From: a virus
Length of the DNA stretch: 64,000 bases
Reading direction: 5' to 3' (one strand)
Virus record (IMG/VR): IMGVR_UViG_3300044961_000421
Location: 1 to 64,000 of that record
The translations under genes were made by a program, and so were the position numbers. Positions within the stretch are counted from its first letter, which is position 1, and each line of letters starts with the position of its first letter. Positions 1-64,000 of the stretch are shown piece after piece. Under the pieces are notes generated by a model. That model had not been told where the DNA came from and searched no databases. It was given only the letters and a program-made list of their open reading frames with translations.

Positions 1-55
1 GTTCGTTCGGAACAGGCGTCAATTCATCGTTTTCTGGAAATTTATAAATGTTCAT
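1..55 (-). CDS. Start of a small early-type gene, cut by the window edge
   Basis: Only the first 18 codons are in the window (MNIYKFPENDELTPVPNE). The start is chosen because a promoter at 62-90 places this ATG exactly 6 nt after its -10 box, the same layout as the next seven small genes. The reading frame stays open to the edge. The product is not recognised. Confidence 0.55.
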   Translation of the reverse strand, partial: MNIYKFPENDELTPVPNE

Positions 56-61
56 AGCATT

Positions 62-90
62 ATCATAATGGATACTTAGTTAGTTGTCAA
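62..90 (-). promoter_or_regulatory. Sigma70-type promoter, leaderless layout
   Basis: TTGACA (85-90), 17 bp, TATGAT (62-67), 6 nt, then ATG at 55. The expected transcription start coincides with the A of the start codon. Confidence 0.7.
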
Positions 91-108
91 GTGTTTTTAA
101 AACATATT

Positions 109-147
109 TTTTGGAACCTCATGGATGACATCCATGAGGTTCCAAAA
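109..147. repeat. 19-bp perfect inverted repeat
   Basis: Positions 109-127 and 129-147 are exact reverse complements around a single base. It lies between the 186-509 gene and the promoter at 62-90. No U-run follows on either strand, since the flank is A-rich in both directions, so it is not a classical intrinsic terminator. A processing site or protein-binding palindrome is possible. Confidence 0.7.
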
Positions 148-185
148 CATCTTCAGAACACTTGCATCCAACAATCGTAATCATT

Positions 186-509
186 CTATTTCGTCAAGTC
201 ATGGACGAATGACAGAGTAACGATTTCCCCGTCGATTTCGAATTTCTTCCCCTCCCAAATCCACGAGTACATCCAAAAGCGGAAGCCCTGATTAATGAGC
301 GGCTTCAAATCGCGGGCGCAAGGCTTGCCTTTCTTGAAGATTTTCACAACGGTTTTGGTTTCCTTGTTGATGGCGTAGGTGATTGAAAACCCAGCCGTTT
401 TTGAAGACTGCTTGAGGAATGCGGATGCAATTTTGGCATCATCGGTTTCAAAAACCTTTGCTTTCGCATCACACAATCCTTCGGTTGTTCGAATCATCAT
501 CTTTATCAT
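186..509 (-). CDS. Hypothetical small phage protein
   Basis: This is a 107-residue soluble protein that I do not recognise. It has alternating beta-strand-like stretches and aromatic residues near the C-terminus. The ATG at 509 is supported by the promoter at 516-544, whose -10 ends 6 nt upstream. It belongs to the run of small, individually promoted genes at the left end, where phages often keep early host-takeover genes. That role is only inferred from position. Confidence 0.7.
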   Translation of the reverse strand: MIKMMIRTTEGLCDAKAKVFETDDAKIASAFLKQSSKTAGFSITYAINKETKTVVKIFKKGKPCARDLKPLINQGFRFWMYSWIWEGKKFEIDGEIVTLSFVHDLTK

Positions 510-515
510 AATTTA

Positions 516-544
516 AGTGTCTCACGAGTTTGGCTGTTTGTCAA
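516..544 (-). promoter_or_regulatory. Sigma70-type promoter, leaderless layout
   Basis: TTGACA (539-544), 17 bp, GACACT (516-521), 6 nt, ATG at 509. The sequence upstream of the -35, with an AAATTTAATCT core, is also found upstream of the promoter at 1917-1945 and may be a shared UP-like element. Confidence 0.65.
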
Positions 545-592
545 GTGTTTTGGAAGATTAAATTTCCTTAATGGAGTGGTAGCAGATTTCAA

Positions 593-781
593 TTAGTAGT
601 TCTGATTATACTGCTCCTCGCTCACCGCATCCGAATAACCTTCGAGCCATTCGAATTCATACTCAGTACCCTTATAAGGGTTGTTAGAAGGATTTGCTCC
701 ACACAGACCGGCGAGTTCGCCTTCCCTGTAGGGATCTAACTTCTTGTTTACATCATTTTCGGTTTTGTTCATCGTTTCCAT
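593..781 (-). CDS. Small protein resembling ribosome modulation factor
   Basis: This is a 62-residue protein. Its second half (EGELAGLCG, then NPY, then FEWLEGYSDA) follows the pattern of RMF-like proteins: G-x-x-AG-x-x-G, NPY or CPY, and W-x-x-GY-x-x-A. RMF dimerises 70S ribosomes in gamma-proteobacteria, and RMF-like small proteins also occur on plasmids and phages with other or unknown roles. The match is short, so a ribosome-binding role is only suggested. The promoter at 788-816 selects the ATG at 781 rather than the GTG one codon upstream. Confidence 0.6.
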   Translation of the reverse strand: METMNKTENDVNKKLDPYREGELAGLCGANPSNNPYKGTEYEFEWLEGYSDAVSEEQYNQNY

Positions 782-787
782 CACTTT

Positions 788-816
788 ATTATTTCACACT
801 CTTTTCTGTTTGTCAA
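788..816 (-). promoter_or_regulatory. Sigma70-type promoter, leaderless layout
   Basis: TTGACA (811-816), 17 bp, AATAAT (788-793), 6 nt, ATG at 781. Confidence 0.7.
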
Positions 817-819
817 GTT

Positions 820-1137
820 TTATGCAAAATTTAGTTTAGGGCGCATCTTAAAAATGAGTTCCCGTTCAATACTGTGAGCTTCCAGCTTTCCGCAAACAGT
901 AAGAACATGATAACAGAAGATTGGGAGGTTTTCTGAAAGCGCCCGCTTCAAAGCGACATAAAGCGGCCACGGCTTTTCTTCACATACAGCACGCGAGAGG
1001 TGTTTCCCGAAACGATAGCGAAGGCTTTTTTCTTCTGTCGTTTGAGTCTTGGCTGTGATGCCAATATACATCTCTCCGTCAACATGAATCATATAAACTA
1101 AGTGATTCCTGTCAGACCGCTTTTTTCTTGCTGTCAT
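820..1137 (-). CDS. GIY-YIG-like nuclease domain protein
   Basis: This is a 105-residue protein. The VYMI and YIGIT stretches near residues 14-27 resemble the paired motifs of GIY-YIG nucleases. They are followed by an R-rich helix (RYRFGKHLSRA) and a late ERELI segment with a conserved-looking Glu. GIY-YIG domains occur in homing endonucleases, UvrC and Slx1. As a free-standing domain in an early block it could act in DNA repair or host DNA attack, which is inference. The promoter at 1144-1172 puts the ATG at 1137 at +1, six codons inside the longest frame. Confidence 0.65.
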   Translation of the reverse strand: MTARKKRSDRNHLVYMIHVDGEMYIGITAKTQTTEEKSLRYRFGKHLSRAVCEEKPWPLYVALKRALSENLPIFCYHVLTVCGKLEAHSIERELIFKMRPKLNFA

Positions 1138-1143
1138 GTTTAA

Positions 1144-1172
1144 AGAATAGCACAACCAAATCTGTTTGTCAA
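1144..1172 (-). promoter_or_regulatory. Sigma70-type promoter, leaderless layout
   Basis: TTGACA (1167-1172), 17 bp, TATTCT (1144-1149), 6 nt, ATG at 1137. Confidence 0.75.
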
Positions 1173-1176
1173 GAGT

Positions 1177-1213
1177 AGAAGAACCTCTTAAATTCTCTCT
1201 AAGAGGTTCTTCT
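1177..1213 (-). terminator. Hairpin between two small genes
   Basis: A 14-bp stem (1177-1190 with 1200-1213) and a 9-nt loop lie just past the stop of the 1219-1446 gene and just before the -35 box of the next gene. The U-run is poor, so termination is likely but not certain. Confidence 0.55.
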
Positions 1214-1218
1214 TAGTA

Positions 1219-1446
1219 CTAGTACTTCCTCGATTTGTAGCCATAATTGAACAGATAAGATTGAATCAAATCCCACTTGTCTAGCCGTCCTCCAAGAATC
1301 CTCTTCTCCTTGTTATTGTCAAAAAACATATCAATCAAGTGTTCCGACGGCACATCAAAGATGGTTGCCAGTTCGGAATCGAGGATTTTCAGTTCCTTCT
1401 CATACTTCTTGGAAAATGCTTCAGGATCAAAGTGTTTGTTTCTCAT
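1219..1446 (-). CDS. Hypothetical small protein
   Basis: This is a 75-residue, highly charged, probably helical protein that I do not recognise. The ATG at 1446, rather than the in-frame start six codons upstream, is set by the promoter at 1453-1481. A hairpin follows the stop. Confidence 0.65.
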   Translation of the reverse strand: MRNKHFDPEAFSKKYEKELKILDSELATIFDVPSEHLIDMFFDNNKEKRILGGRLDKWDLIQSYLFNYGYKSRKY

Positions 1447-1452
1447 AATCTT

Positions 1453-1481
1453 AAAATAAAACAAGTCTTCCGTTTTGTCAA
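1453..1481 (-). promoter_or_regulatory. Sigma70-type promoter, leaderless layout
   Basis: TTGACA (1476-1481), 17 bp, TATTTT (1453-1458), 6 nt, ATG at 1446. The -35 begins 3 nt beyond a terminator hairpin. Confidence 0.75.
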
Positions 1482-1484
1482 TTA

Positions 1485-1521
1485 AAAAAGAGGAGTTAAG
1501 ATGTTCTTAACTCCTCTTTTT
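1485..1521 (-). terminator. Intrinsic terminator
   Basis: A 17-bp stem (1485-1501 with 1505-1521) and a 3-nt loop run into a T-run on the minus strand, downstream of the 1581-1910 gene and its tandem repeat. Confidence 0.8.
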
Positions 1522-1589
1522 ACTTTATCTTACGCTTTACTTTATCTTACGCTTTACTTTATCTTACACTTTACTTTATCTTACACTTT
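1522..1589. repeat. Four tandem 17-bp repeats at a gene 3' end
   Basis: The unit actttatcttacrcttt occurs four times head to tail. Copies 1-2 have G and copies 3-4 have A at one position. The rightmost copy covers the last codons and stop of the 1581-1910 gene, so the others look like duplications of that gene end. Confidence 0.9.
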
Positions 1590-1910
1590 GTTTACCCGGG
1601 CCCGTGTTTTGGGACCGTAGTCATCCATGCCGGACACGCCGTAATCATCGGCAAAAATGTTTCCGCGAGTCAACGTAGCAGGCTGGCCCCATGTGGCTGC
1701 TTTAAAAATATCTCCGGTTTCTTTTTCGATAAAAGCACGGACAGAACGGCTGTAATCAGAAACAATGATCTTCCAATATTTACGCCCCTCCTCAATTCTC
1801 GCAGTTTTCCTTGCCGTATTACCTGTTTTAAATGCATAGTCATCTAACATGGTACACCAGGCATTCAAAAATCCATTCAAACGTTCTTTGGTGTTTTTCG
1901 TTTCGTTCAT
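1581..1910 (-). CDS. Hypothetical phage protein with a GDI-K-A-W/RGN motif region
   Basis: This is a 109-residue protein. The middle (IVSDYSRSVRAFIEKETGDI, then FKAATWGQPA and RGNIF) resembles a small protein family common in phages and plasmids with no agreed function. The start at 1910 is fixed by the promoter at 1917-1945. The 3' end is embedded in tandem 17-bp repeats and followed by a strong terminator. Confidence 0.7.
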   Translation of the reverse strand: MNETKNTKERLNGFLNAWCTMLDDYAFKTGNTARKTARIEEGRKYWKIIVSDYSRSVRAFIEKETGDIFKAATWGQPATLTRGNIFADDYGVSGMDDYGPKTRARVNKV

Positions 1911-1916
1911 GTTTCC

Positions 1917-1945
1917 ATTATGTCATCATTCTTTTTGTTTGTCAA
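1917..1945 (-). promoter_or_regulatory. Sigma70-type promoter, leaderless layout
   Basis: TTGACA (1940-1945), 17 bp, CATAAT (1917-1922), 6 nt, ATG at 1910. Confidence 0.75.
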
Positions 1946-2029
1946 GTCTCTTGGAGATTAAATTTTCTTCATGTTATGAAGGATGTATCTACATAAGCGT
2001 GACTTTATTACCATCGGGGCAGGTGATGA

Positions 2030-2239
2030 TCATTCATCTACCACCCGGCGGCGGATAATACGGGCATCGAAAAAACGAGATCCTACACCGCTAAAACCAT
2101 ACATACGGTATTCGCGGAAATAATCATTCCTGAGTTCAACAGCTTCTTTCGTTGACTCACATTCACACTCATCCTCCCAACCATTTCCATAGTTGGTTTG
2201 GAGAATAATCTCAATATGAGTCTTGCGAATTTTCTTCAT
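2030..2239 (-). CDS. Hypothetical small protein
   Basis: This is a 69-residue protein with an N-terminal beta-like stretch, an acidic CECES patch and an Arg-rich C-terminus. It is not recognised. The start is supported by the weak promoter at 2246-2274. A possible 14-codon ORF overlaps its stop codon. Confidence 0.6.
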   Translation of the reverse strand: MKKIRKTHIEIILQTNYGNGWEDECECESTKEAVELRNDYFREYRMYGFSGVGSRFFDARIIRRRVVDE

Positions 2240-2245
2240 GGTTCA

Positions 2246-2274
2246 TGTATCTCATACTCTTCCTGTTTTGTAAA
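2246..2274 (-). promoter_or_regulatory. Weaker promoter, leaderless layout
   Basis: TTTACA (2269-2274), 17 bp, GATACA (2246-2251), 6 nt, ATG at 2239. Confidence 0.55.
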
Positions 2275-2349
2275 GACTATCTTAAGATAGGTAAAAATGA
2301 CTTGAAAACTGATTTTTTCTATGCTATTCTGGATCTTCAATAGAAATAG

Positions 2350-2420
2350 GGGATCACGACTAGCGAATAGTTGGTGAGTGTAATCCGAGGCTACCCGATA
2401 ATATTATCGTATATAATATA
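2350..2420 (-). other. Conserved intergenic element, copy 1
   Basis: It shares with 3669-3741 a block of about 29 nt: GTGAGTGTAATCCGAGGCT, then A or G, then CCC (2374-2402). An upstream GGATCAC (2351-2357) can pair across a variable loop with GTG and ATCC, leaving a 6-nt bulge. An AT-rich TATAAT-like stretch adjoins it. The loop differs between copies while the stem is kept, as expected for a structured RNA or protein-binding hairpin. Strand and function are uncertain. Confidence 0.6.
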
Positions 2421-2441
2421 CTATCACTCGTTCGTGCCAAA

Positions 2442-2473
2442 AAAAGATGGGAGCTTTTTGGCTCCCATCTTTT
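2442..2473 (-). terminator. Intrinsic terminator
   Basis: A 13-bp stem (2442-2454 with 2461-2473) is followed by seven T on the minus strand, just beyond the 2486-3025 gene. Confidence 0.85.
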
Positions 2474-2485
2474 CGTTGGGTTTTA

Positions 2486-3025
2486 CTACACAACAGCAAC
2501 AGCCTCGGAGGGCTGTTTGCTCACAAATGCACCCGCGGCACGCGCTGCGCGCCGCGCCTTGGCGCGGGCGCGTTCGGCAGCGTAGTCACGGACACGCTTC
2601 GATTTAACAACAGCTTCAACAGCAGGCTCAACTTCAACAGCAGGCTCAGCTTCAACAGCAGGCTCAGCTTCAACAGCAGGCTCAGCTTCCGCGGCGGTTT
2701 CCACAGCAGGCTCGGCTTCAATCGTATTCTTCGGTTTCACGAAAACAGGCACGTCAAGCCCCTCACGGATCAAAACACGCTTACAGCGAGGCTCGGTTGT
2801 GGTTTCCCCTTCCCCTACAAGACGGTATTCCTTATTCTGAGGAAGGCGCCATTCGCCGCGGGCCACCTTAAATACGAGGTCATCAGTAATCCAATACGGC
2901 CATGCGGAAATGACACCTTCCGAAATTGCAGCGGAAATCTGGGCTCGGGTAATCGTTTGACTACCCGGAAAACGATTCTTGAGGGCAGTCAGAGTATCAA
3001 TACGCTTCTGAGTCAGAAGTAACAT
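2486..3025 (-). CDS. Hypothetical protein with a Glu-Pro-Ala-Val repeat linker
   Basis: This is a 179-residue protein. Residues 1-65 form a compact domain (TITRAQI, WPYWITDD, RGEWRLP) like a small domain seen in other phage proteins of unknown role. A linker of about five EAEPAVEAEP-type repeats follows, encoded by an 18-bp DNA repeat at about 2610-2700, and then a strongly basic, Ala/Arg-rich tail. That layout would suit nucleic-acid binding. Unlike its neighbours it has a real leader with an AAAGAGG ribosome-binding site before the ATG at 3025. The TTG two codons upstream is less likely. Confidence 0.7.
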   Translation of the reverse strand: MLLLTQKRIDTLTALKNRFPGSQTITRAQISAAISEGVISAWPYWITDDLVFKVARGEWRLPQNKEYRLVGEGETTTEPRCKRVLIREGLDVPVFVKPKNTIEAEPAVETAAEAEPAVEAEPAVEAEPAVEVEPAVEAVVKSKRVRDYAAERARAKARRAARAAGAFVSKQPSEAVAVV

Positions 3026-3069
3026 AAGCAAACCTCTTTCTTTTTTGAGTTTTTCTCACTGACAATATC

Positions 3070-3098
3070 ATCCTAACATGGCTTGGAATGCTTGTCAA
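3070..3098 (-). promoter_or_regulatory. Promoter with a normal 5' leader
   Basis: TTGACA (3093-3098), 17 bp, TAGGAT (3070-3075). The -35 lies inside a perfect 13-bp palindrome (3082-3108). Transcription would start near 3063 and give a leader of about 40 nt with a Shine-Dalgarno site, in contrast to the leaderless neighbours. Confidence 0.7.
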
Positions 3099-3318
3099 GC
3101 ATTCCAAGGAATTTTTTAAGAGTTCCAAAATTTTGCAAACTAGCACGTTCCATGCGCGTCCTGGCAGCACGGCTTGAACGGCGTTCCCGGATCATGTTCG
3201 TATTTTCCAACTCGTTCATATACAATTCAATATACTTTTGGAGACGATTCCAATTCTTCTCGGAAAAATATACATTGATAGTTTGAATGACGTGCGGACC
3301 GTTGCCAACAATGTACAT
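3073..3318 (-). CDS. Hypothetical small basic protein
   Basis: This is an 81-residue, Arg-rich, helical protein with no recognised family. No promoter sits directly upstream, so it is probably co-transcribed with 3365-3556. Its 3' end contains the promoter and palindrome of the next gene. Confidence 0.5.
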   Translation of the reverse strand: MYIVGNGPHVIQTINVYFSEKNWNRLQKYIELYMNELENTNMIRERRSSRAARTRMERASLQNFGTLKKFLGMLDKHSKPC

Positions 3319-3364
3319 TTTTTGTCAGAGATCCCAAGCCCGTAAGCACGTCCTTGATTGTTGA

Positions 3365-3556
3365 TTAGAAGAGTAGCCAAAAACCACTGAGTTCCGGAAT
3401 CACCTCCGGCGCCGCCGTGCGCGCAGTCTTTACTAAATGGAATGTCAGATAGTGCGGAAGCCATTCGGGACGCGATTCACAGGGAATCCGATTATTGTAT
3501 TCCATCTTCAAATCGGATTCAACGATATTTGGCGGCAATCCTTGTTCCTTCTTCAT
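3365..3556 (-). CDS. Hypothetical small protein
   Basis: This is a 63-residue protein with no recognised domain. The start is supported by the promoter at 3563-3590. It was preferred over an overlapping 82-codon frame at 3216-3464, which has no promoter or ribosome-binding site. Confidence 0.5.
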   Translation of the reverse strand: MKKEQGLPPNIVESDLKMEYNNRIPCESRPEWLPHYLTFHLVKTARTAAPEVIPELSGFWLLF

Positions 3557-3562
3557 ACTCTT

Positions 3563-3590
3563 AGTATCTCTTAAATCGGATTTTTGTCAA
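3563..3590 (-). promoter_or_regulatory. Sigma70-type promoter, leaderless layout
   Basis: TTGACA (3585-3590), 16 bp, GATACT (3563-3568), 6 nt, ATG at 3556. Confidence 0.65.
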
Positions 3591-3668
3591 GTGTTTTTTT
3601 GGTTATCTAAAGATAGGATTGCTTTTTTTGGAAATCCATGTTAGTATTGGATAAAACACGAAAAAAAT

Positions 3669-3741
3669 GGGATCACGGCGCCCGAGTCCGCTAGTGAGTG
3701 TAATCCGAGGCTGCCCAATAATAATATTATATATGATAGAG
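3669..3741 (-). other. Conserved intergenic element, copy 2
   Basis: It has the same block as copy 1 (3694-3722), with GGATCAC at 3670-3676 opposite GTG and ATCC and a different, more GC-rich loop. On the minus strand the stem is followed by ATTTTTTT, so this copy could end a short transcript. Confidence 0.6.
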
Positions 3742-3855
3742 GATCCAAAAATGTAAATTTTCCGAGGCTCCACTTCCGCCGATCCTCGGCGCCTCTACAC
3801 TAGTGATGAATCAGAAAAACTACTTAGTATTTCCATATTAGTTCCTTAAATCGAA

Positions 3856-3891
3856 GGTACTAAGTAAGGTACTAAGTAAGGTACTAAGTAA
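3856..3891. repeat. Three 12-bp iterons
   Basis: ggtactaagtaa occurs three times without gaps (3856-3867, 3868-3879, 3880-3891). Related ACTTAGTA and TTAAGTAGTA motifs lie on either side. This is typical of binding sites for a replication initiator or repressor; the function is inferred. Confidence 0.8.
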
Positions 3892-3939
3892 ACTGTTAAG
3901 TAGTATTAAGGGAATTGCCTTATCCAGGCAATTTATATA

Positions 3940-5436
3940 TCAAGCATCCGGATATGGTGAAACAACCGAATCTTTTACGCACTCATACGCGGTATAATAC
4001 GCATTGTCTTTTTGGGAAATAAAATGGCGCGCCGACACGATCATATAACGACCGGAATAATGTGGATCCAATTTTATTGGCTTTTCCTTTTCGACCGGCT
4101 CAGGACTCGGCACTCTTAATTCGACCATATCACTCACGGTGCAAGACGCAGTTCCGCTCACCGTGACTCGGCACGCGATATTGTTAAATAATGCTGTTCT
4201 CTGGCTCTGGCGCTCCAGCACGCATAACTCGTGACGGTCGCGTGACAGGTCCGTGACAGGTCCGTGACAGGTCCGTGACAGTTTCGGTGACAAATTGAAA
4301 GATAAAATTGGTACAGAATTTTGGACACTTATACGGCTGCGTCTTACAGACATTAATGGTCGCGGTAGTTTTCCGGTTTCAGAAGGAAATTCCGGTCGAT
4401 TTTTCTCTTCCAATTCTTTTGGTAATTCACTTCTTCTATTCTCTTCTAATTCATGCTTCTTATATACAAATCGCTTATTCTCATAATCATATGGTTCTCC
4501 AGGTAACATTCTGAATAAAGAATAAGATGAGTCAATATCGGTTCCACCTAATTTAGTGTATTTACCACTTACTACTGTTGGTTCAGTATGAATAAAGTCT
4601 TTATATCGTTCATTATAGTTAAACTTTTTAATTCTAAATTTCTTTCTGCTTATCGAATGAAGTAATAAAGAAGATCCGTACATTCCTAAAGCTATCGAAT
4701 TGAATATGTCATTACCAGACATAAACTCATAATCTTGAATTGAAAGAATGTCAGTGTTTTCTATGTTCCCATCTTCTGTACGGATATTTGCCGGTTGTAA
4801 TAAAAATACTCTTGATATTGGTTGTATCATAGCCGATTCTAATGTACGGAATGAATATCCATCACGGTTTTCATAACAGAAATATAAGGCACCATTATAT
4901 GATTCAGCTATAGCTCTATTTGCTAAGAAATTCAATGCCGTAAATGCGTCATAATAAGGTATCGTATATGTATAAAGTCCTTTTGTTGGATCTAAGTTTA
5001 TAAATTCAATACCAAGATATTCTTTGGCAATAGATGAGGCAATATCGGATATTCTCAAATTCTTATATGTTTTGGATACCGCATTACTCAATTCATTATT
5101 ATATTCAACAACAGAAACCGCATGAAGAATATAACTAATTGTACGTTCTTTTACTGGACTTACTTTCGTTATCGAAGAAACACGGAACAGCTTCTCATAC
5201 ATCTCATCGTCACTATCATTTTTAAACGAAATTTTTATTAACTCATATCCATACAACGGAAAATTGGAAAATACATTGAGCGAATCAGAAATATACAATT
5301 CTAACGATACTGAATTCTCCAAAATAGATTCAAAGACACTCATTTCTAACACAATTCTTCTTATGTCTTTTCTATCTCCTGAGAGAAGGCTAATTGCGGT
5401 AATTGATTTTAAAGTGAATGAGGTAGTTGTCTTCAT
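3940..5436 (-). CDS. Baseplate hub protein, T4 gp27-like
   Basis: This is a 498-residue protein. Residues 20-260 follow the pattern of T4-type hub proteins: VLEMSVFESILEN, LYISDSLN, PLYGYELIKISF and YILHAVSVVEY. A C-terminal part (VTVSGTASCTVSDMVEL, then GRYMIVSARH) resembles the end of the same family. Between them, roughly residues 340-410, lies an atypical basic, Ser/Arg/His-rich insert with higher GC, encoded partly by 11-bp tandem repeats. It should act in the central hub under the tail tube. It is the last gene of a three-gene baseplate operon. Confidence 0.75.
   Translation of the reverse strand: MKTTTSFTLKSITAISLLSGDRKDIRRIVLEMSVFESILENSVSLELYISDSLNVFSNFPLYGYELIKISFKNDSDDEMYEKLFRVSSITKVSPVKERTISYILHAVSVVEYNNELSNAVSKTYKNLRISDIASSIAKEYLGIEFINLDPTKGLYTYTIPYYDAFTALNFLANRAIAESYNGALYFCYENRDGYSFRTLESAMIQPISRVFLLQPANIRTEDGNIENTDILSIQDYEFMSGNDIFNSIALGMYGSSLLLHSISRKKFRIKKFNYNERYKDFIHTEPTVVSGKYTKLGGTDIDSSYSLFRMLPGEPYDYENKRFVYKKHELEENRRSELPKELEEKNRPEFPSETGKLPRPLMSVRRSRISVQNSVPILSFNLSPKLSRTCHGPVTDLSRDRHELCVLERQSQRTALFNNIACRVTVSGTASCTVSDMVELRVPSPEPVEKEKPIKLDPHYSGRYMIVSARHFISQKDNAYYTAYECVKDSVVSPYPDA
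4241..4284. repeat. 11-bp tandem repeat inside the hub gene
   Basis: cgtgacaggtc occurs three times in full and then degenerates, with a partial copy at 4230-4240. Because 11 is not a multiple of 3, each copy is read in a new frame, so gain or loss of one unit would break the gene. Confidence 0.9.
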
Positions 5437-5455
5437 TTGATTGATTTTTCTATAG

Positions 5456-6031
5456 TTAACTATTTTTCACAAGATCCGAAAGTTGCTTTTCTATCATCTG
5501 AAGATAGACTTTTTTTGGTACATATATCTCTCTTTTTTTCTCGTTTTCCTCAAATTCATACTCATAATATGTTTTATAGGAAGGAAATTCTAAAATTCTG
5601 GATTTATACTCGGAAAATGCGATTTCCCTATTTGAAAAATAGTAGGAATGTACTCTTTTCGGATTTTCTGTCAATTCGTCTAGTGTCCAATTTCTTTTTT
5701 GAAGATCAAAAATTGAAAGTGGAGCATATTTTTTAATTAAATAAGAATTAAATTCAGAATTATTTTTTGGCCATTGGGAATAAATTGAATAAATATTGTT
5801 CACTAAAAGTAAAATATATACATAACGGGTTGAACCATATAATTGGCTTGATAAAATTTCTGGACTTGTGTCGGCTGGAAGAATATATTTTGTAAAATAA
5901 ACAGAAGAATTCACTGAATCAACAAGAACATTTTTCCGGAATGCGTATCTCGGAGCAAAAATGTTTGTGGCGGAAATTAATTCCTGTGAATAAGGAATTT
6001 TTTCGTTAAAATATTTCTTAAAAAAATCCAT
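5456..6031 (-). CDS. Baseplate wedge protein, T4 gp53-like
   Basis: This is a 191-residue protein. Residues 20-95 match the gp53 pattern: YFTKYILPADTSPEILSSQL, YGSTRYVYILLLVNNI, then a short SQWP turn. In T4, gp53 joins the baseplate wedges around the hub. Its position between hub and tube-cap genes fits. The start overlaps the end of the upstream gene region, with GGAG about 14 nt upstream. Confidence 0.8.
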   Translation of the reverse strand: MDFFKKYFNEKIPYSQELISATNIFAPRYAFRKNVLVDSVNSSVYFTKYILPADTSPEILSSQLYGSTRYVYILLLVNNIYSIYSQWPKNNSEFNSYLIKKYAPLSIFDLQKRNWTLDELTENPKRVHSYYFSNREIAFSEYKSRILEFPSYKTYYEYEFEENEKKREIYVPKKVYLQMIEKQLSDLVKNS

Positions 6032-6036
6032 TTTTA

Positions 6037-7182
6037 TTAATATTTTCTCCTTACATCGACATAATTATTATCTTTATCATATGCGTCTGTTAAAGTATCA
6101 ATGCGATTTCTTGTCAGCAATTCTACTTCTGTAAATTTAAGAGAAAGCGAAATCGTTGTTGCGCTTGCTCCTCTAGCATTTACGCGGTGTGTTGAATATA
6201 CTCCTGAATCGGAATAATTTACATTCATGTCGGTCAATACACACATTCCAATTTGAGATAAATAACGATTTAATTTCCCTGAGGCATAAAATTCAATCGA
6301 AAATTCATCCGGATATATTAAATATCTTGAAGAAAAATCTTTTGAAACTTCAGGATGCATGTGCCATCTAAATGCTTGAATAATATTATATACATTTTCT
6401 GCTTCTTTTTCATTTCTTGGACGAAAATGAAAATCAAAATTAAAATTCCTAAAATTCATGTGTTGAAATAATTGTTCTTGCCATGGATTTTTTACAACAC
6501 CAAGACCAGCAGAAATGAGAGTTTCTAAATCGTTTCCAACATTTTTGTCAAACCAATCATTCATCATTGATACAGAAGCATCTGCGATTGAACCAAAAAC
6601 TTGTTTCGCAAAATCAGCAAACGAACCTGTCGTGAGCCAATTTTTCACAGCAAGATTATTTGGATTCCAATATGCTGAATATGAGTCTGTATAAAGTGTC
6701 GGCATATGAATCGCTATCGTTTCTTTTATAAGCGTTGTCGCGGATGATGATCTTTCAAGCACTTCAGCAATATCGGTTTTAAGATCATTGGCAGCATTTG
6801 GAAGATATTTTGAAGCAACGTTTCTTCCACCAATTGCTAGATTTGACATAAATGATGATATTTTAGAACCTGATCCAGCAATTTTTTGATATTGTTCTTT
6901 TACATTTTTTAATGATAAAGCACCGTCATTTCTTATATCTGTTTTTTCATGAAATGCTAAGCTTTGTGACGCTAAATCTCTTTTCCAAATATGGAAAACG
7001 ATCATGTGATTTTGTCCCGAAGCAAAGCTGTCTAGATCGAGCGGATACATGAGTCCGCGATAATCAAAGGCATTTAGAAATTTTGTTCCAGAAGAAAAAG
7101 CGTCCCGAATTGTTTTTCCGGTATTTCCTGGTATTTTTCCTAGACCTTTGTCTAAAATATTATTTGAAAAAAAAGCACCCAT
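6037..7182 (-). CDS. Baseplate tail-tube cap protein, T4 gp48-like
   Basis: This is a 381-residue protein. The region near residues 230-330 (PWQEQLFQHMNFRNFNFDF, then RPRNEKEAENVYNIIQAFRW and HMHPE) is typical of the gp48/gp54 family, which caps the baseplate and starts tail-tube polymerisation. The gene begins at a strand switch only 12 bp from the divergent gene at 7195. The TATAAATA late promoter at 7188-7195 lies 5 nt before its ATG. Confidence 0.8.
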   Translation of the reverse strand: MGAFFSNNILDKGLGKIPGNTGKTIRDAFSSGTKFLNAFDYRGLMYPLDLDSFASGQNHMIVFHIWKRDLASQSLAFHEKTDIRNDGALSLKNVKEQYQKIAGSGSKISSFMSNLAIGGRNVASKYLPNAANDLKTDIAEVLERSSSATTLIKETIAIHMPTLYTDSYSAYWNPNNLAVKNWLTTGSFADFAKQVFGSIADASVSMMNDWFDKNVGNDLETLISAGLGVVKNPWQEQLFQHMNFRNFNFDFHFRPRNEKEAENVYNIIQAFRWHMHPEVSKDFSSRYLIYPDEFSIEFYASGKLNRYLSQIGMCVLTDMNVNYSDSGVYSTHRVNARGASATTISLSLKFTEVELLTRNRIDTLTDAYDKDNNYVDVRRKY

Positions 7183-7187
7183 AAATG

Positions 7188-7195
7188 TATTTATA
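7188..7195 (-). promoter_or_regulatory. T4-type late promoter, leaderless layout
   Basis: TATAAATA on the minus strand is followed by 5 nt and the ATG of the gp48-like gene. A related CATAAATG box (7180-7187) faces the plus-strand gene at 7195. Confidence 0.75.
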
Positions 7196-7644
7196 TGGCA
7201 TATAAAGGAAAATTTTTCCCTAAAAATATATCAAAATATAAAGGTGATCCGACTACGATTGTTTTCCGTTCGCTTTGGGAACGTAGAGTTATGAAATATC
7301 TCGATGAAAATCCTTCTGTCATTGCGTGGAATTCAGAAGAAGTAGTAATTCCATACATTGGGGAAGATGGAAAGCACCACCGTTATTTTGTTGATTTTTA
7401 TGTAGAATATAAACACAAAGATGGGCACATAGAAAAAATGTTGCTCGAAGTAAAACCAAAAGAACAAACGATGCCACCGAAGCTTCCGAAAAACGGAAAA
7501 AAGACGGGTCGTTACTATCTAAAAGAAAAAACTTACATAAAAAATAGAGCAAAATGGGATGCGGCTGAATCATATTGTCAAGAAAATGGTTGGAAATTTC
7601 AAATCCTCACTGAAGATGATTTAAATATAAGAAAACGTAGATAA
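7195..7644 (+). CDS. Head completion nuclease, T4 gp4-like
   Basis: This is a 149-residue protein. MAYKGKFFPKN at the start, RSLWERRVMKYLDENPSVIA, YFVDFYVEY, LLEVKPKEQT and WDAAESYCQENGWKF match the T4 gp4 (gp50/65) family of head-completion proteins. These have a TnsA/restriction-enzyme-like fold, with likely catalytic residues in the E, D and EVK elements. In T4 it acts on packaged heads before tail joining. It is the first gene of the plus-strand structural block. Confidence 0.85.
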   Translation: MAYKGKFFPKNISKYKGDPTTIVFRSLWERRVMKYLDENPSVIAWNSEEVVIPYIGEDGKHHRYFVDFYVEYKHKDGHIEKMLLEVKPKEQTMPPKLPKNGKKTGRYYLKEKTYIKNRAKWDAAESYCQENGWKFQILTEDDLNIRKRR

Positions 7645-7652
7645 ATATAATT

Positions 7653-8243
7653 GTGAATAAAATAGAAAAATCAAATATTGCCACTTCTCTCTTCGATAAG
7701 CTGAGGAAAGCTATACCCGCAATTACAAAAAAGACGGATGATTCAAGAAATTGGTATCGAAACGAATTTGAAAAACTGATTTCTAAAACATCAATACGGC
7801 AAACAATCATTGCTAAATCGGCAAAAAGAACACGAATCGAGATTGGTTCTATGTATATGTTTCTTTATGATCCGAAAACAAAAGAAGAATTACCGTACTA
7901 TGATACATTTCCATTAATATTACCAATCGAAATGTATAAAGATGGATTTCTCGCTCTCAATCTTCATTATTTACCACCAACGGCGAGAGCAAAATTTTTG
8001 GATAGATTAAATGATTTTAGAACGGGAAGAAATGAACGGCAACGTTTCTTATTATCATACCGTTTATTAAAGGCCGCGGCTCGTTATAAACCATTTGAAA
8101 GATGTTTAAAGCGCTATCTCGCAAAACAAGTTCGCTCTAATTTATTACTCGTAGAACCAAAAGATTGGGAAGTAGTAATCTATCTTCCAACAGAAAGTTT
8201 TCAAAAAGCAACAGCAAAAGATGTTTGGAAAACAAAATTATGA
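7653..8243 (+). CDS. Conserved virion-associated protein, function unknown
   Basis: This is a 196-residue basic protein. The central stretch (MYMFLYDPKTKEELPYYDTF, LILPIEMYKDGFLALNLHYL) resembles a protein that sits beside head-completion and tail genes in other T4-like phages. I cannot assign a role. It starts just after the gp4-like gene, and its TGA overlaps the next ATG (ATGA at 8240-8243), so the two are translationally coupled. Confidence 0.7.
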   Translation: MNKIEKSNIATSLFDKLRKAIPAITKKTDDSRNWYRNEFEKLISKTSIRQTIIAKSAKRTRIEIGSMYMFLYDPKTKEELPYYDTFPLILPIEMYKDGFLALNLHYLPPTARAKFLDRLNDFRTGRNERQRFLLSYRLLKAAARYKPFERCLKRYLAKQVRSNLLLVEPKDWEVVIYLPTESFQKATAKDVWKTKL

Positions 8244-8962
8244 CTCCTCAAAAATTCATTTCCACAATCAATAAAGAGGGTGGTATTTCCCGCAGCAATA
8301 AATTTAAAGTAACGATTGTTGTTCCTGCTCTTTTTTCTATCGCTGGTACGAGTATAGACATTTTAAATCGTATTGTGGATAGAAAAAATACTCCTTTTTC
8401 CTTTAAAGACGGGCTCGATATCGCAGGTCAAGAACTATTCGATTTACGATATTACGGATTTTTTGGTATTAATCCGTTTACTTATGGATCTACACTAGAA
8501 GTATTATGCGATTCGGCTGTATTACCTGGTTCTAATTTTCAAACAGTAGAAAGAAGAACATATGGACCTCCAAGAAAAATACCATATGATCAAGTATTTG
8601 AAGATGTTTCGTTTTCCTTTATCGGAACAGCAAATATGAAACAACGTTATTTCTTCGATGCGTGGCAATATTCGATTAAAGATCCAATTACCAATAATTA
8701 CAATTATCCTGATGAATATACAACTACCGTTTTTATACGCCAATATGATGTCGCAGGAAAATTCAAATATGGTGTTCGTTTATTAAATGCTTGGCCAATA
8801 AATGTTCAAGCAACAAATCTTTCTTATGGAGAGGAAGGCATCGTTCGTTCATCTGTTACTCTTTCATATAAAAATTGGTTTAACTTAAAGGCTTATGATA
8901 CATATGCTAATGATATTGGTGATCTGGCGACACAAATAGCAGAAGGAAGCGATTTTGAATAG
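8240..8962 (+). CDS. Tail-tube family protein, T4 gp19/gp54-like
   Basis: This is a 240-residue protein. LCDSAVLPGSNFQTVERRTY, GPPRKIPYDQVFEDVSFSF and MKQRYFFDAWQ are hallmarks of the T4 tail-tube fold, and the C-terminal SYKNWFNLKAY also fits. It is longer than T4 gp19, which has about 163 residues, so it may be a tube initiator or adaptor rather than the main tube protein. The ATG at 8240 overlaps the upstream stop and is chosen over a longer frame that would lie inside the previous gene. Confidence 0.75.
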   Translation: MTPQKFISTINKEGGISRSNKFKVTIVVPALFSIAGTSIDILNRIVDRKNTPFSFKDGLDIAGQELFDLRYYGFFGINPFTYGSTLEVLCDSAVLPGSNFQTVERRTYGPPRKIPYDQVFEDVSFSFIGTANMKQRYFFDAWQYSIKDPITNNYNYPDEYTTTVFIRQYDVAGKFKYGVRLLNAWPINVQATNLSYGEEGIVRSSVTLSYKNWFNLKAYDTYANDIGDLATQIAEGSDFE

Positions 8963-8970
8963 GAGAAAAG

Positions 8971-9690
8971 ATGGCATTACCTAAATTGAATCAGAGAATT
9001 TATCATACTGTATTATCCAACGGGAAAAAAATATCTTATCGCCCAATGTTGGCAAAAGAACAAAAGCTATTAATTGCGATCAATGAAACAAAGAATATGA
9101 ATGAATTAGTTCAGCTAATCGCACAAATAATCAATAATTGTATTTTAAATGAGGATGTTGATATAGAAACAATGACAATGCCGGATTTAGAAAAAATGAT
9201 TATTCTTATCCGGTCAAAGAGCGTTTCGGAAATTTTAGAATTAGAATATAGATGTAAAAACGAAATAGAAGATGGAAAAATATGTAATCATATTTCTTCA
9301 ATAGAAGTAAATTTGGAAGAAGTAAATATAAATGGTGAAATTCCAAATAATACAATTATGTTAGATGAAAAGATTGGTGTGATATTAAAACCACCGACGG
9401 TTAGGTTGTTTTTCCATGTAAATTTTTCGAACGAATCAGAATTTATAAACCAAACAATTCGTGAATGTATCACCGCTATTTTTGATGAAAATACAGTATA
9501 TAATATAAAAAATATCTCAAAAGAAGAATATGATGAATTTTTAGAAAGTTTAACGTTAAAACAACTCAATGAAATTGCTGATTGGTTCAAGAATTTACCC
9601 AGCATTCACCATGAATTTGAATTTAAATGTAAAAAATGTGGATTTAAAACTTTGATTGAATTAAATGGGTTATCGGATTTTTTCGGCTAA
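8971..9690 (+). CDS. Baseplate hub assembly chaperone, T4 gp26-like
   Basis: This is a 239-residue protein. The opening LPKLNQRIYHTVLSNGKKIS, then YRPMLAKEQKLLIA, resembles the T4_baseplate (gp26) family of hub-assembly proteins. A C-terminal FKCKKCGF and an earlier pair of cysteines suggest a zinc knuckle. It has a strong AGGAG site 7 nt before the ATG. Its stop overlaps the ATG of the small ORF at 9690, as in tail-assembly chaperone pairs. Confidence 0.7.
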   Translation: MALPKLNQRIYHTVLSNGKKISYRPMLAKEQKLLIAINETKNMNELVQLIAQIINNCILNEDVDIETMTMPDLEKMIILIRSKSVSEILELEYRCKNEIEDGKICNHISSIEVNLEEVNINGEIPNNTIMLDEKIGVILKPPTVRLFFHVNFSNESEFINQTIRECITAIFDENTVYNIKNISKEEYDEFLESLTLKQLNEIADWFKNLPSIHHEFEFKCKKCGFKTLIELNGLSDFFG

Positions 9691-9869
9691 TGTTTGGTAA
9701 TGATACTTTGTATAATTTTACCTATACAAACTTCTTATTAGCGACAAAATATGGATATTCTATTTCTGAATTGGAAAATATGTTACCGTATGAGAGAGAG
9801 GCAATAATTATATTATTGGAACAAATGTTACAGAAGGAAAAAGAAAAAAATGTCACGGGAAATTGGTAA
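9690..9869 (+). CDS. Small protein paired with the gp26-like gene
   Basis: This 59-residue ORF starts on the stop of the gp26-like gene (TAATG) and overlaps the next gene by 20 nt. The core ISELENMLPYEREAIIILLE resembles small chaperone partners that follow gp26-like genes in other T4-related phages, analogous to gp51. It reads continuously with phage-like codon use. The function is inferred from context. Confidence 0.6.
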   Translation: MFGNDTLYNFTYTNFLLATKYGYSISELENMLPYEREAIIILLEQMLQKEKEKNVTGNW

Positions 9870-10086
9870 ATCAACAAAAATATCTGTTTTTAGAGAGTTT
9901 ATCGAACTCTGGTCTTCGGATGGTGGAACCATTCTTGCGCTTCTAATTATGCTACATACGCATATTTTTATTATGATGGCGGGATATATGAATTTTAGTG
10001 AGGCTTATCTATTGATACTCGGTGCTTTTCTTGGTGTGATTCGAGGAGAGTATAAAAGAGAAAAAAACAAAGAATCTGGTGAATAA
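9850..10086 (+). CDS. Small membrane protein
   Basis: This is a 78-residue protein with one or two hydrophobic segments (about residues 26-47 and 52-64) and a charged C-terminal tail. It is placed between hub-assembly genes and a long tail protein with a hydrolase domain. A holin-like or injection-related role is conceivable but unproven. Confidence 0.6.
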   Translation: MSREIGKSTKISVFREFIELWSSDGGTILALLIMLHTHIFIMMAGYMNFSEAYLLILGAFLGVIRGEYKREKNKESGE

Positions 10087-10088
10087 AA

Positions 10089-12299
10089 ATGGAACAAGAA
10101 AACACAAGAACCCTGAGTGACTTCGAAACCATCTTGAAAAAGATGGAAAAAAATATGTTAGATATGCCTAAAAAGTGGGAAGAATATGAAAAGGAAATAA
10201 AAAGATTAAGATTGATTGTCGAAGAAAATAGTGGTGAATTTAGTAAGCATTCAGAAAAATATTTTAAGAGTTTAATAGATATTATTAATTTATTAAAAAA
10301 GGGTGATACAAGAGAGTATGAAGGTTCGGTGAGAATAATAAATCAATTTTTGGAAACAATAGAAACCGATATAACTGATAAAAAACAATTAAATTTCATT
10401 CGGAACCAATTTAATAAACTTTTAGAAGAAATCGTCTCCTATACCTCAGGATCTAGAGGTGTTTATCAAAAGATATCTTCTACCCTATTTGGAGGAAAGA
10501 AGGAAAAACCTCAAGAAACCATTTTTTCTGAAAAATATGGTGTAGAAAAAGTATCACCTACTGAAATTATGAAAATAAAATCAGAGGAAGATAAAAGACG
10601 GGATGAAGAAAGCGCGTTAAAAGATAGAGAAAAAGATGAACAGAGAGAATATGAAAAAGAACAATTAGTATATCAGGAAAAAATAATCCGATTACTTACA
10701 GAAATTCGAAATAATACTGGAAATAATGTCAAATCCTTGGAAAGAAAAAGATTTGAAGTAAGTGGTAAAAATATTATAAATGAAAAATCTTCCAAAGGAT
10801 TGTGGGATAGAATGAAAGAATGGACAAACACGGGATTGGCGGGAATGCCTCTTGGTGTCAGGATGATCGCAAAAACACTACCTATGCTTCCTAAAGTTAC
10901 ACCAATAGCTGCACCAATAATTACCGCCGTCGGAACAGGAATGCAAATGTATGATGATTACCAGAACGCACCAGAATTATTAGGAAAAAAGAAAGAAGAA
11001 ACTACAACACTAGATAGATTGGGTGCCGGTCTTTCGCATTTTGATGTTGTCAATCCTATAAATTGGATGACAGGAAAAAATATAATTGGTGCTTATAATG
11101 CATTTAAACAAACATCAAAAACCGGTAAAGAATATGAAGGTATAGGTGGTTTTTTGGATAGAACTAATGACATTTATAATATAATGAAAAGCGGGCAAGC
11201 GAGATCAAATGCTGAAATTCTTAAAACATCTGGAAAAGCATTCGATGCAACAAAACAAACATTACAAGATGTTCCGAAAATAGTTTCTGAATCAAAGGAC
11301 AAATTTTTAAATTTCATCAACCAACCAAGAGTTGTTGGTCCTATTATTGGTCCTAAAATCGACACAAACATATTTTCCAAACTAAAAGAACAACCAAAAA
11401 AAGCTCCGACATTAGCACCAAGTAGTGAAGAAAGAAAACCGGAAAAATTCGATGCAACAAGATTAATAATCGAACACTTTGGAAATCAATTCAGTAATAA
11501 AGAAATGAATGCCATTCTCGGAAATATACAAAAAGAAAGTGGTGGTAAATTTGGAAAACAAGAAAGTTCGAAATATGATGTTTCGACACAAAGGGGTATA
11601 ACGAGAATTAGGGATATTTTTAAAGAAAGATTATCAGGATATAAGGATGAAGAGTTACCAAATTTAGTAAAAAATCCTCAAATATTTTTTGAAGTAGTAT
11701 ATGGAAAACAAACGACGGTTGGGAAAAGATTAGGAAACAGAGAAGAAGGTGATGGTTATAAGTTCAGAGGAAGAGGTCTTATTCAACTAACAGGAAGAGG
11801 AAATTATGAAAAAGCATCAAAAGCATTGTATAATGACGAAAGATTAGTAAAAGATCCAGATTTAATTATCAAAAATCCAGAAGTTGATTTATTAGTTTCT
11901 TCTTGGTATATAAAAGATAGAATGAAATCAATGATAGAAAAAACAGGAATAGATCCAGAAAAAGCAACACAAAAAGAAGTTGATAGGTTAATTACAAGCA
12001 TAATAGCAGGAAGAGAAATAAAGAATAATGAAGTTTCATATCACGGTTCATTACTTGAAAAAGTTTCCACTTTTTCATTAACAAATCCTACACAAAAAAT
12101 GATAGAGAGAACGAATAATATCAATTATCTTGAACAAGAAAAGAAGAAAGAAATGCAGGTTGTACAAAAAGAAGAAAAACAACCAATAATGGTTTCTTCG
12201 AGCAATATTGTAAATAACAATGCGATGAATATACCTCTTTCTCCAAATCCAATTAATAACAATAGAAAATTGTTTGAAAGTAGATATATACCGGCATGA
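10089..12299 (+). CDS. Long tail protein with GH19-type cell-wall hydrolase domain
   Basis: This is a 736-residue protein. Residues 1-230 are mostly coiled coil. Residues 255-290 are hydrophobic (LPMLPKVTPIAAPIITAVGT), which resembles a tape-measure membrane segment. Residues of about 450-640 form a GH19 chitinase-like lysozyme domain (GNREEGDGYKFRGRGLIQLT, then GRGNYEKAS). A flexible tail follows. It is probably a tape-measure or hub protein that digests peptidoglycan during DNA entry. It lies directly after the small membrane gene, and a two-way terminator follows. Confidence 0.75.
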   Translation: MEQENTRTLSDFETILKKMEKNMLDMPKKWEEYEKEIKRLRLIVEENSGEFSKHSEKYFKSLIDIINLLKKGDTREYEGSVRIINQFLETIETDITDKKQLNFIRNQFNKLLEEIVSYTSGSRGVYQKISSTLFGGKKEKPQETIFSEKYGVEKVSPTEIMKIKSEEDKRRDEESALKDREKDEQREYEKEQLVYQEKIIRLLTEIRNNTGNNVKSLERKRFEVSGKNIINEKSSKGLWDRMKEWTNTGLAGMPLGVRMIAKTLPMLPKVTPIAAPIITAVGTGMQMYDDYQNAPELLGKKKEETTTLDRLGAGLSHFDVVNPINWMTGKNIIGAYNAFKQTSKTGKEYEGIGGFLDRTNDIYNIMKSGQARSNAEILKTSGKAFDATKQTLQDVPKIVSESKDKFLNFINQPRVVGPIIGPKIDTNIFSKLKEQPKKAPTLAPSSEERKPEKFDATRLIIEHFGNQFSNKEMNAILGNIQKESGGKFGKQESSKYDVSTQRGITRIRDIFKERLSGYKDEELPNLVKNPQIFFEVVYGKQTTVGKRLGNREEGDGYKFRGRGLIQLTGRGNYEKASKALYNDERLVKDPDLIIKNPEVDLLVSSWYIKDRMKSMIEKTGIDPEKATQKEVDRLITSIIAGREIKNNEVSYHGSLLEKVSTFSLTNPTQKMIERTNNINYLEQEKKKEMQVVQKEEKQPIMVSSSNIVNNNAMNIPLSPNPINNNRKLFESRYIPA

Positions 12300-12330
12300 A
12301 AAAAAAGAGGGCTAAAAGCCCTCTTTTTTT
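12299..12330. terminator. Bidirectional terminator
   Basis: A GC-rich 8-bp stem (AGAGGGCT with AGCCCTCT) with a 3-nt loop is flanked by A-run and T-run. It lies between convergent genes. Confidence 0.9.
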
Positions 12331-12354
12331 CATTTTTCGGTCTTCTTTCGTTTT

Positions 12355-13281
12355 TCAGTCTTCTTCTGCCAATTTTCGGAATCTTGCTAATGCATCATCC
12401 TCTTCATCATCATCTTCTTCTACTTTTGGAACAGGCTTTTTCTTTATTTTCTTTTCCAAGATAGGTTTTTCATCTTCTCCTTTTTCCCACGGCACATCAT
12501 CATCATCTTTCGTTTCTTCTACTGTTCCAACGATTGAAGTTTTATTCCAAACTCTGTCATATTCTTTCTTCAATTCCTCATATGGTTTAAATAGAGAAGG
12601 TTTGACAAATTCAACAAGAGGGTATTCAGATTCCCAAATTGCTTTCAATTTTTCTTCATCACCATTTAGCAAAGGAGAAGGAGAATCGAAAGAAGATTTA
12701 ATATATGTTCTGTATCCACCCTGATTCTTGGAAATTTTCAGACGGAAATCGCTTCCTTCCCAAAAATCAAATATATTCACACTTTTTTCATTAGCAAATT
12801 CTGGAAGAAGCTTTTCGTTAATCTTATCAAATATCATTTTATTGAATTTGTATAAGAACACTTTTCCTTCATTTTCTGGCCTGCCCGGATCAGAAATCAC
12901 ATAAATGTTGCTATAATATACTAAATTACGTTTTCGCTCTCTCGCAATATTTTTATTTGCTTCAATGTTTGTGTTCCAAAGAAGATTGTTTTCTTCGCAA
13001 ACGGGGCATTCTTTTCCAATAGTGGTTGGGCAATTTTCTATATACCAACGATTACCCGGTCCCTTAAAAAAATGTCTCCATAAACGTTGCCAAGGAACAT
13101 CTTCTCCCTTCGGAGGAGGAAGGAAACGAATGATTGCGGAACCCGTCCCGGTCGCTTTATCATATTCGGGTTCCCAAAATCTAGGATCTGTTTGGAATGA
13201 TTTTGTTTCTTCTGATTTTTTCTTTACTTCTTCCAGAAATTTTGAAGAATTCTTTTTTAATGATTTAAAATCTGTTATCAT
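12355..13281 (-). CDS. Single-stranded DNA-binding protein, T4 gp32-like
   Basis: This is a 308-residue protein. It has a Lys/Ser-rich N-terminus, an OB-fold core with a zinc site of H70, C84, C92 and C95, and an acidic C-terminal tail (DDDEEDD) that in T4 recruits replication proteins. It coats single-stranded DNA in replication and recombination. It is downstream of gp59- and gp33-like genes, as in the T4 59/33/32 region, and its start overlaps the upstream ORF. Confidence 0.9.
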   Translation of the reverse strand: MITDFKSLKKNSSKFLEEVKKKSEETKSFQTDPRFWEPEYDKATGTGSAIIRFLPPPKGEDVPWQRLWRHFFKGPGNRWYIENCPTTIGKECPVCEENNLLWNTNIEANKNIARERKRNLVYYSNIYVISDPGRPENEGKVFLYKFNKMIFDKINEKLLPEFANEKSVNIFDFWEGSDFRLKISKNQGGYRTYIKSSFDSPSPLLNGDEEKLKAIWESEYPLVEFVKPSLFKPYEELKKEYDRVWNKTSIVGTVEETKDDDDVPWEKGEDEKPILEKKIKKKPVPKVEEDDDEEDDALARFRKLAEED

Positions 13282-13663
13282 ATGTCTTTTTTGTATCCTT
13301 ATTATTCGATATTATGTTATTCTCGTTATCCACCAATTCATTAAATTCGATTATTGGTAGCTTATTCTCATCCTCTTCATAAAATAGATTTAATTGATTT
13401 AATTCTAGCACATTTTCACACATGTTGTCAACAAACTTTTTATCAGAAAGCATCGAATAAAGATTTTTTATTTCATTTACATATGACTCAATTCTTTCTC
13501 TATATTCAGAATTTTCAATCTTTAAACATTGATTTTCTGTCGTAATTGTGACAATTATATCTTTTAAATCTACATATTTTTTCGCCAAGTCATGATATTT
13601 TTCGACAACATAACGGATATAATGCTTCAAAGTCTTTGGATCGTTTGTTTCCTTAATTATCAT
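13265..13663 (-). CDS. Hypothetical coiled-coil protein
   Basis: This is a 132-residue acidic protein with a predicted coiled coil over residues 25-75. It is not recognised. It overlaps the gp32-like start by 17 nt and sits between the gp59- and gp32-like genes, so it is likely translated with the replication operon. Confidence 0.6.
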   Translation of the reverse strand: MIIKETNDPKTLKHYIRYVVEKYHDLAKKYVDLKDIIVTITTENQCLKIENSEYRERIESYVNEIKNLYSMLSDKKFVDNMCENVLELNQLNLFYEEDENKLPIIEFNELVDNENNIISNNKDTKKTYDNRF

Positions 13664-13683
13664 ATGTTGCTACCTAAACAAAA

Positions 13684-14316
13684 TTAAGAATCGAGTCTCA
13701 TTAACTTTTCTGCTATCACTATTTTATATTTAGACGGATCTTTTTCCACAATTTGAATAACAAAAGGGAGTATTTTTCGAATATCATTAGAATATTTCAT
13801 CCAAATCACATTACTCTCATGTTTCTTATCCAAGAAATCCATCATACCTGTGAAATAATGGAGAATAGCCATTGATTCTTTTTTAAAATCATTTCCGATA
13901 ATAGCATCAATTATAATAGGAGTTTTTCCTGGTTCGGCGATAAATTGAGCACGAACCAATTCTTCTTCTGTTTCTATATAACCATATACAGATTCAATGA
14001 TATTCATTAATCTTTTACAATCCTGTTCAAATATATACAAAAGACTATCTTTTAACTTTTTCCAAGCAAAATAATTTTCATCATTAAATGTTCCAATCCA
14101 TGCCTTCGGATTTTCTTTCAAATTACCTACAAAATAATCCAATATCGTTTCTTTTGAATATTGAACAGCAAGTTTTTCAAAGAAATACTTATCATTCCTA
14201 AGAGAAAAATTATCTTTATCAAAACGAACAACACCCTTATATTTAACATAATCATATTTTGTAGTAAAATGTAATTTTAAAGCCAAATACATTTCATAAA
14301 CTTGAATCGCTGTCAT
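13684..14316 (-). CDS. DNA helicase loader, T4 gp59-like
   Basis: This is a 210-residue protein. VYEMYLALKLHFTTKYDYVK, NDKYFFEKLAVQYSKETILD and LKENPKAWIGTF align in order with T4 gp59. In T4, gp59 loads the gp41 helicase onto gp32-coated forks and D-loops. It overlaps the upstream gp33-like gene by 4 nt. Both partners, gp32 and gp41, are encoded in this window. Confidence 0.85.
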   Translation of the reverse strand: MTAIQVYEMYLALKLHFTTKYDYVKYKGVVRFDKDNFSLRNDKYFFEKLAVQYSKETILDYFVGNLKENPKAWIGTFNDENYFAWKKLKDSLLYIFEQDCKRLMNIIESVYGYIETEEELVRAQFIAEPGKTPIIIDAIIGNDFKKESMAILHYFTGMMDFLDKKHESNVIWMKYSNDIRKILPFVIQIVEKDPSKYKIVIAEKLMRLDS

Positions 14317-14540
14317 AACATATGTAACCTCTTCGCTTCATTTTCTAGCTTGCTTTTAAGAGTACCGACGACCAACGGTTTTATATCTTCAAAATCCAAT
14401 TCTTTCATTTCGCAATATTTAATAATTGCTTCCATGTAAGAAATCTTTTTTTGGAGGACCATTTCTTCTATTAAGAGAGAAAAGTCTACCCTATTAGTTC
14501 TAAGTCGTTCAAAAATTGTAGTTTTGTCTTCTATTTTCAT
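14313..14540 (-). CDS. Late-transcription coactivator, T4 gp33-like
   Basis: This is a 75-residue protein. SLLIEEMVLQKKISYMEAII, then KYCEMKELDFEDI and LKSKLENEAKRLHML, matches the gp33 family, which tethers RNA polymerase to the sliding clamp for late transcription. Its presence fits the TATAAATA late promoters found elsewhere in the window. Its own promoter (14547-14575) is sigma70-type with the leaderless layout. Confidence 0.8.
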   Translation of the reverse strand: MKIEDKTTIFERLRTNRVDFSLLIEEMVLQKKISYMEAIIKYCEMKELDFEDIKPLVVGTLKSKLENEAKRLHML

Positions 14541-14546
14541 AACATT

Positions 14547-14575
14547 ATTATAGCATATTTTCTTCTATTTGTAAA
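14547..14575 (-). promoter_or_regulatory. Sigma70-type promoter, leaderless layout
   Basis: TTTACA (14570-14575), 17 bp, TATAAT (14547-14552), 6 nt, ATG at 14540. Confidence 0.75.
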
Positions 14576-15020
14576 ATAAATGATCATCTATTTTTATTGT
14601 AAATTTTTGTTTTCTCATCCATTTTGCTTTTGCGTATGTTGCATGAAAATATAAAGACCCATCGGTAAAATCATGATAATTATTATAATTTTTGATCATA
14701 TCTTTTGCTATTTCATAAGATTCGTTCCAATTTTTGTTTGACGGAATTGTGTTACCTTTTACTTGACAGTACCAATCAAATTGGCATTTATTACCGAGTT
14801 TATGGGAAATTACTTCACATAAACTCTTATTAAATTTTAAGGATCTATTAAAAATCACAAAAGCTACCGCTTGTTTTCCTTTTTTCGATTGATTACCTGC
14901 TTCAAAGTAAATACCTTTTGCCAAACATAAATTATTTTCTTCACTATATTCATATTTTTTTGGTATTACTGGCATCACCATACAGGCTGTTAAAATTATC
15001 AGTCGTATTAGTTTTGTCAT
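14565..15020 (-). CDS. SleB-type cell-wall hydrolase, probable lipoprotein
   Basis: This is a 151-residue protein. The N-terminus is a signal peptide with a lipobox-like LTAC (about residues 10-13). The rest matches the SleB/Hydrolase_2 family: NLCLAKGIYFEAGNQSKKGK, AVAFVIFNR, CQFDWYC, a DGSLYFHA segment and the final HLFYK. These enzymes cleave peptidoglycan. It may be an endolysin or an exported wall-modifying enzyme. A GGTAGAG ribosome-binding site precedes the start, and the gene lies just after the tmRNA terminator. Confidence 0.8.
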   Translation of the reverse strand: MTKLIRLIILTACMVMPVIPKKYEYSEENNLCLAKGIYFEAGNQSKKGKQAVAFVIFNRSLKFNKSLCEVISHKLGNKCQFDWYCQVKGNTIPSNKNWNESYEIAKDMIKNYNNYHDFTDGSLYFHATYAKAKWMRKQKFTIKIDDHLFYK

Positions 15021-15036
15021 CTCTACCCCTTAAATG

Positions 15037-15068
15037 GAAAAAGGGAAGTCCGAAAACTCCCCTTTTCG
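15037..15068 (-). terminator. Intrinsic terminator of the tmRNA gene
   Basis: An 11-bp stem (AAAAGGGGAGT with ACTTCCCTTTT, one G-U pair) is followed by a T-run on the minus strand. Confidence 0.8.
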
Positions 15069-15300
15069 GTTTTTCTGTTGCCGGGAATCCAAACCCCGCT
15101 TTACCGTTTTTTAGGCGGCAAATGCATAAGCAAAGTTATTGTTTGCTTTTATTTGTTTGCTCTTTTTTACAAGGGTGCTCCTTGAATGCCTCCAGTTACC
15201 TCACAAACTCTGTCGAAACCTTTTCACCCCCATATGTTAGTTTGGTGGAGGTGCTGGGAATCGAACCCAGGTCCAAAGTTGCTACTTCCCCTTCAACGGA
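15069..15300 (-). ncRNA. ssrA: Circularly permuted (two-piece) tmRNA
   Basis: On the minus strand the acceptor piece comes first. It has a T-arm (CTGGG, TTCGATT, CCCAG) and a 3' end CACCTCCACCA at 15243. A short spacer follows, and then the 5' coding piece beginning GGGGGTG (15231-15225) and GGTTTCGAC. GGGGGTG pairs with CACCTCC with a G3-U wobble, the alanine identity element. The tag frame (15146-15111) starts at GCA and encodes ANNNFAYAFAA, then TAA. A terminator follows. Swapped order with a spacer is the permuted tmRNA layout known in alphaproteobacteria and some cyanobacteria. Outer ends are approximate. SmpB is not in the window. Confidence 0.9.
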
Positions 15301-15302
15301 CA

Positions 15303-16040
15303 TTATCTATTATTTAGATTCATTTTTTGCATATCATTCACATACAAAAACAGAACATCAAAAACCATTTGATTTATCCTGTTGAAATAAGGTTCTTTAG
15401 GTAATTCCGTTATTTCATATGCTTTTTTACACAATGAATATTCATTTTCAATTATGTCTTTTATTTCCTGTAGGTTAAAATACCCTTTCCTTACATTTTT
15501 AAGAAATTCAACATCATAAGTTCTTTTTACGAGAACGGTACCGTATCGTAAAATCTCTGTTGCCATTCTCAACAACCTTATGGTATGATAAGCATACTTT
15601 GTATCGTATCCAAATTGATCTACCAATTCCTTTCTCTTCGATCCCATTTTTCCAGTCAATTCACCAGTCATACGCTTATATTGGGAAGTTGCGTATCCTG
15701 TAAATGTGTGAAAAACTCTCTGAGAAATGAAATCATTTCTGTAATCATACATTTGTTTTCCATAACGGGGATCAAATGTTATATTTTCAGAGTAAAGTGC
15801 AACAAAAACATTTGGATTTGCCTTTAAACAGAGATTTACAAAATTTCTGAATTCATAAGATGTCATATCCGAATCTTCTGTTAGTTTCTGTTTGTTTGAT
15901 GTTCCTTTTAGACCAAGATAATGGAATGGGTGTTCCAAAAATACATGGATGAAATCTTCATCCGATTCTTCAGTATGAGTTCCATATCCTCTTGAACCAA
16001 CTAATGATGTAAAAATTATTTTTTCTTCATAATCTTTCAT
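15303..16040 (-). CDS. RlaP-type nucleotidyltransferase (COG3541-like)
   Basis: This is a 245-residue protein. LVGSRGYGTHTEESDED (residues 13-29) holds the GS and D-x-D residues of the polymerase-beta nucleotidyltransferase fold. The helical remainder fits the RlaP/YcgL-type family, often found beside RNA ligases in RNA-repair cassettes. The substrate is unknown; tRNA or RNA end repair is likely here given the ligase and CCA enzyme. It lies directly upstream of the tmRNA gene. Promoter at 16047-16075. Confidence 0.8.
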   Translation of the reverse strand: MKDYEEKIIFTSLVGSRGYGTHTEESDEDFIHVFLEHPFHYLGLKGTSNKQKLTEDSDMTSYEFRNFVNLCLKANPNVFVALYSENITFDPRYGKQMYDYRNDFISQRVFHTFTGYATSQYKRMTGELTGKMGSKRKELVDQFGYDTKYAYHTIRLLRMATEILRYGTVLVKRTYDVEFLKNVRKGYFNLQEIKDIIENEYSLCKKAYEITELPKEPYFNRINQMVFDVLFLYVNDMQKMNLNNR

Positions 16041-16046
16041 ACTTTT

Positions 16047-16075
16047 ATTATATCATAAAAGAAAAGGGGAAGCAA
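16047..16075 (-). promoter_or_regulatory. Promoter with -35 inside a terminator stem, leaderless layout
   Basis: TTGCTT (16070-16075, part of the terminator hairpin), 17 bp, TATAAT (16047-16052), 6 nt, ATG at 16040. Confidence 0.75.
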
Positions 16076-16100
16076 GGATATTTGCTTCCCCTTTTCTTTT
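16057..16100 (-). terminator. Intrinsic terminator
   Basis: A 19-bp perfect stem (16057-16075 with 16082-16100) with a 6-nt loop lies downstream of the 16116-16982 gene. Confidence 0.9.
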
Positions 16101-16115
16101 TTTCAGACATTTAAT

Positions 16116-16982
16116 TTACATTTTAGACAATTCACGAACCAATTTCAATATTTCTTCCAACATTTTCCTATCCGCTTCCGTAAAAGATCCTGATCCAGGA
16201 ACAGGAACATCCGAGCGGTTCAAATATACCCCAAAAGGAGTTCTCGAAAATGTTTCTCCAGGATATAATTGGCGTACAGGTGTTCTCATTACGTTTGTAG
16301 ATGTGGTAATAACTTGTGCTGGTTTCCAATTAGGTTCTTCTCCTGTCAGATCCCATGTACCAGGATAACCAATACCATTTCTATTCTTTTGTTCATACAA
16401 AATGCCTGCTACAACTCTTTTTTGTCCAAGTACAATTTCCCACACATTACGTTTATCTGTTTGGCAAACTAATTGCCTTCCAGAAAACGTTCCTCCTACG
16501 GAAAATGCATCAGCAACGGTACCACCCATCTCTTTTGCTAATTCTTCCGCCACAACTCTAGTTGTTAAAAAGGTAGGATTAATTGGAGCCGGCGGAATGG
16601 GAAATCCAGGAAACGAAACCAAACAATCTGAAGGTTCGACAACATATTTTTCATATCTATATTCCCCTGGTAAATTTAAAGATGCTGCTTCTTCTTTTGT
16701 TAAAGTTAAATTGATGAATTGGAGAGTGTTTAGATTTAATGTTGAATAAGTAATTGTGGGAGTTTTTACAGTCAAATCAAACCAAGTCTTAACTGGCTTT
16801 TTTGCATCAAATGGAGGAGCTTGTACTCCAAACTCAGCTTCAAATGATGTGCGAGTATAATTTTTAAAAATATAGATTTCAGAAACACTATATGTTGCTT
16901 CGTTTGGTTGTGGTTTAAAAATCGGTGCTTGAGCAAATGTTATTCCTACAATTGAAAAAAATAAAATAAAAATATTTTTCAT
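16116..16982 (-). CDS. Secreted protein of unknown function
   Basis: This is a 288-residue protein. A clear signal peptide (hydrophobic residues 4-17, predicted cut after AQA) is followed by a Pro/Thr-rich, beta-strand-like body and a charged C-terminal helix. I recognise no domain. It overlaps the upstream zinc-ribbon gene by 4 nt, has an AGGAG site, and ends at a strong terminator. It would be exported by the infected cell to the periplasm or surface. Confidence 0.7.
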   Translation of the reverse strand: MKNIFILFFSIVGITFAQAPIFKPQPNEATYSVSEIYIFKNYTRTSFEAEFGVQAPPFDAKKPVKTWFDLTVKTPTITYSTLNLNTLQFINLTLTKEEAASLNLPGEYRYEKYVVEPSDCLVSFPGFPIPPAPINPTFLTTRVVAEELAKEMGGTVADAFSVGGTFSGRQLVCQTDKRNVWEIVLGQKRVVAGILYEQKNRNGIGYPGTWDLTGEEPNWKPAQVITTSTNVMRTPVRQLYPGETFSRTPFGVYLNRSDVPVPGSGSFTEADRKMLEEILKLVRELSKM

Positions 16983-17191
16983 ACTTTCTCCTGTGATTTT
17001 TTTCTTTTATAATCTGTTACATACCATCCGTTTCCAACAAATTTTAATCCAAATGTTGAAAAGAGAGATTCTAAATCACCATCACATTTTGTTATTTCCG
17101 CTTGGTCGTGTTTTCGTTTTATATCTTTACTTTTCTGATATAATTCTATTTTTTTACCACATTTCAAACATCTATATTCATAGATCGGCAT
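16979..17191 (-). CDS. FmdB-type zinc-ribbon protein
   Basis: This is a 70-residue protein. MPIYEYRCLKCGKK with C8 and C11, and KFVGNGWYVTDYK near the end, match the FmdB (CxxC_CxxC_SSSS) family of small zinc-ribbon proteins. Their molecular role is unclear. A second member is at 20091-20351. Confidence 0.75.
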   Translation of the reverse strand: MPIYEYRCLKCGKKIELYQKSKDIKRKHDQAEITKCDGDLESLFSTFGLKFVGNGWYVTDYKRKKSQEKV

Positions 17192-17193
17192 AG

Positions 17194-17376
17194 TTAACCT
17201 ATCGTATACGAAACCACGATACCACTAACAACTTCAAGATTTACTCTTCCTGGAACAAAATCACATGTAAGCATCATTGGTTTTTCATCCTCAACACTAA
17301 TTCGAAAGTGTATTTTACGAATTGAAAGAAAATCAATAGCCTCTTGGATTGTCATTCCTATTAATTCATTAAACAT
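17194..17376 (-). CDS. Small protein resembling I78-family peptidase inhibitors
   Basis: This is a 60-residue protein. The C-terminal half (CDFVPGRVNLEVVSGIVVSY) follows the I78 inhibitor pattern of PGR-x-N-[LV]-x-V with a final beta strand. The N-terminal IGMTIQEAIDFL is also typical. No signal peptide is seen, so it would be cytoplasmic. A role in blocking host proteases is only a suggestion. Confidence 0.55.
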   Translation of the reverse strand: MFNELIGMTIQEAIDFLSIRKIHFRISVEDEKPMMLTCDFVPGRVNLEVVSGIVVSYTIG

Positions 17377-17379
17377 ATT

Positions 17380-17643
17380 TTACCTCACTCTTATTGCTAA
17401 TATTTTATCTAATGCTTCCTGTTTTGTCATTCCACAAATCATTCTTGTATACTGAACGGGTTTAGTATACATAAACAATAATATCCAAAATGCTTTTTTA
17501 AATCCTAATTCTTTAAATGGATTTCCAGGAAATTCTTCAACCGTTTCTATAGCAGAAATAACAGATTGTCTGGGAATTAAATCACTATCATCGAACGGAA
17601 TATCATTATATTCAAAAAAACTTTTTTCATTATTTTCATTCAT
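17380..17643 (-). CDS. Hypothetical small protein
   Basis: This is an 87-residue protein, not recognised. It has an acidic N-terminus and a hydrophobic stretch (FWILLFMYTKP). The ATG at 17643 overlaps the upstream stop (ATGAATGA), so it is preferred over the start five codons earlier. Confidence 0.6.
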   Translation of the reverse strand: MNENNEKSFFEYNDIPFDDSDLIPRQSVISAIETVEEFPGNPFKELGFKKAFWILLFMYTKPVQYTRMICGMTKQEALDKILAIRVR

Positions 17644-18088
17644 AGGGAAAATCTCCATACATTTGTTTTAAGATATCTATTTCTTCTTTAGCCTTTTTTG
17701 TTGATGACTCTAAAAGAGACAAACAAGTATTACAGTATGATTCCAAAAAAGATTCATAATTTTTTTCAACATTTTTTAAATAATCTTGGTATTCTTCAAA
17801 TGTCATATTATTTAAATCCAATGTAGATTCAAATTTATTTCTTTCATTCAAAAATTTGATGAATTCTCGTTTCTTCATGATAGCATCTTCTGGAATATTT
17901 AAATTAACCATGTGTTCGGCAATAAAATTTTCGATGCCTTCGATGATCGCAAGAATGTTAGAGATTGCTACAATAGGAATTTTTGCTTCATATAAAAAAC
18001 TCTGAACTACTTCTTCCAAACAAAACAATAGAATTCTAATTTTGTTCAAAATAAAACAACTTTCTTTTACTTTCTGTTGGTCATTCAT
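17636..18088 (-). CDS. Hypothetical helical protein
   Basis: This is a 150-residue, Leu/Glu/Lys-rich protein, probably helical with a C-terminal coiled coil. It is not recognised. It is coupled to the next gene by overlapping stop and start. A CATAAATA late-like box and an AGGTGAT site lie upstream. Confidence 0.6.
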   Translation of the reverse strand: MNDQQKVKESCFILNKIRILLFCLEEVVQSFLYEAKIPIVAISNILAIIEGIENFIAEHMVNLNIPEDAIMKKREFIKFLNERNKFESTLDLNNMTFEEYQDYLKNVEKNYESFLESYCNTCLSLLESSTKKAKEEIDILKQMYGDFPYE

Positions 18089-18099
18089 ATAATTATCAC

Positions 18100-18615
18100 C
18101 TATATATTATTTATGGGTTTCAAAATCATGTTATGGGTTACAAAATCATGTAGATACTTTAATTCATCGTATCCTATATCTCGTTCTTCACAAAAATTGG
18201 AAAGGTAAGAAGAAACGGATAGCAGAATACTACGATGTAAAGCATCAATTCTTGGAAGTATCTTTAATTTGGAAAAATGTTTGATTCCGTTTTCCCATGC
18301 TCTCGCCTCACATAAACATGTGAGATTTTCATAATGTTTATCGAGATACTTATTTTCGATCATGTGTCCATGTTCGTGAATTAAAATTGATGAAATATCA
18401 TGCCAAGAAAGAGATTTTCCTATTTTAATTCTAACTGCTTTTCCATAATATGCTGTTGCATCTATATATGGATAGCTCAGTTCTGATTTACAAAACACAA
18501 CCTTATAATATTTTTTACATTCTTCCAAAATTTTCTCAAAGGTTTCAAATCCTTCATCATTATTCACACACCTTTTCAATTCGTTCAGAGATAATTCATG
18601 ATTATTAGATCCCAT
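18100..18615 (-). CDS. Zincin-type metallopeptidase-like protein
   Basis: This is a 171-residue protein. An HEHGH motif (H80 to H84) in a hydrophobic helix, followed by a downstream Glu-rich helix (CEARAWENG), matches the HEXXH zinc peptidase pattern. The family is uncertain. The ATG at 18615 has AGGAG 5 nt upstream. It overlaps the exonuclease gene. Its 3' end contains a 20-bp tandem duplication (about 18113-18152). Confidence 0.65.
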   Translation of the reverse strand: MGSNNHELSLNELKRCVNNDEGFETFEKILEECKKYYKVVFCKSELSYPYIDATAYYGKAVRIKIGKSLSWHDISSILIHEHGHMIENKYLDKHYENLTCLCEARAWENGIKHFSKLKILPRIDALHRSILLSVSSYLSNFCEERDIGYDELKYLHDFVTHNMILKPINNI

Positions 18616-19246
18616 ACATACTCCTAAACATATCACGAACAGTTATTAATTTATCCAAAAAATCGTTTTTCTTCACTTCATAAATGTCCACTTTCAAATT
18701 ATCCGTCAAGAGTATCATGATTACAATATCATCTATTTTTGTTCCGGTTCTTTCCTCAAATGCTTCAGCATAAAAGGAACCTTGAATAAAGTAGGATTCC
18801 AACCATTCTAATTTTTTCTTTCTCCTGTTTGTTTTGAAATCTATAACCGTTGGTTTACCATCATAAACACAAATACAATCCGAACGTCCAGCAATTTTAT
18901 ATTTATCAGACCAAATTGTTTTTTCTTGGCAATAAATTTCTGTAATCTTTGATAGACTAGGAAGAAATGCTCTGAAATCAACCGTCTCCTTAATAGGTTC
19001 ATTCTTAAGATATTTTTCAACAATTTCATGAAGAGAAGTTCCTCGGCGTGTCGCGGTTGAAGAAATCTTATTTGCCGTTTTCTCTCCGACACGTCTTTTC
19101 CAATTACTAATAGTCTCCTCACTCAAAACGGATAATACTGTAGTGATAGAAGGGTATAAGTTTCCTTCAGGAGTAACATATACCCTTATATCGTTTTCGT
19201 TTCGTATCGGAATATCCGGGATTTCAATGTTGTGTTGTATTATCAT
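18605..19246 (-). CDS. PD-(D/E)XK exonuclease
   Basis: This is a 213-residue protein. RRGTSLHEIVEKYL (67-80), GRSDCICVYDG with D123, and VIDFKTN with D136 and K138 match the RecB/Cas4-like nuclease fold in the MGME1-type phage version. It likely trims or resects DNA ends in replication and recombination. It is downstream of phoH, and its stop overlaps the peptidase gene. Confidence 0.8.
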   Translation of the reverse strand: MIIQHNIEIPDIPIRNENDIRVYVTPEGNLYPSITTVLSVLSEETISNWKRRVGEKTANKISSTATRRGTSLHEIVEKYLKNEPIKETVDFRAFLPSLSKITEIYCQEKTIWSDKYKIAGRSDCICVYDGKPTVIDFKTNRRKKKLEWLESYFIQGSFYAEAFEERTGTKIDDIVIMILLTDNLKVDIYEVKKNDFLDKLITVRDMFRSMYGI

Positions 19247-19260
19247 CTAACTATAGTTTA

Positions 19261-19980
19261 TCACACTTTCTTGTTGGATTCAAGCTTATATTTCATTTCG
19301 ATATAATTTTTCACCAGCTTGCTTCTTACTATGTCTTCGACACCAAATTCTATATACTCAAAATCATCCTTCATCTCAAAAAGGATATCCAAAAATTTTA
19401 ACAATCCTTCTTTTTCATGATGTTTAATCAAATCCGTTTGCGCGTAATCGCCGCAGAAAAAAAGGCGGCAGTTATTACCGGTCCTTGTAATAATCGTATC
19501 AAGTTCTTGGAAATTCATGTTTTGAATTTCATCAACAATAACCAAACAGTTCTCGAAAGTTTTTCCTCGTAAAAAGGATGTGGAAATAAATTCTATATAT
19601 CCTTTTGTTTTCATTACGTCGAGTGCATCCCCTCGTTCAAACAAATCGGAAAGAATATATTTATAGGCAGCCTCGTATTCCGCCATCTTTTCTTTCGCAT
19701 CACCGGGTAGGTGTCCCATTTCCCTACTCTGTACACATGACCGTATAATTACAACTTTGTTATATGGATCACATTTGCTCTTTAATAAAGTTCTAAGAGC
19801 TAAATAAATGGCAATAAAGGTTTTCCCTGTTCCAGCAACACCATGCATTAGAACATTGAACCCTTCTTCCCAAGATTCAAACACATATTCTTGCCCAGGT
19901 GTTTTTGGAACAATATTTCTCAATCTAAATGTAGCATCTATACCATTCATAGTTTTTTTTGTTATTTGTTTTTTTGCCAT
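19261..19980 (-). CDS. phoH: PhoH-like ATPase
   Basis: This is a 239-residue protein. GVAGTGKT (47-54) is Walker A and IVDEIQN is Walker B. GHLPGDAKEKM and the R-T-G-N-N-C-RLFFCGD segment are typical of PhoH. PhoH is common in marine and T4-like phages. It is an RNA or nucleotide-associated ATPase of uncertain role. An intrinsic terminator (20011-20046) lies upstream of it. Confidence 0.9.
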   Translation of the reverse strand: MAKKQITKKTMNGIDATFRLRNIVPKTPGQEYVFESWEEGFNVLMHGVAGTGKTFIAIYLALRTLLKSKCDPYNKVVIIRSCVQSREMGHLPGDAKEKMAEYEAAYKYILSDLFERGDALDVMKTKGYIEFISTSFLRGKTFENCLVIVDEIQNMNFQELDTIITRTGNNCRLFFCGDYAQTDLIKHHEKEGLLKFLDILFEMKDDFEYIEFGVEDIVRSKLVKNYIEMKYKLESNKKV

Positions 19981-20010
19981 TCTGGTCCCTTAAAGATAAG
20001 TAGATACAAC

Positions 20011-20046
20011 AAAAGGTAAGCCGCATTGATATACGGCTTACCTTTT
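20011..20046 (-). terminator. Intrinsic terminator
   Basis: A 13-bp stem (20011-20023 with 20034-20046) is followed on the minus strand by a weak T-run, downstream of the 20091-20351 gene. Confidence 0.75.
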
Positions 20047-20090
20047 GGAGGAGTGAATTTGATATGAAACTCACAACCGTATTTAGAAAA

Positions 20091-20351
20091 TCAAATATCT
20101 TTAATTGTGGAACCAGGATGTGCTTTTTTAATTTCTTTTAATCTACTCCTAAAATCATCATTTGGTTTTATTCTTCCCATTTTCCATGGGTCACCAAAAT
20201 TTGCCTTTGTTACAATTTGTTCAATTTCACAATTTCCGTCACCGGCACAACCTTCCGGTTTTTCAGAAAGAGGCTTTTCCATATCTTTCATTGGAAGAAG
20301 CCTTTCGTATTCATAACCACATTTCTTACATCTGTAGTTGTATAGTGGCAT
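20091..20351 (-). CDS. FmdB-type zinc-ribbon protein, second copy
   Basis: This is an 86-residue protein. MPLYNYRCKKCGYEYERLLP with C8 and C11, a second Cys pair (CAGDGNC) and a KANF-type segment match FmdB proteins. It is more typical of the family than the copy at 16979. It stands alone between terminators. Confidence 0.75.
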   Translation of the reverse strand: MPLYNYRCKKCGYEYERLLPMKDMEKPLSEKPEGCAGDGNCEIEQIVTKANFGDPWKMGRIKPNDDFRSRLKEIKKAHPGSTIKDI

Positions 20352-20476
20352 TTTCGTTTCTCTTATTTTTAAAAATAAGTTATCTCCTAATTTAAAGTAA
20401 TATAATCGTAATCATTAATATTTTTTAATGATGTATTTGTTTATATCTACTAACCAAAATATTATTCATCCTTTTT
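20352..20476. other. AT-rich gap, nothing recognised
   Basis: The 125 bases between two minus-strand genes are very AT-rich. No ORF, tRNA or clear hairpin was found. Confidence 0.5.
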
Positions 20477-20971
20477 CTATACCATAAAAATTTTATCTTT
20501 AAACCATTTCGGCATCGAACGTGGTGGATTCCATTTTGCTAAATGTTGCTTACAAAAAATATAATATTTACGATAGGAGGAAAATGGATCACCATCAACA
20601 TGACAAAATTCTGGCATACAAAGAGGAATTGGTGTAATAGCACCATTCTCTCTCAATGGTGGTGTTGGTAAAGACAATATAGTATCATACGCCTTATGAT
20701 TACGAGCAATAGGATGATTAAAACGAATTCTCCACTCATTATTTAGCGCCTCCGCATAAGATTTCATCCAGTTCCAATTTTCTATACATTCTCGAACCCA
20801 CCTTGATGTAGGGTGGTTGATATAAGACGCTTTATATCCGCAATCAATACCATTCACTCGACAAGCTGTACTCATCATCTGAGCACATTCAAGAGGAATT
20901 TTTACAATATGAGAATCAACATGATAGGAAGCCGAAATTTCAAAATTTTCATCTAATGGAAAGATATTCAT
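20477..20971 (-). CDS. Conserved phage protein of unknown function
   Basis: This is a 164-residue protein. SASYHVDSHIVKIPLECAQM, HPTSRWVRECIENWNWMKSY, then HKAYD and WF near the end match a family widespread in phages and large viruses. It is sometimes labelled as a DNA glycosylase, but I cannot support that label from sequence. The promoter at 20978-21006 selects the ATG at 20971, 30 codons inside the longest frame. Confidence 0.75.
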   Translation of the reverse strand: MNIFPLDENFEISASYHVDSHIVKIPLECAQMMSTACRVNGIDCGYKASYINHPTSRWVRECIENWNWMKSYAEALNNEWRIRFNHPIARNHKAYDTILSLPTPPLRENGAITPIPLCMPEFCHVDGDPFSSYRKYYIFCKQHLAKWNPPRSMPKWFKDKIFMV

Positions 20972-20977
20972 ACTCTT

Positions 20978-21006
20978 ATTATACAATATTATTTCTATGT
21001 TGTCAA
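20978..21006 (-). promoter_or_regulatory. Consensus sigma70 promoter, leaderless layout
   Basis: TTGACA (21001-21006), 17 bp, TATAAT (20978-20983), 6 nt, ATG at 20971. Both boxes match the consensus exactly. Confidence 0.9.
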
Positions 21007-21061
21007 CTTTAAACAATTGTGATACTTTGGTCGAATTCTTCCTTATCTCTATATCCACCAC

Positions 21062-21247
21062 TATCCAAATAAACCCACCTTCGGAGAACCAATTCTATAA
21101 CTTTCTGAAATTCTTCATCATCGACATTTTTTGGCAAATGCGGTGAGAGCAAGATTTTGCCACACCATCATTAGAGAAATGCCTTTCCAATTTACATCCA
21201 AAAATCAAACAAAATTTTCTCTTTTCCGGAATATGTGTATTCTTTTT
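21062..21247. other. Gap with broken small frames
   Basis: There is no confident gene. A 19-codon ORF overlaps the IMPDH stop (ATGA). A Cys-containing frame of about 45 codons continues in frame after the IMPDH TGA. A third frame without ATG (about 21145 down to 21007) encodes a coherent-looking PHLPKNVDDEEFQKVIELVL segment. Together they look like a decayed or frameshifted small gene. Confidence 0.45.
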
Positions 21248-22345
21248 TCATGTCAGTAATCCATGAGGGTGTGATTCTCGTAATCCTGCATGTGTAATTT
21301 CGACAAATCTAGCATTTTCTCTCAGTTCAGCAATATTCATTGCTCCACAGTAAGACATACCAGAACGTAATCCATCGCACAAACCGTTAATAATATTCTC
21401 TACAGCACCCTTATAAGGAACCAATGCCTCGGTTCCTTCGATGAATGCTACACGCTCATTCCTATCTTTTTTGTCGGCAAAAGACGCCGATCCTCGATAT
21501 ACTTTATAGAGAGAACCATTATTTCCTTTTATAACATTTCCTGGTGCCTCTTTTGTTCCGGCAAGCAAACTACCGAGCATCACGGCATTTGCGCCAGCAG
21601 CCAGAGATTTTACAATATCTCCACTTGATTTAATACCTCCATCAGCGATAATACCGCAATTGAAACAATTTCCCGAAAAAATATCCATAACAGAATGTAG
21701 TGTTGGTATTCCACATCCGGTCATAATTCTTGTTGTACACAAAGAACCACCACCAATACCAACTTTAAAAGAAATATTATTTTTGATATAAACATCAATT
21801 TTTTCTAGAGTTAATCCTTTTTGTTTTAGAACATTTATAACTATAGAAATTATATTCTTATATGCTCGTTCTGTCGCAATATTACCAAAAATTACCGGGA
21901 AATTAAATGTTTCCTGCATTTCCATATATCTGGAAACAACATTCAAAACCTTGATATTATCAGCATGAGCCACATCCAAACAAAGAATGTCCGCTCCATA
22001 CTTGATACCAACCTCTACCTGTTCCTTCCAATTATCTTGGACTCCAAATGAAACACCAATAGCACCAGAATCGGGAACACGATCAATATTTCTATATGGT
22101 TCGAGAATACCAATAACTTCTTCTAGTGGAATCGTTCTTGGAATAATAGCCATTCCACCTAAGCGCATCATTTCTGAAACCATATCTTTTCCTGTCACTG
22201 AAGACATGTTTGCAGAAATGATTGGAATTTTGAGCTTAATTCCGGAAATGGTAGTTGAAATGTCAATATCATTTCTGGAACCGCAAGTAGAATATTGTGG
22301 TTCTAGGAGTACATCATCAAACGAAAGAGCCTTTTTAAAGTACAT
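21248..22345 (-). CDS. guaB: IMP dehydrogenase without CBS domains
   Basis: This is a 365-residue protein. LSFDDVLLEPQYST at the start, GIGGGSLCTTRIMTGCGIPT with catalytic C203, DGGIKSSGDIVKSLAAGANA, and RSGMSYCGAMNIAELRENA at the end match IMPDH rather than GMP reductase. It is shorter than the usual 480-500 residues because the regulatory CBS pair is absent. It converts IMP to XMP for GTP/dGTP synthesis, so the phage form may escape host feedback control. It starts just inside the upstream gene end. Confidence 0.85.
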   Translation of the reverse strand: MYFKKALSFDDVLLEPQYSTCGSRNDIDISTTISGIKLKIPIISANMSSVTGKDMVSEMMRLGGMAIIPRTIPLEEVIGILEPYRNIDRVPDSGAIGVSFGVQDNWKEQVEVGIKYGADILCLDVAHADNIKVLNVVSRYMEMQETFNFPVIFGNIATERAYKNIISIVINVLKQKGLTLEKIDVYIKNNISFKVGIGGGSLCTTRIMTGCGIPTLHSVMDIFSGNCFNCGIIADGGIKSSGDIVKSLAAGANAVMLGSLLAGTKEAPGNVIKGNNGSLYKVYRGSASFADKKDRNERVAFIEGTEALVPYKGAVENIINGLCDGLRSGMSYCGAMNIAELRENARFVEITHAGLRESHPHGLLT

Positions 22346-22700
22346 TATATTCTTTTATCCTCTTTTTCATTAAACGCAAAATAGCATTCTTGTTAAATTT
22401 AATGATATCTTTTTCTTCCAAAATAGAAAGAACATAATTTAAGTATTCTGTAGGATTTTCAACAAACATCCAAACGATATTTGTTTGTGTTTCCAACTTT
22501 TCTTGAAGAGCAATGGACAACTCTGCTTCAACAATATCTAATATTGTTTTAGCCAACTTATCTTCGGATTTATATTCATCTCCGGAGTTTCCGAAATAAT
22601 CATCTAGGATATCATCAATACCTTCTGTTTCTAAAAAATTATCACAAACCTTTTTGTTATTTTTCTTAATAATAAATTTTTTCATTATATTATATTTCAT
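22335..22700 (-). CDS. Hypothetical acidic protein
   Basis: This is a 121-residue protein with a Lys/Asn-rich N-terminus, an acidic middle and a helical C-terminus. It is not recognised. It overlaps the IMPDH start by 11 nt and follows a small zinc-type ORF. The start could be the ATG five codons further in. Confidence 0.6.
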   Translation of the reverse strand: MKYNIMKKFIIKKNNKKVCDNFLETEGIDDILDDYFGNSGDEYKSEDKLAKTILDIVEAELSIALQEKLETQTNIVWMFVENPTEYLNYVLSILEEKDIIKFNKNAILRLMKKRIKEYNVL

Positions 22701-22848
22701 CCTTTATCTTTTGTTTCAATTTTTGATCAACGATAGTTCTGTTGCTTCGGCACCATGGACAAGAACCGGAATTCTTACACGAACTATCATATAATCTAGG
22801 TCCATAAATCTTTTTCTTTTTATCGGTTTGCTTTCTTCTCCAACTCAT
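22690..22848 (-). CDS. Small zinc-knuckle-type protein
   Basis: This is a 52-residue protein (MSWRRKQTDKKKK, then CKNSGSCPWCRSNR). The C-x5-C-x2-C pattern in a very basic peptide is typical of small phage zinc proteins that bind nucleic acid. It fills the gap between the RNA ligase gene (2 nt away) and the next gene, which it overlaps. Confidence 0.65.
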   Translation of the reverse strand: MSWRRKQTDKKKKIYGPRLYDSSCKNSGSCPWCRSNRTIVDQKLKQKIKDEI

Positions 22849-22849
22849 A

Positions 22850-23951
22850 TTACTCTCTCACCTTCATTAATTTGAACATTTTTTTTGGTGGGTGTGTTCT
22901 CACCCAATGTTCAACATTTTTCACTTTTCCATCATATAGTGCAAAAAATGCTGATTTAAACAAATTATATTTAGGTGTTTGAAGAACAAGAGCAAAATCC
23001 TTCCTTGTTTTAAACACCATTTGTGTCAATTCTTCCCACTGTTCGGAAAGATGATATATCAGGTTTTCATACAAACCATGTATATTTTTGAATGATCTTT
23101 CCAAATCAGGAAAATATGTCAATATTTCGGATGTTTCTCCTTTTTGTATCAATTCGACTATTTTTTCTTCATTAAGAGTATCTTTTAGGTGATGAAGAAT
23201 TACATACTTTGGAGATTTTATTTTTAAACGATTATAATACTTATCAACAAGAACAAAACCTTCCTGCTCATTTGGATTTAAGTTTTTGGACATTTCTATG
23301 ACATCGTTTACCGTTTGTACCGGGAATTCCCGGACAGGATTTAATTCTTGAAATTTTTGCACATCCAAAGAAACACCCGTTTTGTTGTGGCGTACACCTA
23401 TTAATGTCAATTTTCCTTCATTATCTCCCTGAACGACAACTATTCTGTTATATTTTGATTCCAACTCGAAACAATAAGTATATGATTCATCCAATACTTT
23501 CAATACTCCATCATTTTGGTGGGTAAATATTTTCCAAAATAGTTGACTAAATGTAAAGTTTTCGTTACCCATATTTCCACCCGCATCAGGAGATCCCTTT
23601 GACGCAACATGCCACTCGTTATCATAGTGATATAGTATCATCAAAGAACCATCAAGTTTTTCTTGAACCTTCATCGAAGAAAAATCAAAATTTTCTGTTT
23701 CAAATTCTCCATAATTAAAGAATCTATCAAACGGGCGCGCAACAACTTCATAATTATTTTCTTCATCGAGTATTATACCACGCAATTCACAAACTATTGG
23801 ATAATTTCTCACCTTTTGAGATTCCAGCCCATAACAAAACTGAAGAAGGTTGGGGTATTTCGTATGGTGCTTCGCAAAAACACCATATTGTTCTTCTAGC
23901 TTCGAAAGAGCATCTTCATTTTTTTAAAAGAAATTTTTGTAACTCAAGCAT
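22850..23951 (-). CDS. RNA ligase, T4 Rnl1-like, with an apparent 1-nt frameshift
   Basis: The body has ligase motif I EKLDGS, a CFELESKYN segment, and a GFVLVDKYYNRLKIKSPKY segment carrying later motifs. Conserved sequence continues upstream of the longest ATG/GTG frame (HTKYPNLLQFCYGLESQK) back to a run of seven A (23925-23919). Reading that run as six joins it to an ATG at 23951 (MLELQKFLLK) and puts the nucleophile Lys at about residue 98, close to K99 of T4 Rnl1. So the gene is either truly shifted, expressed by slippage, or carries a homopolymer sequencing error. It probably repairs cleaved tRNA. It neighbours a phosphatase and Pnkp remnants. Confidence 0.8.
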
Positions 23952-24030
23952 ACCAAAGCCATCCAATATTCATTCCTATGGATATGGATTTATGAAGTAT
24001 GAACATATCCACAGGATTATAAATTATCAT
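23944..24030 (-). CDS. 28-codon leader ORF before the RNA ligase
   Basis: The ATG at 24030 lies exactly 6 nt after the -10 box of the promoter at 24037-24065, and the TGA overlaps the ligase ATG (ATGCTTGA). Sequence starts MIIYNPVDMF and ends GWLWYA. Its likely role is translational coupling or control of the ligase. Confidence 0.55.
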   Translation of the reverse strand: MIIYNPVDMFILHKSISIGMNIGWLWYA

Positions 24031-24036
24031 ATTACT

Positions 24037-24065
24037 ATTATATCACAGTCTACTCTAATTATCAA
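24037..24065 (-). promoter_or_regulatory. Sigma70-type promoter, leaderless layout
   Basis: TTGATA (24060-24065), 17 bp, TATAAT (24037-24042), 6 nt, ATG at 24030. The -35 overlaps the stop of the phosphatase gene. Confidence 0.75.
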
Positions 24066-24852
24066 GGTAAATAGAATTCAGGTAATCATATTTTCCTTGA
24101 GGATCTTGAGCACCGGTTTTCCATGGTTTTAGAATTTCAATATGTGTTTTATTATCAGATTCTATCAAAAACGCAGCAGTTCTCATATCAGTATCTATCA
24201 TATAATTTTCAGAATTATCTGATGATATATAAACAACATCTTTTCGTTGCGTATGTCCAAATAACTGATTAATACCTTCTGTTGGTTTATAATTTTGAAC
24301 ATCGCACCATGTAATGCCTCCATATGGTTGTGTACCACCACGATCATAACCGGCTAATAGAAACATATCCACAAATCCGGTATTCACCTTTCCTTTAATT
24401 TTCTCATTGAGTTTTGGAAAAAATTCATATCCACAATCTTGGAACGAAACACCAATCAATTCTTTTGTTATACCTGCATGAGATAGAACATAATCACCAA
24501 CAACTCTGATAAAATCAAATCTATCTAGATAAGGTGCCAAAATTTTATTTACTCTCTTCGCTTCTGTTGGTTGGAATCCCGCACAACTATATTCGTATGC
24601 TGAATTTATATATAGATAACGGATATCATGGTTTCCAACAAGAAAGGTATAATTTTCGTTTTTTTCAATAAGACTTCTGAGCCATTCTGCCGTTTCTGTT
24701 GCTGAAAAGATTCTCCTGAAGGAATCAAAATAATCTCCCAAAAAAACAACAGAATCATATTTACCTCGAAGACTGTTTAAAAGGTGGTTTGCTCTCCCAA
24801 TGGCTTGGTGAATATCAGGAATCACTAGTGTCGTTTTTTTTGTCATTTTCAT
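24055..24852 (-). CDS. Calcineurin-like metallophosphatase
   Basis: This is a 265-residue protein. The metal-binding motifs appear in order: PDIHQ (12-16), LGDYFDS, GNHD, LSHAG and FGHTQ. Its place directly upstream of the RNA ligase, and next to Pnkp remnants, suggests that it removes phosphates from RNA ends before ligation. The family alone would also allow a protein or nucleotide phosphatase. An AAGGA site precedes the start. Confidence 0.8.
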   Translation of the reverse strand: MKMTKKTTLVIPDIHQAIGRANHLLNSLRGKYDSVVFLGDYFDSFRRIFSATETAEWLRSLIEKNENYTFLVGNHDIRYLYINSAYEYSCAGFQPTEAKRVNKILAPYLDRFDFIRVVGDYVLSHAGITKELIGVSFQDCGYEFFPKLNEKIKGKVNTGFVDMFLLAGYDRGGTQPYGGITWCDVQNYKPTEGINQLFGHTQRKDVVYISSDNSENYMIDTDMRTAAFLIESDNKTHIEILKPWKTGAQDPQGKYDYLNSIYLDN

Positions 24853-24876
24853 TAGAAATCCTTTTTTTCAACCACA

Positions 24877-25044
24877 TTAAAATGGGAGCACCCATTGGTA
24901 TCCACAATTCATTAATTGTGGGCGGTCATCAAACACTACAATTACATTATATCTGTTCCTGATGTGTTTGTCAAACAATTTTGTGTATAGTTCTTTACAC
25001 TTTTGATTATAATTCGTATCAGAAGAAATGGCAGGTATATTCCC
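24877..25044 (-). pseudogene. Remnant of the Pnkp phosphatase (HAD) domain
   Basis: A frame of about 55 codons without its own start reads KELYTKLFDKHIRNRYNVIV, then VFDDRPQLMN, ending WVLPF. This resembles the last HAD motif region of T4 polynucleotide kinase-phosphatase. It is one frame off from the kinase remnant just upstream, so an internal segment has been lost. Confidence 0.55.
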
Positions 25045-25045
25045 A

Positions 25046-25219
25046 TTAATTCTTTAAACCTCTTTTCCTATATGATGTTACTTCCGTTCCTCCTTCTCTA
25101 GACCAGTTTTCGTGGATACCCAATTCGAAAAGGATTTCGTCATGTTCAATAACAGTCGTACCAATTTTTTGTGCTAATTCCCGTGCTTGTGTGGATTTAC
25201 CAGAACAGGTCAAAATCAT
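25046..25219 (-). pseudogene. Remnant of a Pnkp-type polynucleotide kinase domain
   Basis: The frame reads MILTCSGKSTQARELAQKIG, then TVIEHDEILFELG. It keeps the GKST end of a P-loop and the following helix but lacks the usual upstream G-x-P-G-S part and most of the domain. It joins directly onto the portal remnant upstream. Confidence 0.6.
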
Positions 25220-25412
25220 AAATAAATCCACTTCTATATTTTTGCATAATTTCTTTAAGATATGCTTCTGCTTCTTCTTTCGGCATATCACCAACATCAA
25301 TGTAAAATATTCTTCTTTCTGGTGAAAGACGATGTATTGTTATTTTATCTTTAATCGTTCTTGATTGATTTGGTGTTTTGATTGCTTTATGGAGTAGTTT
25401 CTTAAAAAAAGT
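25197..25412 (-). pseudogene. Fragment of a portal protein, T4 gp20-like
   Basis: A frame of about 70 codons reads KKLLHKAIKTPNQSRTIKDK, then ITIHRLSPERRIFYIDVGDM and PKEEAEAYLKEIMQKYRSGF. This matches the central part of T4 gp20 closely. The usual MLEDFWLPRREGG continuation is missing. A start (ATG at 25416, MNFF) would be in frame if the T-run (25404-25410) were six rather than seven. It may be a decayed duplicate or a domesticated domain; a full portal gene must lie outside the window. Confidence 0.7.
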
Positions 25413-25461
25413 TCATTTGTTATCTATCTTCCTATTAAAATAATATAAAAACAACAAAATA

Positions 25462-25917
25462 TCAATGTTTTCTTATTAATTTCTTTCTGAGAAGTTCTCT
25501 ATTTGTTTCAGAATCTTCTGGATTATAGATTTTGGCTGAAAGCATCAGTCCAACTTCATCAAAGTGCGGTTTCCATGAGAAAAAATCTTGCGTATGACCG
25601 GCTACAGATTTAAAATAATTTTTTGTATTATACCAATAATCATAAGCATGAACCATTTCATGCCCCAGGACTTCTAAAAAAGTAATAAATTGTGGATATT
25701 TCTTAGAAAGGTGAAGGCTCCAATATTTTGGTGACTTTTCGTTTTCATATCCCCCAACTTTACAATATCCAAAAGCATCGTCTCCTATATTATATATTTT
25801 AACTTCTTTCGGATAATGAACTAAATTGGAAAATATGCTATTATTTAATACACGAAACCAGTATAAAACCTTTTTATGGGTAGCAATATATTCCTTTTTT
25901 GAAAATATTACAGACAT
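25462..25917 (-). CDS. SprT-like metallopeptidase
   Basis: This is a 151-residue protein. LGHEMVHAYDYW gives an HEXXH zinc motif at about residue 93, followed by GHTQDFFSWKPHFDEVGL with a third His, as in the SprT family. Possible substrates are DNA-protein crosslinks or host proteins. The ATG overlaps the upstream stop (TGATG). Confidence 0.7.
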   Translation of the reverse strand: MSVIFSKKEYIATHKKVLYWFRVLNNSIFSNLVHYPKEVKIYNIGDDAFGYCKVGGYENEKSPKYWSLHLSKKYPQFITFLEVLGHEMVHAYDYWYNTKNYFKSVAGHTQDFFSWKPHFDEVGLMLSAKIYNPEDSETNRELLRKKLIRKH

Positions 25918-26417
25918 CACAAAAGTTCCACATTTTTTTCTTTTTTATTTAAATGTCTTTCATAATCATATTCCACAATCAAACCAGGGAAAACTTCATC
26001 CAAAATTTCTTTTGTTACATTTGGTAAAATTATACTCTTTGAAAGAACGTTTATATAAAAAATTCCATCTTCAGCCGAGAGCAGTGAAAGAGCGCGAAGC
26101 AAAACATTTTTTCTATTAGCTTCTTCTCTTTTCAATTCTGATTCAGTTTTTTGTCTATTGTCATCAATAAACAAATAAAATAAATTGGATTCCCACCACA
26201 AACTATCTTCTTCTAATCCATTAGGATTTTCGGATGGCCTATAATTTGGTATTTCTGGTAAATTAATTTTCACAGATTTGTCAAAAATCAATTTAATATA
26301 ACGTCGAAGATAAGTATTATCCCAATGTTTCAGGAATGAGATGATTTCATCTTTATCCTTCAATGTTTTTAAAACATCAACTACTTCCCTCGGTGAATAA
26401 TTTTCTTGGTTTAACAT
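25917..26417 (-). CDS. Conserved T4-type phage protein, unknown function
   Basis: This is a 166-residue protein with an acidic N-terminal helix region and a C-terminal LLRALSLLSAEDGIFYINVL segment, like an uncharacterised family found in T4-related marine phages. It is located between RNase H and the SprT-like gene. Confidence 0.65.
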   Translation of the reverse strand: MLNQENYSPREVVDVLKTLKDKDEIISFLKHWDNTYLRRYIKLIFDKSVKINLPEIPNYRPSENPNGLEEDSLWWESNLFYLFIDDNRQKTESELKREEANRKNVLLRALSLLSAEDGIFYINVLSKSIILPNVTKEILDEVFPGLIVEYDYERHLNKKEKNVELL

Positions 26418-26420
26418 TCT

Positions 26421-27287
26421 TTAAAACTCCGAAATATAATCTTTCAATCTCTTTAATTTTTTAGAAACAAAATAATTAAATATTTTGCTTCTATCGGGTA
26501 CAAATGGTTTTTTAAATTCCTGATTTATTAAAAATTTTATAGAATCAGGAATCATTTCTAAATCTATCATCAAACGGTTCCGAATATATTTTTTCCCTAT
26601 TTCCGTATTTTCGTCAAACAAATCTTGAAGAGGTATACCGCTTCCTAACCATTCTTCAATTTTTGTTCTGCGAATTGGTGTTTGCCGCTTATTTTCAACC
26701 AAAAATGTATCATCATCAGACATTATATTCGGAACACCATCTCCAGGATCACCGAGAATAATTTTTTCTTGGAGAAACCGAATCGGATCATCCTCCCTTA
26801 TAAATTTCTTTTGAACAGGAGAAAACTGATAAACGTTTGGATATTTCTGTAATTGTGCAAAATCTTTATCTCCTGAGAGTATAAGTACCTTTTCTCCTAA
26901 TTCTGAATAATGTTTTGTTAGAAAGAAGATTATATCATCCGCCTCAACATGTGGAATCGAAAAAACACGATATGGCATATTCATTTTAATTTCTTCTTTA
27001 ACGATTTCTAAAACAGAAAAAAGATTCTTCCAATCAATCGGAGATTCATCACGATCCTTTTTGCGGTTTTTCTTATAATTTGGAAAAATGTGCTTTCTCC
27101 AATAATCATAACCATCACAACACAAGATCATTTCTCCATATTCTTGCTTAAATTTCTTATTATACATACGCAAAGAATTTAGGATCATGTGCCGTATAAT
27201 ATTTTCATCCATTTCAAAATTATTGAATGAAGTATACATCATAATATTTGAAACGGCGATTTGTGAAAAATCAACTAAAATTGGCAT
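26421..27287 (-). CDS. rnh: 5'-3' exonuclease, T4 RNase H-like
   Basis: This is a 288-residue protein. Early acidic D6, CCDGYDYWRK, VEADDIIFFLTKHY, LSGDKDFAQLQKYPNVYQFS and LGDPGDGVPNI are the FEN/T4 RNase H motifs. It removes RNA primers from Okazaki fragments. The start overlaps the stop of the upstream small ORF (TAATG). Confidence 0.9.
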   Translation of the reverse strand: MPILVDFSQIAVSNIMMYTSFNNFEMDENIIRHMILNSLRMYNKKFKQEYGEMILCCDGYDYWRKHIFPNYKKNRKKDRDESPIDWKNLFSVLEIVKEEIKMNMPYRVFSIPHVEADDIIFFLTKHYSELGEKVLILSGDKDFAQLQKYPNVYQFSPVQKKFIREDDPIRFLQEKIILGDPGDGVPNIMSDDDTFLVENKRQTPIRRTKIEEWLGSGIPLQDLFDENTEIGKKYIRNRLMIDLEMIPDSIKFLINQEFKKPFVPDRSKIFNYFVSKKLKRLKDYISEF

Positions 27288-27451
27288 TAGTATTTTCCTA
27301 ATTTACCCCATGGGACAGGGTGTTTCCTAAGACACGTTCTACAATAATATATATCACCACCGGAATACATGACACCTCTATGGGTTCGGCGGCACCATCC
27401 ATACGCAAGTTTTTCTAAATTATATCCAATAATTTTTAAAAGTTTATTCAT
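27287..27451 (-). CDS. Small zinc-type protein
   Basis: This is a 54-residue protein with a C-x3-H and C-x2-C arrangement (GWCRRTHRG, YYCRTCLRKH). The ATG overlaps the exonuclease stop (ATGA) and the stop overlaps the RNase H start, so translation is coupled in both directions. Confidence 0.7.
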   Translation of the reverse strand: MNKLLKIIGYNLEKLAYGWCRRTHRGVMYSGGDIYYCRTCLRKHPVPWGKLGKY

Positions 27452-28023
27452 TTTTTTCCTTCCAATAATCTACAGAGTTTAACAAATTGGAAAGCTTGGT
27501 TAATCGCATCCGTAAGAGCATTATGGTTAATATCCCTAACGCCTTCCAATTTCGGTATCAATTCTCGTTGAGCCTTTTTGTAAGATGTCTTTAGAAATGC
27601 CATTCTCAAGGTGCGAATATCGACACCTCTGGATCTTGGAAACAACTGGTAATATCTGGAAAAATATTCGCGCATATAAATGTCTAGAAATCCGAAATCA
27701 AAGCAAATTGGATCACCAACGAATGAAAATGGTTCAAACTTTGAAAGCCACTCTTCAAATTCACCAAAAACAAATTGGTCAGTTTCACCATACTCTTCGA
27801 TATAATCCATAAATTCAACAAAGTTTGGTTGCTTAATCCACCATTCGTATGTTTTTTCCTCCCAATTTATCTTTTTATGCTTGATGGTATAATAGAATCC
27901 ATCAAATTCCATCACTCGCCCATTTATGATTGGCACAGCACCAATCGAAAGGATATTATGTACTCCTGGAACTATTCCTGATGTTTCAATATCGACGGAA
28001 ATATAATTTTCACTCAATATCAT
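27448..28023 (-). CDS. DEDDh 3'-5' exonuclease
   Basis: This is a 191-residue protein. SVDIETSG (D11, E13), VGDPICFDFGFL and HNALTDAINQAF (H and final D) give the DEDDh set of DnaQ/RNase T-like exonucleases, comparable in role to T4 DexA. It likely degrades DNA or RNA 3' ends. Confidence 0.85.
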   Translation of the reverse strand: MILSENYISVDIETSGIVPGVHNILSIGAVPIINGRVMEFDGFYYTIKHKKINWEEKTYEWWIKQPNFVEFMDYIEEYGETDQFVFGEFEEWLSKFEPFSFVGDPICFDFGFLDIYMREYFSRYYQLFPRSRGVDIRTLRMAFLKTSYKKAQRELIPKLEGVRDINHNALTDAINQAFQFVKLCRLLEGKK

Positions 28024-28039
28024 ACTTTTTCTCTATTCT

Positions 28040-28450
28040 TCAATTTTGTACAGTTTTATCTTTCTTGTGCTTCTTCCTAAACTCTCTCACAAACATTAGT
28101 TCCTGTTCTTTCCTTATTCTCTGCAACATTTCTTGTTGCTTTTTCGCTTTTTTTATCATTTTGTCATATTTCTTTTTTTCTTTATTAATGTAATTTGAAT
28201 CCCATAAATATGTAACAGGAAATGATAAAAACCGTTCTTCATCAGGACAACACGAACAGGATCTCTTTCCGATATAACGCACTTCTATAAATAATTCAGA
28301 ATCTCTTTCATAAAGTTCGAAAGAAACAAAATCATCTTTATTAAATTTTTCTTTGTATATAATCGAAACATTTTGTGCTATTTCAATCACTTCTCGTTTT
28401 AATTCTTGTTGTAATCTATAGTAAAATAAAATATCCTTCTTCTCCATCAA
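28040..28450 (-). CDS. Hypothetical protein with Cys cluster and coiled coil
   Basis: This is a 136-residue protein. Residues 68-74 (SCSCCPD) form a Cys cluster, followed by a long Lys/Glu coiled coil. It is not recognised. It overlaps the upstream gene by 4 nt. Confidence 0.65.
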   Translation of the reverse strand: MMEKKDILFYYRLQQELKREVIEIAQNVSIIYKEKFNKDDFVSFELYERDSELFIEVRYIGKRSCSCCPDEERFLSFPVTYLWDSNYINKEKKKYDKMIKKAKKQQEMLQRIRKEQELMFVREFRKKHKKDKTVQN

Positions 28451-29613
28451 TCTACCCTCACAATGACTGTGTTTTCATTCAGACGTCCCGTCACTTTCTG
28501 TGGTTTGGATTTGATTGTGTCCATCAGCTTACGGAGAGCAACTTTACCGTTGTTCACAACACAAGTCAATACTTGTTCAGGTTTTCTGATCTTTTTGCGA
28601 GTTGATTTACTTTCATCAAAATCAAATACTGTAGTTCCGCGAATTACAAAACCTGTGGGTTTCGCTACAAGATGGGTCAGATAGCGATATTGTGTATCGA
28701 ATAACCAAACACTTTCGGATTTCAAAATTTTATCTGGTGATACTGACACAATCTTGAATTCGGGGATAGAAGCTTTATACTTCATTTTTACCGTCACTTT
28801 TGTAGGATCCTTTTCTTTGATTTTCCTGGGCTTGCGAGGTTTGCGAATTTTTTGTTGCTTAGATCCCGAAATATATTCGATACAGGTGTTCACAATGTTT
28901 TGGATAAAATCTCGCAACTCTACCAAATCGGTCTTTTTGAAATTGGAATATGCTTCAGAATATTCTTTGTCTCCTGAAAGAGAGAGTCTGATTTCATTCA
29001 ACATTTTCTCATACTTCTCAAGGATCATGGAAGCATAGGATGGAGCAATTTCTCGCTCAAAGAGAAACTCTTTCATCGAAAAATCTCTTTTCCCTAGGAT
29101 AAAATTATCAACTTCCGTTTCCAGCAACCCTATCAAGAAGCGCCGGCGAGAATTAACTGCTTCCTGGATACGCTCATATTTGGATAATTCTTCTTTCTTC
29201 TTTTCGGAAAGGATTTTCTTTCCGTTTTCATATGCCCGATGGAAAAATTGTTCCATCTTTTCGTCAAGATATTCTTCATACCCTTCAGGAATAACCATAC
29301 CTTGAAGATACATACGGCAGAGAGATCCGAGTGTATTGAAACAACGATCTTCTGCCGCTTTATATACTTCTAATTTATCCTTTGGAGTTCCGATCTCCTG
29401 AAGATACTCAATTGAGTATTTTTTCATCTCTTCGATGGTAAAAGAATTGTTGTACCATGCTAGAGCAGAAACCAGAGAAGAAAGAAAAATGTCATTGGTT
29501 AAAGGCCACGAATCCAGATTAGGTTCCTTACCCCAATAATTTGAAATCTTTTCCCTTACAGCCGCATTTTTGGTTCTACGCTTTTCTTTTCGCGTATCAA
29601 CTTGTAAGCGCAT
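28447..29613 (-). CDS. Hypothetical large conserved protein
   Basis: This is a 388-residue protein. The first 250 residues are helical, with a basic start and a WPLTNDIFLSSLVSALAWYN segment. A basic linker (KIRKPRKPRKIKEK) leads to a beta-rich C-terminal domain (VWLFDTQYRYL, FVIRGTTVFDFD). It may bind nucleic acid. It starts a transcription unit from the promoter at 29642-29670, with an AAAGGA site. Confidence 0.7.
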   Translation of the reverse strand: MRLQVDTRKEKRRTKNAAVREKISNYWGKEPNLDSWPLTNDIFLSSLVSALAWYNNSFTIEEMKKYSIEYLQEIGTPKDKLEVYKAAEDRCFNTLGSLCRMYLQGMVIPEGYEEYLDEKMEQFFHRAYENGKKILSEKKKEELSKYERIQEAVNSRRRFLIGLLETEVDNFILGKRDFSMKEFLFEREIAPSYASMILEKYEKMLNEIRLSLSGDKEYSEAYSNFKKTDLVELRDFIQNIVNTCIEYISGSKQQKIRKPRKPRKIKEKDPTKVTVKMKYKASIPEFKIVSVSPDKILKSESVWLFDTQYRYLTHLVAKPTGFVIRGTTVFDFDESKSTRKKIRKPEQVLTCVVNNGKVALRKLMDTIKSKPQKVTGRLNENTVIVRVD

Positions 29614-29641
29614 GTGCCGTCCTTTCTTTTACTACTCCTCT

Positions 29642-29670
29642 AGTGTAGCACACATTTTTCTATATGTCAA
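29642..29670 (-). promoter_or_regulatory. Sigma70-type promoter with leader
   Basis: TTGACA (29665-29670), 17 bp, TACACT (29642-29647), then a leader of about 20 nt with a ribosome-binding site before the ATG at 29613. Confidence 0.75.
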
Positions 29671-29672
29671 TA

Positions 29673-30677
29673 TCAAATAGTTTGTTGGGTTTGTTGGATT
29701 TGTTGAGCTTGGGACAATCGACTAATATTTTCTTTTATATACCAATCACTTGCAAAAATATTATATACCAATGTCTTATCTTTTTTGAATTCCTTCTTTG
29801 TTGTGGAACGAAAAGGGAAAAGAGTGGTTTTTAAAATATCTGGAACCATTTTTTTTACACCATTCGGAAATTCAATCAAAAGACAATCACCCTCAATGAA
29901 ATCGGTATTATTAAATTTGGATGAGTTTCCGATTCTCAACCCATTCATTAATTCAATAAATTCAACATAATTTTCATAATGTACATTACAGATGTTGAAA
30001 AAAATTCCTTCATCTGTTTCAAATTGGATATCTAATGTATTCCTCTTCCTTTTTCCACCTGTCAAAACACCATGAAATTTGCAAAAAATGGGTCCAGAAA
30101 AATTTGGATGAACGATATTCTTGTCCTCCAACAACAGCTTCTTACACATCGTTGCCCATACAATAGAAAAAAACAGAAAATAAAATGATAAATTTTCCGG
30201 ATCGCACATTGATTGAGAATATTCTTTCTCAAAATCGAGTTTAAATAAACTATCCAAAGTGCTTTTTGTTCCAACATTATTGTTTGTGAGTTGGTTCAAA
30301 AAATAATTAGCATTTTTAGATCTTACATCTTTGACAAAGGAAAACAATAATTTTTTTTCCTTTTCATTCATAAAATCTGAAATTTTTGGATGAAGAGAAG
30401 ATGTGAGGTTATTGGATCTTTGAATCATTCGCATTTGTTCACAAAAAGTTTTAATTGTTGATTTTATCGAAAAATCATTGTAATAACTGGAAAGCAATTT
30501 TGCTTCTTCAATTGTCAAGAATCCTAGTCCTCTTTTTTCACTCATAGAAATCATGAAGATTTTACAAAAAACGTCTTCATGTGTCATGTTTTGTAATACT
30601 GCTTTTAGATAGGGGTCTAAATTTTTTTTATGATCCCGTTTAGTGGATGGATTTTGAATAGGTGTATTTGTTCTCAT
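29673..30677 (-). CDS. Hypothetical protein
   Basis: This is a 334-residue protein. It has a basic start, helical residues 20-190, a beta-rich region with GGKRKRNTLDIQFETDEG, and a Gln/Thr-rich end (QAQQIQQTQQTI) from a short DNA repeat at about 29675-29710. It is not recognised. It overlaps the upstream small gene. Confidence 0.65.
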   Translation of the reverse strand: MRTNTPIQNPSTKRDHKKNLDPYLKAVLQNMTHEDVFCKIFMISMSEKRGLGFLTIEEAKLLSSYYNDFSIKSTIKTFCEQMRMIQRSNNLTSSLHPKISDFMNEKEKKLLFSFVKDVRSKNANYFLNQLTNNNVGTKSTLDSLFKLDFEKEYSQSMCDPENLSFYFLFFSIVWATMCKKLLLEDKNIVHPNFSGPIFCKFHGVLTGGKRKRNTLDIQFETDEGIFFNICNVHYENYVEFIELMNGLRIGNSSKFNNTDFIEGDCLLIEFPNGVKKMVPDILKTTLFPFRSTTKKEFKKDKTLVYNIFASDWYIKENISRLSQAQQIQQTQQTI

Positions 30678-30963
30678 TTCTGTTTCGCCGTCCCAAAAAT
30701 AATAAAAAAAAGGAAAACCAATTTAAAAACCAATCATTATGCTCATTTTTTAAGAATACAAATTTATTCCAATTTTTATATCTAATATCATAAAGAGTAC
30801 AAAGTTCATTTTCTTCCTTTTCAGAAAGATGTCTCTTGGAAAAGAGTTTTGCTACCTTTATCATAATAGAATATTGTAACAAAATGAAACGGTGCCTAAC
30901 CGTTTCATGAAGGCACACAAAACGCCAAAATAATTTCGCAAACAGTCTTTTCAAAAATCTCAT
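30640..30963 (-). CDS. Hypothetical basic protein with a hydrophobic segment
   Basis: This is a 107-residue protein with a basic amphipathic N-terminus and a hydrophobic WFLNWFSFFLLFLG near the C-terminus, possibly membrane-associated. The ATG at 30963 has AAAAGG 9 nt upstream. Promoter at 31013-31041. Confidence 0.6.
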   Translation of the reverse strand: MRFLKRLFAKLFWRFVCLHETVRHRFILLQYSIMIKVAKLFSKRHLSEKEENELCTLYDIRYKNWNKFVFLKNEHNDWFLNWFSFFLLFLGRRNRNENKYTYSKSIH

Positions 30964-31012
30964 ACCACACACCTTTTCGAAAATCTTTCAAATCTTACAT
31001 TACAACTAATAC

Positions 31013-31041
31013 ATACTAGCACATATCACACTAGTTGTCAA
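31013..31041 (-). promoter_or_regulatory. Sigma70-type promoter with leader
   Basis: TTGACA (31036-31041), 17 bp, TAGTAT (31013-31018), about 43 nt of leader. Confidence 0.75.
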
Positions 31042-31056
31042 TATATAACAATACAA

Positions 31057-31251
31057 TCACTCATCCATTTCTGTTTGCTTTTGTAATACACTTTCCAATT
31101 TTGATGCATTTAGTTCCAATGATTTCTTTACTGAATGAGGAATGCGTTTTAGAGATGGATGTTTAGCTAACCCTGTCCAAAAACCATTGGAATATAACCA
31201 TCTTTCTCTTTCTTTTTCTGTCATTAATTTCCAAATTTCTTCAATCTTCAA
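31057..31251 (-). CDS. Hypothetical small protein with a TTG start
   Basis: This is a 64-residue helical protein (EEIWKLMTEKERERWLYSNG and on). GGAG lies 8 nt before a TTG start. It is not recognised. Confidence 0.55.
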   Translation of the reverse strand: MKIEEIWKLMTEKERERWLYSNGFWTGLAKHPSLKRIPHSVKKSLELNASKLESVLQKQTEMDE

Positions 31252-31486
31252 ATTTTTTTCTCCTATGTTATTGATTCTAAAAACATTTCACATAAAAAAA
31301 TAAAATAAATAGCAAAATTTATTTAGAGACGATGGAAAACTACGGGAAAGAAAGAAAAGATCAATCCTTTTTATTTTTGAATTTTTTGAGGTTTTTTCTA
31401 TTTATTTTTCAATAATTTACAAAAGCGAAAAAAGGAAATTAAAATAATTTTTTTCTTTTTCTTGACAAATGACTTGACAAATGTTA
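31252..31486. other. AT-rich gap with a duplicated plus-strand -35
   Basis: The 235 bases hold no convincing gene. They are rich in A/T tracts. On the plus strand a 12-bp repeat (cttgacaaatga-type) gives TTGACA, 17 bp, TATTAT at about 31463-31491, pointing into the 3' end of the RuvC-like gene. It could drive an antisense RNA. Confidence 0.45.
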
Positions 31487-32095
31487 TTATGAGAGTGTAG
31501 CCGTTTCAGATAAGTAATTATATTTAATTCCTTCCAGTCCTTGGAGAAGAATGAAATATGAATCCACGATATCGGTGAGAGGACTATTTAATTTTTTTTC
31601 TCCAAGAATCCTATCATAAAGGTCATCACGATTGGTTCTCTTTTTAAATGCTTCCCACATTTGTTCTTTATTCGCATTTCCTTTACCGAAAGCAAATTTC
31701 TTCACAATTGTAGGAGCGCTAATTGTGTAATGAATTTTATTTTGGAAAAGACTAGCTTTTAATAATCCAGTATTTTCTCCAATATTAAAAACCTTTCCTT
31801 TCGATCCCATGGAATATCCTTCAAGGAATACATTTTTTACTCTATGGTGTTTAAGAAACTGAATTGTTAGATTTGTAATATTTAAAAATCTTTCTATTTC
31901 CGACAAATAATTTGGATGGGAAATATATTCAATATTTTGTATTTTTTCTTTCTCTTTCGGCTCTTTATCGGAAATGATAAGAAATGAGCATTCTTCGAAA
32001 GAAGGGGAAAAAGAAATGCCGGAATAAACACAAATAGCAGGGCTTGTGATGCTATAGTCTATTCCGGCGCATACTGGCAATTGTTTCGATTTCAC
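31487..32095 (-). CDS. RuvC/RNase H-fold nuclease (Holliday-junction type)
   Basis: This is a 202-residue protein. CAGIDYSITSPAICVY with D13, VFLEGYSMGSKGKVFNIGEN with a Glu, and DIVDSYFIL with a late Asp fit the RuvC/RNase H fold of phage resolvases. It probably resolves branched DNA. The start is GTG at 32095, with an AATAAATA box 5 nt upstream. Confidence 0.75.
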   Translation of the reverse strand: MKSKQLPVCAGIDYSITSPAICVYSGISFSPSFEECSFLIISDKEPKEKEKIQNIEYISHPNYLSEIERFLNITNLTIQFLKHHRVKNVFLEGYSMGSKGKVFNIGENTGLLKASLFQNKIHYTISAPTIVKKFAFGKGNANKEQMWEAFKKRTNRDDLYDRILGEKKLNSPLTDIVDSYFILLQGLEGIKYNYLSETATLS

Positions 32096-32103
32096 ATAAA
32101 TAT

Positions 32104-32289
32104 TTATTCTTCATCTCCATCATCAAATTCATCTTCTTCGCTAGGGTCTAATAACTCTTCTTCAAGAGATTCATCACCACAAAATGGACAAAAAACAACT
32201 TCTTGGTCTTCTGCGATATCCTTGTCATAAGACACTTCACATGATACACCACAATTTTCACAAAAAATGTGAATGATTGATTGTTCCAA
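32104..32289 (-). CDS. Small zinc-ribbon protein with acidic tail
   Basis: This is a 61-residue protein. FCENCGV and FCPFCGD form a CxxC pair set, followed by a run of Asp/Glu. AGGAG lies about 8 nt before a TTG start. The overlapping frame 32148-32330 was rejected. A late promoter lies at 32334-32341. Confidence 0.65.
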   Translation of the reverse strand: MEQSIIHIFCENCGVSCEVSYDKDIAEDQEVVFCPFCGDESLEEELLDPSEEDEFDDGDEE

Positions 32290-32333
32290 AATATTTCTCC
32301 TAAATCAATTTTTCTCATAACCATGATCATAGT

Positions 32334-32341
32334 TATTTATA
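32334..32341 (-). promoter_or_regulatory. T4-type late promoter
   Basis: TATAAATA on the minus strand, about 45 nt upstream of the zinc-ribbon gene. Confidence 0.65.
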
Positions 32342-32347
32342 ATTTTT

Positions 32348-34276
32348 TCATTTTATTGGGCACACACCGGACTCACAATTAAGATCCTCAATATTTCCGG
32401 ATCCAATATCAAAAGTTTTGGTGGGTGTTTTCAATCTTGATAACATAAGATTATATCTTTGTTCATCTATTTCTTCATATGGTGCTTGTCTGAATCCGTG
32501 ATCGGAATGAAGGAGAAAGGAAACAGATTTGATCGAATTTTCATAATTATCCTTCATCCATTTTTGGATATCTTTTAATTCTTCTTTTTTATAATAGACT
32601 GTTACAGAAACAGCATTATCAGACCAAACAGTTTGAATTTTCTTTACCAATTCTAATTGTTCCACAGCTTTCATATTTTTCGAGAGAATTGTGTTTTCAC
32701 TATATTCACAAGGAAATTCAATAATAACTGTATTTCTATCTTCAGTACCATCAAAATTTTTCAGATATTCTATATGATAATTCATTTCTCTCAAAAATGA
32801 TACGAGAGGATCTGAAGAAGACATCCGTATTCTACGAATAAAATATCTAGCGTATCCCGGATGAACACCTGGTGTTGAGCCAGCAAGAATGGAGATTGTT
32901 CCACTAGGTTTCACTGTTGTTAATTTAATTGATTCAGGTAATTTGTTTTCCTTTGAAAATTGTTTATCATATTTTCTCAATTCTTTATATACATCATCGA
33001 GCCATTCAATTTTTTCTAACGATTGGCATATACCAGAAATTCCTAAACCTATTCTCATGTTTTTATGTACGATATCATTTGTTTCTTTGTGGATAAAAGG
33101 TAATTTACAAATTGCCTTTTGTGTTTTATAGATCAATTTTGCTGCTTCAATTAATTCCTCTTTTGATTCAATATTATTTAAGAAAATTTCTGATAAATTA
33201 CAACATTCATGGTCTGCGAGAGTAATTTCCCCACAAGGATTTAATACGATACAATTATCTTTTCTTTCTTCTCCAAGACGACCATATTTTTGAGAGAGAG
33301 GGAGATTAAAAAATCCATAAGGTTCTCCGTTTCCTTTATAACCATCCCAAACAGAATCAGAAATTTGGTCATATGAATCAGCACCAATCGTATTGTTACT
33401 CATTGCTCTCCAGTTTGGAATGTTTCCTGTATCCCATCGCTTTGCTCTTAGGAAAAGAAAATCATCAGGATCACCAACAGCAATTTCCGCCGAACGTCGA
33501 ACATTACCAGCAACTACAATTGATCCAATAATATTACAAATATCTAAAACATCAATGGAACGTAATTTCTTCCCTTCTCTTGATTTTATCACATTACATA
33601 TTTTTTCTATTCCATCAACAAGAATACCTGGTCCAGAAGCGGTACCACCAAATCCTTTTATCTTTTCTCCATATCCTCGAATAAGAATCGTAGAATAAGT
33701 AAATGATTCTCCGTTATAGAAGAAGGCATCAAGAGTATGTTTTAACAATCTCACCCAACCCTCTCGTGAATCTGGTACAATAAAATCGGCATCTTTTGTG
33801 GGTAAATGTGTGATAACAACATCTTTTTTAATTTTAGGCAATTCATGTACATCTTCTCGTTTAACAGAGAATCCTACACCACCGCCTAACATTAAGTTTT
33901 CGAATAAGAAACAAAAATCACTAGTATCTTTCATCGCTAATCCCCAACAATTGAGTAGAGAATTTGCTCCAAATCTATCAACTGTCGAAGTTCCTAGTTG
34001 CCATAGCATTCTACCGGCATAAAGGCATTTGAGATTAAACATTAAATCAAATAATCTCTCTGCTTCCTCTTTCGTGTAATTCGCACCAATTTTTTGAGCA
34101 CCTTCAATACATCTTTGTAATGTATCTACCCACTCTTCTGTTTTACCATTTTCCAATTCTCTCGCATACGTTCGCTTATAAACTATGTAACCGATATTTC
34201 CGAATCCCCATTTTGGATTTCTTTTTCTATAACTCTCCAAAAAACTAGGAGAAAATTTAACAAATGATTCTGTCAT
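32348..34276 (-). CDS. nrdJ: Adenosylcobalamin-dependent ribonucleotide reductase (class II)
   Basis: This is a 642-residue protein. NCWG with C110, NPCGEITLADHECCNLSEIF with the C348/E350 radical site, TVKPSGTISILAGSTPGVHP and a C-terminal redox pair (C634, C639) match monomeric class II enzymes of the Lactobacillus RTPR type. It makes dNTPs using host B12 and needs no separate small subunit. It lies next to thyX, so the two form a nucleotide-supply pair. Confidence 0.85.
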   Translation of the reverse strand: MTESFVKFSPSFLESYRKRNPKWGFGNIGYIVYKRTYARELENGKTEEWVDTLQRCIEGAQKIGANYTKEEAERLFDLMFNLKCLYAGRMLWQLGTSTVDRFGANSLLNCWGLAMKDTSDFCFLFENLMLGGGVGFSVKREDVHELPKIKKDVVITHLPTKDADFIVPDSREGWVRLLKHTLDAFFYNGESFTYSTILIRGYGEKIKGFGGTASGPGILVDGIEKICNVIKSREGKKLRSIDVLDICNIIGSIVVAGNVRRSAEIAVGDPDDFLFLRAKRWDTGNIPNWRAMSNNTIGADSYDQISDSVWDGYKGNGEPYGFFNLPLSQKYGRLGEERKDNCIVLNPCGEITLADHECCNLSEIFLNNIESKEELIEAAKLIYKTQKAICKLPFIHKETNDIVHKNMRIGLGISGICQSLEKIEWLDDVYKELRKYDKQFSKENKLPESIKLTTVKPSGTISILAGSTPGVHPGYARYFIRRIRMSSSDPLVSFLREMNYHIEYLKNFDGTEDRNTVIIEFPCEYSENTILSKNMKAVEQLELVKKIQTVWSDNAVSVTVYYKKEELKDIQKWMKDNYENSIKSVSFLLHSDHGFRQAPYEEIDEQRYNLMLSRLKTPTKTFDIGSGNIEDLNCESGVCPIK

Positions 34277-34280
34277 CTAT

Positions 34281-35126
34281 TTACCTTCCAGGAAAAAAAT
34301 TATTTTTAAATTCTGCTATTTCTCGCTGAGTCATTCCACTTTCTTTCATATCTTTTTCGCTTATTGGGCAAGTTTCATAATTTTCGAATAATTTTCGAAT
34401 AAAACCAAATTCTGTCCTACTTATTGTAAAAGAAAAAAACATATATTCTTCAAATGCTTCTAGAGTAATCGGTACATATGGTTTTATTAATTCATACATC
34501 GCATCCGCAAATGCTCGAATTTCATATTGAGCATGTGAATCTTTTCTTAGTGAAAAGTAATGTAATAGATTTTTGAGATCAATTTTCCAATAGCATTCTG
34601 TATAATTTGAAACAGGAAGAACGATTCTTGCTAATTCGCGCGATATTCCGTTTTGGAGAAATGTTTCATATGTTTCAAAACATGCTTCATATTGGTTAAT
34701 CAATGAGTTTTGGCAAGCAATATTATTATCTCTCGAAATAGGTTCTTCGGAACCCTGCTTATTTGAGTTGGATTGTGTTTTGAAATTTTCAGGAACATAA
34801 AACTCATTTGACATTTCACTATAACGACCAGAATATTCATTTACATTCGCGGTCCTATGGCGAATGTGTTGTCTCATTACAAAAATTGGTAGTTTAATAT
34901 GAAATTTAAATTCCACCATTTCGAATGGTGATGTGTGCCTATGTCGCATCAAATACCGTATTAATGCCCGGTCTTCAGAAACCGTTTTTGTTCCTTTTCC
35001 GTATGATACTCTTGCTGCTTGAACGATTGATGAATCATCACCCATCACAGAAACTAATCCAACAAATCCTTTATCTAATACTGGGATATAGTTTTTATTT
35101 CCTATTACATCTTCTTGTTTTGTCAT
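34281..35126 (-). CDS. thyX: Flavin-dependent thymidylate synthase ThyX
   Basis: This is a 281-residue protein. RHRTANVNEYSGRYSE (89-104) is the ThyX signature, RHRHTSPFE (61-69) the other conserved block, and FSLRKDSHAQYEIR a late one. It makes dTMP from dUMP with FAD. It overlaps the primase stop and is directly upstream of the reductase. Confidence 0.9.
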   Translation of the reverse strand: MTKQEDVIGNKNYIPVLDKGFVGLVSVMGDDSSIVQAARVSYGKGTKTVSEDRALIRYLMRHRHTSPFEMVEFKFHIKLPIFVMRQHIRHRTANVNEYSGRYSEMSNEFYVPENFKTQSNSNKQGSEEPISRDNNIACQNSLINQYEACFETYETFLQNGISRELARIVLPVSNYTECYWKIDLKNLLHYFSLRKDSHAQYEIRAFADAMYELIKPYVPITLEAFEEYMFFSFTISRTEFGFIRKLFENYETCPISEKDMKESGMTQREIAEFKNNFFPGR

Positions 35127-36184
35127 TTATACCCATTTCTCCATTTTTGTAATTGTAATTTTGCTTTTAATCCACTAAAGGTATTTTTTTGTATGAGTTC
35201 TATTATTTTCTTTTGTGTGAATCCTTTTTGAATTAGATCATTGATATCTTTTCCTTCTATTGCTATTGGCCAGATAAAAATAGAATATCCTCTATCAACG
35301 GTTTCCAGCATTTTTGAAAAAATTTGATTGTTTGATCTTTCGTTATCATAAATGAATATCGTTTCTTTCGGTACATCAATTGAAAGCAAATCTGATCCAG
35401 CGGCAGCAAGACAATTCGGAAGGAAAAAAGAATCGAAGGGTCCTTCTACTACATATATTTGTTTGGTAAAATCTATTCTATCAATACCAAATATTTTTTT
35501 AGCATTATCATCAATCTTTATTGTGATGTATTTAAATTTTGATTTTCCAGAAAGACTTCTTCCTGTAAATGCTACCAATTTTTTATCCTTGTCGTAAAAA
35601 GGAATTATAATTCTCTCGTCAGGTTTCAGCCTGTGTGTATATTTAGAAGGTAGGATAGTTTCCACAAACTCGGAAAAATTTTCTGTAAAAAGTAACATTT
35701 TATGGAATTTTTTTGGAATCCTGCGATTAAGAATGTATTCTTTAGCATAATGATTGTCCGGTAGTTTATCGAGTGTGATGGCGGAAAGATTATTTTTATT
35801 TGGTTTTTCTTTTTTGGTTGGTATTATAATTAATTTATTTGTTTTTTTCACTGTATCCTTGAAATCATCGCCCGGATTTGGTTTTTCATAATTTGAATGA
35901 CCGTTTTCGCCTTTATTAAATCTTTCCAAAACATACTTTCTATATAGACTTTGATTATGTTCTTTTAGAAAGTTTCCTAAAGTGGTGCTTACATTACAAT
36001 TGTGGCATTTGAAATTAAATCTATTTTGGATTTGATAAAAATAACCGCGGGCTTTAGTTTTATTGCGTTTCGAATCACCACAAAATGGACACCTAAAATT
36101 ATATAGTTTTGGTGTTTTTCTTTTAAATTTTTCTAATTGAGCGGATACGAGTTGTATGTATTTTTGTTCGATAAAAAGACTCAT
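35123..36184 (-). CDS. DNA primase, T4 gp61-like
   Basis: This is a 353-residue protein. A zinc site C32, C35, C60, C63 (RCPFCGD, KCHNCN) with KARGYFY between precedes a TOPRIM region (VVEGPFDSFFLPNCLAAAGS). It primes lagging-strand synthesis with the gp41-like helicase. The promoter at 36191-36219 selects ATG 36184, six codons inside the longest frame. Confidence 0.85.
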   Translation of the reverse strand: MSLFIEQKYIQLVSAQLEKFKRKTPKLYNFRCPFCGDSKRNKTKARGYFYQIQNRFNFKCHNCNVSTTLGNFLKEHNQSLYRKYVLERFNKGENGHSNYEKPNPGDDFKDTVKKTNKLIIIPTKKEKPNKNNLSAITLDKLPDNHYAKEYILNRRIPKKFHKMLLFTENFSEFVETILPSKYTHRLKPDERIIIPFYDKDKKLVAFTGRSLSGKSKFKYITIKIDDNAKKIFGIDRIDFTKQIYVVEGPFDSFFLPNCLAAAGSDLLSIDVPKETIFIYDNERSNNQIFSKMLETVDRGYSIFIWPIAIEGKDINDLIQKGFTQKKIIELIQKNTFSGLKAKLQLQKWRNGYK

Positions 36185-36190
36185 ACCTTT

Positions 36191-36219
36191 ATTATAACAC
36201 AAACAATAATAATAGTCAA
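36191..36219 (-). promoter_or_regulatory. Sigma70-type promoter, leaderless layout
   Basis: TTGACT (36214-36219), 17 bp, TATAAT (36191-36196), 6 nt, ATG at 36184. Confidence 0.8.
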
Positions 36220-36234
36220 TTAAGGTAAGTCTAT

Positions 36235-36672
36235 TTAAGGTAGGTCCATTTTTGTTATTTCACCGAAGCGTAATGTTTCTGCTTCCTTTTGTTTTTGATT
36301 GGATATTAAAATCGCCAAATTTTGTGACATTTTATTCTGTGAATACAATATGGTTTCGAATCTGTCATCAAATTTTTCTATTTTTTCAGCCAACTCTTCA
36401 AACTTTCCTTCATGAAGAAATTTTAATTCTGTTATCTTTTCGATTACATTTTTATGCTGTTCATTATAAATGTCAGTTTTTACATACTTATCATTTACTG
36501 TTTTAATAATCTTTTCTTCCAAATCATAATATTGTTTATCCACAATACTTTTGAATTCAATTATTTTTGAGCGAACAAAAAAGGTTATACCTAATATTAA
36601 TATATTAAAAAAAATGTGCATCAAATTTATCAATGAAATTGATACAGATGTCTCGGCTAATTCTGGGAGCAT
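36235..36672 (-). CDS. Membrane-anchored coiled-coil protein
   Basis: This is a 145-residue protein. One transmembrane segment (about 15-34) is followed by coiled coil to residue 130. This is compatible with a holin-like or spanin-like envelope protein but not diagnostic. An AAGGA site precedes the start. Confidence 0.6.
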   Translation of the reverse strand: MLPELAETSVSISLINLMHIFFNILILGITFFVRSKIIEFKSIVDKQYYDLEEKIIKTVNDKYVKTDIYNEQHKNVIEKITELKFLHEGKFEELAEKIEKFDDRFETILYSQNKMSQNLAILISNQKQKEAETLRFGEITKMDLP

Positions 36673-36692
36673 TTTTTTCCTTCTTTATCGTA

Positions 36693-37061
36693 TTATTTTC
36701 TATAAAAGGACATTACACCTGTACTTTTATCAGAAATTATAATTGGTTTTTTTGTTTGTTTTCCATATGTTATAAGTTCATTATTACAATCATTTAATTC
36801 TTTTCTCCACCTACTATATTTTCTTCTCCCAAAACGGCGTTGGAAAAAAGTATCTGAATCAACATCAAATACCCTATATCCCATAAATTTTTTTTCTTCT
36901 CCCAATTTATCAGAAGAGAATGATTTCCTTTTTAGCGGTTTTTTTCTTCTTACAAACCCTATCAGAGGAGAATATCCAGCGATTTCTCCAGACCCGACAT
37001 TGTTTGTAGGAGATATGGCACCAACACCCATCTCTTCTCTAAATTGCTTGAATGATTTCAT
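36693..37061 (-). CDS. Conserved T4-type phage protein
   Basis: This is a 122-residue basic protein. MKSFKQFREEMGVGAISPTN, then NVGSGEIAGYSP, is an N-terminal pattern seen repeatedly in T4-like marine phage proteins of unknown, probably virion-related, function. It overlaps the next gene by 4 nt. Confidence 0.6.
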   Translation of the reverse strand: MKSFKQFREEMGVGAISPTNNVGSGEIAGYSPLIGFVRRKKPLKRKSFSSDKLGEEKKFMGYRVFDVDSDTFFQRRFGRRKYSRWRKELNDCNNELITYGKQTKKPIIISDKSTGVMSFYRK

Positions 37062-37450
37062 AATTTCTGTAATCTATTTAATATTTCTTTATCCAAAATT
37101 ATATTGTATGTATTTATGTCTTTTCCATTTATCCCATTTACTTTTTCTGGTAATCTATCTAAAAAGTAAAGAAATGAACACAAATATGGTATGATAGATT
37201 CATCCAATTTAAAAAATAAAATACGGACAGCGGCTTCATTAGGAAAGACATTAAAGAATATGATTAGGTGATTGAGTATCAGTCTTTCTTTTAATACTTT
37301 TTTATTTTTATATCTCAATAATAATCTTTTTAGATATTTAATCTTATTAACATCATCCCAAAATTCTTGTATATTACAACACCTTTCGTTTTCATATGCT
37401 TTCATGATATATAAATCTATGTTTTCAGATGTCAAATTTTCAAAATTCAT
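37058..37450 (-). CDS. Conserved T4-type phage protein
   Basis: This is a 130-residue protein. NIQEFWDDVNKIKYLKRLLL, then RYKNKKVLKERLILNHLIIF and FPNEAAVRILFFK, resembles a small helical protein conserved across T4-like cyanophages with unknown role. Confidence 0.7.
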   Translation of the reverse strand: MNFENLTSENIDLYIMKAYENERCCNIQEFWDDVNKIKYLKRLLLRYKNKKVLKERLILNHLIIFFNVFPNEAAVRILFFKLDESIIPYLCSFLYFLDRLPEKVNGINGKDINTYNIILDKEILNRLQKL

Positions 37451-37478
37451 ATTTGTTTTGGTTTGTAAAACACTCTAA

Positions 37479-38438
37479 TTATCTCATTTTATTTGGATTT
37501 TGCATTTTATCTTTATCACCTAAGAGCAATTTTCTTCCTGTTTCTCGTGATTCTGGAATATTTGGTTTACGCAAAGGAATGATCTTTGATTCTTTTTCTT
37601 TATTACCAACTTTAAATTTTGTCTGATTAAAAGCAACATTTCCCACTGGTTTTCCTAATTTACTATATACCCAATTTTTTCTCATATCAAAATCCACTTG
37701 CTTCTTTGTTTCTTTTAACCCTAATCTTTGTCTTTCTGCTTTGGCTGCCGCGTCACCGGCCGCAATTCTTTGTCTATATTTCTTCATCAAATCTCGAAAG
37801 CGGCCACGGATACCACCAACGATACCCTTCCTTTTAATAACATTTCTTACAACATCTTCATCATCTGAATACATATTTTTTCCCTCATTAACAGAATTGA
37901 TTCCGGAAGATAGAGTTTCTTTTTTCAAATCACCTCTTACAATTTCTGCATCCAAATTCCAAACACCCTTAAATTTACTCCAATGAACGGCAAGAAGGAG
38001 ACCACCTGGAATTTTTTCCGAAATACCATCAGTTTTTTTCACTTCCCCATCAGCATACATCCCCATCGGACCACCGTATTGTGTCAATTTGAAATAAATT
38101 GGTGATATTTTTGCTGTACCAAAATCTTCACTACCGGAACCGGGAAAAATTGAATAAACATCAGTTATTCCATATCTATCTGTATCCCATTTAAAATGAA
38201 GTCCGGCAAATGCTAATTTATTTTGAATACGAATCAAAAATGTAAATGGATTTATATATTGGCGAGGAACACCTTGATTCAAGTAAGCATTTAATTTCGA
38301 AATTACATCCTGATCTTGAATATTTGCTACAGATTTATCAACATCATCAGCAGACCAAAATCCGGTTGAAAGGGGGGAAGCATTAATTTTATACTCCATT
38401 AATACAGATTCATTTAATTGTCTTTTATTTTTTCTCAT
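37479..38438 (-). CDS. Hypothetical, probably virion-related protein
   Basis: This is a 319-residue protein. Residues 50-150 look beta-rich (NPFTFLIRIQNKLAFAGLHF). The C-terminal 150 residues are strongly basic. It is not recognised. An AGAGGAAA ribosome-binding site precedes the start. It lies just downstream of the large repeat protein. Confidence 0.65.
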   Translation of the reverse strand: MRKNKRQLNESVLMEYKINASPLSTGFWSADDVDKSVANIQDQDVISKLNAYLNQGVPRQYINPFTFLIRIQNKLAFAGLHFKWDTDRYGITDVYSIFPGSGSEDFGTAKISPIYFKLTQYGGPMGMYADGEVKKTDGISEKIPGGLLLAVHWSKFKGVWNLDAEIVRGDLKKETLSSGINSVNEGKNMYSDDEDVVRNVIKRKGIVGGIRGRFRDLMKKYRQRIAAGDAAAKAERQRLGLKETKKQVDFDMRKNWVYSKLGKPVGNVAFNQTKFKVGNKEKESKIIPLRKPNIPESRETGRKLLLGDKDKMQNPNKMR

Positions 38439-38452
38439 TATGGTTTCCTCTA

Positions 38453-40489
38453 TTAGGCGTTAATCGTTACCGTTGTATTAATTGGGCGTCTAAATTTCAA
38501 TGGTGTTGCTACAGAATTTCCTACCGCATCACGAATTATATTTCCATTCAAATTAATTTCATTATCAATCCAAAATTGTTGACCAGGAATTAATGCAAAA
38601 TCTGTTGCTTGAATTGTATAACGGAATACTAATGTATTTGTACTTGATCCAGATGTATAAACAGCATTTCTATAATTTTCACCAATACCAATTTTGATGA
38701 ATGGAGAATCACCTATTGAAATTGATACTTGTGAACTGAATACTACTTCGAAATCTAAGTTATCTCCTGTTTCATAAGAAGGTCCACCCAAACGGTTAAA
38801 CGATACGATATATGGTCTAATCCCGTCTACTGTTTGTGTCGAGGAAGGAGCAGAATGTGTGATAACAGCATTTACCAATGAACTATTTTTTATTGTTCCA
38901 CCGGTAAGTGATAATGCGTTTGCTCCAACAGCGGTCGCACCATTATCACCTTCAACGACAATATAACGGAAAACAAGAGTTCCTGTACCGGAACCAGAAT
39001 AATAAGAAGCTAATTTAGTATCAGTACCAATTGTAAACACCATTGTAGGTGTTCCTGATACGGTTACCAATTGATTGAAATTTACTGAAATTAAAATTGG
39101 ATCACCGATCTTCTTTGTTCCTGATAACGCTGTAACTGAAGAAATTGTAGGTGCCGTAGCAGGTGCTCCATTTATGGTTATTGTTGTTGTTGTTGGAGGA
39201 GTAAATGTTCCTGTATACTCGTTTCCGGCTAAATCTTTAATGAAAGATGGGTCTTCCCAAACGATTGAAGTAAAATCACCAGCTTCACAAATATCACCGG
39301 ATCCAACAACATATGTAAAATAAATCGTTCTAAGCGGGGAGTTTACATCAACACCTGCATATTGAGCAACACGAGTTTCATTTACATCAATTTCAAAGGA
39401 GATAGTACTTGATGCGGCAGTACTGAAATCCATATCTTCATTGAATGTTGCTTTAAATGTGATAGGTGCGCCTGTAGCAAAATTCGGTCCACCAAGTAAT
39501 GTCACAGTCGGATTTGCTAAAGCATTATCTACTTCCGGATATGATTCAAAAGATCCTAAGCACTCTAATACAGCATCTTCAATATCCAAACTCGAATTTC
39601 TTGTTTTTAATGCTACTGTTGCGGCGGCACCGGATCCAGGAACAGAAACAGTTACCACAGGTGCAGTCGTATATCCAGAACCACCGTTTGTTACTGTATA
39701 TCGAATAACTGATCCTTGATTTACAATAGCGGTTGCAGCAGCATTTGATCCACCACCACCGGAAAACGATACAGCAGGAGCACCCAAATAACCGCTTCCT
39801 TGTGTCAATACTTCTACTGCAACAACAGCACCACCAGAAATGATGGCTCTTGCTGTAGCACCTGAACCGGATTTTGAAAACACAACGGTTGGTGCGGAAG
39901 TATATCCTTTTCCTCTATCAATCCATTCATATGATGCGATTGAACCAGCAGAAACAAGGGCTTTTGCTTTCGCTTCTCTCTCAGGTGTACCACCACCAGT
40001 GAAAGAAACAAGAAGTGGTGCTGTATAACCAGATCCAGAATTTGTTGTAGTAAATTCACCTAGTGCACCAAATTGAACATCTTTAATTGTACCGGAATTC
40101 AAATCAATAGCAGTAGTATTTGAAAAATCTATAATATCTGTATCACCAGAAACAATGATATAGGAAAACAATAATCTATTTGTTCCTGATCCGGAAACAT
40201 AAGAAAGATTACGATTATTTACACCAATAGTTACAGGAATTCTAGGAGTTCCTGTAACAACGACAGCTTCATTGAAGAAAACATAAACCGATAAAGTATC
40301 ACCGGTTTTATAGAGAGTTTTTGTTGGATTTAATAATTCAAATTTGATCGGATTTGCTTCTTCTGATAAATATGCTAAATTACGGATAGGAACAAGCAAT
40401 TCACCCGTTTCTACATCCACCCAACCCTCATCGGTTGCTTTTACATTTTCCATCCAAGTTGGTGGAATTTCGTTTGTCCAGTATGCCAT
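38453..40489 (-). CDS. Large beta-repeat surface or fibre-type protein
   Basis: This is a 678-residue protein. It has two repeat kinds: four copies of an Ig-like unit (typical pieces SGSGTNRLLFSYIIVSGD, GTPTMVFTIGTD) and three or four copies of a Gly-rich unit (GKGYTSAPTVVFSKSGSGAT, GSGYTTAPVVTV). Such repeats are typical of phage fibres, head decorations and bacterial surface proteins. Probable role: host binding or virion decoration. A late-like AATAAATA box (40527-40534) and AGGAG lie upstream. Confidence 0.75.
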   Translation of the reverse strand: MAYWTNEIPPTWMENVKATDEGWVDVETGELLVPIRNLAYLSEEANPIKFELLNPTKTLYKTGDTLSVYVFFNEAVVVTGTPRIPVTIGVNNRNLSYVSGSGTNRLLFSYIIVSGDTDIIDFSNTTAIDLNSGTIKDVQFGALGEFTTTNSGSGYTAPLLVSFTGGGTPEREAKAKALVSAGSIASYEWIDRGKGYTSAPTVVFSKSGSGATARAIISGGAVVAVEVLTQGSGYLGAPAVSFSGGGGSNAAATAIVNQGSVIRYTVTNGGSGYTTAPVVTVSVPGSGAAATVALKTRNSSLDIEDAVLECLGSFESYPEVDNALANPTVTLLGGPNFATGAPITFKATFNEDMDFSTAASSTISFEIDVNETRVAQYAGVDVNSPLRTIYFTYVVGSGDICEAGDFTSIVWEDPSFIKDLAGNEYTGTFTPPTTTTITINGAPATAPTISSVTALSGTKKIGDPILISVNFNQLVTVSGTPTMVFTIGTDTKLASYYSGSGTGTLVFRYIVVEGDNGATAVGANALSLTGGTIKNSSLVNAVITHSAPSSTQTVDGIRPYIVSFNRLGGPSYETGDNLDFEVVFSSQVSISIGDSPFIKIGIGENYRNAVYTSGSSTNTLVFRYTIQATDFALIPGQQFWIDNEINLNGNIIRDAVGNSVATPLKFRRPINTTVTINA

Positions 40490-40526
40490 AAGATTAAATT
40501 AATCTCCTATTTGAATTCGGTAATAG

Positions 40527-40534
40527 TATTTATT
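40527..40534 (-). promoter_or_regulatory. Late-like promoter box
   Basis: AATAAATA, one base from the T4 late consensus, lies about 37 nt before the ATG with a Shine-Dalgarno site between. Confidence 0.5.
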
Positions 40535-40549
40535 AAATTTTGAATTTTG

Positions 40550-41014
40550 TTAGACTCTTTTTTTAAGAAACGGATTGATAATGATTTTTTCTTTCTTTTT
40601 CGTTAGCCTTTTTTTTTCATTTACTCCATCCTCATCACCTTCGTCATTATCCTTGTCATTATCTTTGTCATTATCCTCTTCTTCATCATCATCTTCTTCA
40701 TTCTTTTTCTTCTTAATAATGAAGCGCTTTTCTTCCGAATCATCTTCTTTCTTTTTCTTTTTCAAAAACTTTTTTTCTGTCAATCTAAGATAATCTTTTT
40801 GTGGTTTATCAGAATAGATTGCTTCCTCAAGACCTTCAAACTCTTCTTGGATGTCTTTGTTTCTTGCGATTGTATTCTTATATCGTGACATTAATCGTCT
40901 CATACGTTCAAAGCGAGGATGTCTTTCGTCAATATTATGAATCTGAAAATATCTTTTCAGTTTTTGGATTTTAGCAAGCAACCGTTGTGTTCTAAGAATA
41001 TTGTTTACTGACAT
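40550..41014 (-). CDS. Hypothetical protein with alternating Lys- and Asp/Glu-rich tracts
   Basis: This is a 154-residue protein. A basic helical N-terminus (1-75) is followed by strongly charged low-complexity blocks, including repeated DNDKDNDKD encoded by a short repeat at about 40645-40675. The composition recalls phage scaffold or head-core proteins, but no family is recognised. Confidence 0.6.
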   Translation of the reverse strand: MSVNNILRTQRLLAKIQKLKRYFQIHNIDERHPRFERMRRLMSRYKNTIARNKDIQEEFEGLEEAIYSDKPQKDYLRLTEKKFLKKKKKEDDSEEKRFIIKKKKNEEDDDEEEDNDKDNDKDNDEGDEDGVNEKKRLTKKKEKIIINPFLKKRV

Positions 41015-41031
41015 AAACGTTTTACCTTCTA

Positions 41032-42165
41032 TTATTTAGATATTATTTTTAACAAATCTGAAGGGAAATAACCATAAGTAATTTCACCTTTTTCTGAAAG
41101 GTGCTCATATTGAACAGGAACACCTTTTTTTATTTCCGGTGTTGGGAAAATCAACACAGTACATTTATCTTTTTTCATTATTAGATTATTATTTTTATCT
41201 GTTCCAAAGTGTTTCCAGCCTTTTTTGATTAAAAGTTGTTTCAATCTACCAGAAAAACTAATAATGGTTTCTTCTTTGAGATTCTTTTTTAACCAATTGT
41301 CATCAAAAGGTGATACTTTTTCACCATGAAAAGTTAAACCAAATTTTGGAACAGGTAATTTATCAATACTTTTTCTTTTGTTCCATTTATATGCAATTGT
41401 CGTATGTTGTTTAAATTCTGGATATTTAAATTCTGCACCGGCTTTTTTGGCTCTTTCATATTGTTTCTCTAAGTGTTTGTTTTTAAAGGTCAAAGCGAGC
41501 ACGTCTTTATTGGGCCCCAACAATTCCCATTTATAAGTTTTCGGATCAATATTCACTTTTCGTTTCGTCGGTTTATATTTTATTTCATTCTTTGTGGAAA
41601 GGACCGTGGTATGCATCTTATCCTTTGGGGTATAATTTTTAATTTTATACTTTTTAGCAAATTTTTCCAATTCTTCAGCAGATTTAGGATGCATTCCTAA
41701 AGAAGAGTATAATCCCGCTTCAGATACAACATAATTCTTGTCTAAATCCCAATTGATTCTTTTCCTTTTTAAAACTGGTGTAGTATTAGAATAAAGACCA
41801 ATGTTGGCACTTTCAGGAGAATACCATTTTCTTCCTTCCTTTTCGCGTATTTTAATTTTTCCGCTTTCACCCATCATTTTTTTAATCGCTTGTGCTTCTC
41901 CTTTAATATTATAAAGATGGGCACCATCTAATCGAATACCCTCTTTTAATTTAATGGCATTAAAAATGGATTTATCATTCAATTTTCCTGTTTTTTGTAC
42001 TATTCCGTGACTCATTTTGTGCCACTCATTTCCACCATAATCAATGAGAAAAGTATCTTTTTTATTATTCCTCCACGTTTCATGTTCCTTTTCTTCATCA
42101 TTTTTTGGATCTTCCTTTTTAAAACCAAGCGAAGAAAGATATATTTTTATAAATCTTTGTTTCAT
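41032..42165 (-). CDS. Acb1-like 2H phosphoesterase inside a larger protein
   Basis: This is a 377-residue protein. Residues 145-285 carry two H-x-T motifs (H185-T-T187, H254-T-T256) in the context LYSSLGMHP, KMHTTVLST, and AKKAGAEFKYPEFKQHTTIA. This resembles the T4 Acb1 family, which degrades CBASS cyclic nucleotides. Here it is flanked by a Lys-rich N-terminal region and a C-terminal domain (RLKQLLIKKGWKHFG and on), so it is much longer than T4 Acb1. It is transcribed from a TATAAATA late promoter 6 nt before the ATG, which is odd for an early-acting counter-defence gene. Confidence 0.7.
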   Translation of the reverse strand: MKQRFIKIYLSSLGFKKEDPKNDEEKEHETWRNNKKDTFLIDYGGNEWHKMSHGIVQKTGKLNDKSIFNAIKLKEGIRLDGAHLYNIKGEAQAIKKMMGESGKIKIREKEGRKWYSPESANIGLYSNTTPVLKRKRINWDLDKNYVVSEAGLYSSLGMHPKSAEELEKFAKKYKIKNYTPKDKMHTTVLSTKNEIKYKPTKRKVNIDPKTYKWELLGPNKDVLALTFKNKHLEKQYERAKKAGAEFKYPEFKQHTTIAYKWNKRKSIDKLPVPKFGLTFHGEKVSPFDDNWLKKNLKEETIISFSGRLKQLLIKKGWKHFGTDKNNNLIMKKDKCTVLIFPTPEIKKGVPVQYEHLSEKGEITYGYFPSDLLKIISK

Positions 42166-42171
42166 AATGAT

Positions 42172-42179
42172 TATTTATA
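42172..42179 (-). promoter_or_regulatory. T4-type late promoter, leaderless layout
   Basis: TATAAATA, then 6 nt, then ATG at 42165. Confidence 0.8.
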
Positions 42180-42183
42180 TATT

Positions 42184-42750
42184 TTAGGATATTAGTTCTT
42201 TATTGATCATACGATTACGGATCAATTTCATCAAATCGACGGCATCTTCTATCGACAATTTTCCTAAGCAATTATAAAATCCAACAAAATCACCATCTAA
42301 TGCTAATTTCCTTGCTTTCGAAGCACTCATTGATATTGTAGGATCATCATTATCAGGATCACGATTACCTGAAGATACGAAATGAATCTTTTCAAATTCA
42401 TACAGTTTTCCTTGTTGTTTGTTGACAGAATCCTTGAATTGTGTGATTCTATCTTGCCCGACAACAAAAAAAACTTCTTTATATCCTTCCTTATAAACTT
42501 TTTCGAGCATATCAAAGGGTGTTTTCACTTTCGTATCTTCATTAAATATCATTTTTGGAAACATCTTTTTCAAAAGAGCTATTTTTTCTTTGAAAAAAAG
42601 AGGATTTTTATATATATCTTGCGTTTGAGAAACAAAAACCCTGTGGTCTTTCCCATAAGAATTTGAGAGCATGACATCAAATAATTTTTTATGCCCAATG
42701 GTAGGAGGATTAAATCTTCCAAATGTTAAAATGATTCCTTTTTTATTCAT
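42184..42750 (-). CDS. Nucleotidylyltransferase, NMN adenylyltransferase-like
   Basis: This is a 188-residue protein. TFGRFNPPTIGHKKL (9-23) gives the HxGH-type motif of cytidylyl/adenylyltransferases. VFFVVGQDRITQF and a late ISMSASKAR complete the pattern of NadM/NadR-type enzymes. It may make NAD from NMN, which could support metabolism or counter NAD-depleting defence. The substrate is not certain. Confidence 0.75.
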   Translation of the reverse strand: MNKKGIILTFGRFNPPTIGHKKLFDVMLSNSYGKDHRVFVSQTQDIYKNPLFFKEKIALLKKMFPKMIFNEDTKVKTPFDMLEKVYKEGYKEVFFVVGQDRITQFKDSVNKQQGKLYEFEKIHFVSSGNRDPDNDDPTISMSASKARKLALDGDFVGFYNCLGKLSIEDAVDLMKLIRNRMINKELIS

Positions 42751-42757
42751 AAGGTTC

Positions 42758-44107
42758 TTACTTTGTCGAAATCATATAGTTTATTAACCCTTGTGACGCC
42801 CTAATATCACTATATGCAGATTTTCCGCCTTCAAACACAACTTTTGTTTTTCCCGGAACAGTTACACGCATTTCTACCTCTCCCCTTCTCCATTTTGTTA
42901 AATTCAAATTAATTTGGAAAAAATTTTTTGAGTTGAGAAGAGATGTAATGATCGAAAGAACTTTTGGATCATCATTCAATTCTTTCGCTATCCGTTTGGT
43001 GAAAAACAAGGTTAAATAAGCATAATTATATTCTTTTGTTAGATATTTTTTTGCTGCTTCAGATTTATCTATCATTCTTATCTTTTTTACAACTAGTTCT
43101 AGTTCAGGACTCTTTTCTATTGGAATACCTTTTAAAGCATCAATATATGGTTTATAAGAGTCATGAATTATTCTCTTTGGAATTTTTAATATATGGCGAA
43201 TTCCATATTCATAAACAATACGTTTTGCACTTTTCTCCAATCCTGTTTCCATTGATTTCGCTATATCAACAAGTTTTCTCAAAATAGTTGAATTGATTCT
43301 TTTTTTATTCATCATGTAAGGAAGAAGATTTGAAAAAAAGGATGCCTTTGAACCAACACCTGATTTTGAGGAAATAGGATAAGATATATCCTGCGAAATA
43401 AGGATCGAATCTATTTCATTGAATGAAGAAGATGTCGGTATCAAAACTTTTTCAATGTTTTTAAAAACCGATTTTTTTCCGACAAAAACGTAAGAATGTG
43501 TGTTTGGAAAAAATGCATATATACCAGGAAGTAATTCACCAAGATGTTTTGCTAATTCATTTTTTTCGGAAACAGAAACATCACCTATCCAATTAAAAGC
43601 ATTTACTCTTTTCTTATTTTCGATATTAAAAAACAAATTTTCTATTGAAGAAAAAACCGGACCACTGACATTTTGTTTGTTTAATAGATATTCTTTTATA
43701 CTATTCAAAAGTGTTTTTGGATTAGAAAATTCATAAAACGTTTCTTCCGACCCACCATAATTGTATGATACCATTTTTCCAAGTTTTACCATATCAACAA
43801 CTCTCAATCCTATAGATTCGGAAGAACCTACGCCTTCAGGAGAAACGGATATGATGTAATTTTTATTATTAAGTTTGAAAAATAAAGATAATGGTGCCGA
43901 AGATTTCAGACGTTTTGTTTTTATTTGAAAATTGAAGATTTTAAAAACCAAAGAAAGGTTTTGGTGTATTTTTTTAATCAACCTTTCTCTCTCAATGGAA
44001 GAAAGGATAGGAACCATTACTTTTATTGTTTTGTTTGTTTCCGTTTCGATAATTTTGATATTATTGGAATACAACGAAAGTATTTTCTTTATCTGTTCTT
44101 CATTCAT
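42758..44107 (-). CDS. Hypothetical conserved protein
   Basis: This is a 449-residue, Lys/Ile/Ser-rich protein with no family I can name. The central part (IPTSSSFNEIDSILISQDIS, then YPISSKSGVGSKASFFSNLL) resembles segments of uncharacterised large-phage proteins. The ATG at 44107 lies 6 nt after a TATAAATA late promoter, so it is preferred over the TTG one codon upstream. Confidence 0.65.
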   Translation of the reverse strand: MNEEQIKKILSLYSNNIKIIETETNKTIKVMVPILSSIERERLIKKIHQNLSLVFKIFNFQIKTKRLKSSAPLSLFFKLNNKNYIISVSPEGVGSSESIGLRVVDMVKLGKMVSYNYGGSEETFYEFSNPKTLLNSIKEYLLNKQNVSGPVFSSIENLFFNIENKKRVNAFNWIGDVSVSEKNELAKHLGELLPGIYAFFPNTHSYVFVGKKSVFKNIEKVLIPTSSSFNEIDSILISQDISYPISSKSGVGSKASFFSNLLPYMMNKKRINSTILRKLVDIAKSMETGLEKSAKRIVYEYGIRHILKIPKRIIHDSYKPYIDALKGIPIEKSPELELVVKKIRMIDKSEAAKKYLTKEYNYAYLTLFFTKRIAKELNDDPKVLSIITSLLNSKNFFQINLNLTKWRRGEVEMRVTVPGKTKVVFEGGKSAYSDIRASQGLINYMISTK

Positions 44108-44918
44108 CAATTGTATTTATAGGAAAAAAGAAGGGAAAACAAAATTCTTTGTTTGTAGTAGGATCCTTTATTAAAAATTTTTCAAAAGATTGGCATACTA
44201 TTTTCTCATTGCGCGTTATTGTAAATAAAGCATCTTCCTGTTTTTCATACACCATTTCTTCTATTGGTGTATTATGATCTCTTTTGAACAAATAACATGC
44301 GGATTCCTTTTTAAAATCGTATGTTAACGGAGAAAAATCTCTATCATATACAACTTTTTCACCTATAAATGTTGTACACATATTCTTATAAGGTAGAAAT
44401 ATTAATGAATTAATCCCTTTAATAAAGATAACACACGATAAATCCCACCTTTTTGGATTATCCTTATGTACATAAATTGGTTTTGAGTATATATCATATA
44501 TGAAATTATATTGATTATGGACATTATTATCTTTCAGCAAATCCCATAACACATTTATAAATTTGCTTTTTGTTTCCGAATTTTTAAATTTTGTTTTAAG
44601 CCAATATGGCTCAAAACAAAAATAATCGGTTCCATTTATTATCTTTAATTCCGTTAAAAACAAATCAAAAGCATTGAAAAAAACAGAACGAATATGATCT
44701 ATGTCTCCTGTTTCTAAATCTATTCTCTTTCTTATTTCCGAAACATGGAGAAATTTTAAAATTAAATGAAAAATATTTGGAATACAAGCATCCAATGCTT
44801 TTGAATGTATGTTTAAAAGACAAAACATGATATCGGAATATTTTTTTCTTTTGATGTTTGGGGAAAGCTTAGGAAAATAGTCAAAATAGAAATTAAGATC
44901 ATAATTTAAAATCTGCAT
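44100..44918 (-). CDS. Hypothetical protein
   Basis: This is a 272-residue protein rich in Phe, Tyr and Ile, not recognised. It overlaps the helicase gene at its 5' end and the next gene, with its late promoter, at its 3' end. Confidence 0.6.
   Translation of the reverse strand: MQILNYDLNFYFDYFPKLSPNIKRKKYSDIMFCLLNIHSKALDACIPNIFHLILKFLHVSEIRKRIDLETGDIDHIRSVFFNAFDLFLTELKIINGTDYFCFEPYWLKTKFKNSETKSKFINVLWDLLKDNNVHNQYNFIYDIYSKPIYVHKDNPKRWDLSCVIFIKGINSLIFLPYKNMCTTFIGEKVVYDRDFSPLTYDFKKESACYLFKRDHNTPIEEMVYEKQEDALFTITRNEKIVCQSFEKFLIKDPTTNKEFCFPFFFPINTIDE
44114..44121 (-). promoter_or_regulatory. T4-type late promoter, leaderless layout
   Basis: TATAAATA, then 6 nt, then ATG at 44107. It lies inside the end of the upstream gene. 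Confidence 0.8.
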
Positions 44919-46338
44919 ATTTTTCTTTCCCGCTTTTTACTACATTCTTATTATTAGAAGGTTCTTTGTTTACAGTTTTCTGCATGTTCGGTAATACTAT
45001 TTGTGGTAGTGTTGCTCCACCTAAATTTGGAGAAGAATTACCATTTAATTCATACAATCTTTGTCGTGTTCTATCGACTCCTACATTAAATTTTTTATGT
45101 TTTGTCGAATCACCAAAACGATTTTTAATCTGCTTCATCATATATTGATTTAATGTTTCGAGTTGATCATTATTGATGATAGCAAGCATAAAGTCCGCCG
45201 TTTGTGGAAGACCAAATGATTCCGCTGTATCTGTCATATCCGGATCTGTATCACCAAAACCAGAACGATTAAATTGTGTTGCTGTAAGAATTCGAGTGTT
45301 GTAGGAACCAGCTAAACCTCTCAATTCTTCAGCAATCATTTTGATATAATAGTAAGATGAACCTTCAGCATTTTTAACCCTGGATGAGGAACATATATTC
45401 AGGTAATCAATTATAATAATATCCGGTTTAAAATTTTTCTTTATTTTCAATTCCTCAAGTAGGTGCCGAAATGTATCCGCATTTGCTGTAGATGTTGGAT
45501 ATTCTTTAACAATCAATTTACCAAGAAAATTATTTTTCATTTTGTGTACTTTTGATTTGTAAGAATTTTCTGGTAAATCCACAATCTCATCAATATGCAC
45601 ATCCAACAAGTTTGCATCAATTCGTTTCAGTACTTCTTGTTCTGAAATTTCGAGCGTAATATAGAGGACATTTAATCCCGATTTAGAAAAATGTCCGGCA
45701 AATGAACAAAGACATAATGTTTTACCTACATTAACACCACCGATTAAAACGGAAAGTGTTTTGTTAGGAATACCACCATTTGTTATTTTATCTAAATCAG
45801 AAATCCCCCAGGAAATACGAGATAATGGTTGGTGATATAAATTAAATCTTTCTTCTCCTTGTTCCACATAATCGTGTCCAACGCTAGAATCAAATGAAAC
45901 GGCAAGGGCGTTTGTGAGCAATTCTGGAATTGCTCCTTTTCCTTTTTTATTTTTTCGTTTCACCTTCGCATCAGAAAGAATTTCCATAGATTCAGCAATT
46001 GCATTATAAATTGCTTGATGTTGACACCATTTTTCTGTATGCTCTAAAAGCCAACTATCCGAAACATTTGGATTTATTGTATATAATTCCTTGATTAATC
46101 CAAGTGTTTCTTCTAATCTTTCTGAATTTTCACTAATACGTTGATTATTATTTGCGTCAATGAAAAGAGATTGTTCCGAAGGAAGGGAAGAATGTTTACT
46201 AAAATGTTCTGAAATCAATTCATAAACATTCTTCTCTTTCTCTTCTTCAAAATAATTTGGATCAATAAAAGGTTTTACTTTTCTTAAAAAATCCTCGTTC
46301 TTAATTAGATTGTGAAGAATTATTTTCGTTAGAGTCAT
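44899..46338 (-). CDS. Replicative DNA helicase, T4 gp41/DnaB-like
   Basis: This is a 479-residue protein. It has a helical N-domain, then a RecA-type core with Walker A GGVNVGKT (200-207), ITLEISEQEVLKRIDANLLD, Walker B DIIIIDYLNICS, and RILTATQFNRSG. It unwinds DNA at the fork with the primase, loaded by the gp59-like protein. It lies downstream of uvsX, as in other T4-type genomes. Confidence 0.9.
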   Translation of the reverse strand: MTLTKIILHNLIKNEDFLRKVKPFIDPNYFEEEKEKNVYELISEHFSKHSSLPSEQSLFIDANNNQRISENSERLEETLGLIKELYTINPNVSDSWLLEHTEKWCQHQAIYNAIAESMEILSDAKVKRKNKKGKGAIPELLTNALAVSFDSSVGHDYVEQGEERFNLYHQPLSRISWGISDLDKITNGGIPNKTLSVLIGGVNVGKTLCLCSFAGHFSKSGLNVLYITLEISEQEVLKRIDANLLDVHIDEIVDLPENSYKSKVHKMKNNFLGKLIVKEYPTSTANADTFRHLLEELKIKKNFKPDIIIIDYLNICSSSRVKNAEGSSYYYIKMIAEELRGLAGSYNTRILTATQFNRSGFGDTDPDMTDTAESFGLPQTADFMLAIINNDQLETLNQYMMKQIKNRFGDSTKHKKFNVGVDRTRQRLYELNGNSSPNLGGATLPQIVLPNMQKTVNKEPSNNKNVVKSGKEKYADFKL

Positions 46339-46606
46339 TTTCGTTTATTTCTCTTACCGCATCTTCGAGAATCGAAAGGAATATAGATTTCCCATATTCC
46401 TGGAATGCTTCTTCTTCTTCCTTTGATTCAAATTCCTTATTGTGAATTATAATTTCAAAGTGGGCATACATGTTCCCATCTTTTTCATCCCTTTCTATTC
46501 GTACGTTGATAAAAGAAAATTCTATTCCTTCATATTCACCTTCTGTAATCAGAATTGTGGTCAGATTATCTGGATTTCTCAAAAACAATTTATATGGTCT
46601 ATTCAT
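46301..46606 (-). CDS. Hypothetical acidic protein
   Basis: This is a 101-residue protein. The N-terminal half is beta-rich and the C-terminus acidic, ending in Asn/Ser. It lies between uvsX and the helicase and overlaps the helicase start. GGGAG upstream favours the ATG at 46606. Confidence 0.6.
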   Translation of the reverse strand: MNRPYKLFLRNPDNLTTILITEGEYEGIEFSFINVRIERDEKDGNMYAHFEIIIHNKEFESKEEEEAFQEYGKSIFLSILEDAVREINENDSNENNSSQSN

Positions 46607-47714
46607 CATTTTCTCCCTCATTTACCACTATATCAGAAATAACACATTCATCTTCTTCATTACCACCATATCTAAAATGCTTTCCAACTTTATCGTCAAT
46701 TATATCTAACATTTCTTCTGTAAAATATTTTTCTGGATTCTCTTCGATGGTTTTCCTAAAAGCACTCTCCCCGTTAGGAAATTCATATTTCTTTCCATTT
46801 TGTTTAACCACACCATATTCGATACATAAATCTAAGAGTCCAAAATATCTGTCAAGTCCTTTCGTATAGGAAATTTTTGTTTGGACAGACATATTCTCTT
46901 TTGTCAATCTTCCTTTTTCAATCTTTACAGTAATGATTGATCCAATTACAGATTTAGTAGATTCATCTTTGTCCTTCTTCTTCGACAAAGATAGAATTGT
47001 AGATGCTGTATAGATTGGACCTTTTCCACCACCTTGTGCTTTCGTGGGAACATAAGAACCAATCACTTCATAAACATGATTTGTTACAAACATAGGAATT
47101 TTTGCTCTACCTAATCTCTGGCACATTGTTCTAAAAAATCTCTTTACTTCTGGTGCTCTTGTCATATCGCGTTTTCCAGAAGAATCTTCGGCATCAGATA
47201 ATTCTTTATCGGTTGAAAGCTGTCCAAGAGAATCGAGTACCATCATAGCCGGTGGTCTTAAACTTTCTTCTATTTCCAAATAAGAAGAAACGATTTTTAA
47301 TGCCTGAGATGTCACTTCAGAAACCGTAATTACAGGATATTTAACAATACGTTTCGTATCGAGATTTAAATTTTTTAAATTTTCTTTGAGCCAAGAAGGA
47401 GCGTTTTCTGACTCAAACACAAACACAATACCATCTTTATATTTGTTCAAAAATTCACGAATGATACCGAGAATGAAAAACGTTTTTCCTGTAGAGCTTT
47501 CTCCTGGAAAAACGGTTACAAAATTATTGGGATGCCCCTTTCTCGTATATCCGGACATCGCTAAATTTAATGTATAACTTCCTGTATCAAAATACTCCAA
47601 TTTTTCTTCATTATCTTCTATGATTGAAGCATAAGGATTTCCAGAATCAGCTAAAATTTTGGATAGAAATTTATCATTAACAGCCTTTAGAGGGCTATTT
47701 GTTTTTTTTGCCAT
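46599..47714 (-). CDS. uvsX: Recombinase, T4 UvsX/RecA-like
   Basis: This is a 371-residue protein. Walker A GESSTGKT (71-78), VFVFESENAPS, MMVLDSLGQLSTDKE, and FVTNHVYEVIGSYVP followed by the Gly-rich KAQGGGKGP loop are UvsX/RecA hallmarks. It drives strand invasion for recombination-dependent replication. The promoter (47732-47760) and an AAGAGG site give it a short leader. Confidence 0.9.
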   Translation of the reverse strand: MAKKTNSPLKAVNDKFLSKILADSGNPYASIIEDNEEKLEYFDTGSYTLNLAMSGYTRKGHPNNFVTVFPGESSTGKTFFILGIIREFLNKYKDGIVFVFESENAPSWLKENLKNLNLDTKRIVKYPVITVSEVTSQALKIVSSYLEIEESLRPPAMMVLDSLGQLSTDKELSDAEDSSGKRDMTRAPEVKRFFRTMCQRLGRAKIPMFVTNHVYEVIGSYVPTKAQGGGKGPIYTASTILSLSKKKDKDESTKSVIGSIITVKIEKGRLTKENMSVQTKISYTKGLDRYFGLLDLCIEYGVVKQNGKKYEFPNGESAFRKTIEENPEKYFTEEMLDIIDDKVGKHFRYGGNEEDECVISDIVVNEGENDE

Positions 47715-47731
47715 TCTTTTACCTCTTTTTT

Positions 47732-47760
47732 ATTATAACATGTTTATAACAAAAAAACAA
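47732..47760 (-). promoter_or_regulatory. Promoter of uvsX, with leader
   Basis: TTGTTT (47755-47760), 17 bp, TATAAT (47732-47737), then 17 nt with AAGAGG before the ATG. Confidence 0.7.
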
Positions 47761-47762
47761 GT

Positions 47763-49187
47763 TTATTTACTGGATCTTATCACATTTAATGCTAATTCAA
47801 TTGCTTGTTTTTTTGAAAGTGATGGGTTTTCGATTGCTTTTTCTAATATTCGTTTCTTAATTTTTCCAATAAGTGGTCCTTTAGCACCAAGAGAAGCAAT
47901 TTCGTTGCCGTCCAATATGGATTTTGTATTCAAAATTGAATTAATATCCATTTTTTCTATTCTTTTACGAATTTTATCTATCTGTTTTGGCATCGAATGT
48001 GCATCAGCGTGGGATATATTATCAGCATGGATTAATTTAAGTGCTGGTTCGAGCATATCGGAAACACGATAAATGAATTTTCTCAATGATTTATCAGAAA
48101 TTTGGTCTCCTTCAGGACCAGCAGATTTTAAATCCATGTGGTAATTTATTAATTTTTGTACCTTTTCAATATCACTATTGGAATATTTTAGTCTCTTCAT
48201 GATTTCAGCAGCAATTTTTGAACCTACAGAGGCGTGACCAATAAATTGAATTTTTCCATCTTTTTCAGTTCTCGTTATTGATTTCCCGATATCGTGAAAA
48301 AGTGCTGATAACCTGAGTATTAATTCTGTAGGTACTGCATCCAAAACATTTAATGTATGCTTGAAAGCATCATGCTTATGAAATTTGTTTTGTTGTAGTT
48401 TATGTAATTTCTCCAATTCAGGAATCGTATATTTAAGAATTCCTGTAATTCTAAACATACGAATCGCTTTTGATGGTTTTTCTAAAACCAATATTTTATT
48501 CAATTCATCCTGTATTCTCTCCGAAGAAATGTTTTTCAATTTTTCTGCATTCTTTTTTATTGATCGGATTACAGAAAGTGGTAAATCAAAATTGTATTTA
48601 AAAGCAAATCGGATTGCTCTCAGTATACGCAGAGGATCTTCGCTAAAAATCCAATCCGGATTCCCTGTTGTTTGAATTACTTTTTTATTTAAATCCTTTA
48701 TAGATCTTCCTGTTAAATCGAAAATTTCACCGGTCGTTAGGTTTTTAAAAAGAGCATTAATCGTAAAATCTCTTCTGAAAGCATCATCTTCAATCGTACC
48801 AACAGAAACGATTGGTTTCCTAGAACCCTGTTCATATTTTTCTTTTCTTGGAGCGACAAATTCAACGTCAATATCACCAGATTCTAATTTTAATGTCAAT
48901 TTTGCCGTTCTGAATCTAGGAAAAATTACAGGATTTGAATCCTTTTTATAAATACCAAGTTTTTTTGCTATGAATGTAGCAACCTTAATACCACCTTCGA
49001 TCCCGTGCCCATCTACAACTAAATCGACATCCTTACTCCTTAATCCGAGAAGATTATCTCGAACATATCCACCAGCAATAAATACTTTATTATCATATTT
49101 ACTACCTCGAATTACAGAGGCAATTAGCTTGATTGCCTCTTCCGCCTTTATTGATTCTAATAAAAAATATTCTTTTATGTTTAACAT
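47763..49187 (-). CDS. CCA-adding tRNA nucleotidyltransferase with HD domain
   Basis: This is a 474-residue protein. GGYVRDNLLG (39-48), KDVDLVV, FRRDFTINALF and EDPLRILRAIRFAFKYN are the class II CCA/poly(A) polymerase motifs. HDIGKS and GHASVG around residue 300 form an HD hydrolase domain. All phage tRNAs here already encode CCA, so its use is probably repair of tRNA 3' ends, of both phage and host. Confidence 0.9.
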   Translation of the reverse strand: MLNIKEYFLLESIKAEEAIKLIASVIRGSKYDNKVFIAGGYVRDNLLGLRSKDVDLVVDGHGIEGGIKVATFIAKKLGIYKKDSNPVIFPRFRTAKLTLKLESGDIDVEFVAPRKEKYEQGSRKPIVSVGTIEDDAFRRDFTINALFKNLTTGEIFDLTGRSIKDLNKKVIQTTGNPDWIFSEDPLRILRAIRFAFKYNFDLPLSVIRSIKKNAEKLKNISSERIQDELNKILVLEKPSKAIRMFRITGILKYTIPELEKLHKLQQNKFHKHDAFKHTLNVLDAVPTELILRLSALFHDIGKSITRTEKDGKIQFIGHASVGSKIAAEIMKRLKYSNSDIEKVQKLINYHMDLKSAGPEGDQISDKSLRKFIYRVSDMLEPALKLIHADNISHADAHSMPKQIDKIRKRIEKMDINSILNTKSILDGNEIASLGAKGPLIGKIKKRILEKAIENPSLSKKQAIELALNVIRSSK

Positions 49188-49197
49188 AAAATGAGCA

Positions 49198-49788
49198 TCA
49201 ATCTTTTAATTTGTGAAATTGGAAAAGAAATTCTTCTTTTGCCTTTTTGTGATCCCAAGCACATTTTCCCATATCTTCCCAAACTTCTTCCGCTAATTCT
49301 ATGGCAGATTCGGGTACATTTTTTAATGTTTCGATCACCCATGGTCGAGTTGGGCCAGAAAAGAATTCGCGGGCTTCAAAAGCAAGTGCCGTTACATCTG
49401 CTATTTTCACTTCTTCTGTGAATTCATCTTGGGAAAAAACATGAAATTTTTTATAGATTACGTTGACTAAAAAATTTCTCGCAATTCTACGATATGGAAG
49501 CATTTCATCCATATATTTTAATGGTGATGGAATATCACAAAGATATGCCTCATCAGCATCATGGAGTAATCCATGTCTTTGAATGTCTTTGGCACATTTA
49601 CGCAGCATTTTTGATACCATAACTGAATGTTGTGCCACAGAATAAAAGTCACTGATATGCCCGTTAAAACGACAAATCTTTGATAAGGCATTTGCAATAT
49701 CTTCGATATCAATTTCATCAAGTTCTGGATCAAAAATGTTTACTTTTTTTCCTGTTGCTGTTCCGATTACACCTGTTTTGTAAGTCAT
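49198..49788 (-). CDS. HD-domain phosphohydrolase
   Basis: This is a 196-residue protein. IANALSKICRFNGHISDFYS, VAQHSVMVSKML, HGLLHDADEAYLCDIPSPLK and a late KIADVTALAFEAR give the metal ligands of YfbR-like HD hydrolases, which dephosphorylate deoxynucleotides. It lies between the polymerase and CCA enzyme genes. Confidence 0.8.
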   Translation of the reverse strand: MTYKTGVIGTATGKKVNIFDPELDEIDIEDIANALSKICRFNGHISDFYSVAQHSVMVSKMLRKCAKDIQRHGLLHDADEAYLCDIPSPLKYMDEMLPYRRIARNFLVNVIYKKFHVFSQDEFTEEVKIADVTALAFEAREFFSGPTRPWVIETLKNVPESAIELAEEVWEDMGKCAWDHKKAKEEFLFQFHKLKD

Positions 49789-49790
49789 AT

Positions 49791-52340
49791 CTATTCCTTT
49801 ATAAAAAATTCACTCATATCAACAACCCTCTCCATTTTCCAACCAATTGCTTTCACAATAATCCTGAGAGGGTCCAAAAAAGATTTTTCAAATTGTGTTT
49901 CAAAATCAATCATTGTTTTATCAATACCAAACTCTTTCGGTATATAATCTACAAACGAAATCACTTTATCTTGAAATGCGTTTGGTTCTCGCATTGCCAA
50001 AAATTTGATTTTTTCTCCTTCTTGTATTGATGGTATAGTTTTTTCCAATCCGTATAATTTGATCAAATAATTAAAATTAATCGCGCCACGAACATGATAA
50101 GGAGCACCTTTTTTCGCTTTTCCTTGCTCATCCGTATATTTATCAATCCCATTTACTCCTCTCGGAAAAGCAATATCTTCAGGATCTAGGGTATAAAATT
50201 CTTTTTCGAATGATTCTATTAGATCCAATAAAGCATCATTATCTTTAGTCAAAATGATGGAAATTGCTTCTTTAATCTTTTCTCTGCAAGATTTTGGAGT
50301 AGAAGCTTTAATTGCTTCTATTCCCATCATTTTTAATTTTGGTTTTTCATATCTAATACCTTCCGAATCATAAACATTCATCATATATCGCTTTTTCGCT
50401 GTCCAAATGCTTTTATCCGCCAGCACATCACGAATCATTTTTATCAAATCTCCCATTCCGTTCAACATATTGAATGAAATGTTTGAGCAAATCTCATCAA
50501 TTTTTGGTTGTAATTCTTTTTTACAAATCTCATCCAAAAAATTGATAATCTTGATAGTATCGTCTGTATTTTTGAATAACAAATCTACAATCGTTTCCAT
50601 ACGAATATAAACAGAATCAGTATCGCAATAAATCACATACTCAAAATCCTTTGTTTTAAAAATTTTATTCAAAAAAGCATTTAATTCTCTTTCTATAATT
50701 TGGATAATAAACTGACCTGTAATTGTTACTGCTTCCGCATTATCTATATCATAGAACCGAAAATAATTTGATCCTACAGCACCGTACAACGAATTCATCG
50801 AAACCTTAACAGCTTTTTGTTTCAAATCATACTTAGAAACATCATTCTTAAGCGTTTCTTTTTCTTTTTTATCATGACAGTGTTCCAATTTATCTTTCGC
50901 TTCTTTGGCTAGTTTTTTATATTTCAGCCGATCATTAAACATCGTTTCGATTGCCTTACTATAAAACGATATTCGGTCTCTATCATAAAAAACACCATTT
51001 AATGAAAGAGTTTGATTATTTTTCTTTGCTTTACCCAATTCTTTTAACCAATTTGAATTACCAGAAAGAGCGTCATGGATCGTAAATGAATTGGTTTTTT
51101 CTACTTTCGTCTCAACACCTATATTCAAAACACGGATGATCGAAGGATAGAGTGAAGTAACGTCAAAAGAAACTACCCATTTATAAAGACCAGGTTTTGG
51201 TTCCTTGACATATGCTCCAACATATGCATCATTCTTTTCGTGTTCTTTTTTAAATGGGATGACAATTTTTTCTTTTCGCAAAGAATTATATAATTTGACA
51301 TCCCAAGTTCTTACTTGGCTTTCAACATCTTCATAATTTACTTTTGACTCATAAGCAACGTTTATGGTCAATTCAATTAATTTCATTTTTTTCTCTAGTC
51401 GTTCAACGAGTTCGACGTCCTTAATATTATACTCGACAAACGAATCAAAATCTGTATTATACAAATTTTGGAGAGATCCTATGTATTTCCGTTTTCCTTC
51501 TCCAAGTTCAACTTGGGATACATAATCCAACTTATATGATTCTCTCGGATCTTTTACATATTTTTTGTAAATATTAATATAATCGAGAATTGCGATACCA
51601 GCAATTTCGTATGTTTCCTTTTCCTTACCAAACCAATCTTCTGTTTTTTTCGAAATCATCTTGAATGGGCTGATACGTTTTGCTTGTTGTTCTCCAAAAA
51701 GATTTTTTAATCTATTGATCAAGTATGGAATATCAAAAAAACTAATACTCCATCCAGTAATAACATCAGGATCGCTTTTATACCACATCGAGAGAAAATG
51801 GGATAACATATCTCTTTCGTTTTCGAAACGGAAGAAAATTACATCTCTCTCAGGGAATTTCTTTCTCCAGCCCACCTCATCAAATCCATCTTTGAAATAG
51901 AAAAAATTATAATGGTTATCCGTAAAATTCTTTGTCGTTATAGTGATGATTTCATTTTCCGCTTTTTCTACAACCGGAAATCCATTTTCTGAGTCAACTT
52001 CAATATCAAAATTCAGAATCTTGATTTTGGATAAATCGAATTCAATATCATTCGGATAATTATCCGAAATATATTGATATTGCCACATGGTTTGTCCAAA
52101 TAGTTCAAAGTTACTCACCTCAGAATAATTTCGAACAAACTCTCTTGCTTCTTTAATTGTCGAAAATGGTATCCTTTCAACAAAACGACCATCGAGCGTT
52201 TTCATTGAGGTTGGAGTTTTTGATATAATATAAAGAGACGGAGAAAATTGTTCTTTTAACAATTTCTTATTTCCGTGTTCATCTATCTCTTTACAATAGA
52301 TAGTATTTCCGGCTAAAAAGACGTTTGTGTAATAGTTCAT
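49791..52340 (-). CDS. Family B DNA polymerase, T4 gp43-like
   Basis: This is an 849-residue protein, slightly shorter than T4 gp43. Exonuclease motifs NFDIEVDSENG, GWSISFFDIPYLINRL and EYNIKDVELVERL precede polymerase motifs DVTSLYPSIIR (about 390), KVSMNSLYGAVGS (about 515) and YCDTDSVYI (about 570). It is the replicative polymerase with proofreading. The promoter at 52353-52381 gives a leader of only about 6 nt. Confidence 0.95.
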   Translation of the reverse strand: MNYYTNVFLAGNTIYCKEIDEHGNKKLLKEQFSPSLYIISKTPTSMKTLDGRFVERIPFSTIKEAREFVRNYSEVSNFELFGQTMWQYQYISDNYPNDIEFDLSKIKILNFDIEVDSENGFPVVEKAENEIITITTKNFTDNHYNFFYFKDGFDEVGWRKKFPERDVIFFRFENERDMLSHFLSMWYKSDPDVITGWSISFFDIPYLINRLKNLFGEQQAKRISPFKMISKKTEDWFGKEKETYEIAGIAILDYINIYKKYVKDPRESYKLDYVSQVELGEGKRKYIGSLQNLYNTDFDSFVEYNIKDVELVERLEKKMKLIELTINVAYESKVNYEDVESQVRTWDVKLYNSLRKEKIVIPFKKEHEKNDAYVGAYVKEPKPGLYKWVVSFDVTSLYPSIIRVLNIGVETKVEKTNSFTIHDALSGNSNWLKELGKAKKNNQTLSLNGVFYDRDRISFYSKAIETMFNDRLKYKKLAKEAKDKLEHCHDKKEKETLKNDVSKYDLKQKAVKVSMNSLYGAVGSNYFRFYDIDNAEAVTITGQFIIQIIERELNAFLNKIFKTKDFEYVIYCDTDSVYIRMETIVDLLFKNTDDTIKIINFLDEICKKELQPKIDEICSNISFNMLNGMGDLIKMIRDVLADKSIWTAKKRYMMNVYDSEGIRYEKPKLKMMGIEAIKASTPKSCREKIKEAISIILTKDNDALLDLIESFEKEFYTLDPEDIAFPRGVNGIDKYTDEQGKAKKGAPYHVRGAINFNYLIKLYGLEKTIPSIQEGEKIKFLAMREPNAFQDKVISFVDYIPKEFGIDKTMIDFETQFEKSFLDPLRIIVKAIGWKMERVVDMSEFFIKE

Positions 52341-52352
52341 AATTCTTATTTA

Positions 52353-52381
52353 ATTATATCAAATTACAAAAGAAAAAGCAA
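52353..52381 (-). promoter_or_regulatory. DNA polymerase promoter with -35 inside a terminator
   Basis: TTGCTT (52376-52381, in the hairpin of the upstream terminator), 17 bp, TATAAT (52353-52358), 12 nt, ATG at 52340. Confidence 0.75.
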
Positions 52382-52410
52382 GTATGAAAATTAATCCATA
52401 CTTGCTTTTT
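52373..52410 (-). terminator. Intrinsic terminator
   Basis: A 14-bp stem (52373-52386 with 52397-52410), AT-rich at its base, lies downstream of the PEP-CTERM gene. Confidence 0.85.
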
Positions 52411-52429
52411 CTGAAAAAATACATTTATT

Positions 52430-53155
52430 TTACTTAATCGTTTTCTTTTTAAAAATACCTATAGCAATCAGAGAAGAAGTGAATAGAAAATAACTAGATG
52501 GTTCTGGGACAGCCTCATGAATAACACCAAAATCATCTAGACCAAATCCATCATTTCTTTGAAGATTTTCAAATCTAACTTCCCGAATCGGGTTATCCGA
52601 TTTAATTCCAACAAAATGAATAGCACCGTTTGAAAGAACTGTATTAGAAATTGTCGCATTTTGGATATTGTTTTGCGAATCTCTTACAGTCAAGAATAAA
52701 GAATTTGCTAATCCAACATCTTCAGCATCCGTAATAAAGAAAAATAAAGTATTTGTTTGTGGCCCCACATTCAAAAAAAACTTTGTAATATCATTTGAAT
52801 CCAACCAATTAGATCCATTTTGTGTCGTATTGAAACGACCGCTGAACGGAGACAGGCTATCATTCAGAATGAGTAATTCGTTTAATCCTGTTCCAGAGTT
52901 TCCTGGTGCTGAACCTTGTCCAGTTGGATCAATATTAAAAACACCAATATTTGTAAATAAAGAAGCATACTTTGTCGCGGGTAGATTTTCAAAATTTTCC
53001 AGTATTGTCCAAAAAGACGAATCTAACCAAATGTTTCTTTCTGCTTGGGCGCCGGACAAAGTATATTGAGGGCTCGAAACAAAAATTGTCAATGGTGAAG
53101 CGTGAGTCACCATACAAATAAAAAATACCAACAAAACGCTCCTTAAAAGCGACAT
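52430..53155 (-). CDS. Exported protein with PEP-CTERM sorting signal
   Basis: This is a 241-residue protein. A signal peptide (1-19), a beta-rich body with NNQN- and GFGLDDF-type segments, and a C-terminal VPEPSSYFLFTSSLIAIGIF followed by KKK form the classic PEP-CTERM tripartite tail recognised by exosortase. Body motifs (LDDFGVIHE before the tail) are common in bacterial PEP-CTERM proteins. It has its own strong promoter and AAGGAG site. It is probably acquired from the host and displayed or secreted by the infected cell. Confidence 0.85.
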   Translation of the reverse strand: MSLLRSVLLVFFICMVTHASPLTIFVSSPQYTLSGAQAERNIWLDSSFWTILENFENLPATKYASLFTNIGVFNIDPTGQGSAPGNSGTGLNELLILNDSLSPFSGRFNTTQNGSNWLDSNDITKFFLNVGPQTNTLFFFITDAEDVGLANSLFLTVRDSQNNIQNATISNTVLSNGAIHFVGIKSDNPIREVRFENLQRNDGFGLDDFGVIHEAVPEPSSYFLFTSSLIAIGIFKKKTIK

Positions 53156-53176
53156 AAATTTAATCTCCTTCCTATA

Positions 53177-53683
53177 TTACTCTTTTATTATAACACACTT
53201 ATCATACAAAGTCAACAATTTTTCAAGAGGTTGTAAAATATATCCTTGTAATTCCAATGAAATTGGGATTTGCCATTCTTTCCTCTCGAATGGTTTTTCG
53301 TGAATGTGACCGAACAAAGATATATCATAATATCCTTGTTCTTGAGGAGGTTTATGAATAAAACGAATCCTTTTATTCATATAATGAAATGAAAAATCAT
53401 CACAACAGAAATCCCACCCATTATTCATATACCAATTACAACTTTTCTTATCATGATTCCCGCGAACAAGAATCTTTTTTCCTGGTAATTGTTGGATTAT
53501 ATTTTTATGGATTATTGTTGTATCGGATCTATAAGAAACATCACCTAGATGGATAATCACATCACCATCATTTCTTTTTTTCCAATCCTCAATAATCAAT
53601 TCTTCAAAATTATCAGGACGGTTACAAAGTTTTTTGATATTTTCGTGTCCAAAGTGTGTATCAGTTATGATGAAGTAAGCCAT
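53177..53683 (-). CDS. Calcineurin-like phosphoesterase
   Basis: This is a 168-residue protein. FIITDTHFGHENIKKLCNRP, HLGDVSY, VRGNHDKK and FGHIHEKP give the metal-binding motifs of a small metallophosphoesterase family common in phages. The substrate is unknown. The ATG at 53683 is chosen, since longer frames run into the lysozyme gene. Confidence 0.8.
   Translation of the reverse strand: MAYFIITDTHFGHENIKKLCNRPDNFEELIIEDWKKRNDGDVIIHLGDVSYRSDTTIIHKNIIQQLPGKKILVRGNHDKKSCNWYMNNGWDFCCDDFSFHYMNKRIRFIHKPPQEQGYYDISLFGHIHEKPFERKEWQIPISLELQGYILQPLEKLLTLYDKCVIIKE
53187..53215 (-). promoter_or_regulatory. Promoter of the PEP-CTERM gene, with leader
   Basis: TTGACT (53210-53215), 17 bp, TATAAT (53187-53192), then about 25 nt of leader with GGAAGGAG. 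It overlaps the end of the phosphoesterase gene. Confidence 0.8.
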
Positions 53684-54105
53684 AATTTGATTTCTTCTTC
53701 TCGCCGTGCAACAAGACCGGGAAGAATTTTTCCTCCTGACCTGCGCCATTTTCTAAATTCATCAGGAATCAAATCAAATTTCTTCTCATTCAAATATTTC
53801 AAAAGTGATGAATTTTGAAAATTACCTATTCCTATATTATAAACCAACGAAATAATAGCATCTTGTTGATTTTGACTAAGTTCAACTTTAATCAATTTCT
53901 CTATAATTCTGATTTTTTCCTTTATCTTATTTAATAATAATTTTTCCGCCTCTTCTTCTGTGATACCATCTTTATATTTTATTGCTTCTTGTGGTGTTAA
54001 ACGATACCCATATCCTATCGCAGGATGTCCTTGATCATTATAGATTTTAGGAACAAAACCTTCCGCACGCTTTATAAATTCAAGACCTTTTTTACTTATA
54101 TCCAT
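53665..54105 (-). CDS. GH24 lysozyme (endolysin type), catalytic Thr replaced
   Basis: This is a 146-residue protein. FIKRAEGFVPKIYNDQGHPA and IGYGYRL hold E15 and D24 of the lysozyme triad, but the usual Thr before IGYG is Ala29. QQDAIISLVYNIGIGNFQNS, LLKYLN, FRKWRRSGGK and LPGLVARREEE fit GH24. There is no signal peptide, so release would need a holin. It may have altered or reduced activity. Confidence 0.8.
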   Translation of the reverse strand: MDISKKGLEFIKRAEGFVPKIYNDQGHPAIGYGYRLTPQEAIKYKDGITEEEAEKLLLNKIKEKIRIIEKLIKVELSQNQQDAIISLVYNIGIGNFQNSSLLKYLNEKKFDLIPDEFRKWRRSGGKILPGLVARREEEIKLWLTSS

Positions 54106-54144
54106 AAAAATTTATTAAATAGGAGATTAGAGAAAATCTATAAT

Positions 54145-54208
54145 TCGGAGACCTCCACTATTTCGTGGTAAAGATGGCAGAGTTCATCAGGCTCTCCGAC
54201 CTCTCTGC
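54145..54208 (-). other. Pseudoknot-capable intergenic element
   Basis: It lies between Hsp20 and lysozyme. On the minus strand, in order: GCAGAG, TCGGAGA, CTCTGC, CCAC, GTGG, TCTCCGA. GCAGAG pairs with CTCTGC, TCGGAGA pairs with TCTCCGA across it, and CCAC/GTGG forms a hairpin between. This makes an H-type pseudoknot plus hairpin. It could control lysozyme or end the Hsp20 mRNA. Confidence 0.55.
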
Positions 54209-54215
54209 TTATTTT

Positions 54216-54671
54216 TTATTCAATTGGAATCAACTTCGGTTTTTGTTCTTCAGGAACAATATTCGAAAGTTCAATTCTTAACACACCATTATCATATTTT
54301 ACTGATTTTACTTCAACAGTATTAAGCAACTTCCATGACATAAGGAAACTACGTTTTGCAATTCCTTTGTGGAAATATATTGGATATTTTTCATTAACTA
54401 GATTTTTGTTTTCTAGGTTTTTGTTTTCTTTATGTTTAGAATATACCTCTAGGCGGTTGTTCTTCCTATCAACAACTACCTCAATATCATTTTTTGAAAA
54501 GCCTGCTAAAGCCATTTCAATGACATAATTATATTCATCTATGGCATAATAATCATATGGTGGGAATGATGGGATTGTGCGTTCTGGATCAATATCTTCC
54601 AAAAATCTATCAACACCAATCATATCAAAGATTGATTTTGGAAACAATTTTTTTGTATCTGTTAATAACAT
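54216..54671 (-). CDS. Small heat shock protein Hsp20
   Basis: This is a 151-residue protein. It is an alpha-crystallin-type chaperone: FPPYDYYAIDEYNYVIEMAL, AGFSKNDIEVVVDRKNNRLE, and RSFLMSWKLLNTVEVKSVKY ending in NGVLRIELS. Hsp20 genes are common in T4-like marine phages and may help virion assembly. AAGGAGAG lies just before the ATG at 54671. A late promoter (54730-54737) and an 8-bp hairpin (54699-54725) are upstream. Confidence 0.85.
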   Translation of the reverse strand: MLLTDTKKLFPKSIFDMIGVDRFLEDIDPERTIPSFPPYDYYAIDEYNYVIEMALAGFSKNDIEVVVDRKNNRLEVYSKHKENKNLENKNLVNEKYPIYFHKGIAKRSFLMSWKLLNTVEVKSVKYDNGVLRIELSNIVPEEQKPKLIPIE

Positions 54672-54698
54672 TTTTTCTCTCCTTTTAAGCAAGAAATT

Positions 54699-54725
54699 TT
54701 ATTGTGAGCCCATCAGGCACTCACA
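54699..54725 (-). other. Hairpin in the Hsp20 leader
   Basis: ATTGTGAG pairs with CTCACAAT around an 11-nt loop. It sits between the late promoter and the Hsp20 ribosome-binding site. It may terminate the dUTPase mRNA or stabilise the leader. Confidence 0.6.
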
Positions 54726-54729
54726 ATAT

Positions 54730-54737
54730 TATTTATA
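54730..54737 (-). promoter_or_regulatory. T4-type late promoter
   Basis: TATAAATA, about 58 nt before the Hsp20 ATG, giving a normal leader. Confidence 0.7.
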
Positions 54738-54744
54738 CCAGAAA

Positions 54745-55248
54745 TTACTTTCCGGTAGAACCTAAACCCGAAATCCTATTAGTTTTGTTTGCCGGATTAT
54801 AAAATACTTCCTCAAAGCAAACTTTTTCATGCTTTTCAATTGATGCTTGAGCTATTCTGTTTCCATGTTGAACTATCATCATTTCTTCTGAAAGATTAAA
54901 TAGCATTACTAATGTTTGCTCCGGATAGTCGTCATCAACAATTCCGACAGCGTTTCCAAGAATTACTCCATTTTTATATGGAATTCCCGAACGATTGTAA
55001 ATCTTTAAGCAATATCCTTCAGGAATTCCAAAAATTACACCAGTAGGAACCAACACTCTGATACCTGGTGGAATTGATATTTCTTCATCTTCAACTAGAA
55101 TATGGTATTGTTTATTTTTTGAATCCATTCCTTTTATTCTGTTTCCATTTGTTAAACAAGCATAAAGATCAAAGCAAGCAGAACCTAATGTGGCATATGT
55201 TGGTGTGATCGCTCTTGTATCACATTTTTGTATTTTTATTTCTATCAT
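54745..55248 (-). CDS. dut: dUTPase
   Basis: This is a 167-residue protein. LGSACFDLYAC, KIYNRSGIPYKNGVILGNAV, GIVDDDYPEQ and a final RISGLGSTGK are dUTPase motifs. It lowers dUTP and supplies dUMP to ThyX. AGGAG precedes the start. Confidence 0.9.
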   Translation of the reverse strand: MIEIKIQKCDTRAITPTYATLGSACFDLYACLTNGNRIKGMDSKNKQYHILVEDEEISIPPGIRVLVPTGVIFGIPEGYCLKIYNRSGIPYKNGVILGNAVGIVDDDYPEQTLVMLFNLSEEMMIVQHGNRIAQASIEKHEKVCFEEVFYNPANKTNRISGLGSTGK

Positions 55249-55268
55249 TTTTCTCCTCTAATATATAT

Positions 55269-55949
55269 TCATCGCCCCGACCTTTTAATATTAAAATACA
55301 ACAAACTACCATTCACAGCATATCCAAAAACTCTATCATACCATTTTGGTTTTGTAATCCGATTTATATTATTCGTAATACCCTCAACATTTTTTGCTAT
55401 TTTTGGAAATTCTTCTTGGAATGTCGTTGAAGACGATACAATATTTGTTGTTATTTCATTCATATTTTTCGTTATTTGGTCCGAATTGTAAGCAACATCA
55501 CGGGTAGCTGTCCGTAACGAAAACAATGTATCTGTGAGTTGGTTTTGAATACAGAGAGCATTATTTTCACAATCAAGAAAATCCTTCATGCTCGAATCCA
55601 ATGTATTTGGAATTTTTGCATATGCCGTCACCGTTTCTGTAGCAGCATCACGAATGGGAAGAAAATCTGTTCGAATAGTATCTATTCTCGCAAACGTTTC
55701 TGTTCTCGTATCTTCTATCAAACGTACAGAATTTTTTTCCAATGATAAGATTCGTGTATTTAATGTTTTGCGTGTTGAAGAGATTTCCGAAATAATGTTT
55801 TTAAAATGATTATTCATATCATTTCGGATTTCGATTGTTTGTTTTTCTGTGAATTTTTCTAAATTTCTTGTTGTAATAACCAATTGGATAAAAAAAGCAG
55901 AAATTGCTAAAAATAGAATTGTTTTAGAGATTATGAGTAAATGTTTCAT
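55269..55949 (-). CDS. Membrane-anchored coiled-coil protein
   Basis: This is a 226-residue protein. One N-terminal transmembrane segment (about 3-24) is followed by a long periplasmic helical/coiled region with heptad-like Thr, Asn and Ile. It resembles MCE- or chemoreceptor-like helices only in a general way, and its function is unknown. Confidence 0.65.
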   Translation of the reverse strand: MKHLLIISKTILFLAISAFFIQLVITTRNLEKFTEKQTIEIRNDMNNHFKNIISEISSTRKTLNTRILSLEKNSVRLIEDTRTETFARIDTIRTDFLPIRDAATETVTAYAKIPNTLDSSMKDFLDCENNALCIQNQLTDTLFSLRTATRDVAYNSDQITKNMNEITTNIVSSSTTFQEEFPKIAKNVEGITNNINRITKPKWYDRVFGYAVNGSLLYFNIKRSGR

Positions 55950-56268
55950 ATGATTGATTTCCAATTATTTCTATCAATCTATTTCTATTTACTGGATTAA
56001 AAAAACCAGAAGAAACAATTCTTTTTCGAGAAAATACAGTAATGAAAGGAGCTTTTCTTATACTATATTTCATTGCTAATTTTGGCTCCTTATCTATGTC
56101 TACTACCGCAAGATCAACAAGATTTGGATTAAATGGGAGCGTCTTTAAAAAATCATACGCTGTTATACAAGCTTCATGTGTCGGAATTACCCACAAAATG
56201 ATTACCTGTTTTTTTAAATGTTCTGATTCTAAATAAGAATTAAAATCTTTTTCCGTTAAATTTCGCAT
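55924..56268 (-). CDS. Thioredoxin-fold protein without CxxC
   Basis: This is a 114-residue protein. VIILWVIPTHEACITAYDFL, VDIDKEPKLAMKYSIRKAPF and ITVFSRKRIV follow a thioredoxin fold, but the active site is THEAC, with a single Cys. A binding or chaperone role is more likely than redox. The ATG at 56268 has a late-like AATAAATA box 8 nt upstream. Confidence 0.65.
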   Translation of the reverse strand: MRNLTEKDFNSYLESEHLKKQVIILWVIPTHEACITAYDFLKTLPFNPNLVDLAVVDIDKEPKLAMKYSIRKAPFITVFSRKRIVSSGFFNPVNRNRLIEIIGNQSYETFTHNL

Positions 56269-56279
56269 AATAAAGATAT

Positions 56280-56465
56280 TTATTTTAACAACCATGTTAC
56301 GGTTCCGGTAATTCCGGAAGCAAAAAACCAATATGTTGCTTTTCTATATTCTCCATAATACATATAAACAACACAAGCAAGAACACAAGAACAGAACTGA
56401 ATAATTGGAAAAAAATCAATCAAACCTTCTCTAAAATTGATAGAAAGTCCTTCCATATTTTTCAT
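56280..56465 (-). CDS. Small membrane protein
   Basis: This is a 61-residue protein with two hydrophobic segments (about 18-37 and 44-60). It overlaps the HNH gene stop (ATGA). Holin-like size and topology, but no evidence beyond that. Confidence 0.6.
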   Translation of the reverse strand: MKNMEGLSINFREGLIDFFPIIQFCSCVLACVVYMYYGEYRKATYWFFASGITGTVTWLLK

Positions 56466-56797
56466 GTTATAACCCTCTTCTCATATTCTATATATCTTTC
56501 ATCAAATCTTTTAATAGTTTTTGGAATTTCCGTAATACCATCATGAATTTCACTATGACAATTATTACATACGCAAATACATTTTTTCAACTCCTCAACG
56601 ATGTATAACCAGTTTTTCGGATTACGTCTTATAGACGCTATAGAAAATTCCTTTTCTGTTGGATCTAAGTGGTGGAATGATAAAGCATGGTTGGATTTGT
56701 TATAACCACATATACCGCATTCACCACCGAAAGCCTCAACCATCCTATCTTTTGTTTTACTTCTCCATTTTTTTACTGCTTCCGACCGTTTTGACAT
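56462..56797 (-). CDS. HNH endonuclease
   Basis: This is a 111-residue protein. CGICG (27-31), FHHLDP (41-46) and CVCNNCHSEIH (75-85) give the zinc-bound HNH fold. It is a free-standing nuclease at the edge of the tRNA array, perhaps a homing-type element. GAGG lies 7 nt before the ATG at 56797. Confidence 0.8.
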   Translation of the reverse strand: MSKRSEAVKKWRSKTKDRMVEAFGGECGICGYNKSNHALSFHHLDPTEKEFSIASIRRNPKNWLYIVEELKKCICVCNNCHSEIHDGITEIPKTIKRFDERYIEYEKRVIT

Positions 56798-56834
56798 TAA
56801 CATACCTCGTTAACATTTATACGAGATAAAACTT

Positions 56835-56909
56835 TGGCTCCTCCCCCAGGACTCGAACCTGGATCTCTTTCATTAACAGTGAAATGCCTTACCATTAGGC
56901 CAGATAGGA
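56835..56909 (-). tRNA. tRNA-Asn (GTT)
   Basis: Anticodon loop CTGTTAA; T-arm CCAGG/CCTGG; CCA encoded. Acceptor stem has one mismatch. Confidence 0.9.
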
Positions 56910-56926
56910 ACACGATTCTCTTATTT

Positions 56927-57003
56927 TGGAGCGAGTAAAGGGATTCGAACCCTTTCCTTTTGGGTGGAAGCCAAATATGCTATCCATTAAACACTATACT
57001 CGC
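56927..57003 (-). tRNA. tRNA-Gly (TCC)
   Basis: Perfect acceptor GCGAGTA/TACTCGC; anticodon loop CTTCCAC; CCA encoded. Confidence 0.95.
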
Positions 57004-57041
57004 CCTCTATAATACAATTATAACACAATATTTGATCTCTG

Positions 57042-57290
57042 TCAATCCAAAATAAAATGTTCTAAAGGATCCTTTTTTAATACTTCCCAATCTTCGGATA
57101 AAATATCTGTTTGTGATGCTACCCAAGGTACTAAATCATTTTCAACGGTTTTCATATAAATATATGGGAGAGTCATTTTTGATGTATTAGTTGGTCGCTG
57201 AAGACAGATCCACATATTTTTTCCATTCCATCCTGATCTGAAAACTTTTCTTCCTAATCTTAATAATCTTAATGCTTTTTCGAAATTCAT
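57042..57290 (-). CDS. Tad2-like (DUF2829) anti-Thoeris protein
   Basis: This is an 82-residue protein. MNFEKALRLLRLGRKVFRSG, WNGKNMWICL, LPYIYMKT, and LVPWVASQTDILSEDWEV match the DUF2829/Tad2 family. These proteins bind the signalling molecules of Thoeris defence. Size and motifs are complete. It lies between tRNA genes, a common accessory-gene position. The ATG at 57290 with GGAG upstream is preferred over an earlier start. Confidence 0.8.
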   Translation of the reverse strand: MNFEKALRLLRLGRKVFRSGWNGKNMWICLQRPTNTSKMTLPYIYMKTVENDLVPWVASQTDILSEDWEVLKKDPLEHFILD

Positions 57291-57357
57291 TTCTCTTTTC
57301 TCCAGGGCAAACAAGTTACCTTTTATTTATCGCCCACATTTTTAATTTTCCATTGAT

Positions 57358-57786
57358 CTATACAATAGTACCATTTAAGTGCATCATTTTATATCCAAAA
57401 TCTGCTTTATGTTTTCTATAATTAAAAAAACCAGAATCTTTGTTCCTATTTTGATAATTTTGATAAAAATGTATCATGATTTTTTCGAATTCTTCCTTTA
57501 AATAAACATCCAAAATATCAAAATCGGTTGATTGAAAATATTCTTTTCCTCGGGTACTAGTAAATATATCAAATATACAATATCCTTTTTTCCTTTTTGT
57601 TATTACAAACCATTCTGTGTTTTCATTTAAATTTTGCGAAACACTAAATTTTGTATACCAAACAATTGTATTTCTTAAAGATGGATTATGATAAATGGTT
57701 GAATTCGTATAAGAGAAAGAAATAGGTTTAATTATTTTGGCTGAATACCAAACAATTTCATCTGGAAAAGGATTTTTTTGTAACAT
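57358..57786 (-). CDS. Hypothetical protein
   Basis: This is a 142-residue protein rich in Tyr, Phe and Lys, with a beta-rich first half and an FEKIMIHFYQNYQNRN helix. It is not recognised. It lies between tRNA genes. A TTG five codons upstream is an alternative start. Confidence 0.55.
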   Translation of the reverse strand: MLQKNPFPDEIVWYSAKIIKPISFSYTNSTIYHNPSLRNTIVWYTKFSVSQNLNENTEWFVITKRKKGYCIFDIFTSTRGKEYFQSTDFDILDVYLKEEFEKIMIHFYQNYQNRNKDSGFFNYRKHKADFGYKMMHLNGTIV

Positions 57787-57812
57787 TGTTTTATTTCTCA
57801 AATCTATTAAAT

Positions 57813-57888
57813 TGGTAGCCGTGGAGGGACTCGAACCCCCAACTTCTTCCTTGTAAGGGAAGCACTCTAACCAATTGAGTTACACGGC
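57813..57888 (-). tRNA. tRNA-Val (TAC)
   Basis: Acceptor GCCGTGT with ACGGC end; anticodon loop CTTACAA; CCA encoded. The 5' end overlaps the stop of the next gene upstream by 9 nt. Confidence 0.95.
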
Positions 57889-58293
57889 TAAACGATATTC
57901 TTTTAGTTTATCATATAAATTCGATGTTTTTTCACCTTTATAAATTTCTTTTGGAAGAATTACTCCAACAACAGTCAAACAGTTATTTAAACTTGAGTAA
58001 TCTTCTCGAAAAAGGCATGTCGGATATTTTGTTTCCTTCAAGAAACAAAGCATATCATTTAATGCCGATTGATTTCCACCGTCAAGAATGATAATTGTTT
58101 TTCCATATTCTACCCAGGCTTTAAAAATTTCAATATCCTTCTTTTTCTTGAATTTTGACATTTCCGCCACCAAATGAACTGTCTGAAGGCCCTTTTGAAT
58201 TCCAGAAAGGTAAGAATTTACAAAAGCATAGAGCCTATATTCTTGTTCCGAATGATTGATTATCTTTTTCATTTTTTTCACATTATCGCTCAT
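57880..58293 (-). CDS. Conserved T4-type phage protein
   Basis: This is a 137-residue protein. YRLYAFVNSYLSGIQKGLQT, VHLVAEM, then KTIIILDGGN and CLTVVGVILPKEIY, matches a family conserved in T4-like phages. It loosely recalls peptidyl-tRNA hydrolase II, but that is a guess. Its last codons and TAA lie inside the tRNA-Val gene. AAAGG precedes the ATG. Confidence 0.7.
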   Translation of the reverse strand: MSDNVKKMKKIINHSEQEYRLYAFVNSYLSGIQKGLQTVHLVAEMSKFKKKKDIEIFKAWVEYGKTIIILDGGNQSALNDMLCFLKETKYPTCLFREDYSSLNNCLTVVGVILPKEIYKGEKTSNLYDKLKEYRLAV

Positions 58294-58348
58294 AATCATC
58301 CTTTCATTTTAAATATAACACAGGGAAAACAAAAAATCAAACATTTTT

Positions 58349-58426
58349 TGGTAGCCCAGATGGGACTCGAACCCACACCGTACAGATTCTAAGTCTGCCG
58401 CAACCTGCCAATTGTGCTACTGGGCT
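58349..58426 (-). tRNA. tRNA with Leu anticodon (TAG), class I body
   Basis: Acceptor AGCCCAG/CTGGGCT; anticodon loop CTTAGAA (TAG, codon CTA); CCA encoded. The variable loop is only about 5 nt, whereas normal tRNA-Leu has a long arm. It shares acceptor, D-region and T-arm with the TTG-decoding tRNA at 58610. Confidence 0.85.
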
Positions 58427-58437
58427 ATAAATATTTC

Positions 58438-58513
58438 TGGAACTCCTAGAAGGATTCGAACCCTCATCTATGCGTCCGTAGCGCATTGTCCTGTTCCATT
58501 GAACGATAGGAGT
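58438..58513 (-). tRNA. tRNA-Arg (ACG)
   Basis: Acceptor ACTCCTA/TAGGAGT; anticodon loop CTACGGA; CCA encoded. Confidence 0.95.
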
Positions 58514-58517
58514 AAAA

Positions 58518-58594
58518 TGGAGCACAAGGTGGGACTCGAACCCACTAAGAGTGATTTTGCAGATCACCACCTCGACCACTTCGGCATCAAGTGC
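58518..58594 (-). tRNA. tRNA-Cys (GCA)
   Basis: Anticodon loop CTGCAAA; U73 discriminator as expected for Cys; two U-U mismatches in the acceptor stem; CCA encoded. Confidence 0.9.
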
Positions 58595-58609
58595 TAAATT
58601 TTAAGGAAT

Positions 58610-58687
58610 TGGTAGCCCAGGTGGGACTCGAACCCACACAACATTGATTTTGAGTCAATCGCAACCTGCCAATTGTGCTACTGGGCT
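58610..58687 (-). tRNA. tRNA with Leu anticodon (CAA), class I body
   Basis: Acceptor AGCCCAG/CTGGGCT; anticodon loop CTCAAAA; CCA encoded; short variable loop. It is nearly identical in body to the tRNA at 58349. Confidence 0.85.
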
Positions 58688-58863
58688 TCATGTTTCCTTT
58701 TCTTATTAATCATATTTTCACGGATTTTATCCGCAACACGTTCAATCTCAAAATTCATCCACATGTTGCGAAATAAAGGAATAGGTTTTTGTTTCGCTCT
58801 ACAAATAGCACATAACATTAAAACTTTCCTATTTTTACGGATCAATTTTCTATTTGAACGCAT
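58678..58863 (-). CDS. Small basic protein with CxxC
   Basis: This is a 61-residue protein. MRSNRKLIRKNRKVLMLCAI, then CRAKQKPIPLFRNM. AGAAAGG lies just before the ATG at 58863, and the TAG stop lies inside the tRNA-Leu (CAA) gene. It is not recognised. Confidence 0.55.
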   Translation of the reverse strand: MRSNRKLIRKNRKVLMLCAICRAKQKPIPLFRNMWMNFEIERVADKIRENMINKKRKHEAQ

Positions 58864-58875
58864 ATTTACCTTTCT

Positions 58876-58950
58876 TGGTCTCCAAACCAGGATTCGAACC
58901 TGGACCACTTCGCCCCAAACGAAGTATGCTAACCATTACACCATTCAGAG
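58876..58950 (-). tRNA. tRNA-Pro (TGG)
   Basis: Anticodon loop TTTGGGG; T-arm CCAGG/CCTGG; CCA encoded. Confidence 0.95.
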
Positions 58951-58959
58951 AAAATATTT

Positions 58960-59034
58960 TGGCACCCCCATTCAGATTCGAACTGAAACCTCTGGTTTTG
59001 GAGACCAGAATTCTAACCATTAAACTATGGAGGC
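58960..59034 (-). tRNA. tRNA-Trp (CCA)
   Basis: Anticodon loop CTCCAAA; discriminator G; CCA end encoded. Confidence 0.95.
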
Positions 59035-59062
59035 TATAATATTAAATCATTGTTTTTATATT

Positions 59063-59137
59063 TGGTAGGTCCCCCGGGATTCGAACCCGGATATCACGGC
59101 TTAAAAGGCCGGTATTCTACCATTGAATTAAGGACCC
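59063..59137 (-). tRNA. tRNA-Lys (TTT)
   Basis: Anticodon loop CTTTTAA; acceptor GGGTCCT/GGGACCT with wobbles at its ends; CCA encoded. Confidence 0.95.
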
Positions 59138-59327
59138 GCGAAAATACCTTTGGTTGGATTTTTCTCTGGTGCTTTAATAAGAATTCGCGTTATTCTTTCT
59201 GTTTTCTTAACCCCATCTCATATCCGTCACACATCTCTTTTGGATTATGGTACCAAAGAGAGCATAAACGAGAGGTACATGAGGAGAAACAGGTTGCCCA
59301 AAGGTTCCCCAACCAATTTCAATAATT

Positions 59328-59414
59328 TGGTGGCCTGAGTGGGACTCGAACCCACACCCATTTGGTTTGGAACGGATTTTAAGTCCGTCGTGTCTGCCAT
59401 TCCACCACCAGGCC
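59328..59414 (-). tRNA. tRNA-Leu (TAA), class II
   Basis: Anticodon loop CTTAAAA; long variable arm of about 17 nt; acceptor GGCCTGG/TCAGGCC; CCA encoded. It is the only Leu tRNA here with the normal long arm. Confidence 0.95.
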
Positions 59415-59419
59415 GTAAC

Positions 59420-59494
59420 TGGAGCCGAGTCGCGGAATCGAACCGCGTTATCCGGTTTACAAGACCGACGCATCACCGACAATGCTTACCCGGC
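59420..59494 (-). tRNA. tRNA-Thr (TGT)
   Basis: Anticodon loop CTTGTAA; acceptor GCCGGGT/ACTCGGC; CCA encoded. Confidence 0.95.
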
Positions 59495-59501
59495 TAAAAT
59501 T

Positions 59502-59595
59502 TGGTAGTCCCACCTGGATTCGAACCAGGAACGCCCTCTAATCTGGAGGCTAGCCGGCTTATAAGACCGGTGTTTTACCATTAAACTATGGGACC
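59502..59595 (-). tRNA. tRNA with Ile anticodon (TAT) and a long variable arm
   Basis: Acceptor GGTCCCA/TGGGACT; anticodon stem CCGGT/GCCGG with loop CTTATAA (codon ATA); CCA encoded. The variable region is about 22 nt and forms a CCTC/GAGG hairpin, which is abnormal for Ile. Confidence 0.85.
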
Positions 59596-59605
59596 GAATT
59601 CTTTT

Positions 59606-59680
59606 TGGTGGACAGTAAGAGACTCGAACTCTTGACCTCTGCTTGCAAAACAGAAATTTTCCCAGTTAAACTAACTGCCC
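59606..59680 (-). tRNA. tRNA-Ala (TGC)
   Basis: Anticodon loop TTTGCAA; acceptor GGGCAGT/ACTGTCC with the G3-U70 Ala identity pair; CCA encoded. Confidence 0.95.
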
Positions 59681-59689
59681 GAAAAATTT

Positions 59690-59765
59690 TGGTTGTCAAC
59701 AGAAGACTTGAACTTCTACCCTCCGTCTTATCAGGACGGTGCACCACCATTTGTGCTAGGTGACA
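59690..59765 (-). tRNA. tRNA-Ile (GAT)
   Basis: Anticodon loop CTGATAA; T-arm AGAAG/CTTCT; one acceptor mismatch; CCA encoded. Confidence 0.9.
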
Positions 59766-59773
59766 AAATATTT

Positions 59774-59862
59774 TGGTGGTACATCAAAGAATCGAACTTT
59801 GCGGAGCCACAGGGGCTAAAAGGGTTACAGCCTTTTCCGTCTCCATAACGGTCTAATGTCCC
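59774..59862 (-). tRNA. tRNA-Tyr (GTA), class II
   Basis: Anticodon loop CTGTAAC; long variable arm as expected for bacterial Tyr; one acceptor mismatch; CCA encoded. Confidence 0.92.
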
Positions 59863-59863
59863 T

Positions 59864-59940
59864 TGGTAACCTAGGCGGGACTCGAACCCGCGATTTCCAG
59901 ATTGAAAGTCTGGTGGCTTAACCATCTTGCCCACTAGGTC
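59864..59940 (-). tRNA. tRNA-Glu (TTC)
   Basis: Anticodon loop CTTTCAA; acceptor GACCTAG/CTAGGTT; CCA encoded. Confidence 0.95.
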
Positions 59941-59945
59941 ATAAT

Positions 59946-60020
59946 TGGCAGGGGCGGATGGAATCGAACCAACATCTCTTGGTTCAAAGCCAAGAATAAT
60001 AACCATTATACTACACCCCT
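59946..60020 (-). tRNA. tRNA-Gln (TTG)
   Basis: Anticodon loop CTTTGAA; discriminator G; acceptor AGGGGTG/CGCCCCT; CCA encoded. Confidence 0.95.
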
Positions 60021-60028
60021 AATTTTCT

Positions 60029-60103
60029 TGGCGGGGCATAGGGGAATCGAACCCCTATCGTATGGTAGACAGCCAAACATCTTAGCCGTTAGAAGAATGC
60101 CCC
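60029..60103 (-). tRNA. tRNA-Asp (GTC)
   Basis: Acceptor GGGGCAT/ATGCCCC; loop CTGTCTA with an unusual T37 and one U-U mismatch in the anticodon stem; discriminator G; CCA encoded. Confidence 0.88.
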
Positions 60104-60111
60104 TTTAATAA

Positions 60112-60200
60112 TCTCCCGGAGGCGACCATCAACCCTCCCCTTCACCAGTTTCTACGGATGGAACCCGTTCTGTCCTCAGTCACAGGCAACCGGCTTTTTC
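60112..60200 (-). ncRNA. Candidate structured RNA leading the tRNA operon
   Basis: A GC-rich stretch in AT-rich surroundings lies between the tRNA-operon promoter and the first tRNA. On the minus strand it contains CTGT/ACAG and CCATC/GATGG pairings and ACGG-GTTCCAT-CCGT, which resembles a T-arm, but it is not a tRNA. It is a possible Y-RNA-like or leader RNA. Its identity is unknown. Confidence 0.4.
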
Positions 60201-60247
60201 GTTGAGATCAAATATTCTGTTTTCAAATATCTATCTGCTACTCTTTC

Positions 60248-60276
60248 AGTATCTCACATAATGAGATGAATGTCAA
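60248..60276 (-). promoter_or_regulatory. Promoter of the tRNA operon
   Basis: TTGACA (60271-60276), 17 bp, GATACT (60248-60253), pointing into the structured RNA and the tRNA array. Confidence 0.75.
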
Positions 60277-60326
60277 GAGAAGCAGGAAATTTTTTCTTCC
60301 GTTGGTTCAAATTTTTGAGAGGGGTT

Positions 60327-60956
60327 TTAAAATGACTTATTTTCTGTATTCGGTAGCCATAAGTCCCAATCGAAAGCTGGTCCAACATCAGTTTTATCTT
60401 TGCGATAGTTCTGGTGACTGGCGACACCTTTCCAACCCATGTATCGTATATCATATTGTAATCTATAATTTTTGTTTGGTTTAACATTTGGAATCCCAAA
60501 CCTATCACAAAGCATATCTACTAAGGGTCCTATCGCGGCTGCTTGTTCGTCTGTATAAGCAGCCCAATAATCAAAACCTCTATAATTGGCTTCTATTGCT
60601 TTCAAATTGTAAGGATTATTAAAATCTCTAGGCCAAGAATACAATTGTCCATTTTTCTTTTTTAATGGACCGAAATTTGCTATCTCAATTCCAATTGAAC
60701 GCTTGTCAATTGCTTGAGTACCTTTGGTACCTAAGTGAAACGCATAAAATTTTGGATCAAATACCTCATACACCGTTCCATCGGTATCAAGAATATATGC
60801 AGTTGCTATCCTAGAAGAAGTTACAGACCAAGAGGTAAAGGCGGATTTCGCAGATCCGCCGGCCGTGAAATGTAACACAATAAGGTCTTTTTTTGTTTCG
60901 GTAGAAACAAACTTACCTTCTCGGAGCCTCATTGTTTTGTCATCTATTTTTAGCAC
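60327..60956 (-). CDS. N-acetylmuramoyl-L-alanine amidase
   Basis: This is a 209-residue protein. LIVLHFTAGGSAKSAFTSW, then ATAYILDTDGTVYEVFD, FHLGTKGTQAIDKRSIGIEI and a late SHQNYRKDKTDVGPAFDW give the zinc amidase (Amidase_2) ligands. It cleaves peptidoglycan and is a probable endolysin or lysis helper. The start is GTG at 60956 or ATG at 60932. Confidence 0.85.
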   Translation of the reverse strand: MLKIDDKTMRLREGKFVSTETKKDLIVLHFTAGGSAKSAFTSWSVTSSRIATAYILDTDGTVYEVFDPKFYAFHLGTKGTQAIDKRSIGIEIANFGPLKKKNGQLYSWPRDFNNPYNLKAIEANYRGFDYWAAYTDEQAAAIGPLVDMLCDRFGIPNVKPNKNYRLQYDIRYMGWKGVASHQNYRKDKTDVGPAFDWDLWLPNTENKSF

Positions 60957-60964
60957 ATTACTAT

Positions 60965-61684
60965 TTAGTTTCGAAAATATTTTAATTCGAGAGATCCATC
61001 ATAATTTTCGATAATAAATGAAAAATTTTCTATCCAATCACCACAATTTATATATTCTTTACTCATCTTTGGTGTATGTATGTGTCCACACAATACAATA
61101 TCACAATCTTTTGCGTTTTTATAATTTATCATCACATCCTCAAAATTTCGGATAAATGAAATCGCTTCCTTTGTCTTCTCTTTCGCAAATTTTGATAATG
61201 ACCAATATGGTAAATGAAATGTTGTCTGTATCCAGTGAATGAAGCGATTTATTTTAATGATCAAATCATAAAGAATGGAACCTATTTTTGCCAAAAATTT
61301 TAGGTGAGTTATTGTATAATCGAAAAGGTCTCCGTGAATAACGAGTAATTTTTTCCCATTGGCTAAGGTATGAATATATTCATTAGTAATTTCTATATTA
61401 AAAAGAGAAATAGGAAGTATTCGTCTTATTGCTTCATCATGATTACCAATTATATAAAATAATTTAGAATGTTTTGATAATTTGAGAAATTTTTGTATTA
61501 CATTATTTGAATGTTTATTCCAAACAACCTTTCTCTTCATTGCCCAAAAATCAAAAATATCTCCTACAAGAAAGATGTTTTCCGCTTCTATTGTCTTTAA
61601 GAATTTGTGAAAAAATTCTGGATTAGAATAGGCAGCACCTATATGTGTATCAGAAACAAAAATGGATTTACATTTGATTTTCAT
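60965..61684 (-). CDS. LpxH-like metallophosphatase
   Basis: This is a 239-residue protein. FVSDTHIGAAYS, FLVGDIFDFWAMKRKVVW, YIIGNHDEAIR, VIHGDLFDY and LCGHIHTPKM follow UDP-2,3-diacylglucosamine diphosphatase-type enzymes (lipid A pathway). It may alter lipopolysaccharide of a Gram-negative host, but the family also has other substrates. The ATG at 61684 is chosen, with a GATAAATA late-like box 7 nt upstream. Confidence 0.75.
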   Translation of the reverse strand: MKIKCKSIFVSDTHIGAAYSNPEFFHKFLKTIEAENIFLVGDIFDFWAMKRKVVWNKHSNNVIQKFLKLSKHSKLFYIIGNHDEAIRRILPISLFNIEITNEYIHTLANGKKLLVIHGDLFDYTITHLKFLAKIGSILYDLIIKINRFIHWIQTTFHLPYWSLSKFAKEKTKEAISFIRNFEDVMINYKNAKDCDIVLCGHIHTPKMSKEYINCGDWIENFSFIIENYDGSLELKYFRN

Positions 61685-61691
61685 TGAAAAA

Positions 61692-61699
61692 TATTTATC
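61692..61699 (-). promoter_or_regulatory. Late-like promoter box
   Basis: GATAAATA, one base from the late consensus, lies 7 nt before the ATG at 61684. Confidence 0.45.
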
Positions 61700-61701
61700 T
61701 A

Positions 61702-61902
61702 TCAATTTATACTAGATATACGATTCTTTCTCGCTAGTTCTTCCAAATGTTTAACATAATTTATAATTTCATCAACAGCAATGTCTGCTGGTGGTGGTCC
61801 AGGAATATCACCAAAAACACCATTCCACAATATTCTTATTTGTTCTAGGAGAAATTTATTTTCGTCTCTATATTCGTTTAAGGTAAGTAAATCATTATTC
61901 AT
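61702..61902 (-). CDS. Hypothetical small protein
   Basis: This is a 66-residue protein with helical ends and a Pro-rich GDIPGPPPADIA turn. It is not recognised. It lies just upstream of the LpxH-like gene. Confidence 0.6.
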   Translation of the reverse strand: MNNDLLTLNEYRDENKFLLEQIRILWNGVFGDIPGPPPADIAVDEIINYVKHLEELARKNRISSIN

Positions 61903-61917
61903 ATTTCGTACAAATAA

Positions 61918-62364
61918 TCACCTTTCACATAAAACATATTTTATTTTACCATGTACCAATGTCGTAAGTATTTCATATTTCACGACATTGTAATCTAATT
62001 TACCCAAGCCCGCGCCCAACATAGGAACAGCCACAGAATTGATATCCGTATATTCATCTTCTATTTCTAGCATCCTTTTCAAGATATTACGGACATAAAA
62101 AATGGAAGAATTATCTTTCCAATGATATTTCGTTGTTGCTAGATAGATTTTTTTAGGATGTTGTTCATAAGAATCAATAACATAAACATTTCCGGGTTCG
62201 AGAATCTTTTTTTCACAAAGATCCCTATAAAAAATGAATGTCTTCGGAAACCTATTTTTGAATTGTTTTGCGAGTCCGGTTCCCATTACTCCAACACAAT
62301 TTACGGGATTAACGAAAGCATCACATCCGCTATCGAAAATAGAACAAACAAATGTATTGATCAT
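61918..62364 (-). CDS. Macrodomain protein (ADP-ribose binding or hydrolase)
   Basis: This is a 148-residue protein. FVNPVNCVGVMGTGLAKQFK (17-36), LEPGNVYVID and VPMLGAGLGKLDYNVV are macrodomain signatures, closest in look to the DarG/ADP-ribose phosphatase type. It may remove ADP-ribose from DNA, RNA or protein and so oppose DarT-like defence. It overlaps the TROVE gene stop by 4 nt. Confidence 0.85.
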   Translation of the reverse strand: MINTFVCSIFDSGCDAFVNPVNCVGVMGTGLAKQFKNRFPKTFIFYRDLCEKKILEPGNVYVIDSYEQHPKKIYLATTKYHWKDNSSIFYVRNILKRMLEIEDEYTDINSVAVPMLGAGLGKLDYNVVKYEILTTLVHGKIKYVLCER

Positions 62365-63713
62365 GATATGGTTACCTTTTCATATTCGGTGATATATTTG
62401 AAGATATTCTCAGAATATCCAGAAATTGTGTGCCAACCGTTTTTATAACCAATCCCATTTTTGTAAGAAGCAACATTTATAATGTAATTATATTTTCCTA
62501 ATTTCTTAGCATTTTCCGGTTTTTCTTCAAATCCACCACAATCTTGTTCGTCTGTAAATACGATTACACGATCATAATTTTCTTGTTCCATTTTACTAAT
62601 ATGGTCCAAGCAACGAACTAGATAAATTCCACCGTATCCGGCTTCATTTTTTGAAATAAAAGAATGAATCGAAAATCCTCTTAAATGGGATGGAACCAAT
62701 ATTGTTTTATTTCCTGTGATATACATAGTTGAATCGTGGCACAATTCACGAGCAATAATCATTACAGAGGCACCTGCGTCAATTCGTTTAACATTCGTTT
62801 TTTTCGAAATTTTATATTTCATCGAACCACTTACATCAAGTACAATAAGTGTTTTCCCATTCAATTTTTCCATCTGAGAAATGGACTTAAACATCGCTTT
62901 TTCTAGAGATCCTGAAAAACGTGCTGTATATTTTGATGCTGTGATAAAACGGTAAGGGAAAATTTTCTCAAATGAACCGTTTTCCAAACGTTCTTTGATT
63001 AAATTGTAATCTACACCAGAAAATTTCATATTTCTCAAATTACGCAAAGTTGCGAGCCCACCCAATTTACCTTCTCTCAAAAGTCGCTCAAATGTTTCCT
63101 TTTTATCTTTTCCGGAAGATAGATTTGATTCCCATGTATCGGCTACTTCTAACTTTTTATTAGCGATTTTCTTAAAAAGATCCGCCTTCTTTTCATCTGA
63201 AGGTTTCGCATGACTGAGAAACAAAGCATCACGCAATTTAATAGGATTTTTTTTTCCTTGATACTTTGCGAAAGAATATTCGTTGAATTTATTAAACGCA
63301 TCCGAAAACGCCTTTTGTACGGAATGCGGAAGCATTTTCTTCCCATCTTTCCAATAAAGAGAAATAAATTCTCCAAATTCATCAGGACGTTGGATGATGT
63401 GGGCTAGTGTTTTGCGAATTAATTTGGAAGGTATCGGTTTTTTCTTACACAATTCTTTAATCATAAAGAGTGGAGTGTGACGAATATACATTTCATCACG
63501 GGCTTGAATAGCAATTTCTGCTACTTCTTCAGCATCCATCTTTTTGATTAAATTGGCCATAATAATTGAAGATTCAATTCCATTTTCATAGAATGTATCT
63601 TCAAAAAGTAAATTACAAAGAACAAGTCTCTTTAATTGTTCTTTGTTTGTTGGAGGGGTGGTCGCAATAGCGCCTTCATGTGTATATACATTACTCTTTT
63701 CTTCTAAAGACAT
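62361..63713 (-). CDS. TROVE/Ro60-like RNA-binding protein with vWA domain
   Basis: This is a 450-residue protein. Helical TROVE repeats (residues 20-270, with ARDEMYIRHTPLFMIKELC, GGLATLRNLRNM and FPYRFITASKY) are followed by a vWA-like domain with MIDAS LDVSGSM near 290 and IVFTDEQDCGG. This is the Ro60/Rsr layout. Ro proteins bind Y RNAs and misfolded RNAs and act in RNA quality control. AGGTG 6 nt upstream favours the ATG at 63713. It lies between the tRNA array and tRNA-Met. Confidence 0.85.
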   Translation of the reverse strand: MSLEEKSNVYTHEGAIATTPPTNKEQLKRLVLCNLLFEDTFYENGIESSIIMANLIKKMDAEEVAEIAIQARDEMYIRHTPLFMIKELCKKKPIPSKLIRKTLAHIIQRPDEFGEFISLYWKDGKKMLPHSVQKAFSDAFNKFNEYSFAKYQGKKNPIKLRDALFLSHAKPSDEKKADLFKKIANKKLEVADTWESNLSSGKDKKETFERLLREGKLGGLATLRNLRNMKFSGVDYNLIKERLENGSFEKIFPYRFITASKYTARFSGSLEKAMFKSISQMEKLNGKTLIVLDVSGSMKYKISKKTNVKRIDAGASVMIIARELCHDSTMYITGNKTILVPSHLRGFSIHSFISKNEAGYGGIYLVRCLDHISKMEQENYDRVIVFTDEQDCGGFEEKPENAKKLGKYNYIINVASYKNGIGYKNGWHTISGYSENIFKYITEYEKVTIS

Positions 63714-63722
63714 CCGCATCAC

Positions 63723-63900
63723 CTAGCGCTATATAAGCTATAAATTTGTTGGTAATTAAAAACGGTGTTGAAGTAACCGTCTTACGCAACACAATAATAC
63801 AAAAAAATAATAATTGAATTTTATTATTAATATTAATGGTAACATTCATGCCGGGAAAGTGTTTTCATATGAAGTATCCGACATTTTCAACACATTAATA
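63723..63900. other. AT-rich gap before the TROVE gene
   Basis: There is no ORF. A small inverted repeat (ACGGT/ACCGT near 63761-63779) is present. I see no Y-RNA consensus, but a short RNA cannot be ruled out. Confidence 0.4.
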
Positions 63901-63901
63901 A

Positions 63902-63974
63902 TGGTTGCGGTGGTCAGAGTTGAACTGACGGGGATTGGTTTATGAGACCAACTTGAATACCGATTCTCACCGCT
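63902..63974 (-). tRNA. tRNA-Met (CAT)
   Basis: Anticodon stem TTGGT/ACCAA with loop CTCATAA; T-arm GTCAG/CTGAC; CCA encoded. Position 1-72 is an A-A mismatch, as in initiators, but the three G-C pairs of initiator anticodon stems are absent. It could also be an Ile (k2C) form. Confidence 0.88.
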
Positions 63975-64000
63975 TTAATCTTAGAGAAAATGTTCTGAAT

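Follow-up and report, generated by a model that had tools for sequence, protein, structure and literature searches.

The 64,000-nucleotide stretch of DNA analysed here (the window), part of an 80.9-kb IMG/VR record that is classed as linear and is a fragment, carries on its minus strand, at 15305–15068, a real and intact tmRNA gene of the two-piece, circularly permuted form. The phage is T4-like, and tmRNA is the RNA by which stalled ribosomes are released and their incomplete proteins tagged. The gene is largely an ordinary example of an already known kind, the permuted phage tmRNA, since many related aquatic phages have such a gene in this position. As a well-supported case it joins the phage-encoded two-piece tmRNAs; what is new, modestly, is the conserved position of these genes across phages, together with an unannotated copy in Pelagibacter phage HTVC008M. 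Judging from sequence, family match, intact frame, covariation and conserved position, we consider it very probable that the gene is functional, with a fixed place upstream of gp33–gp59–gp32 in a T4-like aquatic phage lineage.

The gene is recognised by ARAGORN and by Rfam models alike. RF04321 (tmRNA_permuted) matches it from end to end (model positions 1–213 of 213) with 126.5 bits and an E-value of 2.4e-24, thus passing the gathering cut-off of 47 bits, and the best lineage-specific Rfam model is RF01850 (beta_tmRNA; 95.4 bits). ARAGORN calls the locus tmRNA* (permuted), with the tag ANNNFAYAFAA. The acceptor piece comes first, followed by a spacer and then the coding piece, as expected for members of RF04321, and the parts are as follows:

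about 15243–15305, minus: acceptor (tRNA-like 3') piece, holding the P2 5' strand, T arm, acceptor 3' strand and encoded CCA (RF04321 alignment)
15274–15280, minus: P2a 5' strand AACUUUG, pairing with CAGAGUU (7/7) and covarying in relatives
15254–15270, minus: T arm CUGGG-UUCGAUU-CCCAG, stem 5/5 paired (RF04321 alignment)
15243–15253, minus: acceptor 3' strand CACCUCC, discriminator A and CCA, the CCA being encoded at 15245–15243 (anchor parsing)
15232–15242, minus: 11-nt spacer, AACUAACAUAU, observed in position and predicted to be excised, as in known permuted tmRNAs
15225–15231, minus: acceptor 5' strand GGGGGUG, start of the coding piece, bearing the G3–U70 pair (RF04321 alignment)
15212–15220, minus: GGUUUCGAC, conserved D-like segment (RF04321 alignment)
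15206–15212, minus: P2a 3' strand CAGAGUU, whose first C is also the last base of GGUUUCGAC
15170–15184, minus: hairpin CAAGG-AGCAC-CCUUG, 5' of the tag (RF04321 structure line)
15111–15146, minus: tag frame ANNNFAYAFAA with stop UAA (ARAGORN, translation), codons GCA AAC AAT AAC TTT GCT TAT GCA TTT GCC GCC TAA
15068–15095, minus: 3' hairpin GGUUU...AAACC with a GNAACAGAA-like loop (beta_tmRNA alignment; likeness to relatives judged by eye in pairwise alignments)
15038–15067, minus: intrinsic terminator predicted from sequence, with a 13-bp stem, a UUCG loop and a U run within its 3' side

The acceptor stem GGGGGUG/CACCUCC is fully paired (7/7, G3–U70 included), and in the acceptor piece the bases GAC lie between AACUUUG and the T arm. 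A preliminary description of this DNA had already proposed a phage-encoded permuted tmRNA with this tag – acceptor piece before coding piece, ends pairing with the alanine G3–U wobble, T arm and D-like segment intact, tag frame closing with TAA ahead of a terminator – and all of this held up, as did the suggested check against permuted Rfam models and ARAGORN. Its coordinates, 15069–15300, were right to within a few bases; the minus strand and the P2 helix had not been given. Thermodynamic folding of the gene alone (z = −1.25) is uninformative as evidence.

Covariation in related phages, which the preliminary description had named as a test, is present. Anchors allowed 49 of the 59 permuted tmRNA sequences collected from viral contigs and phage records to be parsed, and in all 49 the fifth and sixth acceptor pairs and the first three T-stem pairs are variable yet paired; these counts are biased, because the search pattern fixed part of the acceptor and the parsing demanded at least four T-stem pairs and picked the best acceptor. 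The P2a helix, which joins the two pieces, played no part in the search pattern or in the choice made during parsing. In 35 distinct phage sequences, 218 of 245 P2a cells are paired (89%), whereas 5000 shuffled re-pairings averaged 69% and reached at most 77% – a comparison without the status of a formal probability, since the sequences are related by descent. P2a thus covaries strongly across relatives; the nearest of these, locus L103, keeps 7/7 pairs despite changes on both sides (AACUUUG/CAGAGUU becoming CGUUUCG/CGGGGCG). An artefact or chance match is ruled out as a reading of the gene, because the score exceeds the cut-off by a wide margin and covariation is seen in relatives.

The surroundings of the gene are those of a T4-like phage, as the preliminary description had held. 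On the minus strand the order is RlaP, tmRNA, hydrolase, gp33, gp59 and gp32:

15303–16040, minus: RlaP-type nucleotidyltransferase, directly upstream (PF10127, 1.1e-22; phrog_388), its stop (15303) overlapping the start of the RNA model
14565–15020, minus: cell-wall hydrolase (endolysin), downstream (PF07486)
14313–14540, minus: gp33 late-transcription coactivator (PF16805, phrog_254)
13684–14316, minus: gp59 helicase loader (PF08993, phrog_269)
12355–13281, minus: gp32 single-strand DNA-binding protein (PF08804, phrog_224)

Beyond gp32, gp33 and gp59, the T4-like assignment rests on gp43, a DnaB-like replicative helicase and baseplate genes. For the gp43 DNA polymerase the nearest public-phage matches are to cyanophages (about 43% identity), and for gp32 the top matches are to HTVC008M and cyanophages (about 53% identity). 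At the level of DNA, the locus showed no similarity to public phages at E 1e-5; the same search at E 10 returned mostly short matches to the tRNA-like part.

Permuted tmRNAs have been published for marine myophages, including Methylophilales phage Melnitz, and the same paper reports 402 phages with tmRNA genes in a 2021 collection, along with 53 predicted two-piece tmRNA structures (PMC9004378). The Rfam family RF04321 is described in a study whose list of phage tmRNA sequences, counting every form, runs to 79 (PMC11915505); the window gene shares with it the permuted order, the tag frame and the full-length model match, and differs in having only 11 nt between the pieces and in its tag ending FAA. 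Like the window gene, the annotated SsrA of Melnitz is permuted, belongs to a T4-like phage and lies upstream of gp33, gp59 and gp32 on the same strand (PMC9004378). Unlike it, the Melnitz gene has the tag ANDNYVPVDYALAA and a much longer spacer, without an endolysin gene between tmRNA and gp33. Melnitz is also reported to carry a glutamine riboswitch (PMC9004378), and an Rfam search of the window found none of that type. HTVC008M (KC465899.1) has an RF04321 match at 145161–145370 (90.6 bits; locus L039, 3162–3371) that is unannotated in the public record. There too the tmRNA stands upstream of gp33 and gp59, preceding a late transcription factor gene (146004) and then gp59, which starts at record base 1; it differs from the window gene in its best lineage model (alpha_tmRNA), its 49-nt spacer and its tag, ANFNEYALAA.

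The same arrangement recurs more widely. Among 80 gp59 loci gathered with a three-phage alignment, at least 14 carry a permuted tmRNA – a lower bound, because many gp59 loci are short and end early – and in 14 of 14 it lies upstream on the same strand, with a gp33 homologue between tmRNA and gp59. Locus L103 repeats the window's order of tmRNA, hydrolase, gp33, gp59 and gp32 (gp33 and gp59 identified by search, hydrolase and gp32 by eye). One sequence pattern finds 68 viral contigs with a permuted tmRNA, some of which may be prophage or host pieces. With a published example, an Rfam model and counts such as these, the earlier remark that a permuted tmRNA is unusual in a T4-like phage does not stand. 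The gene appears to be dispensable, in that most gp59 loci found show none, many of these loci being short. Very long predicted tags, of 27–33 amino acids, were called by ARAGORN on seven viral contigs (L054, L066, L068, L071, L073, L089 and L097).

That the gene is a host ssrA captured recently and carried as a passenger, and not resident in the phage lineage, is a reading we regard as highly improbable. Transfer of host genes into phages does occur, and the best lineage-specific match is the betaproteobacterial model: two-piece tmRNAs of that kind (RF01850; Rhodocyclales) have short spacers in some cases, although their tags are mostly ANDERFA(L/I/M/V)AA and their sequences are not close to that of the window. 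A looser acceptor/spacer pattern had 31 matches in bacterial genomes, those with titles naming a lineage being betaproteobacterial, mostly Rhodocyclales; the strict pattern had none in bacterial genomes. Against capture, matches in 399 genomes from one order and 399 from the phylum reached about 70 nt at most, and the position beside gp33–gp59 is conserved in divergent phages. In a tree of 79 tmRNAs, moreover, the window copy groups with L103 (98/77) and then with L010 and L014 (93/94), all from the gp33–gp59 position, and the sampled betaproteobacterial tmRNAs form a separate group; we use this local grouping alone, because the bootstrap was unsettled, some branches are long and many are weak. 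A stable home upstream of gp33–gp59–gp32 across divergent T4-like phages argues that trans-translation genes are kept for use and are not passing host DNA.

The tag itself retains the opening AN and the closing Ala-Ala, and its last five residues, YAFAA, are one residue apart from the YALAA of Escherichia coli. The FAA ending is unique among 51 distinct tags from phages and viral contigs (a small, selected sample), the tag of L103 ends in YAA, and an exact search of viral contigs for part of the tag found no match. The preliminary description had raised the idea that this ending steers tagged proteins to a fate unlike that of the host tag's products, which we judge very improbable. Changing the antepenultimate Leu raises the KM of ClpXP modestly, the final Ala-Ala, kept here, mattering most (PMC7652416), and bacterial standard tmRNAs include tags ending in AYAA. 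We infer from this that ribosomes are rescued in the ordinary way and that host proteases degrade the tagged products.

In the reading we favour, the gene would be transcribed from the minus strand up to its own terminator, and RNase P and 3' processing would excise the 11-nt spacer to leave two pieces, acceptor and coding, joined – as in known two-piece tmRNAs – through the acceptor and P2 helices. Host AlaRS would then charge the tmRNA via G3–U70. Its carrier to stalled ribosomes would presumably be host SmpB, since searches of the 80.9-kb record (a fragment) and of three complete phage genomes with such a tmRNA gene (HTVC008M, S-CAM1 and Melnitz) found no SmpB. There the tmRNA would append ANNNFAYAFAA, the ribosome being released at UAA, and host ClpXP would degrade the product through its ...YAFAA end. 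The likely benefit would be that ribosomes go on being rescued throughout infection, at a time when host RNA suffers damage or its synthesis has stopped.

The missing SmpB could also be taken to suggest an RNA whose main effect is to obstruct or redirect trans-translation in the host, for instance by sequestering SmpB, a role proposed for the tRNA-like RNA of mycobacteriophage DS6A; a phage RNA that is only tRNA-like does inhibit tmRNA in E. coli (PMC11915505, PMC4131195). Such a decoy would have no need of a tag frame, a stop codon or pre-tag structure, all of which are intact here, and we give this reading hardly any credence compared with active rescue.

Other genes for RNA metabolism lie in the window, all on the minus strand: a TROVE/Ro-like RNA-binding protein (62361–63722), two RNA ligases (22850–23812 and 41032–42165), the RlaP gene (15303–16040) and a CCA-adding enzyme (47763–49187), with 20 tRNAs. 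Together these look like an RNA repair or maintenance set; an Rfam search near the TROVE gene found no Y-like RNA. It is conceivable, if rather unlikely, that the phage tmRNA supplements or replaces that of the host and joins this set in maintaining translation when host defences cleave RNA, its tag being adapted to the phage's own host. RlaP and tmRNA as a single unit was an idea we dropped, because the pairing is absent from L103. At 16001–16200, where the RlaP gene starts, numerous low-scoring Rfam matches overlap one another on both strands; all are under the cut-off and probably reflect A+T-rich low-complexity sequence. Elsewhere in the window, this T4-like phage encodes a ribonucleotide reductase with an insertion domain of the B12-dependent type (32348–34276, minus; PF17975, PF21995).

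Follow-up and report, generated by a model that had tools for sequence, protein, structure and literature searches.

The window analyzed here is the whole 64,000-nucleotide stretch, bases 1-64,000 of an 80,875-base IMG/VR virus record (IMGVR_UViG_3300044961_000421). Its minus strand carries, at 52430..53155, an intact open reading frame with an ATG start that encodes a 241-aa PEP-CTERM protein, P0001. The translation begins with a signal-peptide-like stretch, read by eye (residues 1-19, MSLLRSVLLVFFICMVTHA; 53099..53155, minus strand), continues with a body (residues 20-214; 52514..53098, minus strand), and ends in a PEP-CTERM sorting tail (residues 215-241; 52433..52513, minus strand). The mature protein is cysteine-free and contains ~10% Asn. 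A beta-rich body is plausible only, and a single-sequence AlphaFold model of P0001 had a pLDDT of 38. Phage genes on the same strand lie 21 bp upstream (a metallophosphoesterase, 53177..53749, minus strand; phrog_547, E 5.1e-28, and PF00149) and 90 bp downstream (the T4-type DNA polymerase gp43, 49791..52340, minus strand; phrog_262, E 3.9e-284). The codon usage and GC content of the P0001 gene are like those of the phage's own genes, and the gene is therefore probably not a recent arrival.

The tail (AVPEPSSYFLFTSSLIAIGIFKKKTIK) has the order VPEP, hydrophobic stretch, and basic KKK, and its last 26 residues (VPEPSSYFLFTSSLIAIGIFKKKTIK) form the exact C-terminus of the open reading frame. The TIGR02595 PEP_CTERM model (match at 52442-52510) scored 17.3 bits on the protein and 20.1 bits in a DNA search, passing its cut-off of 16, and Pfam PF07589 (match at 52448-52513) scored 16.0-19.3 bits, narrowly below its cut-off of 20.7. 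NF038120 (PEP_CTERM_QFxxD) matched the C-terminal end only, at 15.8 bits with a cut-off of 80. This tail was the sole PEP-CTERM match in the 80,875-base record (E 1.5e-4 to 1.8e-4), and no such tail was found at E <= 1 in 37 related T4-like contigs. The original prediction of an intact gene with a PEP-CTERM tail thus stands, with the signal peptide clear by eye, and the sequence supports the reading of P0001 as a genuine exosortase-type substrate gene carried by a phage. No exosortase was found in the 80,875-base record, so sorting would need a host exosortase, which would presumably narrow the host range to exosortase-bearing bacteria.

The gene had also been proposed to have a strong private promoter and a ribosome-binding site, and both were recovered. 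A sigma-70-type promoter, TTGACT-17-TATAAT with an extended -10 element (TG), lies at 53187..53215 on the minus strand, within the 3' end of the metallophosphoesterase gene, and ranked first among the sites of an 11-kb scan. The ribosome-binding site, read from the sequence, is AGGAAGGAG (53165..53173, minus strand), 9 nt before the ATG. On the 3' side of the stop codon is an intrinsic terminator with an 18-bp stem followed by a T-rich tail (52371..52412, minus strand; -23.5 kcal/mol, z -8.8). By these signals the P0001 gene is a predicted stand-alone cassette with its own promoter, ribosome-binding site, and strong terminator. Five near-perfect promoter sites of the same kind were found in the window (0.2 expected). 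Three of them (36191-36219, 53187-53215, and 57017-57045 (-)) have the longer form TTGACW-N14/15-TGTTATAAT in common, for which the expected count was 0 and no shuffle gave any; one of the three precedes a tRNA gene by ~14 nt. The enrichment, the longer common form, and the position before a tRNA gene suggest a real, strong promoter class, and these sites probably represent one promoter class of the phage.

The record is a linear fragment from a T4-like phage, in which profile searches identified gp43 polymerase, UvsX, a DnaB-type helicase, and a T4-type lysozyme. For gp43 and UvsX, the best cyanophage proteins show ~43-46% identity, the relatives of gp43 are only ~39-44% identical, and no close relatives of the phage were found in a search via its CCA-adding enzyme and the gp43 comparison. 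The CCA-adding enzyme (47763-49187) had its top match (48%) in a 735-kb uncultured phage. A cluster of ~20 phage tRNA genes (56835-63974, minus strand) includes one called as tRNA-Ile(TAT) that has a long variable region, and the cluster adjoins a gene for a TROVE (Ro60-type) domain protein (62361-63722, minus strand; PF05731, 50.1 bits). A permuted (two-piece) tmRNA with the tag ANNNFAYAFAA lies at 15042-15332 on the minus strand. It scored 126.5 bits with RF04321 and 95.4 bits with RF01850 (betaproteobacterial); a betaproteobacterial model being the best in its clan is a weak host hint only. The T4-type lysozyme is not the sole cell-wall enzyme: directly downstream of the tmRNA is a SleB-type hydrolase gene (PF07486; 14565-15020, minus strand) with a signal-peptide-like start. 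The record also encodes a second secreted-looking protein, of 517 aa, with a malectin (sugar-binding) domain (L083:4464-6017, minus strand; record 68464-70017; PF11721, 61 bits) and, within L083:9983-13605, a MoxR-like ATPase, whose gene adjoins that of a divergent 809-aa protein. The latter has the look, by eye, of a CobT/vWA partner and is without a Pfam match.

Homology of the body was evaluated with the tail removed, using shuffled and same-genome decoys. The genome searches covered drawn samples and were not exhaustive; the best match of P0001 (E 1.3e-10, residues 50-238) came from 349 genomes in the order that includes a Rhodocyclaceae genome, taken here to be Burkholderiales in GTDB. 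The best cellular match is P0002, from a Burkholderiales genome (G148:C68:11923-12666). The tail-less bodies of P0001 and P0002 aligned with 29% identity in blastp (E 7e-9 for the pair) and scored 27.6 bits in phmmer vs at most 14.7 bits for ~10,000 shuffles. A profile built from four other bacterial bodies, with tails removed and P0002 left out, ranked the P0001 body first, at 27.9 bits vs 9.7 bits for the best decoy among the record's other open reading frames and 2,000 shuffles. Because the tail-less bodies align and the four-body profile ranks it first, P0001 belongs by sequence to a bacterial family of PEP-CTERM bodies, as a divergent member. A comparison of the body with bacterial PEP-CTERM families, as the original prediction advised, gave a match, and the closest relative was found beside an exosortase. 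A virion protein was the competing identity named there for the body; no PHROG family, structural ones included, matched P0001 at E <= 1, and no virion family was among the matches. P0001 had no match among PDB sequences or named NCBIfam bodies.

The gene for P0002 is flanked by those for a PEP-CTERM response regulator (TIGR02915) and an exosortase (TIGR02602), and a small Ser-rich gene also lies to one side of it. Glycosyltransferase and polysaccharide-deacetylase genes of an exopolysaccharide (EPS) cluster adjoin the locus, and a search of the same genome at E <= 0.001 gave no PEP-CTERM protein other than P0002. Elsewhere, in genome samples centered on Coraliomargarita (Verrucomicrobiota) and on Pseudanabaena (Cyanobacteria), P0001 had one match at its tail end and one weak match. 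A low-GC DDF..VPEP pattern returned chiefly chance matches in GTDB, and the genomes named there were used to center later searches. Peptide patterns in IMG/VR and GTDB contigs and tblastn against phages gave no relatives of P0001, and neither the IMG/VR patterns nor the phage tblastn found a second phage copy of its body. A multi-family body alignment was too diverse for scanning viral sequences.

PEP-CTERM open reading frames do recur in virus contigs. A scan of IMG/VR with a VPEP..TWA motif, together with one narrower low-GC scan, found at least 95 loci with at least 102 such open reading frames; these figures are lower bounds, and as some records may contain host flanks, the loci are not a phage count. 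Among the matches listed, at least 53 of the 102 belong to one body family (e.g., L115, L117, and L202; loci L084-L208), and none of the 102 has the P0001 body. In the contigs examined, several copies from this family lie near tail-fiber, helicase, or endolysin genes; two members searched had no PHROG match. The openly available literature on PEP-CTERM with phages or viruses, consulted mostly as titles and abstracts, yielded no description of a phage-encoded PEP-CTERM protein, and phage cargo of this kind seems undescribed in the part of the literature so covered.

A possible role is suggested by PepA. When PepA was overexpressed in Aquincola, soluble EPS fell, bound EPS rose, and a mutant regained its flocs (PMC9850573). 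Other Aquincola PEP-CTERM genes tested in the same study did not restore flocs (PMC9850573), and a role in EPS can therefore not be assumed for every PEP-CTERM protein. P0001 was evaluated as a PepA and rejected: the curated model NF033554 (cut-off 80 bits) had no match at E <= 5 to the protein and none at E <= 1 to the body alone. P0002 scored 27.8 bits and is likewise not a PepA by this model. Because PepA shifts EPS to the bound form and restores Aquincola flocs, EPS remodeling is the leading, though unproven, role for P0001 in our analysis.

The best explanation, to which we give about an even chance, is that P0001 is a host-derived exosortase substrate made by the phage to alter surface exopolysaccharide. 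Its gene would be a stand-alone expression cassette of host origin, long resident in the phage and transcribed by host RNA polymerase from the sigma-70 promoter, probably early in infection. As is known of PEP-CTERM proteins, P0001 would leave the cytoplasm via Sec, stay anchored in the inner membrane through its tail, and be cleaved near PEP by the host exosortase. The released protein could then reach the outer surface or the slime and hold exopolysaccharide on the cell, in the manner of betaproteobacterial PEP-CTERM proteins whose genes neighbor an exosortase gene. The likely benefit would be the masking of receptors against superinfecting phages or the retention of the infected cell in a floc. 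We infer the timing, export, cleavage, EPS binding, and benefit; the surface localization, superinfection block, aggregation, and EPS effect named in the original prediction have the same conditional standing. Against this explanation, a lytic cycle may end too soon for surface sorting to make a difference, the body is ~29% identical to that of P0002, the curated model assigns neither protein to PepA, and no second phage copy of the body was found.

The same strong private promoter would also suit a protein made in excess to saturate the host exosortase, such that host PEP-CTERM proteins miss the surface and a looser slime eases the release or spread of progeny. Competition of this kind is conceivable, as P0002 is a single PEP-CTERM substrate beside its exosortase. 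A tail alone would suffice for a decoy, yet P0001 has kept a full body of a bacterial family, and we regard saturation as unlikely. Exosortase might instead play no part, with the tail a plain anchor and the body a membrane-bound periplasmic exclusion protein that keeps superinfecting phages from delivering their DNA or blocks their lysozyme. A signal-peptide-like start and a C-terminal hydrophobic stretch with a basic end fit such a protein, and early membrane proteins are generally known to serve exclusion in T4-like phages. The PEP motif and its spacing, however, pass the sorting-signal model, and the body groups with bacterial exosortase substrates and with no phage exclusion family, making this reading improbable.

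The gene might also be a host fragment, neutral or newly acquired, that plays no part in infection; this would agree with its absence from the related contigs examined and with the lack of another phage copy of the body among those searched. Its intact open reading frame, phage-like codon usage and GC, terminator, and dedicated promoter, a kind that also stands ahead of phage tRNAs, leave this quite doubtful. A single metagenomic record, in which no second copy confirms the junctions, could in principle represent an assembly chimera with bacterial DNA, or P0001 could be a virion protein. We rejected both as very unlikely, given the closely spaced same-strand phage genes on either side, the phage-like composition, the absence of a PHROG match, and the bacterial body.

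More broadly, and tentatively, it is possible that phages repeatedly capture exosortase substrates and rewrite host slime or surface during infection (superinfection block, floc retention) via a host sorting enzyme that is not phage-encoded; P0001 would be the T4-like case, its body coming from a family with ties to an exosortase EPS locus. If true, the exosortase pathway would be a route by which phages manipulate the surface and exopolysaccharide of the host, and infection could be tied, in a testable way, to the flocculation of bacteria important in wastewater and freshwater. The PEP-CTERM tag would also help to predict hosts, since sorting of the product would be confined to bacteria with an exosortase.

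Among known systems, the T4 proteins Imm and Sp are phage-encoded superinfection-exclusion proteins that block DNA entry or lysozyme. As envelope proteins protecting the infected cell they resemble the proposed P0001, but they are not known to have a PEP-CTERM tail or to make use of exosortase. The PEP-CTERM open reading frames of IMG/VR share with P0001 a secreted protein, a VPEP tail, and a virus contig, whereas their bodies are unrelated, they are mostly of high GC, and they were not found in the T4-like relatives. PepA of Zoogloea and Aquincola, an exosortase substrate of exopolysaccharide-producing Betaproteobacteria, is not matched to P0001 by its model, and the likeness is one of possible EPS retention. 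P0002 is chromosomal and lies beside exosortase and EPS genes, whereas the P0001 gene has a promoter to itself and lacks a neighboring exosortase gene. Although only about 29-30% identical, these two proteins share a signal-peptide-like start, a PEP-CTERM tail, and a homologous body with the motifs WLDSND, F.I.DA.D.G, and DG.G.DD.
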